Shown here: in pieces, positions 1 through 39,268 of the stretch
Layout: each line of letters starts with the position of its first letter
Position numbering within the stretch: position 1 is the first letter of the stretch
DNA from: Saprospiraceae bacterium
Lineage (GTDB): Bacteria; Bacteroidota; Bacteroidia; Chitinophagales; Saprospiraceae
Assembly (NCBI GenBank): GCA_023301005.1
Contig: JALZVK010000035.1
Span: 1-39,268 of the forward strand
Reading direction: 5' to 3'
Length of the DNA: 39,268 nt
Notes under the pieces: generated by a model
The model's database searches: none
What the model saw: only the letters and a program-made list of their open reading frames with translations
Told to the model about the DNA's origin: nothing
Made by a program: the position numbers and the translations under genes

Positions 1-1005
1 TTACTGTTAATATCTTTTGCATCAATAGCTCAAGATGTTCACTTCTCACACATACATGCATCTCCAACAGTATTGAATCCAGCAATGACAGGATTGTTTG
101 ATGGCGATTTAAGATTCATAGGGAATTACCGTTCTCAATGGAATAATTTCACAAACGGATACAAGACTGTTGCGCTTGCTGCTGATACTAAATTAGTTAG
201 AATCGGGAAGAGCGATTTTATAGGTGCAGGAGTTCAGTTATATAAAGATGTAGCAGGCGATTTAGAATTTACAACTAATTACGGAGCTTTATCTTTTTCT
301 TTATTAAAATCTATAGGCAGCGAAGGGAAAAGTTATATCTCATTTGGATTGCAAACTGCTCGAATTACGAATAGTGTAAATTATAATAATATTGTTGCAT
401 TTGATAATGAACCATTAATTGCTGGAGGTGCTCCTGATAGAATTAATTATTGGGATGTATCAGCCGGGATGGCTTGGTTCTATGCAATAGATCGTCATAA
501 TACATTTTATGTAGGAACTTCATTATCTCATATCAATGAACCGAGAGTTTCTTTTTTTGAAGATGATCAAGGAGGAACTAATATTTTAAAATATAGAAAC
601 TTTAGAATACTTGGAGGTGCCGAAATTAGAATATCTGATGACTCTTCTTTAAAACCTAATTTTGTATTTACTGACCAAGGACCGTATCAAGAAATTTTAG
701 CAGGGACTTTTTGGAAATATAAAAAACTAAGAAGTAAGTTACGTCAGCCAGCTTCATTATATTTTGGAGCTTGGTTAAGAGGTTATTTTGAAAAAGATAT
801 TAGAGGGACTGATGCTTTTATTATGGCAGTTCGAGTTGATTATAAAAAGATGTATATGACTTTTTCATTTGATGCGAATATTTCTCAATTGAAAAGAGTA
901 AGTGCTGGTAATGGTGGACCTGAACTTTCGGTAATAAAAATATTTGATTATAAGCAAGATCGTAGAAGAAGTTCTAAAGTAGTTTGTCCTGCATTTAGAT
1001 ATTAA
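1..1005 (+). CDS. PorP/SprF-family T9SS membrane protein (5' end outside window)
   Basis: The open frame runs in from base 1, upstream of the track's ATG at 73. It reads LLLISFASIAQDVHFSHIHASPTVLNPAMTG, which is the end of a signal peptide followed by the conserved start of mature PorP/SprF proteins (QDxxFSxxxxxPxxLNPAxTG). So the gene begins before the window and the ATG at 73 is internal. The rest alternates short amphipathic strands (GAGVQLYKD, FYVGTSLSHI, YFGAWLRGYF), as expected of an outer-membrane beta-barrel of about 14 strands, and ends with aromatic residues (PAFRY). Family members are barrels linked to the type IX secretion system and gliding, often paired with a large secreted adhesin. 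The next gene here is such an adhesin, with its own T9SS tail, 341 bases downstream and behind a terminator. I infer a functional pairing. Which paralogue this is cannot be told. Confidence 0.88.
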   Translation, partial: LLLISFASIAQDVHFSHIHASPTVLNPAMTGLFDGDLRFIGNYRSQWNNFTNGYKTVALAADTKLVRIGKSDFIGAGVQLYKDVAGDLEFTTNYGALSFSLLKSIGSEGKSYISFGLQTARITNSVNYNNIVAFDNEPLIAGGAPDRINYWDVSAGMAWFYAIDRHNTFYVGTSLSHINEPRVSFFEDDQGGTNILKYRNFRILGGAEIRISDDSSLKPNFVFTDQGPYQEILAGTFWKYKKLRSKLRQPASLYFGAWLRGYFEKDIRGTDAFIMAVRVDYKKMYMTFSFDANISQLKRVSAGNGGPELSVIKIFDYKQDRRRSSKVVCPAFRY

Positions 1006-1032
1006 TTTTAAATAATCATTAATACCAAATTT

Positions 1033-1082
1033 AAAAGAGGCTGTCTTATATTTTTTTATAAGACGGCCTCTTTTTTTTTTAT
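1033..1082 (+). terminator. Rho-independent terminator after the PorP/SprF gene
   Basis: A 14-bp stem (gaggctgtcttata / tataagacggcctc, with a G-U wobble) with a T-rich loop is followed by an uninterrupted run of T. It sits 30 bases after the stop codon. Its left arm shares AGAGGCTGTCTT with the hairpin at 15613. Confidence 0.85.
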
Positions 1083-1346
1083 TTTTTTACAAAAAAATAA
1101 TAGATACGAAGTATGTGAAAAAATACTCAATTCACTCAATATCTCTTGATTTCTAACCTCAAAGTGTTTTCAATAAACTTAATCTAATCCAACTTCTTCT
1201 TACCACTATTTTAAATTTTGTAAAACACTTAATAACCCCTTTAATGGTATAAATTTTGAATAATTATATTAACCAATTCAGTATATGTATAATTGATAAT
1301 ATGTATAAAATTGACTTTATATCCAATCCAAAAATTAACTAATAAT

Positions 1347-4300
1347 ATGATGATTAAAAATAATCGTGAGTTACTTACATTTCTTCTTTTAGGGCTATTT
1401 ACAGTTACACTTTCAGCTCAATTACATTATGAAAATTTCATCTATAATGGCTTCGGAGGAGGAGCGTTAATGAGTGAAGCAAGTTCAATTGCTGTTAGTC
1501 CAGATGGTAATTATATATATGTTACTAGTGCGGCTTCTGATGCCATTAATGTATTTAATAAAGGTACCTCAAGTCCAAGTGGAGAATTGACTTTTGTAGA
1601 AGTAGTAAAAACTGGATTGAATGGAATTCAAGGACTTACTGCGGCTCAGTCAGTAGTAGTTAGCCCAGATGGAAATCATGTATATGCAGTAGGAACTTTT
1701 GATGATGCTCTGGTTACATTTAGTAGAAGCAATGTAGATGGAACATTATCTTTTGTTGAAATGCATAAAGATGGACTAAGTGGAGTAGATGGATTAGATG
1801 CACCTTATATGGTAAAAGTTAGCCCAGATGGAAATCACGTATATGTAAGTGCAACAGATGATAATGCAATTTCAGTATTCGATAGAGATGCATTGACAGG
1901 TGCTTTGACTTTTAATGCAAAATTTACAGACCCTAATTTTAATATTATTTTAGGATTTGATATAAGTCAAGATGGACAAAGTATTTATGTAGCAAGTCAT
2001 GCTAATGGAATGTTAGTTAGTTTATCTAGAAATATGTCTACGGGAGCATTAAGTTTTGTGGAATCTTTTCAAGATAATATAGATTTTGTAGATGGATTGA
2101 GTGGTGCATTTTCTACTTATGTTAGCCCTGATGGTAAAAATGTTTATGTGTCGGGAGCTTATGATAATGCAGTTGCGATTTTTGCAAGAGATGCTGCAAC
2201 AAATACTTTATCATTTCAGACTATTCAGCAAGATGGTCAGTCAGGAGTTAATCATCTAAATTTTCCATTGCATGTTACAGGAAGTCCAGATGGAAATTAT
2301 GTTTATGCAGTAGGTGCGAATGATAATGCGATTACTGTTTTTGAAAGAGAACCTACTATTGGAATATTAATTTTTAAAGAAGCACTTGTAAATGGTACAG
2401 GTGGAATAGATGGGATGAACTTCCCTGTAAATATTGCAGTAAGTCCAGATGGAGAACATGTATATACCGCCGCTAGTGGAAGTGGTGCTGCGGTTGTTTT
2501 TGATAGAGAAGCTACAGGCGATTTAACATTTGTAGAAAGTCAAATGGGAAATGCTGCGGGAGTTACAGGTCTTGGAGAACCATATTCAGTTGCAGTAAGT
2601 CCAGATGGAGAACATGTATATGCAGCATCAAATGATGATAATGCATTAGCAATTTTCTCTCGTTCAAATAGTTCAGGCGAATTAACTTTTGTCAATAAAG
2701 TAGAAAATGAAATCAATGGAGTTGGTGGATTAGATAGAGTATATTCAGTTGTAGTAAGTCCAGATGGAAATCATGTATATACAGCTGGAAACCTGGATGA
2801 TGCAATTGCAATTTTCTCAAGAGATGCTTTGACAGGTGAGTTGATTTTTGTAAATAAAATAGAAGATAATACAAATGGCGTGGATGGATTGAATGGAGCA
2901 CGATTTGTAACACTTAGCCCAGATGGAAATTTTGTGTATGCTGCTGGTTTCAATGATGATGCGATTACTGTTTTTTCAAGAGATGTATTAACTGGAGATT
3001 TGACTTTTATTGAAATGATAGAAGATAATGAAAATGGAGTAGATGGACTGAACGGAGCAAACTCTATTGCTATTTCCAATGATGGAACTTACGCTTATAC
3101 TACAGGATTTAATGATGATGCAATAGCAATGTTTTCAAGAAATGTTACTACAGGAACTTTGACTTTTATTGAAAGCTATAAAAATGGGGTGAGTAATGTA
3201 AATGGATTGAATGGTGCTCATTCTGTAGTAATTAGTAATGATGGAAAAAGTGTTTACGCTTGTGGTTTTAATGATGATGCAGTTGTAGCATTTAATAGAA
3301 ATGTAGCAGATGGAAAATTGACATTTGTAAATATGTTTCAAGATGGAGTTGCAGGTGTTGATGGATTAGGAGGAGCAAGAGCTGTCGCACTTAATCCAGA
3401 TGACAATCATCTTTATGCAGTAAGTGGTGGAGAAAATGCAATTGTATTATTTGAAAGAGATGCAGCTACGGGAGCATTGACTTACCAATTTAAACATGAA
3501 GATGGAATTAGTGGAATTAATGGATTGAATGGAGCAAGAGGAGTTACTTTAGATCCTTTCGGCAAGCATATATATGTAGCAGGTGCTGACGATGATGCAG
3601 TTGCTGTATTTAGTTGTACCTATTTTGAAAATATGACTGAAGATATTTGCGAAGGTTCAAGTATTATGATAGGTAATAATAGTTATACTGAGACGGGTAT
3701 TTATGAAGATGTGATAGAAGATACTTTCGGATGTAGAAGTGTTGTTACATTAAATTTGACAGTATCTGGATCATCAGAAACATTAACAGCTCAAATATGT
3801 GAAGGAGATACTTATCAGTTTGGAAATCAAGTATTAACTACAAGTGGTACTTACCAAGAGATGATATCGAACGCTCAAGATTGCAATGTAAATACAACAT
3901 TAACTTTAACTGTAACACCTCAATTTGAAGTTAATATGTCTGCTCAGATATGTGAAGGAGATACTTATTCTGTAGGCTCTAATACATTTGTAGAATCAGG
4001 TATTTATACAAATAATTTTATTGCTGCCAATGGTTGTGATAGTGTTGTTGTTTTAGATTTAACAGTTAATCAAACTGCTTTTAATGATGATGTTTCTATT
4101 TGTAATGGTGATCAATATTTATTTGGATCGCAGACAATTAATTCAAGTGGAACTTATCAAGAATCATTTACTTCAAGTACAGGCTGTGATAGTATAGTTA
4201 CTTTACAATTAGCAGTTGTAAATTCTTTAGATGAAAGTATAGATGCAATAATTTGTATCGGAGGAAGCTTTACAATTGGTACACAGAGCTATTCTAATAC

Positions 4301-5492
4301 AGGAACTTATACAGAATTACTTACCTCTAATAGTGGATGTGATAGTATTGTTACATTAAATCTTACTGTTAGTGAAAGTATCAATTTGCTTTTTAATGAA
4401 ACTATTTGTGAAGGTGAAGTATATAATTTAGCTGGTACAGATTATTCAACAACTGGTGTTCATACAGAGTCATTTACAACTAATGGAGGCTGTGATAGTA
4501 CACTTACAGTTAACTTAACAGTTTTACCAGGTGCACCATCTATATTAAATGAAACTATTTGTGAAGGTGAATCTTTTAACTTTGGAAGTAATATATATAC
4601 AGTAGGTGGTGAGTACACAAGTTTATTTAGTAATCCAAATGGATGTGAAACTTTGGTTACTTTAAATCTTGAAGTACAAGGGCCTCAAGAAGTAGAGTTA
4701 GACCGAACAATCTGTGAAGGTGAAAGTTATCCTTTCGGAACTCAAATGTTAACTCAATCAGGAACATATACTGGAAACTTCACTACGCTTAGTGGATGTG
4801 ATAGTATTATTACTTTAAATTTGACAGTCAATCCTACTCAAGAATTTACTTTGTTTGAAACGATTTGTAATGGAGACATTTATACCATAGGTAATCAAAC
4901 TTACGCTTTCACAGGAACTTATGTGACTAATGTGAATTCAGTAGCTACAGGATGTGATAGCTTAGTAACATTGAATCTTACTGTAATTGATATCAATGGA
5001 GGCGCACTAATTACTAATGACGATGGTTCTGGAATTGGAGCTATTAATATAACAGTTAGCAATGGTACTCCACCTTATACTTTTGAGTGGAATAATGGAG
5101 AAGATACAGAAGATATAAATGGATTATCAGCAGGTGTATATAGTGTCTTAGTAAATGATGCAAATGGTTGTTCTGAAACATTAATATTTACTGTAGATAA
5201 TGTTACTAGTATATTTAATCCTACAATAGCGGATAGTTTTGAGGCAAGTGTATATCCTAATCCAGTTGCAGCAAATGATGTATTAAATATTTTGATTGCT
5301 AATGATAAGAATCAAATGTTTGAAATTAAATTATTTGACGCTGTAGGAAGACTTATTACTCAACAGCAAACTAGCATTAGCGCTGGTGAACAATTACAAA
5401 CTTTGCAGGCACCTCAAAATGCTGGAATTTATTATCTACAAATAGTAAATGAAAACCAAGAAGTGAAGAGCTTAAAAGTTATGGTTCATTAA
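1347..5492 (+). CDS. Large secreted adhesin-like protein: two predicted 7-bladed propellers, nine Cys-pair repeats, SprB-like repeat, T9SS C-terminal domain
   Basis: The track start at 1293 is a TTG. The ATG at 1347 begins MMIKNNRELLTFLLLGLFTVTLSAQ, a clean signal peptide, giving 1381 residues. Residues about 45-760 hold 14 repeats of about 54 residues (SPDGNHVYxxGxxDDAIxVFxRDxxTGxLTFVE), the pattern of lactonase-like beta-propellers. Fourteen blades suggest two 7-bladed propellers. Residues about 765-1218 hold nine repeats of about 48 residues (ICEGDxYxFG...SGTYxExFTxxxGCDSxVTLNLTV), each with a Cys pair that may form a disulfide. A SprB-like repeat (GTPPYTFEWNNGEDTEDINGLSAG) follows at about 1219-1287. 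The last ~85 residues (VYPNPV...LFDAVGRLI...GIYYLQI...LKVMV) are a type A T9SS sorting domain. The protein is therefore predicted to be exported by Sec, crossed over the outer membrane by T9SS and anchored or released. Ligand and enzymatic activity are unknown. Confidence 0.9.
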   Translation: MMIKNNRELLTFLLLGLFTVTLSAQLHYENFIYNGFGGGALMSEASSIAVSPDGNYIYVTSAASDAINVFNKGTSSPSGELTFVEVVKTGLNGIQGLTAAQSVVVSPDGNHVYAVGTFDDALVTFSRSNVDGTLSFVEMHKDGLSGVDGLDAPYMVKVSPDGNHVYVSATDDNAISVFDRDALTGALTFNAKFTDPNFNIILGFDISQDGQSIYVASHANGMLVSLSRNMSTGALSFVESFQDNIDFVDGLSGAFSTYVSPDGKNVYVSGAYDNAVAIFARDAATNTLSFQTIQQDGQSGVNHLNFPLHVTGSPDGNYVYAVGANDNAITVFEREPTIGILIFKEALVNGTGGIDGMNFPVNIAVSPDGEHVYTAASGSGAAVVFDREATGDLTFVESQMGNAAGVTGLGEPYSVAVSPDGEHVYAASNDDNALAIFSRSNSSGELTFVNKVENEINGVGGLDRVYSVVVSPDGNHVYTAGNLDDAIAIFSRDALTGELIFVNKIEDNTNGVDGLNGARFVTLSPDGNFVYAAGFNDDAITVFSRDVLTGDLTFIEMIEDNENGVDGLNGANSIAISNDGTYAYTTGFNDDAIAMFSRNVTTGTLTFIESYKNGVSNVNGLNGAHSVVISNDGKSVYACGFNDDAVVAFNRNVADGKLTFVNMFQDGVAGVDGLGGARAVALNPDDNHLYAVSGGENAIVLFERDAATGALTYQFKHEDGISGINGLNGARGVTLDPFGKHIYVAGADDDAVAVFSCTYFENMTEDICEGSSIMIGNNSYTETGIYEDVIEDTFGCRSVVTLNLTVSGSSETLTAQICEGDTYQFGNQVLTTSGTYQEMISNAQDCNVNTTLTLTVTPQFEVNMSAQICEGDTYSVGSNTFVESGIYTNNFIAANGCDSVVVLDLTVNQTAFNDDVSICNGDQYLFGSQTINSSGTYQESFTSSTGCDSIVTLQLAVVNSLDESIDAIICIGGSFTIGTQSYSNTGTYTELLTSNSGCDSIVTLNLTVSESINLLFNETICEGEVYNLAGTDYSTTGVHTESFTTNGGCDSTLTVNLTVLPGAPSILNETICEGESFNFGSNIYTVGGEYTSLFSNPNGCETLVTLNLEVQGPQEVELDRTICEGESYPFGTQMLTQSGTYTGNFTTLSGCDSIITLNLTVNPTQEFTLFETICNGDIYTIGNQTYAFTGTYVTNVNSVATGCDSLVTLNLTVIDINGGALITNDDGSGIGAINITVSNGTPPYTFEWNNGEDTEDINGLSAGVYSVLVNDANGCSETLIFTVDNVTSIFNPTIADSFEASVYPNPVAANDVLNILIANDKNQMFEIKLFDAVGRLITQQQTSISAGEQLQTLQAPQNAGIYYLQIVNENQEVKSLKVMVH

Positions 5493-5550
5493 GATAAGCA
5501 CTTATATAAAAGATAAATAAGTCGAATAGGCTTATTTTGATAATAAATAC

Positions 5551-5592
5551 AATCCCGAATTTTCGAAATCGAAAATTCGGGATTTTTTATTT
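5551..5592 (+). terminator. Rho-independent terminator after the adhesin gene
   Basis: A perfect 15-bp stem (aatcccgaattttcg / cgaaaattcgggatt) with a 4-base loop is followed by TTTTTAT. It lies 58 bases after the stop codon of the adhesin. Confidence 0.85.
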
Positions 5593-5879
5593 CCTACTCC
5601 CTAAATAGATACTTAAATGATTTTGAAAACAGAAAATTAATAGCGAAACGAATCCATTTAACCATCTTTCTACTAAGATCTTCTTTCAAATTTAAAGATG
5701 ACTCATATCTGTGTTTATAAAAAGATGAAGATTAAGTTACAAAATAGGTGTATATACATTGATTTCGAACAAAATATTTAACTTTCAAAAAATATTGAAA
5801 ATTAAGTAAGAATAAAAAACAGTAAATTTTAGTCGCAACTAATTGATTATCAACGGTTTAATTGTTTGATCATGTGTAA

Positions 5880-5942
5880 GGTTAAACAAATGTCAACTTC
5901 AAGACCTCTTTTTGTTTAACCAAAAGTTTGGTTTTGTTTAAC
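5880..5942 (+). promoter_or_regulatory. Operator-like cluster: three TTTGTTTAAC motifs, one inverted
   Basis: ggttaaacaaa (5880-5890) and tttgtttaacc (5911-5921) form a perfect 11-bp inverted repeat with a 20-base spacer. A further copy, ttttgtttaac (5932-5942), is a direct repeat 22 bases after the second. The third copy overlaps the space between the predicted -33 and -7 promoter boxes, where a bound regulator could block or assist RNA polymerase. The regulator is unknown; autoregulation by the sigma factor's own circuit is only a guess. Confidence 0.5.
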
Positions 5943-5958
5943 AAAGCACTTATATTTG
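5927..5958 (+). promoter_or_regulatory. Bacteroidota-type promoter for the sigma factor gene
   Basis: TTTG at 5927-5930 and TATATTTG at 5951-5958 are separated by 20 bases, matching the TTTG / TAnnTTTG arrangement of Bacteroidota housekeeping promoters. The start codon lies about 50 bases downstream. Confidence 0.55.
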
Positions 5959-6010
5959 TGTTACCAAATTAGAACTACCTATTTATTTATTCTTATTAAA
6001 CAATTTGATT

Positions 6011-6544
6011 ATGTCAACAATAGAATTTAATGGTCGATACGAGGGAATGTCAAAGTTGCTCCACGCTTTTGCATATAACTTAACTAAGAACACAGAAGAT
6101 GCAAAAGACCTTTATCAGGAAACTTCTTTCCGCGCGTTGACAAACAAGGACAAATTCCGTCCAGGTACAAATTTCAAAGCATGGTTATTTACAATCATGA
6201 AAAATATATTTATCAATAATTATCGTAAAAAAGTTCGTGCAAATACAATCATGGATTCAACTGATAATAATTTCTATTTGAATTCTGGTAAAGCAATAAT
6301 TGCAAATGGAGGAGAGAGTAATATCATGATGGAAGAATTAACTACCATGATTGATGGTCTAGAAGATGGAATTAGAATTCCATTTATGATGCATTATGAA
6401 GGATTTAAATATCAAGAAATTGCAGAAGAATTGGATTTGCCATTAGGTACTGTAAAAAGTCGAATTTTCTTTGCTCGAAAAGAAATGAAAAGTTTGATTA
6501 ACAAGCGTTATGATAACATGGCAGCTTTAAGAGAAAAGAGATAA
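6011..6544 (+). CDS. RNA polymerase sigma factor, sigma-70 family, ECF type
   Basis: The ORF track starts at a TTG (6005); the ATG two codons later gives 177 residues starting MSTIEFNGRYEG, which fits the family better. Region 2 is visible in LLHAFAYNLTKNTEDAKDLYQETSFRAL and the -10 recognition stretch FKAWLFTIMKNIFINNYRKK (about residues 20-80). Region 4 is an HTH, FKYQEIAEELDLPLGTVKSRIFFARKEM (about 135-165). The length and lack of region 3 are typical of ECF factors. No anti-sigma gene is adjacent: upstream is the adhesin, downstream is a repeat element and mutY. Standalone ECF factors of this type are common in Bacteroidota. Control is probably transcriptional, given the repeat cluster over its promoter. 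The regulon is unknown. Confidence 0.92.
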   Translation: MSTIEFNGRYEGMSKLLHAFAYNLTKNTEDAKDLYQETSFRALTNKDKFRPGTNFKAWLFTIMKNIFINNYRKKVRANTIMDSTDNNFYLNSGKAIIANGGESNIMMEELTTMIDGLEDGIRIPFMMHYEGFKYQEIAEELDLPLGTVKSRIFFARKEMKSLINKRYDNMAALREKR

Positions 6545-6575
6545 CCTTAAATAATAAAATAGTTGAATTTTATAA

Positions 6576-6612
6576 AGTAGGCGGCAAATTTTAAATTTGT
6601 CGCCTATTTTTA
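6576..6612 (+). terminator. Rho-independent terminator after the sigma factor gene
   Basis: A 14-bp stem (taggcggcaaattt / aaatttgtcgccta, one G-U pair) is followed by TTTTTATTTT, 33 bases after the stop codon. Confidence 0.85.
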
Positions 6613-6617
6613 TTTTA

Positions 6618-6778
6618 GAGCTTGTTGGGGAATTATATTTCGGCTAGAAACGCCCTTTTTTTGATGACACTTCTTTGAAAAAAAAGTCAAATAGCGCAGA
6701 CTATGTTCCTATTTTTTTCCATCGTTTCATCAAAAAAATGAACATTTTTATCTCAAAATCTAATTCCCCAACAAGCCC
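6618..6778. repeat. Fold-back element A, 161 bp, MITE-like
   Basis: The ends are inverted: GAGCTTGTTGGGGAATTA on the left and TAATTCCCCAACAAGCCC on the right (16 bases perfect, plus one mismatch in the outer pairs). TTA flanks both sides (6615-6617 and 6779-6781), compatible with a 3-bp target duplication, although three AT bases can match by chance. The interior also folds back around a centre at ATAGCGCAGACTAT. There is no open reading frame. Size and fold match elements B and C, but its core is more diverged. It fills most of the sigma factor-mutY gap. Confidence 0.65.
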
Positions 6779-6846
6779 TTATAAAAACTACAGATAATTT
6801 TATTTACTTTGGATTCAATTTCTAGCAACAACTAGGAAAAAGATAA

Positions 6847-7947
6847 ATGAACCAAACATACTTCACCAAGCAATTATTAAAATGGTCAAAAACCATCGAC
6901 CGACCAATGCCCTGGAAAGGAGAAAAAAATCCCTATTGGATATGGTTGTCTGAAATTATTTTACAACAAACTAGAGTAGAGCAAGGCTTACCTTATTTTT
7001 TAAAATTCAAAGAAAAATATCCTACTGTACATGACTTGGCAAATGCGCCTGAAGATGAGATTATGAAGTTATGGGAAGGTTTAGGTTATTACTCAAGAGC
7101 TCGTAATTTACATTTCACAGCAAAATATATTTTGTCAGAGTTGAATGGAGAATTTCCAAATACTTATGATGAAATTATAAAATTGAAAGGAGTAGGTGCT
7201 TATACCGCTGCAGCTATCGCTTCATTTGCTTACGACTTACCTCATGCCGTTGTTGATGGAAATGTATATCGAGTCTTATCTAGATTTTTTGGAATAGCAA
7301 CGCCTATAGATTCTACGCAAGGGAAAAAAGAATTTAACCATCTTGCAAGTGAATTGTTAGAAAAAAAGAAAGCTGCAATTTACAATCAAGCGATTATGGA
7401 TTTTGGAGCAACTCAATGTATGCCCAAAGTACCTTTGTGTAAAACTTGTTTATTAAAAAAAGAATGCTTCGCATTTCAAAATAAGAAGGTTTTAAATTTT
7501 CCAATCAAAATAAAAAAAATAAAAAAGAAGACTCGATACTTTAATTATTTAGTATTGAATGTGGGAGGAAATATTTGGATACAAAAAAGAACGCAAAAAG
7601 ATATTTGGCAAAAGCTCTATGAATTTCCTTTAATAGAAACTCAAGGTATTATTGAAAAAAAAGAATTATTAGAAAGTGATGTTTGGAAAAATAGTGTGGG
7701 CGATTTAAAATTTGAAATAAAAAATATTTCAAGTCCATTTCGTCAAACATTGACTCATAGAATAATTATTGCTACTTTTTTTGAAATTGAACTCCAAGGA
7801 AAACAGTCAGATGTGGAGAAGTTGTTAAATAAAAAAAATACCTATATCAAAGTAGAAAGAAAAAACTTAATTAAATTTGCATTCCCTAAAATTATAGATT
7901 TGTATTTACAGGATAATTCTTTAAATTTAGGGGTATTGTGGGGATAG
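6847..7947 (+). CDS. mutY: A/G-specific adenine glycosylase MutY
   Basis: This base-excision enzyme removes adenine mispaired with 8-oxoguanine. The glycosylase domain has the catalytic Glu in LSEIILQQT (E36), the helix-hairpin-helix LKGVGAYTAAAIASFA (about 113-127) and the catalytic Asp in AVVDGNVYR (D137). A 4Fe-4S site follows with the expected spacing C191-x6-C198-x2-C201-x5-C207. The C-terminal ~150 residues form the Nudix-like domain that reads 8-oxoG (YLVLNVGGNIWIQKR...WQKLYEFPLIE). The length of 366 is normal. It leads the conserved mutY-ssb-gldE-gldD order of Bacteroidota, with 67 bases to ssb. All expected catalytic and cluster residues are present. Confidence 0.96.
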   Translation: MNQTYFTKQLLKWSKTIDRPMPWKGEKNPYWIWLSEIILQQTRVEQGLPYFLKFKEKYPTVHDLANAPEDEIMKLWEGLGYYSRARNLHFTAKYILSELNGEFPNTYDEIIKLKGVGAYTAAAIASFAYDLPHAVVDGNVYRVLSRFFGIATPIDSTQGKKEFNHLASELLEKKKAAIYNQAIMDFGATQCMPKVPLCKTCLLKKECFAFQNKKVLNFPIKIKKIKKKTRYFNYLVLNVGGNIWIQKRTQKDIWQKLYEFPLIETQGIIEKKELLESDVWKNSVGDLKFEIKNISSPFRQTLTHRIIIATFFEIELQGKQSDVEKLLNKKNTYIKVERKNLIKFAFPKIIDLYLQDNSLNLGVLWG

Positions 7948-8014
7948 GAGAGTGGATGAGAAAACATAAATTTTATAACCAGCCTATTGATAGGCTAAAA
8001 TAAAACGTAACACT

Positions 8015-8497
8015 ATGATTAATAAAGTTATCATTGTTGGAAACCTCGGAAAGGATCCCGAAGTACGTCACTTCGAAGGGAATTCATCTGTAGCATCTTT
8101 TTCGGTTGCTACGAGTGAAACATATACAGACAAAAATGGAGAGCGACAAAAAAATACAGAGTGGCATAATGTGGTTTTGTGGAATGGATTAGCTGGAGTT
8201 GCTGAAAAATATTTGAAAAAAGGAAGCTTAGTTTACATAGAAGGTAAACTGACTACTCGCAAATGGCAAGACAAAGATGGAAACGATAGATATACTACTG
8301 AGGTAGTTGGTAGAACTATGAAAATGTTGGGAGGTAGAGAAAGTGGTGGTGGAAACTATAACTCTAACATGCCTGCAGCAAGTGATACATCAGTTAATAA
8401 TCAAGTGAAAGAACCAGTAGTTGCTGCAACTACTGCAAACACCGCTACTCCTGCTGAAAAAATCGCAGATGCACCAGATGATGATTTACCATTTTAA
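8015..8497 (+). CDS. ssb: Single-stranded DNA-binding protein
   Basis: Residues 1-105 form the SSB OB-fold: [35 protein letters not shown], then [33 protein letters not shown] low-complexity linker rich in Asn, Ala and Thr follows, then the acidic tip DDDLPF that recruits replication and repair partners. The 160-residue length is standard. It lies between mutY and gldE as in many Bacteroidota. The 275-base gap after it carries two palindromic elements, so ssb and gldE may not be fully co-transcribed. Confidence 0.97.
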
Positions 8498-8499
8498 AT

Positions 8500-8660
8500 T
8501 AGACTTGTTACCCTTTAAAAATGCTTGTATGAAATTTAGATTTTTTCGATAGTTTATTTTAAAAAATCATTAAATAGTCGCTCTATTAAATTATTATTTA
8601 AAATAAAATAGCGAAAAAATATATTTTCAGACGAGTATTCATTAAAGGATAACAAGTCTA
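8500..8660. repeat. Fold-back element B, about 161 bp
   Basis: Almost the whole segment is one imperfect palindrome with arms of about 78 bases around AATAG-TCGCT-CTATT. The ends are TAGACTTGTTA and TAACAAGTCTA. Both arms carry the core TTTTTTCG(A/C)TA(G/T)TTTATTTTAAA, shared with element C. There is no open reading frame and no obvious target duplication. It lies three bases after the ssb stop codon and would form a very long RNA hairpin if transcribed. Confidence 0.7.
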
Positions 8661-8671
8661 TTGTAACTCAA

Positions 8672-8709
8672 TAGGAACTAAATTTCATTTCAATGAAATT
8701 TAGTTCCTA
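8672..8709. repeat. Perfect 18-bp inverted repeat before gldE
   Basis: taggaactaaatttcatt and aatgaaatttagttccta are exact reverse complements separated by only TC. No T-run follows, so it is not a standard terminator. It sits 11 bases after fold-back element B and 64 bases before gldE. Confidence 0.75.
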
Positions 8710-8772
8710 ATTGGATTTAATAATGTTGTTTATTTCTTTATAAAAAATGAACAACAAATAATAACAACTCAA

Positions 8773-10185
8773 TTGGATTCCGAACTAGGAATATTTTTCT
8801 TCTTTAATTTTAACCCTTCATTTTTATTGGCAGACTTTCCAATATGGGAAGTTAGTGGAGCTAGTCTATTAGTTGTAATACTATTGTTATGTTCTGCATT
8901 AATCTCTGGTTCAGAGGTTGCTTTCTTTTCTCTCACTCCTAATGATATTGATGATCTCAAGCAAGCTAATGATAAAGCGTCAACACGTATTCTCAAATTA
9001 AAAGAGATGCCTCGAACGTTATTAGCGACTATTTTGATTAGCAATAATTTCATCAATATTGGTATAGTTGTGTTGTCGTATTTTATTTTTGAAAAAGCGA
9101 TGCCTCCTGAGTTAATGCAAAGTTGGGCGGAAAGATTAGGTGCAGGAACTTCTATTCCTATTTCTAAAGAAAGGTTTGCGACGTTGACTCACGGATTCAT
9201 TACCGTTTTTGGAGTTACTTTTTTATTAGTGCTTTTTGGGGAAGTTGCTCCAAAGGTTTATGCTAATTTGCATAATGTGAAATTAGCAAAAACGATGTCA
9301 GGAACATTAAGTTTTTTAAATAGAATATTCTCTCCAGCAAGTAAAGTTTTGGTGAATTGGACAAATTGGATTGAAGGGAAATTAGAAGCACGAGCACAGC
9401 AAGCCAATATGATGAGTAAAGATGATATTGATGAAGCTATTGAATTGACCGTTCGAAATGATGTTAATGCTAAGGAGGAAGTTGATATTCTAAAAAGTAT
9501 TCTCAAGTTTGGAGATGTTACTGTCAAACAAGTAATGCGTTCTAGGGTAGATGTAGTGGCGTTGGAATTCCGAACAGGTTTTAAAGAAGTAACAAAAATT
9601 GCTCGACGTTCAGGTTACTCTCGGATTCCTGTATATGATGATGATTTTGATTCTGTAACAGGAATTTTATATGTAAAAGATTTGATTGGATACATGGACG
9701 AAGGAGATGAATATGAGTGGCAAGCTTTGATTAGAACAAATGTTCTCTATGTACCTGAGGCAAAAAAGATAAGTGATTTATTAAGAGAATTTCAGCAACA
9801 GAAATTACATGTCGCAATTGTAGTAGATGAGTACGGAGGTAGCTCAGGGATTATAACTTTGGAAGATATTCTAGAAGAAGTAATTGGAGAAATCAAAGAT
9901 GAATTTGATGATTTAGAAGAAATAGATTTTAAAAAACTAGATGATTTCAATTATATTTTTGAAGGAAAAACTTTACTCAATGATATGTGTAGAGTGATGG
10001 ATATGGAGACTACTTCATTTGATGAAGCCAAAGGAGATTCAGATACTATCGCAGGATTGATGTTAGAGTTGTTTGGACAAATTCCAAAAATCAATTCTGA
10101 AATAAGATACAATCCTTATCGCTTTAAAATCGTTTCAGTAAATAAAAGAAGAATTAAGCAAGTTCAAATTACGTTGCCAAAATAA
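8773..10185 (+). CDS. gldE: Gliding motility-associated protein GldE (CNNM/CorC-like)
   Basis: The protein begins xDSELGIFFFFNFN, resembling the short leader of GldE proteins. The only initiator matching this N-terminus is TTG at 8773; no in-frame ATG occurs upstream back to 8710, and the next Met lies near residue 79, past the first membrane helix. Residues about 25-205 form the membrane DUF21/CNNM domain (LLVVILLLCSALISGSEVAFFSLTP). Two CBS motifs follow (RSRVDVVALEFRTGFKEV..., ISDLLREFQQQKLHVAIVVDEYGGSSGIITLEDILEEVIGEI), then a CorC_HlyC domain that ends the protein. GldE is needed for gliding and T9SS function in Flavobacterium and can support GldD. The gldD gene follows 11 bases later, so the two are surely co-transcribed. 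Confidence 0.92.
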   Translation: MDSELGIFFFFNFNPSFLLADFPIWEVSGASLLVVILLLCSALISGSEVAFFSLTPNDIDDLKQANDKASTRILKLKEMPRTLLATILISNNFINIGIVVLSYFIFEKAMPPELMQSWAERLGAGTSIPISKERFATLTHGFITVFGVTFLLVLFGEVAPKVYANLHNVKLAKTMSGTLSFLNRIFSPASKVLVNWTNWIEGKLEARAQQANMMSKDDIDEAIELTVRNDVNAKEEVDILKSILKFGDVTVKQVMRSRVDVVALEFRTGFKEVTKIARRSGYSRIPVYDDDFDSVTGILYVKDLIGYMDEGDEYEWQALIRTNVLYVPEAKKISDLLREFQQQKLHVAIVVDEYGGSSGIITLEDILEEVIGEIKDEFDDLEEIDFKKLDDFNYIFEGKTLLNDMCRVMDMETTSFDEAKGDSDTIAGLMLELFGQIPKINSEIRYNPYRFKIVSVNKRRIKQVQITLPK

Positions 10186-10196
10186 CTGTAGAAAAC

Positions 10197-10814
10197 ATGA
10201 GGTTAAATAACATACTGACTATAAGTTTTATTTTTTTTGTAATACTGTCGCTAACCTTTTTACAAAGTTGCGGCGAAGAGGAAGTTGCAATTTCTCCTCG
10301 ACCACGAGGTTATCCGAAAGTTGTATATCCTGAGAAAGCATACCAAGGATTCGAAGAAGGGTATTGTGATTTTTCTTTTGAATATCCTAAGTATGCGACT
10401 ATTCAAAAAGATAATGATTTTTTTGGGGAGCGTCCCGATAATGAATGTTGGTTCAATATTAACATTCCACAATTTAATGCAACGATTCATTGTACCTATT
10501 CACCATTAAATAAAAAGTCGAATTTTGAAAAACTAAAAGCAGATGCTTTTGAATTAGCACATAAGCATAATATCAAAGCTAAGTATATTGAAGAAATTCC
10601 AATTAGTACACCTAACGGAGCAAAAGGATTTGCATTTGATTTGGAAGGAGAAGTCGCTTCGCCATTTCAGTTTTTTTTATCAGATGAGGAAAAGCATTTT
10701 ATGAGAGGTTCATTATATTTTAATACTGAAGTTGCGCCAGATTCCTTAGCACCTATATTTACATTTGTAAAACAAGATATACAATATCTGATAGGTTCGT
10801 TAAAATGGAAATAA
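10197..10814 (+). CDS. gldD: Gliding motility lipoprotein GldD
   Basis: Residues 1-26 form a lipoprotein signal ending in the lipobox LQSC, so the mature protein is a lipid-anchored periplasmic or outer-membrane protein. The next segment, ISPRPRGYPKVVYPEKAYQGF, with CDFSFEYPKYATI after it, matches the conserved start of mature GldD (PKPRGYxRIxxPEKxYxxF...FEYPxYA). The length of 205 residues fits the family. GldD is required for gliding and acts with GldE and the T9SS machinery; its biochemical role is unresolved. It closes the mutY-ssb-gldE-gldD cluster and is followed by a bidirectional terminator. Confidence 0.92.
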   Translation: MRLNNILTISFIFFVILSLTFLQSCGEEEVAISPRPRGYPKVVYPEKAYQGFEEGYCDFSFEYPKYATIQKDNDFFGERPDNECWFNINIPQFNATIHCTYSPLNKKSNFEKLKADAFELAHKHNIKAKYIEEIPISTPNGAKGFAFDLEGEVASPFQFFLSDEEKHFMRGSLYFNTEVAPDSLAPIFTFVKQDIQYLIGSLKWK

Positions 10815-10892
10815 ACTTTTCAGAGAAGCGAGGATAGAAGCGAGAACAGAGATTTAAAATTGAATATTCTCTTTTCTGAGATAATTTAACCC

Positions 10893-10934
10893 AATAAAAA
10901 AAGTGAATTGAGAACTCAATTCACTTTTTTTGTT
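10893..10934. terminator. Bidirectional terminator between gldD and the HAD gene
   Basis: A 16-bp stem (aaaaaagtgaattgag / ctcaattcactttttt) with a 2-base loop has A-run and T-run flanks, so it can stop transcription from both convergent genes. Confidence 0.85.
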
Positions 10935-10964
10935 TATTATTTTTGATGAAAAAGAAAAGCAGAA

Positions 10965-11405
10965 TTAGCTTTCACTTCCATTATTAAAAACTTCAATCTC
11001 TTTGTTCTTAACAATCAAATCTGTAAACTTCCCTTTGAATCGAGTAGCTTTTACAATATGATTATCAATCCAATGATAATTTCCTCCACGAGGTTTTTCC
11101 ATTAAGAGACTATGATATTTAAAATTGTGTTTTTTTAACCAAAATTCAGTAATCTCTCGATGATCTTCAGTACGTGAAGTAAAGAAAGTAATGATATGAC
11201 CATCCTCGTACCATTTATTCAAAATATCTAATGCATCTGGAAAAGGAAGGACAGTACCCATTCTTTCAGGTTCTTCATTAGGAACATCGTCGCAAACTGT
11301 ACCGTCTATATCAATTAAATAATTTTTTATACTATCTGGTAAGACAGGGCTGATATTTTCACCTTTTTCATTAAAGGTTGCGTTTAATTTATGTTGATCA
11401 TTCAT
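10965..11405 (-). CDS. Small HAD-family phosphatase, often mislabelled phosphoheptose isomerase
   Basis: The track start at 11462 is a TTG. The ATG at 11405 gives 146 residues starting MNDQHKLNATF and removes an unlikely hydrophobic leader. HAD motif I is YLIDIDGTVCDD, with the nucleophile Asp and the acid/base Asp. Motif II is ITFFTSRTE. A conserved block, MEKPRGGNYHWIDNHIVKATRFKGKFTDLI, holds the later Lys and Asp. Close relatives in Bacteroidota are often annotated as phosphoheptose isomerase, but the motifs are those of a HAD hydrolase and no SIS domain is present. The substrate is unknown. It lies downstream of the M23 peptidase on the same strand, separated by 198 bases that contain two hairpins. 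Confidence 0.82.
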   Translation of the reverse strand: MNDQHKLNATFNEKGENISPVLPDSIKNYLIDIDGTVCDDVPNEEPERMGTVLPFPDALDILNKWYEDGHIITFFTSRTEDHREITEFWLKKHNFKYHSLLMEKPRGGNYHWIDNHIVKATRFKGKFTDLIVKNKEIEVFNNGSES

Positions 11406-11475
11406 GATTAAAAATAAGGTTAGTTTATTACAATAAAATATCATATGGCAAAATAATGCCAAATGATTTAGAATT

Positions 11476-11539
11476 GAGTAGCCATGAAAAAATAAGCTAT
11501 TCTTTCATAGTTACTCAGAGTCTGTATGATACAAACTCT
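11476..11539. repeat. Two adjacent hairpins between the M23 and HAD genes
   Basis: Hairpin one is gagtagccatgaaaaaata / tattctttcatagttactc with a 3-base loop (19 bp, a few mismatches). Hairpin two follows directly: agagtctgtat / atacaaactct. TTGAGTAGC also recurs at about 11579-11587. Neither hairpin has a strong T-run. A leader structure or decayed repeat is possible. Confidence 0.5.
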
Positions 11540-11603
11540 CTAAGATGATAATGTGGTTTCTATATAGTTTGGTCAGAGTTGAGTAGCAAAAGTATTAAAA
11601 ATT

Positions 11604-12497
11604 CTACTCAAATGCTATATAATCCTCAGGGTTTATAGGTTTACCTTTATGCCACAATTCAAGATGAAGATGAGGCCCATCAGATAAAGTTCCTGTATTT
11701 CCAATTATAGCAACGGCTTCTCCTGCTTTTACAAAATTTCCAATCTTTTTAAGTAGCGCAGAATTATGTTTATAAAAAGAAATAATACTATTAGAATGTT
11801 GGATAGCTATAGTATTTCCTGTTTCCAAAGTCCAATCTGCAGAAATTACATAACCATCCATAATAGCTTTTACAGGAGTATTTTTAGGTGCTAAAATATC
11901 TGTACCATAATGTTTTTTATCAGGCATGAATGATTCACTTACAATTCCTGTAATTGGAGGAATAAAGTAAAGTTGTTCAAGAGGAACTTCTGTAGGTGTC
12001 GCACTTACAGATTGTACCATCTTTTTTTGTTGAAGTTTCACATCCTCTTCTACCTCTTTTCGAAGTATATCATCTTCTTTGATTCTACTTACACTTTGAA
12101 GAGTATCTAAAGTATTATTTCCAACTTCCTTTACATCTTCTTCTTTTTCTACATCACCTGTTACCATTCTTCTAAAACTGTTAGTATAAGTTTCCTGTGC
12201 TTTTAATTGGTCTTCAAGTTCTAAAAGAGAAGCATTAATTTCTCTTAGTTCTCCAGAACTAGCATCACCATAGCCTGGAACAAACTTTTTGATAGGCGTA
12301 AAAAATATTAAAGCAAAGACAAGAATAGCAACAGCAACTATAGCTGCACTTATGGCAACATATAGATTAAGCAATGAAAGTTTATATGAACCCACTTCTT
12401 CAAATGATTCATCATTCATTACGACTAATCGATAAGTATTTTTAAGTTTTTCCTTAAAAGCGGTCCAACCTTTTTCCTCTGTAATTTCCGCACTCAT
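11604..12497 (-). CDS. M23-family metallopeptidase, membrane-anchored
   Basis: The protein is a predicted peptidoglycan endopeptidase or its regulator. A cytoplasmic N-terminus of about 45 residues leads into one membrane helix (LYVAISAAIVAVAILVFALIFF, about 46-68). A periplasmic coiled-coil region follows (ELREINASLLELEDQLKAQE, about 80-170). The C-terminal M23/LytM domain (about 190-297) carries the zinc ligands HYGTDI and HLHLE plus the catalytic-type His of FYKHNS, so it looks active. Coiled-coil-M23 proteins of this shape are common in Bacteroidota and often take part in cell division or envelope growth. It diverges from the sprE-like gene across 101 bases. Confidence 0.9.
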   Translation of the reverse strand: MSAEITEEKGWTAFKEKLKNTYRLVVMNDESFEEVGSYKLSLLNLYVAISAAIVAVAILVFALIFFTPIKKFVPGYGDASSGELREINASLLELEDQLKAQETYTNSFRRMVTGDVEKEEDVKEVGNNTLDTLQSVSRIKEDDILRKEVEEDVKLQQKKMVQSVSATPTEVPLEQLYFIPPITGIVSESFMPDKKHYGTDILAPKNTPVKAIMDGYVISADWTLETGNTIAIQHSNSIISFYKHNSALLKKIGNFVKAGEAVAIIGNTGTLSDGPHLHLELWHKGKPINPEDYIAFE

Positions 12498-12598
12498 TAT
12501 TCAAATTTTGTTAAAATTAAAATAAATTTGTATTCTACTTGTTATTATTAAAATAAGTTGTTTTTTGTAACAAATACCTTGATTTCTTAGTATTTCTA

Positions 12599-15595
12599 AT
12601 GAAAAACCTCTTCAGCAAGATCTTTCTTTTAAATAACTTTCTTTTTTTCGAAAACGAAATTAAACAATTTTTTGGTTTGAAAAGATTTATAACATTTTTA
12701 TCGTTTTGGGTTCTTTGCCTTTTTATTTCTTCATGTGCTACTCAAAAGAGCAAAGAAGACCCATCTAAAGTAGGAAAATTTTATCACGATGTAACCTCAA
12801 AGTTCAACGGTTATTTCAATGCTAGCGAGTTACTTGACGCAAGTATGGCTAGTTTAGAAAGTCAACATCAGGATAATTATAATAAAATATTAAGTGTGTA
12901 TAAATACACCGCTGTCGATGATGCGAAGTCAGTAGCAAGTGATTTGGACAATGCTGTTAAAAAAGTAGGTGTTGTTGCTAGTCTTCACCCTGCAAGTCAT
13001 TGGAAAGATGATTGTTACTTATTGATGGGGCAAGCACAATTTGTAAAAAAAGACTACGAATCTGCTGAAGAAACTTTAGAGTTTATGGTAGATGAATATG
13101 ATCCAAAAAATGCTGGCAAAAAAAGAAAGAAAAAGAAAACTAAAAAAACAAAGAAAGAAAGAAAAAAAGAAGTTGCTGAGAAAAAGAAAGAAAGAGAAAA
13201 AACTAAAAAAGAAAAAAAGAAAGAGGTAGAACAGAAAAAAAAGGATAGAGAGAAAGCTCGAAAAGAAAGAATTAAAGCAAGTAAGAAAAAAGCGAAGCAG
13301 AGTAAGAAAAATAAGAAAAAGAAATCTAGCTCTAAGAAAACAACTCCAAAAGAAGAAGTCAAAGAAGTGGTAAAAGAGAAAGAGGAGACGCCTAAACCTG
13401 AAGAAGAAAAGAAAGAGAAAAAAGAAAAAAAGGATGACGAGCCGAAAAATTATTTTTTAAAACATAAACCTGCTTTTCAAGAAGGTGTATTGTGGTTGGC
13501 TCGTACTTATATTGAAAGAGACAAATACGAGCAAGCAGCTCGTTTACTTACTAGACTTAAAAGTGATCCTAATACTTTTGATAATATCAAAAAAGATTTA
13601 GCACCTGTTGAAGCTGATTTATATTTAAAACAAAAAAATTACGCAGCAGCCATCGAACCACTTGAACGAGCAATTAATTTGACTAAAAAGAAAAAGAACA
13701 AAGCTCGATATGCTTATATCCTTGGACAAATTCATCAAAAACTTAATCAAGGAGAACCTGCATTTGCTTATTTCGAAAAAGCATATAAGTTTAGTAAAGA
13801 TTATGAGATGCGTTTTAGTTCAAAATTAAATATGGAACAAAACGCTTGGTTGAATGGAAAAGCAACTGCTGACCAAACTATCGCGCGATTAAAGAAAATG
13901 TTGAAGGATGATAAAAATGAGGAATACCAAGATCAGATTTATTACGCTTTGGCAAGTATTTATTTGAAAAATAATGATACCAAAGAAGCTATTACTAATC
14001 TTCAATTGTCTCTTAATAAAAGTGCATCCAACCCTGCGCAAAAAGCAGAATCATATTTACTATTAGCGCAATTGTATTATCAGGATGAGAATTATGTTTC
14101 TTCCAAAAACTATTACGATAGTACTTTACTTGTGATGGGAAAGACTGATGAACGATATGATGAAGCAATGAATTATGCGACAAGTTTGAAAGACATTTCA
14201 GATAATATCCAAATTATAGCATTTCAAGATAGCTTATTGGCAATAAGTGCAATGTCTAATGAAGATAAACGAAAATTAGCAGCACGACTTAAAAAAGAAC
14301 AAGAGGCTAAAAAAGTTCCTGTCCCTGTACAAACTGGAAGCAAACCTAATTTAGGACCAAGCCGACCACGACGAGGTTCTCCTTTTGAAGAAAGTACTTG
14401 GTTTGCTTATGATACTAGAAGAGTGAAAAAAGGTAAGAAAACTTTTGAAAGACAATGGGGAACAAGAAGATTAGAAGATAATTGGAGACGATCTAATAGA
14501 AGAGGTGCAGGAACGATTGATGATGTTGTTAATGAGGAAATTGTAGATGTAGGGGCAGATTTAACGGATAAAGAATTTCAAGAAATTTTAAAAGACGTTC
14601 CTAATAACCCTGATGAAAAAGCTGCATCTGAAGGTATGATTAAAAATGCCTTATATGCACTTGGAACTTTATATCGAGATCGTATAGAAAATTATAGTAA
14701 GTCAGTTGAGGCGCATGGAAGATTAGAAGATCGTTTCCCTGGAAATGATTATGAATTGAATGCGTGGTACTATCAATATCTATCTTATACGGATTTGAAG
14801 AATATTCCGAAAGCAACAATTTATAAGAATAAGATTATTGATAAATATCCTGAATCAACTTTTGCTAAAGTTCTAATTGACCCTAGTAGTCAACTTGCAG
14901 CGGAAGGAAAAGAACAAAAACTCAATAGCTATTATAAAGATACTTATACGGACTTTGTTAATTCCAATTACCAACAAGCTTATGATAAAGTAGGAAAAGC
15001 TAAAGATTTGTTTGGTGAAAAAAATGTGCTTCAACCAAAATTTGCATTGCTTTCAGCAATGTGTCTTGGTAATCTACAAGGAAAACCTGCTTATGTAAAA
15101 TCTCTAAAAGAAGTCGTAGCAAAATTTCCTGATACACCTGAACAAACGAGAGCTAAAGAAATTCTTCGTCTATTAGGAGAGTTAAAAGAAGATCCTTCTA
15201 TTCCTAAAGAAGGAGGGAAGGATGGTAAATTCAAATTGAATGATAAGAAGGTACATTATATGATAGTCGTGTTGAAAGGGAAAAAGATAGAATTGGGTGA
15301 GGCTAAAATCAAAGTGTCTAATTATAATAGAGAATATCATAAAACTGAAAAACTTCGAATCTCAAATATCTATCTTGGTGCAGATACGGATACTCCGATT
15401 TTAGTAATTCGTAGATTTAAGAATAAGGAAAAAGCACTTGCATATTATACAGGTGTATTGAAAGATAAAAAGAAATATTTAGGAGATAATAGCGATTACG
15501 AAGTATTCGCAGTAACTCAACATAACTATAGAGAGATTCTAAAAGCAAAATCTTTAGATGGTTATAGAGACTTCTTTAGTAAAAATTATAAATAG
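12599..15595 (+). CDS. sprE: TPR lipoprotein, SprE/PorW-like T9SS component
   Basis: The N-terminus carries a hydrophobic stretch ending in the lipobox ISSC (Cys about 46). If the ATG at 12599 is right the leader is long; an in-frame TTG at 12677 would give a shorter, more typical signal. Downstream, FYHDVTSKFNGYFNASELLDASMASLESQHQDNYNKIL resembles the conserved start of SprE/PorW, the periplasmic lipoprotein needed for T9SS and gliding. A very Lys/Glu-rich stretch (about 175-285, KKRKKKKTKKTKKERKK) interrupts the TPR region. Multiple TPR units follow (about 290-530 and 680-860), and the last ~90 residues form a compact domain ending RDFFSKNYK. At 998 residues it is in the range of the family. 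SprE is assigned by resemblance, without alignment. Confidence 0.75.
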   Translation: MKNLFSKIFLLNNFLFFENEIKQFFGLKRFITFLSFWVLCLFISSCATQKSKEDPSKVGKFYHDVTSKFNGYFNASELLDASMASLESQHQDNYNKILSVYKYTAVDDAKSVASDLDNAVKKVGVVASLHPASHWKDDCYLLMGQAQFVKKDYESAEETLEFMVDEYDPKNAGKKRKKKKTKKTKKERKKEVAEKKKEREKTKKEKKKEVEQKKKDREKARKERIKASKKKAKQSKKNKKKKSSSKKTTPKEEVKEVVKEKEETPKPEEEKKEKKEKKDDEPKNYFLKHKPAFQEGVLWLARTYIERDKYEQAARLLTRLKSDPNTFDNIKKDLAPVEADLYLKQKNYAAAIEPLERAINLTKKKKNKARYAYILGQIHQKLNQGEPAFAYFEKAYKFSKDYEMRFSSKLNMEQNAWLNGKATADQTIARLKKMLKDDKNEEYQDQIYYALASIYLKNNDTKEAITNLQLSLNKSASNPAQKAESYLLLAQLYYQDENYVSSKNYYDSTLLVMGKTDERYDEAMNYATSLKDISDNIQIIAFQDSLLAISAMSNEDKRKLAARLKKEQEAKKVPVPVQTGSKPNLGPSRPRRGSPFEESTWFAYDTRRVKKGKKTFERQWGTRRLEDNWRRSNRRGAGTIDDVVNEEIVDVGADLTDKEFQEILKDVPNNPDEKAASEGMIKNALYALGTLYRDRIENYSKSVEAHGRLEDRFPGNDYELNAWYYQYLSYTDLKNIPKATIYKNKIIDKYPESTFAKVLIDPSSQLAAEGKEQKLNSYYKDTYTDFVNSNYQQAYDKVGKAKDLFGEKNVLQPKFALLSAMCLGNLQGKPAYVKSLKEVVAKFPDTPEQTRAKEILRLLGELKEDPSIPKEGGKDGKFKLNDKKVHYMIVVLKGKKIELGEAKIKVSNYNREYHKTEKLRISNIYLGADTDTPILVIRRFKNKEKALAYYTGVLKDKKKYLGDNSDYEVFAVTQHNYREILKAKSLDGYRDFFSKNYK

Positions 15596-15612
15596 AAAAT
15601 TATACAGTTTTT

Positions 15613-15690
15613 AAGAGGCTGTCTTCTAGGTACTGATTTATGAATAATTCATATATTCAAATCAGTACTTAGGAGACAGCCTTTTTTACT
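15613..15690 (+). terminator. Long terminator hairpin after the sprE-like gene
   Basis: aggctgtcttctaggtactgatt and aatcagtacttaggagacagcct pair over 23 bp with two mismatches, and the T-run after the right arm suits termination on the plus strand. The loop itself is partly palindromic. Its left arm AGAGGCTGTCTT matches the terminator at 1033. Confidence 0.75.
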
Positions 15691-15733
15691 TTTATCATTC
15701 GATTTTAAATTTAGCGACAGCGTTATAAAAACT

Positions 15734-16210
15734 ATGAGACAAATACTTTCCTTCTCAACTTTCCTTTTTCTTACTTGTATCTTTTTCATTAATTGTAACA
15801 ATACTCCTACGCCCGTTAAAAAAGATTTCTCAAAATTAAATTGGCTACTTGGAACTTGGGAATTAAATAACGGAGCCGAATATGAAACTTGGTCAAAGTT
15901 AAATGACCATTCTTTCCATGGCAGAAATTTTAGAGTTTATAACCAACACGATACTGTTATTACAGAGAATATTGAATTAATATTTCAAGAGAATGAAATA
16001 CAATATATTCCTACAGTAAAAACGCCAAAAGGAGATAAGAGAGTTTTTTATAAGCAAACATCCGATTCTGGAAATCATTTCGTTTTTGAAAATCCAGAAC
16101 ATAGTTTTCCTAAAAAAATAAGCTATATCAAGATTGATGATAATACCGCTAAATCAATAATCGAAGGAGGAAAAAGGAAGCTTGAATATGATTTAAAAAG
16201 AGTTGATTAA
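15734..16210 (+). CDS. DUF6265-like lipoprotein
   Basis: A signal sequence (MRQILSFSTFLFLTCIFFINC) ends in a lipobox-like INC, so this is a predicted lipoprotein of about 137 mature residues. The body starts FSKLNWLLGTWELNNGAEYETWSKLNDHSFHGRNFRV, the pattern of DUF6265 proteins (small beta-barrel, lipocalin-like fold with WLxGxWE). The rest (NHFVFENPEHSFPKKISY) also fits. No catalytic residues are known for the family and the ligand is unknown. The gene stands alone behind the terminator of the sprE-like gene. Confidence 0.8.
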   Translation: MRQILSFSTFLFLTCIFFINCNNTPTPVKKDFSKLNWLLGTWELNNGAEYETWSKLNDHSFHGRNFRVYNQHDTVITENIELIFQENEIQYIPTVKTPKGDKRVFYKQTSDSGNHFVFENPEHSFPKKISYIKIDDNTAKSIIEGGKRKLEYDLKRVD

Positions 16211-16510
16211 AAATACCTTATTCGAGTTTTGTCAAAAAATAGCGGGTATCTTAACATACTTTAACACAAAGAAGAAACGTTAACATAATAATGTTTTTAA
16301 TGAGATGATATCTCATATTTGCATATAACCTACTAATAGTCAGATAGAAATACATTGCATTATATCTTTATTTGTATTAAAAAATCCCTAATCATACCTA
16401 CATTTTGTATTTTTGCTTGACTACTTTTAATAGAAAAGGTAGTTTTATATTATCAAAAACAGAAATTCTGGCATAAAGTTAGAACCTTATAAAACAAAAA
16501 TTATTGATCC
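16211..16510. other. Intergenic region upstream of the DUF4783-like gene
   Basis: Three hundred AT-rich bases without a gene. A perfect 7-bp hairpin, ATGAGAT-GAT-ATCTCAT (16300-16316), and a -7-like TATTTTTG at 16408-16415 are the only signals noted. No matching -33 box was found, so no promoter is claimed. Confidence 0.5.
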
Positions 16511-16876
16511 ATGAAGAATCTAATGTTTTTAATTTTGTTAATCCCTTGCTTGGCGGCTACTCAAAGTTTAGATAGCATTTCCAAAGCATTAAGTAAAGGT
16601 GATGTAGAATCACTTTCTACTTACTTCGATGACAATGTTGAAATTGATGATGATTTTTATGATAAAAAAGAAGCAACGCAAGTGGTGAAAAAATTCTTTT
16701 CGAAACATCCACCTAAGTCGTTTAGCTTAATTCACCAAGGTACTTCCAAAGGAGAAAATTCCAAATATTTTATTGGAAATTTAAATACAGGAAGCAGTAC
16801 TTTTAGAGTGTATATTTATATAAAATCATCAGGTAGTAAAGATCGTATTCAAGAATTACGATTTGATAAAGAATAA
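16511..16876 (+). CDS. DUF4783-family secreted protein
   Basis: The N-terminus is a signal peptide (MKNLMFLILLIPCLAATQ), so the protein is exported. The body matches DUF4783: LDSISKALSKGDVESLSTYFDDNVEI, then KKEATQVVKKFFSKHPPKSFSLIHQGTSKG, ending YIKSSGSKDRIQELRFDKE. The fold is expected to be SnoaL/NTF2-like. At 121 residues it is full length. The family is widespread in Bacteroidota but uncharacterised. It is followed by a bidirectional terminator facing the small membrane protein. Confidence 0.85.
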   Translation: MKNLMFLILLIPCLAATQSLDSISKALSKGDVESLSTYFDDNVEIDDDFYDKKEATQVVKKFFSKHPPKSFSLIHQGTSKGENSKYFIGNLNTGSSTFRVYIYIKSSGSKDRIQELRFDKE

Positions 16877-16895
16877 AATTCAAATAAGAATCATA

Positions 16896-16940
16896 AATAA
16901 AAAAGGGTCGTTCATATTTTTGAACGACCCTTTTTATTTT
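16896..16940. terminator. Bidirectional terminator
   Basis: A 15-bp stem (aaaaagggtcgttca / tgaacgacccttttt) around TATTTT, with A-run and T-run flanks, separates convergent genes. Confidence 0.88.
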
Positions 16941-16972
16941 GAAAAATTCATAGTCAGAATGACTTATAAGCT

Positions 16973-17416
16973 CTAAGCAAACCGTTCAAATAAATTAGGA
17001 TTTTCTTTAATAAATGAATTGAATTTCCGACGACTAGCAACAAAAGTTATTTTTTTTCCAAATTTACCTGGTTCTTTTAATTTGATATGAATAGAACGAA
17101 ATAATTTAAAATCCCTTTCCTCGATTCCTTCAATATTATGCCACGGGTATCTATAATTTTTAAAATAATTCGTAGCGTAAACATATTCCTTATCCATTTC
17201 CACTCGCTTAATTCTCATCACACTCCAATATAAAAGTGCAATGCCAAGGAGTAAAAAAAATAAAAGTCCGATTCTAAAATTTTCAATAGGAATAGGTCCG
17301 AAATTAGCAATATCTAATTTCCAAACAGCCATATTAAAGGTGAGAAAAAATACCGTCCAAATAATAGGTAATGCTATTTTTAAAAATAAGGTAAGTGATG
17401 TAGAAACTTGTTGCAT
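16973..17416 (-). CDS. Small membrane protein with a PH-like C-terminal domain, unknown function
   Basis: The 147 residues have two membrane helices (LKIALPIIWTVFFLTFNMAVW and IGLLFFLLLGIALLYWSVM, about 12-33 and 47-67). The soluble tail contains RIKRVEMDKEYVYATNYFKNYRYPWHNIEGIEE, a strand pattern like bacterial PH-domain or bPH proteins. I do not recognise a named family. It follows tatC on the same strand after 50 bases and could be co-transcribed with it. Confidence 0.7.
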   Translation of the reverse strand: MQQVSTSLTLFLKIALPIIWTVFFLTFNMAVWKLDIANFGPIPIENFRIGLLFFLLLGIALLYWSVMRIKRVEMDKEYVYATNYFKNYRYPWHNIEGIEERDFKLFRSIHIKLKEPGKFGKKITFVASRRKFNSFIKENPNLFERFA

Positions 17417-17466
17417 ATTGGTTTAACTAATTGATTCGTTAATTTTTCGTTTTATTTCAGATACTA

Positions 17467-18309
17467 TCAAGGCTTACTTATCATTTCCCTTTTCTCTTTT
17501 GCTTCTGAATTTTTTATCACCCTACGGGAAATAATAATACTTACTTCGTATAACATAAATAATGGAATACCAATTAAAAATTGAGTAACCACATCAGGCG
17601 GTGTAACGACAGCCGCTAATATCAAAATAATAATAATAGAATGTCTTCGATATTTTTTCAAAAACTCAGGTGTAACCAATCCTATTTTAGATAAAAAATA
17701 AACGGCTACGGGTAATTGAAAAACTATTCCTGTAGGAAATGTAAATATGATAATCGAAGAAACATATTCCGATAAGTTCGGCTCAAAATTTTCAGCCGAA
17801 ACCATAAACTCATAGTTCGCTAAAAATGTAATTGCAAATGGACAAATCACAAAATACCCAAATGACACACCTGCTATAAAAAGAGAAGAACATGAAAAAA
17901 CAATTCCTCTTGCAGCTCTTAATTCATTTTTAAGCAAAGCAGGTTTTATAAATCGCCACAACTCCCAAAATATATATGGAAACGTAAGCATCAATGCAAA
18001 TATAACCGACGCTCTAATATGTGTTAAAAAGGCTTCAGTAGGAGCTTTGATATCAAATGTAAATGTGGGTGGATAAAAACAAGTTGCTTCCGATAATTGA
18101 CAGAAGAACCGATAAGTAGGAAAATCTTTTTCCTTTGGCCATGTCAAGATGAAATTCATAAAATCATCAGCAATAAATATAACAATTGCAAAGACTAACA
18201 ATGCAATTACAGATCTGACCAAATGCCAGCGCAAGGCTTCCAAATGGTCTAAAAAGGACATCTCGTCCTCTTCTTTCATATTATCTACATCGACTTGGTC
18301 TAATGCCAT
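17467..18309 (-). CDS. tatC: Sec-independent protein translocase TatC
   Basis: TatC is the multi-spanning receptor of the twin-arginine pathway that exports folded proteins. The signature start MSFLDHLEALRWHLVRSVIALLVFAIVIF and the motif MLTFPYIFWELWRFIKPALLKNE are present, as is GVSFGYFVICPFAITFLANY. Six membrane helices are visible across about residues 30-255. The protein is 280 residues, with a short acidic N-terminal extension (MALDQVDVDNMKEED) common in Bacteroidota. No tatA gene is in the window. The ABC ATPase lies upstream on the same strand after 197 bases. Confidence 0.96.
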   Translation of the reverse strand: MALDQVDVDNMKEEDEMSFLDHLEALRWHLVRSVIALLVFAIVIFIADDFMNFILTWPKEKDFPTYRFFCQLSEATCFYPPTFTFDIKAPTEAFLTHIRASVIFALMLTFPYIFWELWRFIKPALLKNELRAARGIVFSCSSLFIAGVSFGYFVICPFAITFLANYEFMVSAENFEPNLSEYVSSIIIFTFPTGIVFQLPVAVYFLSKIGLVTPEFLKKYRRHSIIIILILAAVVTPPDVVTQFLIGIPLFMLYEVSIIISRRVIKNSEAKEKREMISKP

Positions 18310-18400
18310 TGATTAAATTTTGCATAAAAATAATGAGAATTTTGTAAGGATGAGTATGAATGGGGAACTATACGAAAAAAATTACTTAACGATGATGAAT

Positions 18401-18445
18401 TAAGTGTATAAGTTTATGGGTGTATAAGTGTATATGTTGTCGAAT
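18401..18445 (+). repeat. Dispersed repeat, copy 1 (GTGTATA...GTTGTCGAAT)
   Basis: taagtgtataagtttatgggtgtataagtgtatatgttgtcgaat shares its layout with the reverse complement of 30956-30996, including GTGTATA-x-GTTGTCGAAT. It is rich in GTGTATA units and lies between the ABC ATPase gene and tatC. Confidence 0.55.
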
Positions 18446-18506
18446 ACATTAGATCTTTTTTATAGGTGATGTATCATTTTAAATAAATTGCATATAAACT
18501 TATCAC

Positions 18507-19163
18507 TTAAATAGATGACTTTCCTTTTTTCTCTTTCTTCTTTTTATAATCCAAAATACTAAGCGTTGCATCACAGAAATCATAATCTGCTTCTACATTA
18601 GAAGCAATAATGGTTAAACGATTCCCTGCATACTTTTTTACTAAATCTCGATACCATTCCATGCCTTGCATATCCAAATTAGTAGTAGGTTCATCCAACA
18701 ACAATAATGAAGAATCGGAACAAATAGAAAGCACTAATTTCAAACGTTGCTTCATTCCCGATGAAAAATATCGAACTGGTTTATTCTTTGATTTTTCAAA
18801 ACCTAAAATTTGAATTAAATCTTCTACTTGAAGTCCCTCTAAGAAAGGTTTAAATTTTTGATGAAAAAGAATAGCTTCTTTGAGGGTAAATTCTTCGATG
18901 AGTTCTATATAAGGTGCGGAGTAACTGATATGTTTATACACCTCGTCAATATCTAATTTTTCATTTTTAAATAAAAAATCCACTTTGCCTTTAGAGGGAG
19001 ACAAGTGTCCCGCCAATACTTTTAGCAAAGTGGATTTCCCAGAACCATTAGGCCCTAAGATGGCATATTTTTTTCCCGCTTCAAATGTGAAATCTATTCC
19101 TCTAAAAATCCATTCGTAGCGGTATCTTTTAGCAACACTATGAAAGGATACTTCCATTTCCAT
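18507..19163 (-). CDS. ABC transporter ATP-binding protein
   Basis: A complete nucleotide-binding domain of 218 residues: Walker A GPNGSGKST (37-45), signature SSGMKQR (134-140), Walker B LLLLDEP (153-159) and the D-loop NLD. No permease gene is adjacent. The start overlaps the end of lpxA by 26 bases (20 if the second Met is used), showing translational linkage to lipid A genes. The C-terminus is a Lys-rich tail. The partner membrane protein and substrate are unknown; the short exporter-type ATPase resembles those of ABC-2 systems. Confidence 0.9.
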   Translation of the reverse strand: MEMEVSFHSVAKRYRYEWIFRGIDFTFEAGKKYAILGPNGSGKSTLLKVLAGHLSPSKGKVDFLFKNEKLDIDEVYKHISYSAPYIELIEEFTLKEAILFHQKFKPFLEGLQVEDLIQILGFEKSKNKPVRYFSSGMKQRLKLVLSICSDSSLLLLDEPTTNLDMQGMEWYRDLVKKYAGNRLTIIASNVEADYDFCDATLSILDYKKKKEKKGKSSI

Positions 19164-19965
19164 TGACTCTTATTTTAGGGCTAGCATTAGTGTGACGATA
19201 TCCTCTTATGATTCCTCTATCCGCATCTTTGATAAAGTCTAAAATATTTTTTCGTTCTGGAGTTTCAACTAGAGTCTCTTTTATCACTTTTAATGCTTGT
19301 GATGTATTATGTCCTTGTTGAAAAAGAACTCGATAAATATTTTGAATATTTTTTCTTTGATCAAGAGTAAATCCCTTTCTTTTCAATCCTGTTGAATTAA
19401 GACCTACATAAGAAAGCGGTTCTCTAGCAGCCGTAATATAAGGAGGTATATCTTTTCGCACTAAGGAACCTCCGCCAACCATTACATGATCTCCAATTCT
19501 AACAAACTGATGTACAGCAGTTAATCCACCAAGCGTTGTTTTAGGTCCTATTTGAATATGTCCTGCAAGGGTAACATTATTAGCCAAAACACATCGTTCA
19601 TTAATAATACAATCATGAGCGATATGACAGTAAGCCATAATTAAGCAATTATCTTTGATAACTGTTTTCATATTAGCAGTTGTACCAATATTGATAGTAC
19701 AGTATTCACGGATGGAAACATTGTTTCCAATTTCTAAAAAAGTTCGCTCTCCTTTATATTTCAAATCTTGAGGAATTGTTCCAAGTATAGCTCCAGGAAA
19801 AACTTTACAATTCTCTCCTAATCGAGTTCCATTCATAATTACAGCATTCGGACTAATCTCCGAGTTATCACCAATTACTACATCTTTTTCGATAGTAACG
19901 AATGCTCCAATTTTTACATTTTTTCCAATTTTAGCTTCAGGATGAATATTTGTTATTATACTCAT
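19138..19965 (-). CDS. lpxA: Acyl-ACP--UDP-N-acetylglucosamine O-acyltransferase LpxA
   Basis: LpxA makes the first committed acyl transfer in lipid A synthesis. Residues 1-185 form a left-handed beta-helix of hexapeptide repeats (IHPEAKIGKNVKIGAFVTIEKDVVIG). The catalytic-His region is visible in AYCHIAHDCIINERCVLANNVTLAGHIQIG, with GGLTAVHQFVRIGDHVMVGGGSLVRKDIPPY after it. The helical C-terminal domain follows (LKRKGFTLDQRKNIQNIYRVLF). The length of 275 is slightly above the E. coli enzyme. It lies 59 bases after lpxC-fabZ and overlaps the next ABC ATPase gene. Confidence 0.96.
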   Translation of the reverse strand: MSIITNIHPEAKIGKNVKIGAFVTIEKDVVIGDNSEISPNAVIMNGTRLGENCKVFPGAILGTIPQDLKYKGERTFLEIGNNVSIREYCTINIGTTANMKTVIKDNCLIMAYCHIAHDCIINERCVLANNVTLAGHIQIGPKTTLGGLTAVHQFVRIGDHVMVGGGSLVRKDIPPYITAAREPLSYVGLNSTGLKRKGFTLDQRKNIQNIYRVLFQQGHNTSQALKVIKETLVETPERKNILDFIKDADRGIIRGYRHTNASPKIRVNGNGSILS

Positions 19966-20024
19966 GATATTTTTTCTTTAAACAATAGTTTAGTGGATGT
20001 TTGTAATTGGTTTTAATAATTTAA

Positions 20025-21416
20025 CTATTGGCTTCTTTTTACGATTTGTGCAGTAAGCTCTCCTTCTGATACTATTCGATTACCTACATAAGCTGTTCCT
20101 TGCATGTGACAAATTCCTCTTCGGATAGGTGATAATAATTCCATTTTAAAAATAATAGTATCACCAGGAACGACTTTATATTTGAATTTCGTATTGTCTA
20201 TTTTTAAAAAATAAGTATCCCAGTTTTCAGGATCAGGAACTGTTGATAATGCTAAGATTCCACCTGTTTGAGCTAATGCTTCTATTTGGAGTACTCCAGG
20301 CATTACAGGATTGTTTGGGAAATGCCCTTGAAAGAACTGCTCATTAAAAGTGACATTTTTAATTCCAACTACATGAGATTCACTCAGTTCTATTATCTTA
20401 TCAATCAATAAAAATGGATAACGATGCGGTAATCTTTTAGCTATTTCTACTACATCATAAATTGGATCTATATTAGGATTATATCTTGGTTTGTTTTTAA
20501 GTTTGCGTTGCTCAACAAATTTTTGTTTTAATATTTTAGCAAACTCTATATTAACTCTATGTCCAGGTTTAGTCGCAACTATTTTACCTTTTATAGGTTT
20601 TCCTATCAACGCCATGTCGCCGATCACATCCAATAATTTATGACGAGCAGGTTCATTCTCAAATCGCAACTCCACCGTATTCAGTATTCCTTCTTTCTCT
20701 ACCTTGATACTTTTCTTACCCAACTTTTTGGCTAGAGCATTCAACTCTTTAGGTTTCATGATTCTATCCACTATAACGATAGCATTATCCAAATCGCCCC
20801 CTTTGATTAAATTTTGTTTTAAGAGTTGTTCTAATTCATGTAAAAAAACGAAAGTTCTGCATGGAGCAATCTCTTTTTTATAATCTTCAAGTGACGATAG
20901 CGATGCATATTGATGACCTAAAACTGGCGATTGAAAATCAATCATTGTTGTTATCTCAAAACCATCATAAGGCAACACCATCAACTCAGCACCTGTCGCT
21001 TCATCTTTATATGAGATTTGTTCTTCTATAACAAAGTATTCTCGCTCTGCATCTAATTCTTCTTTCCCTGCTCTACTTAGTTTTTTTACAAAATCTAAAC
21101 CGCTACCATCCATAATAGGAGTTTCAGGTCCATCGATTTCGATTAATACATTATCAATTTGAAGTCCAGTCAATACAGATAAAGTATGTTCGACCGTACT
21201 TATACGAGCCTCTCCACTAGCTATAGTTGTACCTCTATTAGTAGCAACAACTCTATTGACATCAGAAGGAATAATAGGCTGTTCTTCTAAATCTATTCTT
21301 TTCCATTTATATCCATGATTAGCTGGTGCAGGTCGAAAAGTCATTTTTACTTCTTTGCCTGTGTGCAATCCTACACCTTTAATGGAGACCGCTTTCTTTA
21401 TTGTAGTTTGTTTCAT
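20025..21416 (-). CDS. lpxC-fabZ: Bifunctional LpxC deacetylase / FabZ dehydratase
   Basis: This is a fusion typical of Bacteroidota. Residues 1-305 are LpxC, the zinc deacetylase committing UDP-acyl-GlcNAc to lipid A; ligands are H77 (TVEHTLS), H259 and D263 (HKLLD), with the general acid H286 (PGHR). Residues about 320-463 are FabZ, the 3-hydroxyacyl-ACP dehydratase, with catalytic H365 (QGHFPNNPVMPG) and E379 (QIEALAQ). All key residues are intact. The gene lies between lpxD and lpxA, all on the minus strand. A 302-base gap to lpxD contains an inverted repeat, so lpxC-fabZ may have its own promoter. Confidence 0.97.
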   Translation of the reverse strand: MKQTTIKKAVSIKGVGLHTGKEVKMTFRPAPANHGYKWKRIDLEEQPIIPSDVNRVVATNRGTTIASGEARISTVEHTLSVLTGLQIDNVLIEIDGPETPIMDGSGLDFVKKLSRAGKEELDAEREYFVIEEQISYKDEATGAELMVLPYDGFEITTMIDFQSPVLGHQYASLSSLEDYKKEIAPCRTFVFLHELEQLLKQNLIKGGDLDNAIVIVDRIMKPKELNALAKKLGKKSIKVEKEGILNTVELRFENEPARHKLLDVIGDMALIGKPIKGKIVATKPGHRVNIEFAKILKQKFVEQRKLKNKPRYNPNIDPIYDVVEIAKRLPHRYPFLLIDKIIELSESHVVGIKNVTFNEQFFQGHFPNNPVMPGVLQIEALAQTGGILALSTVPDPENWDTYFLKIDNTKFKYKVVPGDTIIFKMELLSPIRRGICHMQGTAYVGNRIVSEGELTAQIVKRSQ

Positions 21417-21718
21417 GAATGATATTTAGGTTTTTAGGTCTAAATTCCCCCCTAAAAACGTCTTTCAATTTTTAAAAATTTGAACAAAGATAACGAAGTT
21501 GTTTAAAAGCGATTGATATTTTCAAAAGAACTTACTTGTGACTCTTCGAGTCCTATTTTTTTATTTTAAAAATTATAAATAAGACTCGAAGAGTCACAGA
21601 TATATTAATAGACAGTTTAGATGCAGTCATTCCCCTATACTAACTTGGAAAAGTTTATAAAAAAAAATAAAGTTTTGAGTTCAAGTTAGAAGGCAATTTT
21701 TCATTTTCAATTATTGTA
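21417..21718. other. Intergenic region between lpxD and lpxC-fabZ
   Basis: This 302-base gap holds no gene. A 16-bp perfect inverted repeat (tgtgactcttcgagtc / gactcgaagagtcaca, 21537-21598) dominates it. Both arms are themselves nearly palindromic. No T-run follows on either strand. Confidence 0.7.
21537..21598. repeat. Inverted repeat TGTGACTCTTCGAGTC
   Basis: Arms at 21537-21552 and 21583-21598 are exact reverse complements around a 30-base AT-rich loop. Each arm contains GACTC...GAGTC, so it can pair with itself or with the other arm. Confidence 0.75.
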
Positions 21719-22747
21719 TTATTCCTTAGTCTTTTCCTTTTTTAACTTATCAATATCTTTTACTATTTGTGGTAATTTTCTAAAAATATTATACGAACGA
21801 ATATAATCGAAATAAGGCAAATGCGGATAACCATAAATGGTACTTCCTTCTTCCTTTACACTTCTTGACACTCCTGTTCCTGCTTGCACTTTTACCTTAT
21901 CTGCAACTTCGATATGTCCCACAAATCCAACTTGTCCTCCGACCATACAACCTTCACCTATCTTCGTACTTCCCGCAATTCCTGATTGAGCTGCGATGAC
22001 TGTATTTTTTTTAATCTCAACATTATGGGCAACCATAATGAGGTTGTCTAATTTTACTCCTTGTCGAATTACAGTAGAACCCATTGTTCCTCTATCAATT
22101 GTAGAATTGGCTCCAATCTCTATATCATCTTCTAACAATACATTTCCAATTTGAGCAATCTTCTTATAAGTACCATCTTCTTGTGGAGCAAAACCAAAAC
22201 CATCACCACCTATTACGACATTAGAATGCAGAATACAATTATTTCCGATAACACAATCATAATGAATTTTCACACCTGAATAAATCGTAACATCATTTCC
22301 AAGTTTAGCATTTTTCCCTACAAAGACTTGCGCTTGAAGAGAACAATTATCTCCAATTACGACACCTTCTTCGATTACTACAAATGGTCCGATGGAAACA
22401 TTCTCTCCAATTTTAGCAGATTCATGTACCACAGCTTGAGGAGAAATTCCAGTACCTTGATTTGTCTTCTGACTAAATTTTTCTAACAAAAATGAGACAG
22501 ACTTATATACATCTTCTACCCGAATCAATGTAGCATTGACTGGTTGTGAAGGTTTAAAATCGTTACTAACTAAAATGATTGCAGCTTGGGTGGTATAAAC
22601 GTAATGTTCATATTTTGGATTGGCATAAAAACAAATAGAATCCTTTGTAGCTTCTTCTATTTTACCAGGTTGACTCACCATGACATCGGGATTGCCTTCG
22701 ATTGAACCATTCAATAATTGAGCAAGTTCTTTAGCTGAAATTTTCAT
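21719..22747 (-). CDS. lpxD: UDP-3-O-acylglucosamine N-acyltransferase LpxD
   Basis: LpxD adds the second acyl chain in lipid A synthesis. The N-terminal uridine-binding domain (about 1-100) shows KISAKELAQLLNGSIEGNPDVMV and DSICFYANPKYEHYVYTTQAAIILV. Hexapeptide repeats (about 105-320) include HYDCVIGNNCILHSNVVIGGDGFGFAP and the catalytic-His segment NLIMVAHNVEIKKN. The C-terminal helix ends LPQIVKDIDKLKKEK. At 342 residues it is full length. It is first in the minus-strand lipid A group and diverges from hemC. Confidence 0.96.
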   Translation of the reverse strand: MKISAKELAQLLNGSIEGNPDVMVSQPGKIEEATKDSICFYANPKYEHYVYTTQAAIILVSNDFKPSQPVNATLIRVEDVYKSVSFLLEKFSQKTNQGTGISPQAVVHESAKIGENVSIGPFVVIEEGVVIGDNCSLQAQVFVGKNAKLGNDVTIYSGVKIHYDCVIGNNCILHSNVVIGGDGFGFAPQEDGTYKKIAQIGNVLLEDDIEIGANSTIDRGTMGSTVIRQGVKLDNLIMVAHNVEIKKNTVIAAQSGIAGSTKIGEGCMVGGQVGFVGHIEVADKVKVQAGTGVSRSVKEEGSTIYGYPHLPYFDYIRSYNIFRKLPQIVKDIDKLKKEKTKE

Positions 22748-22787
22748 AGATGTATGTTCTAAAATTTGATAAGTCTAAAATTGACCG

Positions 22788-22795
22788 CAAAGGTA
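22788..22795 (-). promoter_or_regulatory. -7 box for lpxD
   Basis: On the minus strand TACCTTTG matches TAnnTTTG, about 41 bases before the lpxD start codon. No clear TTTG box was found further upstream. Confidence 0.4.
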
Positions 22796-22846
22796 ATAAA
22801 TATGAAACGTATTTTTTCTGTATCCATTTTTTTAGAAGAGAGAGGA

Positions 22847-22917
22847 GAGATCGTTTTACTGAGAGAAGGAGGGACATCTCTTATCTCTCTTCCCTCATCT
22901 CTCAGTAAAATGATCTC
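22847..22917. repeat. Inverted repeat in the lpxD-hemC divergent region
   Basis: gagatcgttttactgagaga... and ...tctctcagtaaaatgatctc pair over about 28 bases with few mismatches, separated by an AGAG/CTCT-rich loop. It lies between the two divergent -7 boxes. Confidence 0.65.
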
Positions 22918-22981
22918 AAAAATCATTTCTACTTTTTTTGTAAAAAAAATCTTACTGTATTCTTTCTATTATTCATATAGT

Positions 22982-22989
22982 TATATTTG
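22982..22989 (+). promoter_or_regulatory. -7 box for hemC
   Basis: TATATTTG, followed by CCC, lies 28 bases before the hemC ATG. The same TATATTTGCCC string occurs at 32104. No good TTTG box at -33. Confidence 0.5.
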
Positions 22990-23017
22990 CCCACTAAATT
23001 TGTAGGAATCAAAATAC

Positions 23018-23926
23018 ATGGAATCAAAAAAAATAAAAATAGGAACACGGGGAAGTCGCTTAGCATTATGGCAAGCTGACTTTTTGCAAAATCAATTATC
23101 TGATATTGGAGTGGAATCCGAATTAGTTATCATCAAAACTAAAGGTGACCAAATCCAACATTTAGGTTTTGATAAAATGGAAGGTAAAGGTTTCTTTACT
23201 AAAGAAATAGAAGATGCATTGTTGCGAGGCGATATTGATATGGCAGTTCATTCTATGAAAGATATGCCTACCTCTCAACCTGAAGGTTTGGTCATCACCG
23301 CAGTTTCGTATCGAGAAGATCCATCTGATTGGTTATTGATTCGAAAAGAATCTATGGACGGTAATATGGATTTGAGACTGAAGGAAGGTGCAATTGTTGG
23401 AACTTCATCTGCAAGACGAAAAGCTCAAATGTTGAATTTTAGAAGTGATATTGGCTTGCAAGATATTCGTGGAAATGTTCCTACTAGAATTGAAAAATTA
23501 CGGAATGGTGATTTTGATGCGATTCTTTTGGCAGGTGCTGGAGTGACTCGATTACAATTGGATGTTTCAGATTTAGAAGTTATAAAATTCAATGTCAAAG
23601 AATTTGTACCTGCTCCTGCTCAAGGTGTTTTAGCTTTTCAAACTTGTAAAGGAGATAAAGCGACTCGTCGTATTTTACAAAAAATACATCATTCCGATGT
23701 AGCGGAAGTTACTAATATCGAGCGTAAAGTTTTACAACTTTTGGATGGTGGTTGCCAACTCCCAATGGGCGCATATTGCGAAAAAGATACGATGGGGAAT
23801 TTTCATCTTTGGGTAGCTAGTGCAGATGCTTGGGATGGAGAATTGAAAAAAGTACGCTTGTCTTCAAGTACTAGTTTTGAATTGGCGGAAAATGCAATTA
23901 AGAAATTAAATGTTAGTAATTTATAA
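23018..23926 (+). CDS. hemC: Hydroxymethylbilane synthase (porphobilinogen deaminase) HemC
   Basis: HemC polymerises four porphobilinogens into hydroxymethylbilane for heme synthesis. Visible features are KIGTRGSRLALWQA (8-20), the catalytic Asp in HSMKDMP (D82), IVGTSSARRKAQ (126-136) and DIRGNVPTRIEKL (149-161). The dipyrromethane cofactor Cys is in LLDGGCQLPMG (C246). At 302 residues the enzyme is complete. No other heme gene is adjacent in the window; the next genes are the exonuclease-fold pair, 77 bases downstream. Confidence 0.97.
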   Translation: MESKKIKIGTRGSRLALWQADFLQNQLSDIGVESELVIIKTKGDQIQHLGFDKMEGKGFFTKEIEDALLRGDIDMAVHSMKDMPTSQPEGLVITAVSYREDPSDWLLIRKESMDGNMDLRLKEGAIVGTSSARRKAQMLNFRSDIGLQDIRGNVPTRIEKLRNGDFDAILLAGAGVTRLQLDVSDLEVIKFNVKEFVPAPAQGVLAFQTCKGDKATRRILQKIHHSDVAEVTNIERKVLQLLDGGCQLPMGAYCEKDTMGNFHLWVASADAWDGELKKVRLSSSTSFELAENAIKKLNVSNL

Positions 23927-24003
23927 AAATAATATTTTTACAAAACAAAATTGATGAGTCAAAAACTCATCAATCATAGTTCATCACTTATCACTAAAAA
24001 ATC

Positions 24004-24588
24004 ATGTATCTACTCTTTCACATCAACGCAACAGGACGACCTAAAAAATGGAATGTTCCAGCAAGTGACACTTTCTTTTGGCCTCGATTATTACAAATCG
24101 CTTGGCAACAATATGATGAAGATGGAAAACTTCTAAGCTCTGAAGATTTTATCATCAAACCTGAAGGTTACGATATTCCTATTGAAGTAGAACAGTTTAC
24201 AAAAATATCTCCCGACCGTGCTCATACAGAAGGAGTACCGATGGAAGATGTGTTAAGACAGTTTTCAAAATTGGTAGACAATACAAAGTATATTGTTACT
24301 CATAATACAAGGCTCGCTGCCAATGTAATAGAAGCAGAATGTATTCGTAAAAATATTCCTTCTCGATTGATGGCTTCGGAATTGGTTTCTGTTATGCAAG
24401 AGGCAACTTACTTTTGTAAGATACCCGCAAAAGGAGGAACTAAATATAAATGGCCTTCACTTCAAGAGATTCACATGGCTTGTTATAATTCTCATTTTGC
24501 TGATGCCTTTGATGCAAAAGTAAATGTTCAAGCACTTGCTAATTGTTTCTTTTATTTAGTAAAAAAAGAAGAGATAGATTTATTCTAA
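24004..24588 (+). CDS. DnaQ/RNase T-fold protein with all DEDDh catalytic residues replaced (pseudo-exonuclease)
   Basis: The overall pattern is that of Bacteroidota 3'-5' exonucleases of the DnaQ type (MYLxFDTETTGxPxxW...WPRxxQxAWxxYDxxG...FIIxPEG...). Here every catalytic position differs: ExoI FDTET is FHINA, the ExoII Asp of HNxxFD is missing in THNTRLAANV, and ExoIII HDAxxD reads FDAKVN. Surrounding fold residues are well kept (WPRLLQIAWQQYDEDG, EDFIIKPEGY, FCKIPAKGGTKYKWPSLQEIH). The 194-residue frame is intact. It is probably a binding or scaffold protein that no longer cleaves DNA. The next gene begins two bases after its stop codon, so both are likely translated from one mRNA. Confidence 0.75.
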   Translation: MYLLFHINATGRPKKWNVPASDTFFWPRLLQIAWQQYDEDGKLLSSEDFIIKPEGYDIPIEVEQFTKISPDRAHTEGVPMEDVLRQFSKLVDNTKYIVTHNTRLAANVIEAECIRKNIPSRLMASELVSVMQEATYFCKIPAKGGTKYKWPSLQEIHMACYNSHFADAFDAKVNVQALANCFFYLVKKEEIDLF

Positions 24589-24590
24589 CA

Positions 24591-25274
24591 ATGAACTTAC
24601 AAAAATTACAACAGTACATTTCTGAGTATAAAATTTTCCTTAAAAATAATCGAGATTATTTTGCGGAGCATAAATGGGAGTCTCTAAAAAACTTCCAAGA
24701 CAATTGGGATATTGATGCTGCTGATTTTGGAAAAATGTATGACGCTTCATTTCAAAATAATCAAACTCGTACACTTTGGAAAGGCGATAATTTTTTTCCA
24801 AAAGAAATGATGTTGAAGTTTATTAAACTCTCTCCTGATTTTACTCGCAATATGTTTCGTGATTTATTTGATGAAAAAAAAGATGCTGTAAATCGAATTA
24901 CTCGTTTTCAATTTTTGTGCGATACGTTACTCGAAGAATATAAATTGGCTAAACCGCTTACCATTGAGAATAATCATTTTCATCAAGAGAATCATATCAT
25001 CACTATGTATTTAGGATTTCGTTATCCGCAGCAGTACACCCTTTTTCAATATCCTCCTTTCGGGCGAACGATGGAAAAATTTGGAAGTACCAATGTTCCA
25101 ACTGCATTTGACATTGGTCGGTTTATTAAAATTGTTCGGACTATAAATACGTTTATCCAAAAAGACCAAGAGTTAGTTGCTATTCAAAAAAAGAAGTTGA
25201 ATCCAAAAATCCATTTTATGGATGACACTTTATTATTGGTCAATGATTTCTATTGTTATACTGGTAGGAATTAA
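24591..25274 (+). CDS. Protein resembling the N-terminal region of McrB-type AAA ATPases, stand-alone
   Basis: The track starts at a TTG inside the upstream gene; the ATG at 24591 is two bases after its stop and gives 227 residues. The text LKNFQDNWDIDAADFGKMYDAS, FPKEMMLKFIKLSPDFTRNMFRDLFDEKKDAVNRITRFQFLCDTLLEEYK and NHIITMYLGFRYPQQYTLFQYPPFGRTM resembles, from memory, the N-terminal region seen ahead of the AAA domain in Bacteroidota McrB-like proteins. No Walker motifs or ATPase domain follow; 206 bases of apparently noncoding DNA do. It may be a normal stand-alone version or a truncated gene. Function unknown. It is co-oriented with the pseudo-exonuclease. Confidence 0.55.
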   Translation: MNLQKLQQYISEYKIFLKNNRDYFAEHKWESLKNFQDNWDIDAADFGKMYDASFQNNQTRTLWKGDNFFPKEMMLKFIKLSPDFTRNMFRDLFDEKKDAVNRITRFQFLCDTLLEEYKLAKPLTIENNHFHQENHIITMYLGFRYPQQYTLFQYPPFGRTMEKFGSTNVPTAFDIGRFIKIVRTINTFIQKDQELVAIQKKKLNPKIHFMDDTLLLVNDFYCYTGRN

Positions 25275-25480
25275 AAAACGCTGTGCAACTCTGCGCCAAA
25301 CTCACTTACTAACGCTGCTGTAAAATCAAGTCACATTTTCAGTTACAACTTTTTCCTCTGCCAATCTGCTACGCAAAAATTATTTTCTCTGCCAAAAAAT
25401 GTAGCATTTAGAAATGGAACGTTTTATGTACGCAGGCAAGCAATGCTTTATATTAAGCATCGACAAAAAAGTATAATGCC

Positions 25481-26497
25481 ATGGTACAATTTCTTTCCAA
25501 CAAAATCCCATCCGAACAAACGAATAAAACTATGCAGAATGATAATCAACTATTAGATGCCTATTCTCAAACGGTAACTAAAGTCGCTCGTGAATCAAGC
25601 GATGCAGTTGTCCAAATCAAAATAGAAAAAAAAGTAGCGCAACGAATTAGAAAACCTAACCGACAAAAAAGTCCTCATGGAACAGGTTCTGGTTTTATTA
25701 TTTCTAGTGATGGATTTATTGTTACAAATAGTCATGTAGTCAAAGACGCAATAAAAATAACAGTATCCTTACAAGATGGAAGACAACTTCCTGCCCAACT
25801 CATTGGTGACGATCCTGCAACTGATATTGCCGTTTTACAAATCAATGCAGAAAATCTTTCTATTATTCATTTTGGAAATTCTGATCAATTGCAAGTTGGA
25901 CAATTAGCCATTGCAATTGGAAATCCTTTTGGTTTTCAATATACAGTTACGGCTGGTGTAGTGAGTGCTTTGGGGAGAACATTGCGTTCTCAAAATGGTC
26001 GCTTGATTGATGATGTCATTCAAACCGATGCTGCACTTAATCCAGGCAACTCTGGAGGTCCTTTGATGAATTCTTTTGGAGAAGTTGTCGGAGTGAATAC
26101 TGCAATTATTTCTTCTGCACAAGGTTTATGTTTTGCAGTTGCATCTAACTTAGTGGAATACATTGTTGGCAAATTAATTATTCATGGAAAAGTACGCAGA
26201 GGTCTAATTGGTATAGCAGGTCAAACTGTTCGTTTTAATTCAAGAGTGCAACAACGTTTTCAATTAGATGTCGCATCAGGTGTGCAAGTGCAACAAATAG
26301 AAGTAGATGCTACTGCATATAATTCGGAAGTAATGATCGGTGATGTCATCATTGGATTAAATGATCACCAAGTCAGTTCGATTGATGACTTGCATAAATT
26401 GTTGGATGAAAATACAATTGGAAAAACTATCCAATTAGAAGTTTTAAGAAAAGGAAAAACTGAAAAAATAAAAGTTATTCCTGCGGAAATTTCTTAA
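25481..26497 (+). CDS. HtrA/DegP-like serine protease with one PDZ domain, no signal peptide
   Basis: A trypsin-like domain (about 40-235) with the full triad: H85 in TNSHVV, D115 in ATDIAVL and S191 in NPGNSGGPL. A single PDZ domain follows (about 245-330: GVQVQQIEVDATAYNSEVMIGDVIIGLNDHQV). The N-terminus (MVQFLSNKIPSEQTNKTMQNDNQ) shows no signal peptide or membrane anchor, unlike most HtrA proteins, so the enzyme is predicted to be cytoplasmic unless the start is upstream. A later Met at codon 18 is an alternative start and does not change that. It is co-oriented with the preceding pair but 206 bases away. Its substrate is unknown. Confidence 0.9.
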   Translation: MVQFLSNKIPSEQTNKTMQNDNQLLDAYSQTVTKVARESSDAVVQIKIEKKVAQRIRKPNRQKSPHGTGSGFIISSDGFIVTNSHVVKDAIKITVSLQDGRQLPAQLIGDDPATDIAVLQINAENLSIIHFGNSDQLQVGQLAIAIGNPFGFQYTVTAGVVSALGRTLRSQNGRLIDDVIQTDAALNPGNSGGPLMNSFGEVVGVNTAIISSAQGLCFAVASNLVEYIVGKLIIHGKVRRGLIGIAGQTVRFNSRVQQRFQLDVASGVQVQQIEVDATAYNSEVMIGDVIIGLNDHQVSSIDDLHKLLDENTIGKTIQLEVLRKGKTEKIKVIPAEIS

Positions 26498-26800
26498 TAG
26501 AATATGAATAAGGAATGTGAGTTAAATAAATTCAGATTTGATGTAATTCACATTCCTTATAAAAATTTACTAAAGAGAAAAAGATGAATAACATCTATCT
26601 ATGTCACAATAGATCTATTTAATAAAATTAATTTTCATCTCTTGCCTGATTTTTGCATACTCAATATTCATACAACATAATCTACCTAAAATATTTTTTT
26701 TTTAAAGAGAAGATTTCAAAAATCATATTTAATATTCTTCTCTAAATAACTAACATTTACATTACCTAACTGTCAATCAGTAGGTTAAAACACGCGCACA
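26498..26800. other. Intergenic region between the protease and MORN genes
   Basis: A gap of 303 bases. It holds one hairpin (26510-26558) and a weaker inverted repeat, agagaaga / tcttctct (about 26707-26743). No clear promoter boxes were found upstream of the MORN gene. Confidence 0.55.
26510..26558 (+). terminator. Probable terminator after the HtrA-like gene
   Basis: A perfect 11-bp stem (aaggaatgtga / tcacattcctt) with a 27-base loop lies 12 bases after the stop codon. It is followed only by ATAAAAATTT, so efficiency is uncertain. Confidence 0.5.
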
Positions 26801-27838
26801 ATGAAAAAGGTAGTTACATTATGTTGGGCTTTAGCCCTTCCTTTCTTTCTATTCGCTAGTTCTTTAATTTTTACTCCAAGCGAACTAAATGATTTCAATT
26901 ATTTTTTTGGAAAAGATTCAACGGCTAAGGTTCACTCTGATTGCCCTTTGCTAAAACGCAAATGTTCTGGGACAATTAAATGGGCTGATGGAACTTATTA
27001 TGAAGGAGATTTTCGTTTTGGAAAACCTCATGGCGAAGGTAAAATTACTTATGAAGATGGCAGTTTCTATAAAGGCAAATTCCGACAAGGAGCTCCAAAT
27101 GGAATTGGTATAATGGAATATGAAGACGGTAGTCTTTACGAAGGTCAATGGATCAATGGCTGGCGAGATGGCAAAGGAACTTATACTTTCTCTGAAGGGC
27201 ATATTTATACTGGAGAATTTGAAGAAGATTTGATGAATGGTTTTGGAAAGATAAAATTACTAAGTGGAGAAATTTACGAAGGAAAATGGAGAGATGGTTT
27301 AGCTAATGGAAAAGGATCTTTTACTCGTAAAGATGGAAGCCGTTTTATTGGTCAAAGCGAAAAAGGAAAACGACATGGCGAAGGTATCATTGTTTGGAAT
27401 AGTGGAGATACTTTGATGGGTTTTTGGGAAGAAGGATTAATGGTGGATGAAGCAACTTATATTTTTGCTGATGGTTCATCAATGATTAGTTTTTGGGAAG
27501 AAGGAAAAATTCAAGATGAATTAACTTATATAGATGTGAGTGGAAATGAATTATTAGGTAGTCTCGAAATGGTATCACAAATGATTACTTCAACTGAAGA
27601 TCAATTCTTTTCTGCTTCGAAGGAAAAACTACCTTTAGTTTTTTATGGTATTGCAATGGAATATCATGCAGTACAAGATTATGATCTCGCCAAAACAAAT
27701 TTAGATATTGCGTACTTAATCGATTCTCATGATAATGAAATTTCTTTTCGAGAAATGATAATGGACTTGACCGCAAGTATTGATTCTGAATATATGAATA
27801 TGCTTATTGGTAAAGGGAGTTTGTTATTTAGATTTTAA
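26801..27838 (+). CDS. MORN-repeat secreted protein
   Basis: A signal peptide (MKKVVTLCWALALPFFLFAS) is followed by tandem MORN repeats of 23 residues from about residue 57: GTIKWADGTYYEGDFRFGKPHGEG, then YEDGSFYKGKFRQGAPNGIG and so on. Six are good matches and two or three later ones are degenerate (WNSGDTLMGFWEEG, FADGSSMISFWEEG). The last ~90 residues are non-repetitive and helical. MORN repeats usually mediate lipid or protein contacts. The export signal places it in the envelope. It is a monocistronic unit, with a terminator on the 3' side facing uvrA. Confidence 0.88.
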   Translation: MKKVVTLCWALALPFFLFASSLIFTPSELNDFNYFFGKDSTAKVHSDCPLLKRKCSGTIKWADGTYYEGDFRFGKPHGEGKITYEDGSFYKGKFRQGAPNGIGIMEYEDGSLYEGQWINGWRDGKGTYTFSEGHIYTGEFEEDLMNGFGKIKLLSGEIYEGKWRDGLANGKGSFTRKDGSRFIGQSEKGKRHGEGIIVWNSGDTLMGFWEEGLMVDEATYIFADGSSMISFWEEGKIQDELTYIDVSGNELLGSLEMVSQMITSTEDQFFSASKEKLPLVFYGIAMEYHAVQDYDLAKTNLDIAYLIDSHDNEISFREMIMDLTASIDSEYMNMLIGKGSLLFRF

Positions 27839-27898
27839 AAAAAAAACGAGTCATCCTGAATTTTGATTTATTTAAAATTCAAGATGACTCATTTTTTA
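27838..27898. terminator. Bidirectional terminator between the MORN gene and uvrA
   Basis: A 17-bp stem (gagtcatcctgaatttt / aaaattcaagatgactc, one mismatch) around a 9-base loop, with A-run on the left and T-run on the right, separates convergent genes. Confidence 0.85.
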
Positions 27899-27929
27899 CT
27901 TAAAATTTATTTCTTGCAAATAGAAGCTC

Positions 27930-30788
27930 TTACAACTCCATTTTCAAGAAATACCCAGTATGACTATTCTTATTTTTTGCTACCTTTTCAGGCGTACCTT
28001 GTACGACAACTTTTCCACCTCGACTTCCACCTTCAGGTCCCATATCAATAATATAATCTGCAACTTTAATCACATCCATATTATGTTCGATAACAATAAT
28101 CGAATTTCCTTTTTCAACTAATTTATTTAAAACATCCAACAACTGACGAATGTCATCAAAGTGCAAACCAGTCGTAGGTTCATCCAAAATATAAACCGTT
28201 TGTCCCGTATCTCTTTTAGATAATTCTTCAGATAATTTCACACGTTGCGCTTCACCTCCTGAGAGTGTAGTTGCCTGTTGCCCCAAAGTGATATAACCTA
28301 GTCCAACTGCATTCAATGTTTTTGCACGTCGATAAATATTTGGAATTTTTTCAAAGAAAGTTTCCGCTTCTTCGACAGTCATATTTAAAACATCAGAAAT
28401 AGATTTTCCTTTATATAAAATTTCCAACGTTTCTCGATTATATCTTTTTCCCATACAACGTTCGCAATCAACCGAAACATCAGGAAGGAAATTCATTTCT
28501 ATAATTCGTTTTCCAGCACCTTGACATTCCTCGCAACGACCACCTTTTACATTAAATGAAAAACGACCAGGTTTGTAACCTCTAATTTTTGCCTCGGGCA
28601 AACTGGAAAATATTTTTCTAATATCCGTAAACATTCCAGTATAAGTTGCAGGATTAGAACGAGGTGTTCGACCGATAGGAGATTGGTCAATCTCAATTAC
28701 TTTGTCAACATGTTCCAAACCAGTAAGCGATTCATACTGCAACGGACGCTGAATACTTTTATAAAAATGTTGACGAAGAATAGGGTAGAGCGTGGAATTA
28801 ATCAAAGTAGATTTTCCGCTTCCCGATACACCTGTTACGCAACAAAAAGTTCCTAAAGGAATTTTTACATTTACCTTTTGTAAATTATTTCCAGTAGCTC
28901 CTTTTAATTCTAAAAAATTCCCATTTCCTTTTCTACGTTTTTTAGGAACTTCGATTTTCTTTTTGTCTTGAAGGTAGAGCGAGGTCAAAGTATTTTTTGT
29001 TAAAAAAGTTTCAGGAACATCTGCACCTACCAACTTGCCGCCGTGCTTCCCCGCACCAGGACCTAAGTCAATTAAATAATCGGAAGCCAACATAATATCT
29101 TTATCATGTTCCACTACCAAAACTGTATTTCCAATATCAGCCAACTCTCTTAACGCTTCTATTAATTTTTGATTATCTCTTTGATGTAAACCAATACTTG
29201 GCTCATCCAAAATATAAGTGATACCTGTCAATTGCGAACCAATCTGAGTAGCCAATCGAATCCGTTGCGCTTCACCTCCCGACAAAGTTCTCGCAGGACG
29301 ATTTAATGTCAAATAATCCAATCCGACATGCAATAGAAAACCAAGTCGTAATCGAATTTCTTTTAAAACTTCTTTAGCAATTATTTGCTTTCGCTTTGAT
29401 AAATTTTTCTCCAATGCATCCACCCAATCCATCAAGTCCGTAAAATCCATCGACGCAAGGTCGCTGATATTTTTTTCATTTAATTTAAAATGTAAAGACT
29501 CGATTTTTAATCGTTGACCATTGCATACGGCGCATTTATCAATCATCATATAGTCCTCAGTAAAACGACGAATTTTTTCAGAAGTAGATTCTTTATACCA
29601 TCGCTTCAGCATATTATTCAAACCCTCGTAAGCCAAGTTATAAACAAAGTCATGTTTATAATCTTTTTTCATTTCAAAACTTTCATCGCCTCCATTCAAA
29701 ATTATCTCCAATGCTTTTTTAGGAATATCTTTTACAGGAGTGGAAAATGAAAATTTATGTTTTTTAGCAATTGCTTTCAATTGTTTGAATGTAAAAGTAT
29801 CTCGCACTTCTCCGAAAGGCGCAATTCCCTGTTCGTTAATACTTTTGGTATCATCAGGAATTACTTTTGTCATATCCACTTTCATCAATTCACCCAAGCC
29901 TTTACACTCAGGACAAGCACCATAAGGAGAGTTAAATGAAAAAGCATTTGGAGAAGGTTCCTCATAAGAAAGTCCAGTTTCAGGATCCATCAAATGCTTA
30001 CTATAAGGAAAAGCTTCCTTAGCATCTTGCTCTAAAAGAAAGACTAAACCGTTGCCCATTTTTAGAGCAGTTTGGAGTGACTTGGCAAAACGTTCTTTGC
30101 GGTCTTTTGATACTTTTAATCTATCAATGACCAACTCAATATCATGCACTTTATATCTGTCGATTTGCATTTTGGGAACTAAGTCTTGCACCTCGCCATC
30201 TACTCGCACTTTAGTATAACCTTGTTTTCTTACATGGTCAAATAGTTCTCTATAATGACCTTTCCGACCTCTTACCAAAGGAGCGAGTAAGAGTATTTTT
30301 TTATTGGAAAATTTCTTAAAGATTTGATCAATCATTTGCTCTTCTGTGTACTTAATCATCTTCTTTCCAGAAACATGAGAATACGCCTCACCAACTCTTG
30401 CATACAACAATCGAAGAAAATCATACACCTCCGTAATCGTTCCAACTGTCGAACGAGGATTTCTTCCAACCGTTTTTTGTTCAATAGAAATCACAGGACT
30501 TAGACCCGTAATTTTTTCCACATCAGGTCGCTCCATTTCTCCAATAAACTGTCGAGCGTAAGCGGAGAAAGTTTCCATATATCTCCGTTGCCCTTCTGCA
30601 TAAATTGTATCGAATGCAAGCGAAGATTTTCCACTACCACTAATACCTGTAATAACTACAAATTGGTTACGAGGAATTTGAACATCAATATTTTTTAGAT
30701 TATGAACTCGTGCTCCGATGACATCAATATTGTCGTGGATATGAAGAGTACCATTACTTTTTGATTTTGTAGTTTTTCTTTTTGCCAT
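27930..30788 (-). CDS. uvrA: Excinuclease ABC subunit UvrA
   Basis: UvrA is the damage-recognition ATPase of nucleotide excision repair. Two ATP-binding halves are visible: Walker A GISGSGKSSLAFDTIYAEGQRRY near the N-terminus and GVSGSGKSTLINSTLYP at about 650. Two ABC signatures (TLSGGEAQRIRLATQIGS and TLSGGEAQRVKLSEELSK) and two Walker B motifs (YILDEPS, YILDEPT) follow. Zinc ligands are present (CPECKGLGE; CAVCNGQRL; CEECQGAGK; CERCMGKRY). The 952-residue length is normal. The start ATG at 30788 is preceded by a plausible -7 box. The N-terminus has a short basic extension (MAKRKTTKSKSNG) with no known role. Confidence 0.98.
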   Translation of the reverse strand: MAKRKTTKSKSNGTLHIHDNIDVIGARVHNLKNIDVQIPRNQFVVITGISGSGKSSLAFDTIYAEGQRRYMETFSAYARQFIGEMERPDVEKITGLSPVISIEQKTVGRNPRSTVGTITEVYDFLRLLYARVGEAYSHVSGKKMIKYTEEQMIDQIFKKFSNKKILLLAPLVRGRKGHYRELFDHVRKQGYTKVRVDGEVQDLVPKMQIDRYKVHDIELVIDRLKVSKDRKERFAKSLQTALKMGNGLVFLLEQDAKEAFPYSKHLMDPETGLSYEEPSPNAFSFNSPYGACPECKGLGELMKVDMTKVIPDDTKSINEQGIAPFGEVRDTFTFKQLKAIAKKHKFSFSTPVKDIPKKALEIILNGGDESFEMKKDYKHDFVYNLAYEGLNNMLKRWYKESTSEKIRRFTEDYMMIDKCAVCNGQRLKIESLHFKLNEKNISDLASMDFTDLMDWVDALEKNLSKRKQIIAKEVLKEIRLRLGFLLHVGLDYLTLNRPARTLSGGEAQRIRLATQIGSQLTGITYILDEPSIGLHQRDNQKLIEALRELADIGNTVLVVEHDKDIMLASDYLIDLGPGAGKHGGKLVGADVPETFLTKNTLTSLYLQDKKKIEVPKKRRKGNGNFLELKGATGNNLQKVNVKIPLGTFCCVTGVSGSGKSTLINSTLYPILRQHFYKSIQRPLQYESLTGLEHVDKVIEIDQSPIGRTPRSNPATYTGMFTDIRKIFSSLPEAKIRGYKPGRFSFNVKGGRCEECQGAGKRIIEMNFLPDVSVDCERCMGKRYNRETLEILYKGKSISDVLNMTVEEAETFFEKIPNIYRRAKTLNAVGLGYITLGQQATTLSGGEAQRVKLSEELSKRDTGQTVYILDEPTTGLHFDDIRQLLDVLNKLVEKGNSIIVIEHNMDVIKVADYIIDMGPEGGSRGGKVVVQGTPEKVAKNKNSHTGYFLKMEL

Positions 30789-30834
30789 AGTTTGGTAGCC
30801 GATCTGATATTGGAGATAAAATGAATTGAGTCTG

Positions 30835-30842
30835 CAAAACTA
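30835..30842 (-). promoter_or_regulatory. -7 box for uvrA
   Basis: TAGTTTTG on the minus strand matches TAnnTTTG, 47 bases upstream of the uvrA ATG. No clear TTTG box at -33. Confidence 0.4.
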
Positions 30843-30890
30843 AGAAACAGTTTCTAGGATTAGAGAGAAACGTTTATTCTTTTTTATAAA

Positions 30891-30932
30891 AAATAAAAAG
30901 AAGATTTAAGCGAAGCTTAAATCTTCTTTCAA
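30891..30932 (-). terminator. Terminator for the TIGR03643 gene
   Basis: A perfect 15-bp stem (aaagaagatttaagc / gcttaaatcttcttt) with loop GAA. Read on the minus strand it is followed by TTTTATTTTTTAT, downstream of the gene ending at 31012. Confidence 0.8.
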
Positions 30933-30955
30933 TATGGAAAAATGTATCACAAGTA

Positions 30956-30996
30956 ATTCGACAACCTATACACACATACACCTAACTAAACACTTA
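30956..30996 (-). repeat. Dispersed repeat, copy 2 (inverted relative to 18401)
   Basis: The reverse complement reads taagtgtttagttaggtgtatgtgtgtataggttgtcgaat, closely matching the copy at 18401-18445, with identical ends (TAAGTGT and GTTGTCGAAT). Confidence 0.55.
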
Positions 30997-31011
30997 GTAC
31001 ACAATCTCCAT

Positions 31012-31302
31012 TTACCTCTTTGAAATTCTATTATTAGAAATCGCACGTTGTCGAGAACACTTATGTCTTCCTTCGGAAAATACTCTTTTCTTTAAATGTT
31101 TTGTCGATCGACCTTGCACTCGTTTTCTCCACATTTTCCAACTGCTCAATTTCATTTCTTCACGCATCAATTTTATCACATCTTTTTCAGGTACTCCGAA
31201 TTGAAATTCGATAGCATCGAAAGTAGTTCGATCTTCCCAACCCATTTCTACAATGCGATTAACATCTCTTTCCGAAAGGTTATATTTCTCTGCTATTTTC
31301 AT
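31012..31302 (-). CDS. TIGR03643-family protein
   Basis: The 96 residues match a small family known from memory as TIGR03643: YNLSERDVNRIVEMGWEDRTTFDAIEFQFGVPEKDVIKLMREEMKLSSWKMWRKRVQGRSTKHLKKR. The helical, HTH-like middle and basic C-terminus suggest a nucleic-acid role, which is an inference. Family members are often found next to DUF2256 genes and, in many genomes, cryptochrome/photolyase genes. Here DUF2256 is divergent across 81 bases, and no photolyase is in the window. Confidence 0.85.
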   Translation of the reverse strand: MKIAEKYNLSERDVNRIVEMGWEDRTTFDAIEFQFGVPEKDVIKLMREEMKLSSWKMWRKRVQGRSTKHLKKRVFSEGRHKCSRQRAISNNRISKR

Positions 31303-31383
31303 TTTAGATATTTTTTAATTTGAACATCAGTAACAACTTTTTGTTTACTGAAAATAACAAATATTTACACAAATAACATTCAG

Positions 31384-31536
31384 ATGAAAAAGCAACACCT
31401 TCCTGAGAAAATCTGTAAAGTCTGCCAACGTCCATTTAAATGGAGAAAAAAATGGGAAAGAGTTTGGGATGATGTAAAGTATTGCAGCGAACGTTGTAAA
31501 AGACATAAATCTTTTAAGGTGAAGATTAAAAATTAA
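31384..31536 (+). CDS. DUF2256-family mini-protein, 50 residues (missed by ORF track)
   Basis: The frame ATG...TAA encodes [44 protein letters not shown] and a short Lys-rich tail. This matches DUF2256 (LPEKxCxxCxRPFxWRKKWxxxWDxVxYCSxRCR). Four Cys (CKVC and CSERC) should bind one zinc. It is below the track's 60-residue cutoff. It lies divergent from the TIGR03643 gene, the usual partner in other genomes. The function is unknown; a small zinc-ribbon adaptor is likely. Confidence 0.92.
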
Positions 31537-31587
31537 AGAACCAATTCTCCTTTTTCCACCAATCAAACCTATCTCCGCATCTTTACT

Positions 31588-31752
31588 TAAGTAGTCCCCA
31601 CTAATTAATTGAGTAATTTTTAAACATCTTTTTTCGCTATTCTTCCTTAAAAAATTATTCCATAGCGATGGCTATGAAAGAATTTTTTAAGAAAAACTAT
31701 CGAAAAAATCTAGTCTAAAAATTTCACCCAATTAATTAATGGGGGCTACTTA
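31588..31752. repeat. Fold-back element C, about 165 bp
   Basis: The segment is one long imperfect palindrome: TAAGTAGTCCCCACTAATTAATT at the left and AATTAATTAATGGGGGCTACTTA at the right, meeting at CATAGC-GATG-GCTATG. Both arms hold the core TTTTTTCG(A/C)TA(G/T)T...TTAAAAAATT that also forms element B. No open reading frame. It lies between DUF2256 and the membrane-protein gene upstream of mutL. Confidence 0.7.
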
Positions 31753-31823
31753 TAAAGATATTTTTCAAATATTTTTATTTCTTTTTTGACAAAAATATTA
31801 TCTTACTTGTAAAAAAATAAAAG

Positions 31824-32126
31824 ATGAAACTTCCAAAAATAATGAAAGTCCCAAAACATAAAAGTTTTGGATACAATCCTAGATACTATGATCCTAAAAA
31901 AGAAGAATTGGAACGTAGAGTAGAACAAGGTAAAAAGAAAGGAGGAACTGATACTGAAGCTATCAAATCTCGAATCCGTACAGACCTTCGCAGTAGCAGA
32001 AATGCTGATCCTAAATTACGTAGTCGACTTATTCGCAAATCGAATAAGAGAATATTTATGATTATTGTATTGTTAGTAATACTGTCATTAATAATGATTA
32101 ATGTATATTTGCCCCAAATTTTATAG
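31824..32126 (+). CDS. Small basic membrane protein upstream of mutL
   Basis: The 100 residues start MKLPKIMKVPKHKSFGYNPRYYDPKKEELERRVEQGKKKGG, a charged region seen, to my memory, in a small Bacteroidota family found before mutL. One C-terminal membrane helix follows (IFMIIVLLVILSLIMINVYL, about 77-96). Topology would be N-in with a tail anchor. Its role is unknown. A -7 box for mutL lies inside its 3' end, so it and mutL may be separately and jointly transcribed. Confidence 0.75.
   Translation: MKLPKIMKVPKHKSFGYNPRYYDPKKEELERRVEQGKKKGGTDTEAIKSRIRTDLRSSRNADPKLRSRLIRKSNKRIFMIIVLLVILSLIMINVYLPQIL
32104..32111 (+). promoter_or_regulatory. -7 box, possible internal promoter for mutL
   Basis: TATATTTG followed by CCCC lies within the last codons of the upstream gene and 83 bases before the mutL ATG. 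A short hairpin, GTAAGC-GAA-GCTTAC, sits between (32126-32140). No clear TTTG box at -33. Confidence 0.35.
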
Positions 32127-32194
32127 TAAGCGAAGCTTACCTTCTTTTTAAGAAAATAATGGTTTTTTAGAACCAATAAAATAAATAGCAACCT

Positions 32195-34069
32195 ATGGCT
32201 GATATCATTCAGCTCCTACCCGATTCTATTGCCAATCAGATTGCCGCTGGGGAAGTTATCCAAAGACCTGCATCTGTCGTAAAAGAGTTGTTGGAGAATT
32301 CAATTGATGCAGGAAGTACTCAAATCAAACTTATTATTAAAGATGCTGGAAAGGCATTGATCCAAGTCATTGATAATGGCTGTGGAATGTCGGAGACAGA
32401 TGCTCGAATGTGTTTTGAAAGACATGCGACTTCTAAGATTAGAGCAGCTAAGGATTTGTTTGAAATTCGTACGATGGGATTTCGAGGAGAGGCAATGGCT
32501 TCTATCGCAGCTATCGCTCAGGTAGAAATGAAGACTCGAAAACACAATGAAGATTTAGGCATTCGATTGACGATTGAAGGTTCTGAAATAAAATCTCAAG
32601 AGGCATGTCAATGTAATGCAGGTACAAGTTTGTCTATCAAAAACTTATTTTATAATGTTCCTGCTCGACGTAATTTTTTAAAAACAACAACAGTAGAGAT
32701 GCGTCATATCATTGACGAATTTCAAAGAGTCGCTTTAGCTCATCCTGATATATTTTTCTCTTTACATCATAATAATTCTGAAATTTTTCATTTGCCAATA
32801 AGCAATACTCGACAGAGGATTGTAAATGTTTTTGGGCAAAATAGTAATAAAAAATTAGTACCTGTTTCTGAAGAAACTGATGCGTTGAAGTTAAATGGAT
32901 TTGTAGGGAAACCTGAGTTTGCAAAAAAGACTAGAGGAGAACAATTCTTTTTTGTCAATAATAGATTTATCAAAAGTGGATATTTGAATCATGCCATCAT
33001 GGGAGCGTATGAGGATATGTTGCCAAAAGATACTTATCCACTTTATATTATTTTTATAGAAATAGATCCTGCAAGAATTGATATTAATGTACACCCGACG
33101 AAGCAAGAAATAAAATTTGATGATGAACGATTGGTGTATAATTATTTAAAAGTTTCGGTACGTCATGCATTGGGGCAACATAGCATTACGCCTACTTTAG
33201 ATTTTGACCAAGAGCAAGCACTAACGGGTTATCGTCCTCATCAGCAAAGATTGGAACAAAATGATACCGTAAGTTATACTCAACCTTCTAAGATGAATCA
33301 GTCGCAACAATATGAGACGATTCCATCAAAAGGAAATAACTCTCCGTTGGATAGTTCTAATTTGAAAAATTGGAAAAAAGCGTATGAAGGTTTGGATGAG
33401 TTTGATGTAGAAAGTGATGGTAATGATGGTCAAGCGATTACAATTGAAAGTGGTTTTTCAGGAGAGAATCAATTGGATGATTCAAAGCAGAGTTTTTCTA
33501 AAGAAGCGAAACCTTTATTTCAAATTCATTCTACTTATATCGTTAGTCATATCAAATCAGGTTATATTTTAGTTGACCAACAGGCGGCGCATGAGCGAAT
33601 TTTATTTGAGCGATATTCTACGTTGCTCAATGAAAAACAACCTCAAACTCAAAAAGAATTATTTCCAAAAAACATTACACTTACATCTGCTGATACAGAG
33701 TTACTAAAAGGTTTGTTACCTCAAATCAATCTTTTAGGATTTGATATTCAAGAATTTGGAAAAGATACTTTTGTAATTCATGGAGTTCCTACTGATATGA
33801 AACAGGGACAAGATGAACAAAAAGTAATTGAAAAATTATTGGAGCAATATAAATTAAATCAAGATTTGAATTTGAATATTCAAGAAAATATTGCTCGCTC
33901 AATGGCGCGAAGTTCTGCTATAAAAAAAGGACAAAGTTTGACTCAAGAAGAGATGCGAGAATTGGTAGATAAATTATTTGCTTGCGAAATGCCATTTACG
34001 AGTCCGAATGGAAAGAAGTGTTTTATCACTTTTGAGTTGGAGGAGTTGGCGAAGAGATTTTCTGTGTAG
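32195..34069 (+). CDS. mutL: DNA mismatch repair endonuclease MutL
   Basis: MutL couples mismatch recognition to strand incision. The N-terminal GHKL ATPase (about 1-330) has the catalytic Glu in VVKELLENSIDAG (E31), IQVIDNGCGM, RHATSK and FRGEAMASIAA. A disordered Gln/Ser-rich linker follows (about 345-440). The C-terminal domain has the endonuclease-type motif DQQAAHERILFE, with His of the DQHA form replaced by Gln while the Asp and two Glu are kept. This Gln variant is, to my memory, usual in Bacteroidota. The end (CEMPFTSPNGKKCFITFELEEL) also carries a metal-site Cys pair. Length 624 is normal. Confidence 0.96.
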   Translation: MADIIQLLPDSIANQIAAGEVIQRPASVVKELLENSIDAGSTQIKLIIKDAGKALIQVIDNGCGMSETDARMCFERHATSKIRAAKDLFEIRTMGFRGEAMASIAAIAQVEMKTRKHNEDLGIRLTIEGSEIKSQEACQCNAGTSLSIKNLFYNVPARRNFLKTTTVEMRHIIDEFQRVALAHPDIFFSLHHNNSEIFHLPISNTRQRIVNVFGQNSNKKLVPVSEETDALKLNGFVGKPEFAKKTRGEQFFFVNNRFIKSGYLNHAIMGAYEDMLPKDTYPLYIIFIEIDPARIDINVHPTKQEIKFDDERLVYNYLKVSVRHALGQHSITPTLDFDQEQALTGYRPHQQRLEQNDTVSYTQPSKMNQSQQYETIPSKGNNSPLDSSNLKNWKKAYEGLDEFDVESDGNDGQAITIESGFSGENQLDDSKQSFSKEAKPLFQIHSTYIVSHIKSGYILVDQQAAHERILFERYSTLLNEKQPQTQKELFPKNITLTSADTELLKGLLPQINLLGFDIQEFGKDTFVIHGVPTDMKQGQDEQKVIEKLLEQYKLNQDLNLNIQENIARSMARSSAIKKGQSLTQEEMRELVDKLFACEMPFTSPNGKKCFITFELEELAKRFSV

Positions 34070-34072
34070 GAA

Positions 34073-34204
34073 TGATAGGAACGCAGATGACGCGGATTTT
34101 TTCTCTAGGCTTGAATGGATTTTTTTTCTTTAAAATTTCAAAACAAGTTAAAAGAAAAAATCTGAGTTAATCCGCTAAAATCTGCGTCATCCGCGTTCCC
34201 ATCA
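34073..34204. repeat. Inverted repeat GGAACGCGGATGACGC between mutL and the DASS gene
   Basis: tgataggaacgcagatgacgcggatttt (34073-34100) and aaaatctgcgtcatccgcgttcccatca (34177-34204) pair with only three mismatches over 28 bases. The inner part repeats TCTGAGTTAATCCGC. GC-rich wording of this kind (CGCGGATGACGCAGATT) is found as interspersed repeats in many Bacteroidota, to my memory. The right end lies 12 bases before the next start codon. Confidence 0.75.
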
Positions 34205-34215
34205 TACAAGTCAAA

Positions 34216-35658
34216 ATGAAAAACTACAATATATACAAGCAAGCAGGATTGATTTTAGGTCCAATTCTTTTTGGACTTATTTATTTTGGATTCCTTTCTA
34301 TCGTTAATCCTGAAATTGATAAAGTTGTTGCAGTAGCTGTGTGGATGGTTGTTTGGTGGATTACCGAAGCTACTCATATTGCCGTAACTGGATTGTTACC
34401 ACTTACCCTTTTTCCTATCCTTGGTATCATGACTCTGAAAGAAGTTACGCCCAATTATTCCAGTCCAATGATTTATTTATTCTTTGCAGGATTCATCATT
34501 GCACTTGCCTTGGAAAAAGTAAATCTCCATAAACGAATTGCACTTTCCATTTTAAAATTAACAGGAACCAATGCGAATGGAATCATATTAGGTTTTATGA
34601 TTGCAACAGGCTTGATGAGTATGTGGATTTCAAATACTGCGAGTACGGTAGTGATGTTGCCGATTGCAATTTCGGTGATCAAGTTATTGATTGATGATGA
34701 AGATGGATTTACAAAAGGAGATAAAAATTTCGCTTTAGCGATAATGTTAGGTATCGCATTTTCTGCTAATATCGGAGGAACGGCAACTCTTGTAGGAACT
34801 CCGCCTACCGTTTTTACATTAGGATATTTAGAGAGTCAACATGGAATTACAATTGGATTTTTTCAATGGATGAAGTTAGGTGTTCCATTTGCGATATTGA
34901 TGATTGCGATCACTTATTTTATTTTAGTAAAAATAGTTTACCCTAATCATCTTGGAGAAATAAAATCATCTGGTAATATTATTCAAAACGAATATGATAA
35001 ATTAGGAGAGATGAGTCGAGGTGAAATAGTCGTGATGATTATTTTCTTTTTGACTGCGTTATCATGGATTTTGAGAAGTAAAATTAATGTGTGGTTTCCA
35101 GATTTAAAATTAAGCGACACGACCATAGGAATGGTCGCAGCAATGGCGATGTTTATTTTTCCATTAAATTTTAAAAAAGGAGATTTTCCATTGGACTGGG
35201 AAGACACTTCCAAATTGCCTTGGGGAATTTTAATTTTATTCGGAGGTGGATTAGCATTAGCATCAGGATTAGAAAATTCAGGATTGATAAAAATGATAGG
35301 TGATTATATTTCCACTCAAGAAAATTGGTCAGTATTTTTTATCACTTCGATATTGATAACACTCATGTTATTCCTTACGGAATTGATTGGAAATATTGCA
35401 TTAGTGACGATTTTAATTCCTTTAGTTGCAGGTGTTGCAATAGGTTTAAATGTGCCCATGTTAAATATTATAGTTCCAGCAACGATGGCAGCGAGTTGTG
35501 CATTTATGCTACCGATGGCAACGCCACCTAATGCGATTGTATTTGCAAGTGGTCATATCAAAGTAGTAGAAATGGTAAGAGTCGGAATCATTTTAAATAT
35601 CATTTCTGTTTTGATATTGATGGCGGTGGCTTACTTTATTGTTCCTGTTCTTTTTTAA
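34216..35658 (+). CDS. SLC13/DASS-family anion:sodium symporter
   Basis: The 480 residues hold about 11-12 membrane helices. Substrate-binding DASS signatures are visible: MWISNTASTVVMLPIAISV (about 135-155, SNTAS/T) and the pseudo-symmetric MAASCAFMLPMATPPNAIVFASG near 420-445. Other family text includes WWITEATHIAVTGLLPLTLFPILG and WGILILFGGGLALASGLENSGL. Members import dicarboxylates, citrate or sulfate with sodium; the motifs here fit di- or tricarboxylate transport but do not settle the substrate. It is monocistronic. The repeat upstream leaves just 12 bases for a leader, so the promoter may lie in or before the repeat. Confidence 0.92.
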   Translation: MKNYNIYKQAGLILGPILFGLIYFGFLSIVNPEIDKVVAVAVWMVVWWITEATHIAVTGLLPLTLFPILGIMTLKEVTPNYSSPMIYLFFAGFIIALALEKVNLHKRIALSILKLTGTNANGIILGFMIATGLMSMWISNTASTVVMLPIAISVIKLLIDDEDGFTKGDKNFALAIMLGIAFSANIGGTATLVGTPPTVFTLGYLESQHGITIGFFQWMKLGVPFAILMIAITYFILVKIVYPNHLGEIKSSGNIIQNEYDKLGEMSRGEIVVMIIFFLTALSWILRSKINVWFPDLKLSDTTIGMVAAMAMFIFPLNFKKGDFPLDWEDTSKLPWGILILFGGGLALASGLENSGLIKMIGDYISTQENWSVFFITSILITLMLFLTELIGNIALVTILIPLVAGVAIGLNVPMLNIIVPATMAASCAFMLPMATPPNAIVFASGHIKVVEMVRVGIILNIISVLILMAVAYFIVPVLF

Positions 35659-35824
35659 CCATAATGAAATACTTACGTATTTTTTTTAATATTTAAAATA
35701 CAAAAATAGTCGTATTGATATTTTAAAATTAAACGCTTAAATTTGAATTTTAGTTTTATCTCTCTCCTTATATTTTAATTCCCCTCTTTTAATTTTAGCA
35801 CAAACATCTATTCAAAAAATCATT

Positions 35825-36823
35825 ATGAAACATACACTCATCATATTGTTAGCAGTATTGCTATGTCTATGCTCTTGCCAAAAAGAAGAAGACCTTTCCA
35901 ACACAACTACAATTGTTACACCACCTCAAGAAGAAATTTCAACTACTCAAGAAGATAAAAAAGAGTTTAGAGAACAAGCTGTTCTCGGTGCTACTATGTC
36001 AAGAGATTTTTTCTCTCTTCTATTAAGTCAAAGTTTATCTCATCCTGAAATATTTGGATTGCAAGGTAACGGTCAAGTTGAAACTAGAACGAACTGTCCT
36101 CAAGTATCTACTTCAGGAACGACTCTTCCAATTTCATTAACTTTAGATTTCGGACCAGCGCCAGGTTGCACACCGCCTTTATTTACCCAACCTAAAGTTG
36201 GACAAATCATTACTACATTTAACCGACATGTATTTACTTCGGGAGAAGGTGACGATTTTACAATTGCGCTATCATCTGATTATCGAGAAGAAGGTTTTTT
36301 TATCAAATATGACTCTGGGAATCCTGTAGTTTTTAGATATAATTATGATGCAGAACAATTAGGTTATACAATGACTTTCGATGAAGACCTCGTAATGGAA
36401 AGCGTCACTACTGGAAAAATAATTAGAATTGCTGCACGTCCAGATATATTAAATCCATTTGGGAATATTGGATTTATTCCAGATTCAGGAACGGTAACGG
36501 ATGATCCGTCAGATCCATTTTCTTACATTGATAATATTTGCTATCTAAGAATATTTGATACGCAAATCACATTTAATAATGTTACAGATTATTGTTTAGA
36601 TATTTCGAGTGATACAGGTTATGGACTTGAGTTCCAACCGTTTGTATGTCATTGTATTACTAAAGGTGCATTAAGAGTGAATGAAAATAGTGATTGCTCA
36701 ACTGCTAATAACAATGCTAATGCGGATTTGATTTATGACTTTGGAGGTGGTACTTGTGATGGAGATATTGAGATAACTATTGATGGAGTGACGACGGTGG
36801 AGAATTGGTTTTCATGTTCGTAG
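35825..36823 (+). CDS. Lipoprotein of unknown function with Cys-rich beta domains
   Basis: The signal peptide ends in LCSC (MKHTLIILLAVLLCLCSC), so the mature protein of about 313 residues is lipid-anchored. A segment (TRTNCPQVSTSGTTLPISLTLDFGPAPGCTPP) resembles a motif of Bacteroidota lipoproteins (C-x-VTVS...TITIDFGxGCT). A second copy of the pattern lies near the end (ADLIYDFGGGTCDGDIEITIDGV). Eleven or so Cys, including CHC, suggest disulfides. I do not recognise a named family. It is not clearly in an operon. Confidence 0.7.
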   Translation: MKHTLIILLAVLLCLCSCQKEEDLSNTTTIVTPPQEEISTTQEDKKEFREQAVLGATMSRDFFSLLLSQSLSHPEIFGLQGNGQVETRTNCPQVSTSGTTLPISLTLDFGPAPGCTPPLFTQPKVGQIITTFNRHVFTSGEGDDFTIALSSDYREEGFFIKYDSGNPVVFRYNYDAEQLGYTMTFDEDLVMESVTTGKIIRIAARPDILNPFGNIGFIPDSGTVTDDPSDPFSYIDNICYLRIFDTQITFNNVTDYCLDISSDTGYGLEFQPFVCHCITKGALRVNENSDCSTANNNANADLIYDFGGGTCDGDIEITIDGVTTVENWFSCS

Positions 36824-36835
36824 ATTATTTTATTA

Positions 36836-36876
36836 AAAAGCATTCCCAAAATCATTTTGATTTAGGGAATGCTTAT
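36836..36876. terminator. Terminator between convergent lipoprotein genes
   Basis: A 10-bp stem (aagcattccc / gggaatgctt) with a loop rich in AT; read on the minus strand it is followed by TTTTTAATAAAA, a moderate T-run. It lies directly after the minus-strand gene's stop codon. Confidence 0.7.
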
Positions 36877-36878
36877 AT

Positions 36879-37769
36879 CTACTCAATAATAACTTCTAGT
36901 CGTTCTCTTGTAAATGCATTTAGATAATATTCTTTTCCTCTATCTTGGATTAGTTTTGCGCCGCCTCTTCCAATGTACATTGATAGGATTGCATTTTTGG
37001 GAATTCCTTCAAAGAAATCACATGGTAAAGTGATTTGTCCATTGTTCTCATGTTTTATATGTAGCGCTCTTTTCGAGCGTTTCAAAGATTTCGATAAATC
37101 ATTTGCAGACATTTCATATCGTTGTCCACTATCAAAGAAAAAAATAAATAATACATTTTTATTTTTCTTATCAACATTAAAACTAAATGTAAAATCATTT
37201 CGATTCATTTTTATATAAGGAGATGAAGGAATTTTATTTTTATTCAAAGCAGTTAAATTCAAACGTTCAGGAACATAAAATTTTTCATCAAAGACGACTT
37301 CGTTATTTTGAATATTTTTAATACTAATTTCCTTTCCGAGAATTTCATTTAAAATAAAATGATTAGTCTCATAATGATTAGATTGGTCATTTAATGATAA
37401 CCGCTTAGAAGAATATCCTCTCTCTTTACTATAATTTAATTTTAAATCATTGATAAAATAATCTCCTCCATTCATTTGATTTCTATTTGATAGATCATCA
37501 AAGTTCCAGGCATTTACTCTTCCTGAAGGAATTTCATCTATTCTATTTGAACCAGATGAATTGATGCTAACATTTCCATGATGAGACAAAAAGCGTCCAG
37601 AATATATTCCTAAGACATTGTTTATAGGTCTATGTTTAGTGAGGTCGATTACTTTTGAAAAATCAGAATTGTCGTAGTTAATTGAAGAAGTCAGACGATT
37701 ATTTTTACAACCTGTATTTAAAATAAAAATGATTAGACAAAGTGTGGAAAGAAGTTTGAATGTGGACAT
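36879..37769 (-). CDS. Lipoprotein of unknown function
   Basis: The N-terminus MSTFKLLSTLCLIIFILNTGC is a lipoprotein signal with lipobox NTGC. The 275-residue mature part starts with a disordered, Asn/Ser-rich region and has no motif I know. Sections such as LNEILGKEISIKNIQNNEVVFDEKFYVPERLNL and NVLFIFFFDSGQRYEMSANDLSKSL look like beta-rich domains of the type used for surface binding. Asn and Lys are frequent, in line with the AT-rich genome. It sits between the lipoprotein and the MscS gene; 42 bases separate it from the latter's stop, so a two-gene transcript from the mscS-like gene is possible. Confidence 0.65.
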   Translation of the reverse strand: MSTFKLLSTLCLIIFILNTGCKNNRLTSSINYDNSDFSKVIDLTKHRPINNVLGIYSGRFLSHHGNVSINSSGSNRIDEIPSGRVNAWNFDDLSNRNQMNGGDYFINDLKLNYSKERGYSSKRLSLNDQSNHYETNHFILNEILGKEISIKNIQNNEVVFDEKFYVPERLNLTALNKNKIPSSPYIKMNRNDFTFSFNVDKKNKNVLFIFFFDSGQRYEMSANDLSKSLKRSKRALHIKHENNGQITLPCDFFEGIPKNAILSMYIGRGGAKLIQDRGKEYYLNAFTRERLEVIIE

Positions 37770-37811
37770 AGCTTTTATATTTAGAAATGGAACGTATAAT
37801 GATGAAAAAAA

Positions 37812-39152
37812 TTATTCCTTATCATTTCCCTTCATCCAAACCACTCTTTGAGGGAAAGGAATCTCTATATCATTTTCTCTAAATGCATTATCAATTTCAA
37901 AACGCAAATCACTTTTCACATCTTCGATGTGAATAAAGTTTCTGGAAAAAAAATGCAACTCAAAATCTAAAGAAGAATTTCCAAAGTTGGTAAATCGTAC
38001 AAAAGGATTAGGTATTTCGTTGACCCCAGGATGGTCATTGGCAGCTTTTAATAACAATGTTTTTACAAGTTTGGTGTCCGAACCATACGCCACACCGACT
38101 TCAATTTTAAATCGAACCTTTTCATCGAAATGACTCCAATTAATAACATTGTCAGTAACGAGTTTTGAATTAGGAACAACTACGGTAATACTATCACGAG
38201 TCTCTATAGTTGAAGTTCTAAGTCCAATAGATTTTACTGTTCCTACCATTCCTCCAATATTCAAAACATCTCCAACCTCAACAGACCGTTCAAATAACAA
38301 TAGAATTCCGGAAAAGAAATCATTAAAAGTTTGTTGCAATCCAAGTCCCAATCCAACTAGCAATGCAGCAGCACCACCCCACAGAACAGTCATTTGTACA
38401 CCCAAACTAGAAATTGCCCAAAGGGCAGCCATCGTGTACAAAACATATTTCAGTAATTGATTAATCGCATATTGCGAACCTAAATTGACATTGCTTCTTT
38501 TATAATATCGGAACAAAACCAACTGAGTAATTACCCAAAAGAGTAACCTCGCTGAAAGCAAAATTAAAATAGCTTCTAAAACATCAGCTACTTTTATTTT
38601 ATATTCTCCAGAAGGAAAAATAGAATAACTATCAAGATTAAAACTTTGTAACACTAAAAATGCAGCAGCGACATAAACCAATATTCTAACCATACTTCCA
38701 CCTTGACCTTCTGTCTCTTTTGCATATTTTTCTATTGAAGTTTTATGGTCTAATTCATTTCGACTTCTATGATAATTATACACTAAAACTTTGGAAGCTA
38801 ACCAATCCAACATTCCCGCTACTTGCCAAATCGTCAATGCATATAAAATCGTAGAGACACGAATAATAACATTTTTGATTTTATAAATTTCAAAATCAAT
38901 ATTTAAAGACATGACACTTCCAATCAACGCTATCAAAATAAAAATATATCGAATGCTTCGAATGATTTTATCATTATCTCGAATTACATATTTTTCTTTC
39001 TGAAAATATCGAGGTAATAATTTATTAATCACCAATCGATAAATCATATAAATAATCACTAAAACGATTACCCACGAGATGAGATGCCTAGCGGTAACAA
39101 TATGAGTTCCGATATTAAAAAGAGCACTTTGGAGGAATTCGTTAAAGTTCAT
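37812..39152 (-). CDS. MscS-family mechanosensitive ion channel
   Basis: Predicted to vent solutes on osmotic downshock. The N-terminal ~215 residues hold four or five membrane helices. The MscS core follows: pore helix VLWGGAAALLVGLGLGLQQTFNDFFSGILLLFER (about 255-290), beta domain VEVGDVLNIGGMVGTVKSIGLRTSTIETRDSITVVVPNSKLVTDNVINWSH and the alpha/beta vestibule to the end. The pore helix has the packed Gly/Ala pattern of the family. The length of 446 puts it in the longer MscS-like group, not the 286-residue E. coli form. Confidence 0.93.
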   Translation of the reverse strand: MNFNEFLQSALFNIGTHIVTARHLISWVIVLVIIYMIYRLVINKLLPRYFQKEKYVIRDNDKIIRSIRYIFILIALIGSVMSLNIDFEIYKIKNVIIRVSTILYALTIWQVAGMLDWLASKVLVYNYHRSRNELDHKTSIEKYAKETEGQGGSMVRILVYVAAAFLVLQSFNLDSYSIFPSGEYKIKVADVLEAILILLSARLLFWVITQLVLFRYYKRSNVNLGSQYAINQLLKYVLYTMAALWAISSLGVQMTVLWGGAAALLVGLGLGLQQTFNDFFSGILLLFERSVEVGDVLNIGGMVGTVKSIGLRTSTIETRDSITVVVPNSKLVTDNVINWSHFDEKVRFKIEVGVAYGSDTKLVKTLLLKAANDHPGVNEIPNPFVRFTNFGNSSLDFELHFFSRNFIHIEDVKSDLRFEIDNAFRENDIEIPFPQRVVWMKGNDKE

Positions 39153-39209
39153 TTAGAATGTTTGGATGATTAAGTTATTGTTCATAATTATTCATAAGTT
39201 ATTTCGGTT

Positions 39210-39268
39210 TCTTTTTTCATCCTTCTTCGTTAAAAAGCCTCGCCGATGCTAGGCATCGCCTACGTTTT
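39210..39268. repeat. Fold-back element D, partial (cut by window end)
   Basis: The arm CTTTTTTCATCCTTCTTCGTTAAAAAGCC... matches the core arm of element C position by position over much of 39 bases without gaps (CTTTTTTC....TTCTTC.TTAAAAA). The centre is CGATGC-TAG-GCATCG, and the second arm begins CCTACGTTTT. The other half lies past base 39268. Confidence 0.55.

Follow-up and report, generated by a model that had tools for sequence, protein, structure and literature searches.

We propose that a family of short hairpin-forming repeats, of which three members and a putative fourth lie in the window (the whole analysed stretch of 39,268 nucleotides, which is contig C35 of draft genome G000, an assembly of 4.17 Mb in 448 contigs that is 66.9% complete), probably consists of palindromic, TA-targeting, MITE-like elements that depend on DDE-type transposases acting in trans and whose hairpin is under selection on one strand. 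The four units, A, B, C and D, are listed in the table together with the matches of R1, a covariance model of the core trained on 26 copies from G000, B and C among them but neither A nor D.

Table. Elements, conserved cores and target dinucleotides in the window (strand of elements, better-folding strand; of conserved cores, R1 orientation; energies in kcal/mol).
Feature	Position	Strand	Details
Element A	6616..6781	-	166 bp, ends TAGAGCTTGTTGGGGAATT; core diverged, register kept; window minus folds better (-66.6 vs -48.7)
A core, R1 match	6653-6741		27.4 bits, E 0.0019 (A outside training set)
Element B	8500..8660	+	161 bp, TA to TA; read directly; type-1 outer arms (TAGACTTGTTACCCTTTAA); plus folds better by 4, among the weakest cases
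B conserved core	8538..8623	-	71.4 bits (B in training set)
Element C	31588..31752	-	165 bp including both TA; read directly; window minus folds better (-76.5 vs -57.5)
C conserved core	31625..31711	+	96.7 bits (C in training set)
Left TA of C	31588..31589	.	Filled vs empty site in G003
Right TA of C	31751..31752	.	Filled vs empty site in G003
Element D (putative)	39171..39268	-	Left 98 bases, contig end cuts the rest; more diverged member; TAAGTT start; T-run 39212-39217 = element positions 42-47; strand inferred from R1 orientation
D core, R1 match	39208-39268		19.9 bits, E 0.1 (D outside training set)

The boundaries that a first-pass annotation had given B and C proved exact, running from TA to TA. 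The two do share a core, as had been read, with the correction that the core of B runs opposite to that of C. A had been described as the weaker core match, and indeed its core is diverged and stands in the same register. D had been taken for a partial copy beginning at 39210; we likewise regard it as a member cut by the contig end, and place its start at 39171. Both A and D match R1 in exact register, the core start minus 37 giving the TA at 6616 and at 39171, respectively. The R1 score of D is by itself only suggestive of membership, chance matches scoring similarly; membership is favoured because the register, the T-run and the TAAGT start agree. That all four units are intergenic is confirmed by the gene positions, and the neighbouring genes are ordinary (a sigma factor, a MutY-like glycosylase, SSB, a CNNM/CorC protein, MutL and an MscS channel). 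The window also contains an inverted repeat at 15613-15685 with ends AAGAGGCTGTCT..AGACAGCCTTTT, a possible remnant of another MITE.

The suggestion of a dispersed repeat family was also right: the covariance-model scan proposed with it revealed dozens of copies throughout G000 and more in its relatives. In G000, C as BLAST query matched 46 times and R1 67 times, with some places counted on both strands in each figure. R1 matched all four congeners (9, 63, 2 and 12 matches) and, in comparable numbers, G019 from another genus of the family (51); weak matches were present in two more distant genomes, G017 and G037, and 53 of the 61 genomes searched had none. Among 84,980 named species, an exact pattern matched only Saprospiraceae or unclassified Bacteroidetes MAGs. 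Exact patterns had no match in viral contigs, and plasmids and phages likewise gave none. Searched at gathering and relaxed thresholds, Rfam 15 returned no family match, only a sub-threshold plant microRNA model (E 0.16). In G002, identical cores are found in several copies that are placed at contig ends, which suggests recent spread. D and many contig ends in G000 and G002 fall inside elements, so that assemblies undercount them.

MITE-like mobility of the elements is well supported. The filled C locus, upstream of mutL, reads GCATCTTTACT-TA-[AGTAG..CTACT]-TA-TAAAGATATTT, and the matching site in G003 is empty and reads GCATCTTTATT-TA-TAAAAATATTT, with a single TA. One TA at the empty site against a TA at each end of the filled one indicates insertion of a transposable element; this comparison is between species at one exact locus, and fits both TA duplication and insertion beside an existing TA. 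In four congeners, A is absent upstream of mutY and B is absent from the spacer behind ssb, which there has a hairpin of its own; in the window, B precedes a separate hairpin that lies behind ssb. The elements are thus short, non-coding, multicopy and dispersed, with terminal inverted repeats and a single-TA empty site at C, as MITEs are. However, terminal repeats are typically the conserved part of a MITE, and here the ends are the most variable. The first-pass annotation had called the elements unlike an ordinary MITE, which holds for their inverted conservation pattern but not for their mobility, since TA-flanked insertion is MITE-like.

The geometry of the elements is fixed. They measure ~159-167 bp and comprise a terminal TA, a 37-nt outer arm, a core of ~86 nt and a second outer arm of ~40 nt. 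Of 49 clean-ended elements, 43 have a left arm of 37 nt and 47 a total length of 160-167. The search rule required TA ends, let both arm lengths vary within a range and left the outer sequence free; the narrow length peak is therefore informative and the TA is not. A further 22 copies failed the end rule because of nested insertions, degraded ends or truncation. Subfamilies A, C44, G037, G017 and the AGTAACAG-ended one are unrelated in sequence, yet also measure 159-167 bp, and G019 holds further subfamilies of unrelated sequence. Many copies carry, at a constant core position, a GC-rich palindrome of ~20 bp (CCTGCCTGCCGGCAGGCAGG-like), seen in the type-2 copies L137, L138, L139, L142 and L144-L148; a similar hairpin, CCTGTCTACCGACAGG, occurs within the arms in L010, L015, L071, L072 and L077.

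As had been noticed from the window, the inner hairpin is common and the outer arms vary, the ends varying most and the core least. The outer arms differ between types yet remain paired, and the test for compensatory changes that had been proposed shows that differences between copies are strongly compensatory. In an alignment of 25 diverse elements (A2), 47 of the 66 pairs showed double changes. Paired cells amounted to 91.1%, compared with 73.3% after shuffling and 50-59% in slid registers; double-changed cells numbered 283 vs 88 in shuffled alignments, and the covariation score was 0.491 vs 0.173. None of the 500 shuffles reached any of the observed measures. The structure was derived from this same alignment and related sequences inflate covariation counts, yet the gap is large.

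Alternatively, the outer arms may have been swapped between palindromic elements, as modules or tips, rather than having diverged in place. The type-1 arms (TAGACTTGTTACCCTTTAA), which occur 81 times in G000 at up to 3 mismatches vs 9 times for the reversed control, also flank unrelated interiors; L013 combines a type-1 left end with an A-type right end in one element; and the type-1 elements L027, L028 and L150 have a different innermost hairpin that recurs in the AGTAACAG-ended elements L063-L066, as if tips had been exchanged. However, a left arm of 37 nt in nearly all types is what divergence in place would produce, and not what swaps at random points would. We consider swapping somewhat unlikely.

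The two strands of the elements differ markedly in folding. When orientation was taken from the core only, the same strand was the better-folding one in each of the 27 elements compared (mean difference 17.4 kcal/mol), and the outer arms alone favoured it in 24 of the 27, although the elements are related by descent and these counts are not independent. In TAAGT-type outer arms, the better-folding strand has 49 G-U against 9 A-C oppositions (22 against 3 in their terminal part), and G-U minus A-C per element was up in 15, down in 1 and tied in 5. Conserved mismatches on the same strand include a G-A/A-G tandem (21 of 25), A-G (18), G-A (22) and G-G (18). The subfamilies of unrelated sequence show asymmetries of 10-33 kcal/mol. 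A palindrome scan covered ~389 kb of G000 and, in G019, ~388 kb that came mostly from contigs already recognised as carrying copies and so do not sample that genome at random. Across these 776 kb, the class defined by length and pairing, a definition made once the family had been recognised, had a median asymmetry of 17.6 vs 3.6 kcal/mol for other long palindromes (p 2e-7), a few of which reach 10-18 kcal/mol. A different class of repeat in G000 comprises near-perfect palindromes of 266-340 bp with little strand asymmetry (L257:9225-9564, L257:5432-5697, L263:1696-1968 and L290:1199-1503).

This asymmetry bears on whether the elements are simply ordinary MITEs, in which nothing but the ends matters and a single ancestor passed on the conserved core and strand bias, now without function. 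TA ends, A+T-richness, a size below 200 bp and a stem-loop are all standard for a bacterial MITE (PMC2229807), and the copies are indeed related by descent. But the ends are the least conserved part, and the bias recurs in unrelated outer arms and in subfamilies whose cores and ends are both unrelated, which makes this account unlikely. Identity of ends at the DNA level gives no reason for G-U over A-C, and selection on a single strand is thereby favoured. The best reading of the asymmetry is that a folded single strand, either RNA or single-stranded DNA, is under selection. Among an RNA structure, a protein-binding site and a replicating hairpin, the functions first raised for the elements, the asymmetry favours those that use a folded single strand. 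G-T and G-A oppositions stabilise single-stranded DNA hairpins too, so the asymmetry does not separate RNA from single-stranded DNA.

A strand-specific fold spanning the whole element would also be expected if a Y1/HUH or similar enzyme cut and joined one folded strand, in the manner of IS200/IS605-, PATE- or RAYT-like elements, and the single TA at the empty C site fits insertion beside a short target without duplication. However, Y1_Tnp genes do not track the element: there are 0 in G000, G003 and G017, and several in genomes without it. The termini, moreover, are inverted repeats, and in G037 a TAGACTTGTTACCCTTTAA end adjoins a reading frame matching DDE_Tnp_4 (a transposase fragment), indicating that type-1 ends belong to an IS. 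Transposition through single-stranded DNA is thus quite unlikely. TAAGT ends are commoner than type-1 ends, and searches with DDE_Tnp_4, DDE_Tnp_1 and DDE_3 did not find an autonomous TAAGT-ended element. An apparently complete IS with a DDE_Tnp_4 match is present at L182 (G001:C137), with ends GAAGTTGTTTTAAA.

Orientation relative to neighbouring genes showed no preference (3 sense and 3 antisense, by crude ORF calling on many short loci), which indicates that a one-strand RNA is not accounted for by host-gene read-through and that a putative RNA would need its own transcription. It is very improbable that the elements are host regulatory hairpins or transcription terminators spread by chance, for although all are intergenic and the hairpin is long and stable, they lack orientation bias relative to genes, are absent from matching sites in all congeners, and B fronts a separate hairpin behind ssb where congeners have a hairpin without B.

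Returning to MITE-like elements moved in trans, we suggest that the outer ~20 bp would be the transposase recognition ends, which may turn over as elements follow different transposases, and that the conserved core and the one-strand fold may be kept since a folded single strand is needed. The working strand would most likely be an RNA copy and less likely a single-stranded DNA hairpin; a putative RNA might, for example, limit harm to the host, or control or recruit the transposase. More tentatively, and with less than even probability, the subfamilies might form a superfamily of mobile ~160-nt hairpins that reaches from Saprospiraceae-type genomes into at least one further family. Its functional unit would be the single-strand fold of RNA or single-stranded DNA, with its fixed length, conserved G-A mismatches and conserved tip, and the ends would be freely replaced as elements followed different transposases.

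It is by their ends that bacterial MITEs are usually defined, any structure in the transcripts counting as a by-product. The present family reverses this pattern of conservation, and a one-strand fold appears to be selected across unrelated sequences. The elements therefore offer a direct and testable case of whether an RNA or single-stranded DNA hairpin plays a part during a non-autonomous transposon's life cycle, and their fixed-geometry signature could find such elements where sequence search fails. In excerpts of the open-licence literature, we found no precedent for the combination of a conserved centre, paired turnover of the ends and a strand-specific fold.

Several known systems share part of this combination. 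BrickBuilt and other IS5-type MITEs of Porphyromonas gingivalis have IS5-like terminal repeats, and their sites are empty in other strains (PMC4596501); they resemble the present family as Bacteroidota MITEs with empty sites. BrickBuilt carries 23-nt tandem repeats and varies in length, and that account does not mention hairpins or palindromes. REP/BIME sequences with RAYT are dispersed intergenic palindromes as well, REPs being 20-40 bp long with a tag at one end (PMC3733652, PMC2817692). Unlike these, the elements described here measure 160 bp, are flanked by TA and show no association with Y1_Tnp; we rejected a REP/RAYT association because no associated Y1 transposase was present. Integron attC sites are imperfect palindromes of variable sequence that are used as a folded single strand, the strand being chosen by conserved unpaired bases. 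Our elements are similar in being imperfect palindromes with a strand-specific fold, but they are not arrayed, and we noticed no attC end motifs. Small bacterial MITEs that end in TA and give stem-loop transcripts are familiar from earlier work (PMC2229807, PMC10969869). According to the former, Correia/NEMIS, RUP and ERIC/IRU are A+T-rich, below 200 bp, encode no protein, have TA at both ends and inverted repeats, are dispersed between genes, and have transcripts predicted as long stem-loops. One E. coli ERIC copy differed by 2-8 kcal/mol between strands (ad hoc windows). The present elements are, like these families, small, non-coding, TA-ended and intergenic with inverted repeats; in those families, with which our sequence comparison was through Rfam, the ends are the defining part, whereas here the centre is conserved, the ends turn over while remaining paired, the length is constant and folding is far better on one strand than on the other.
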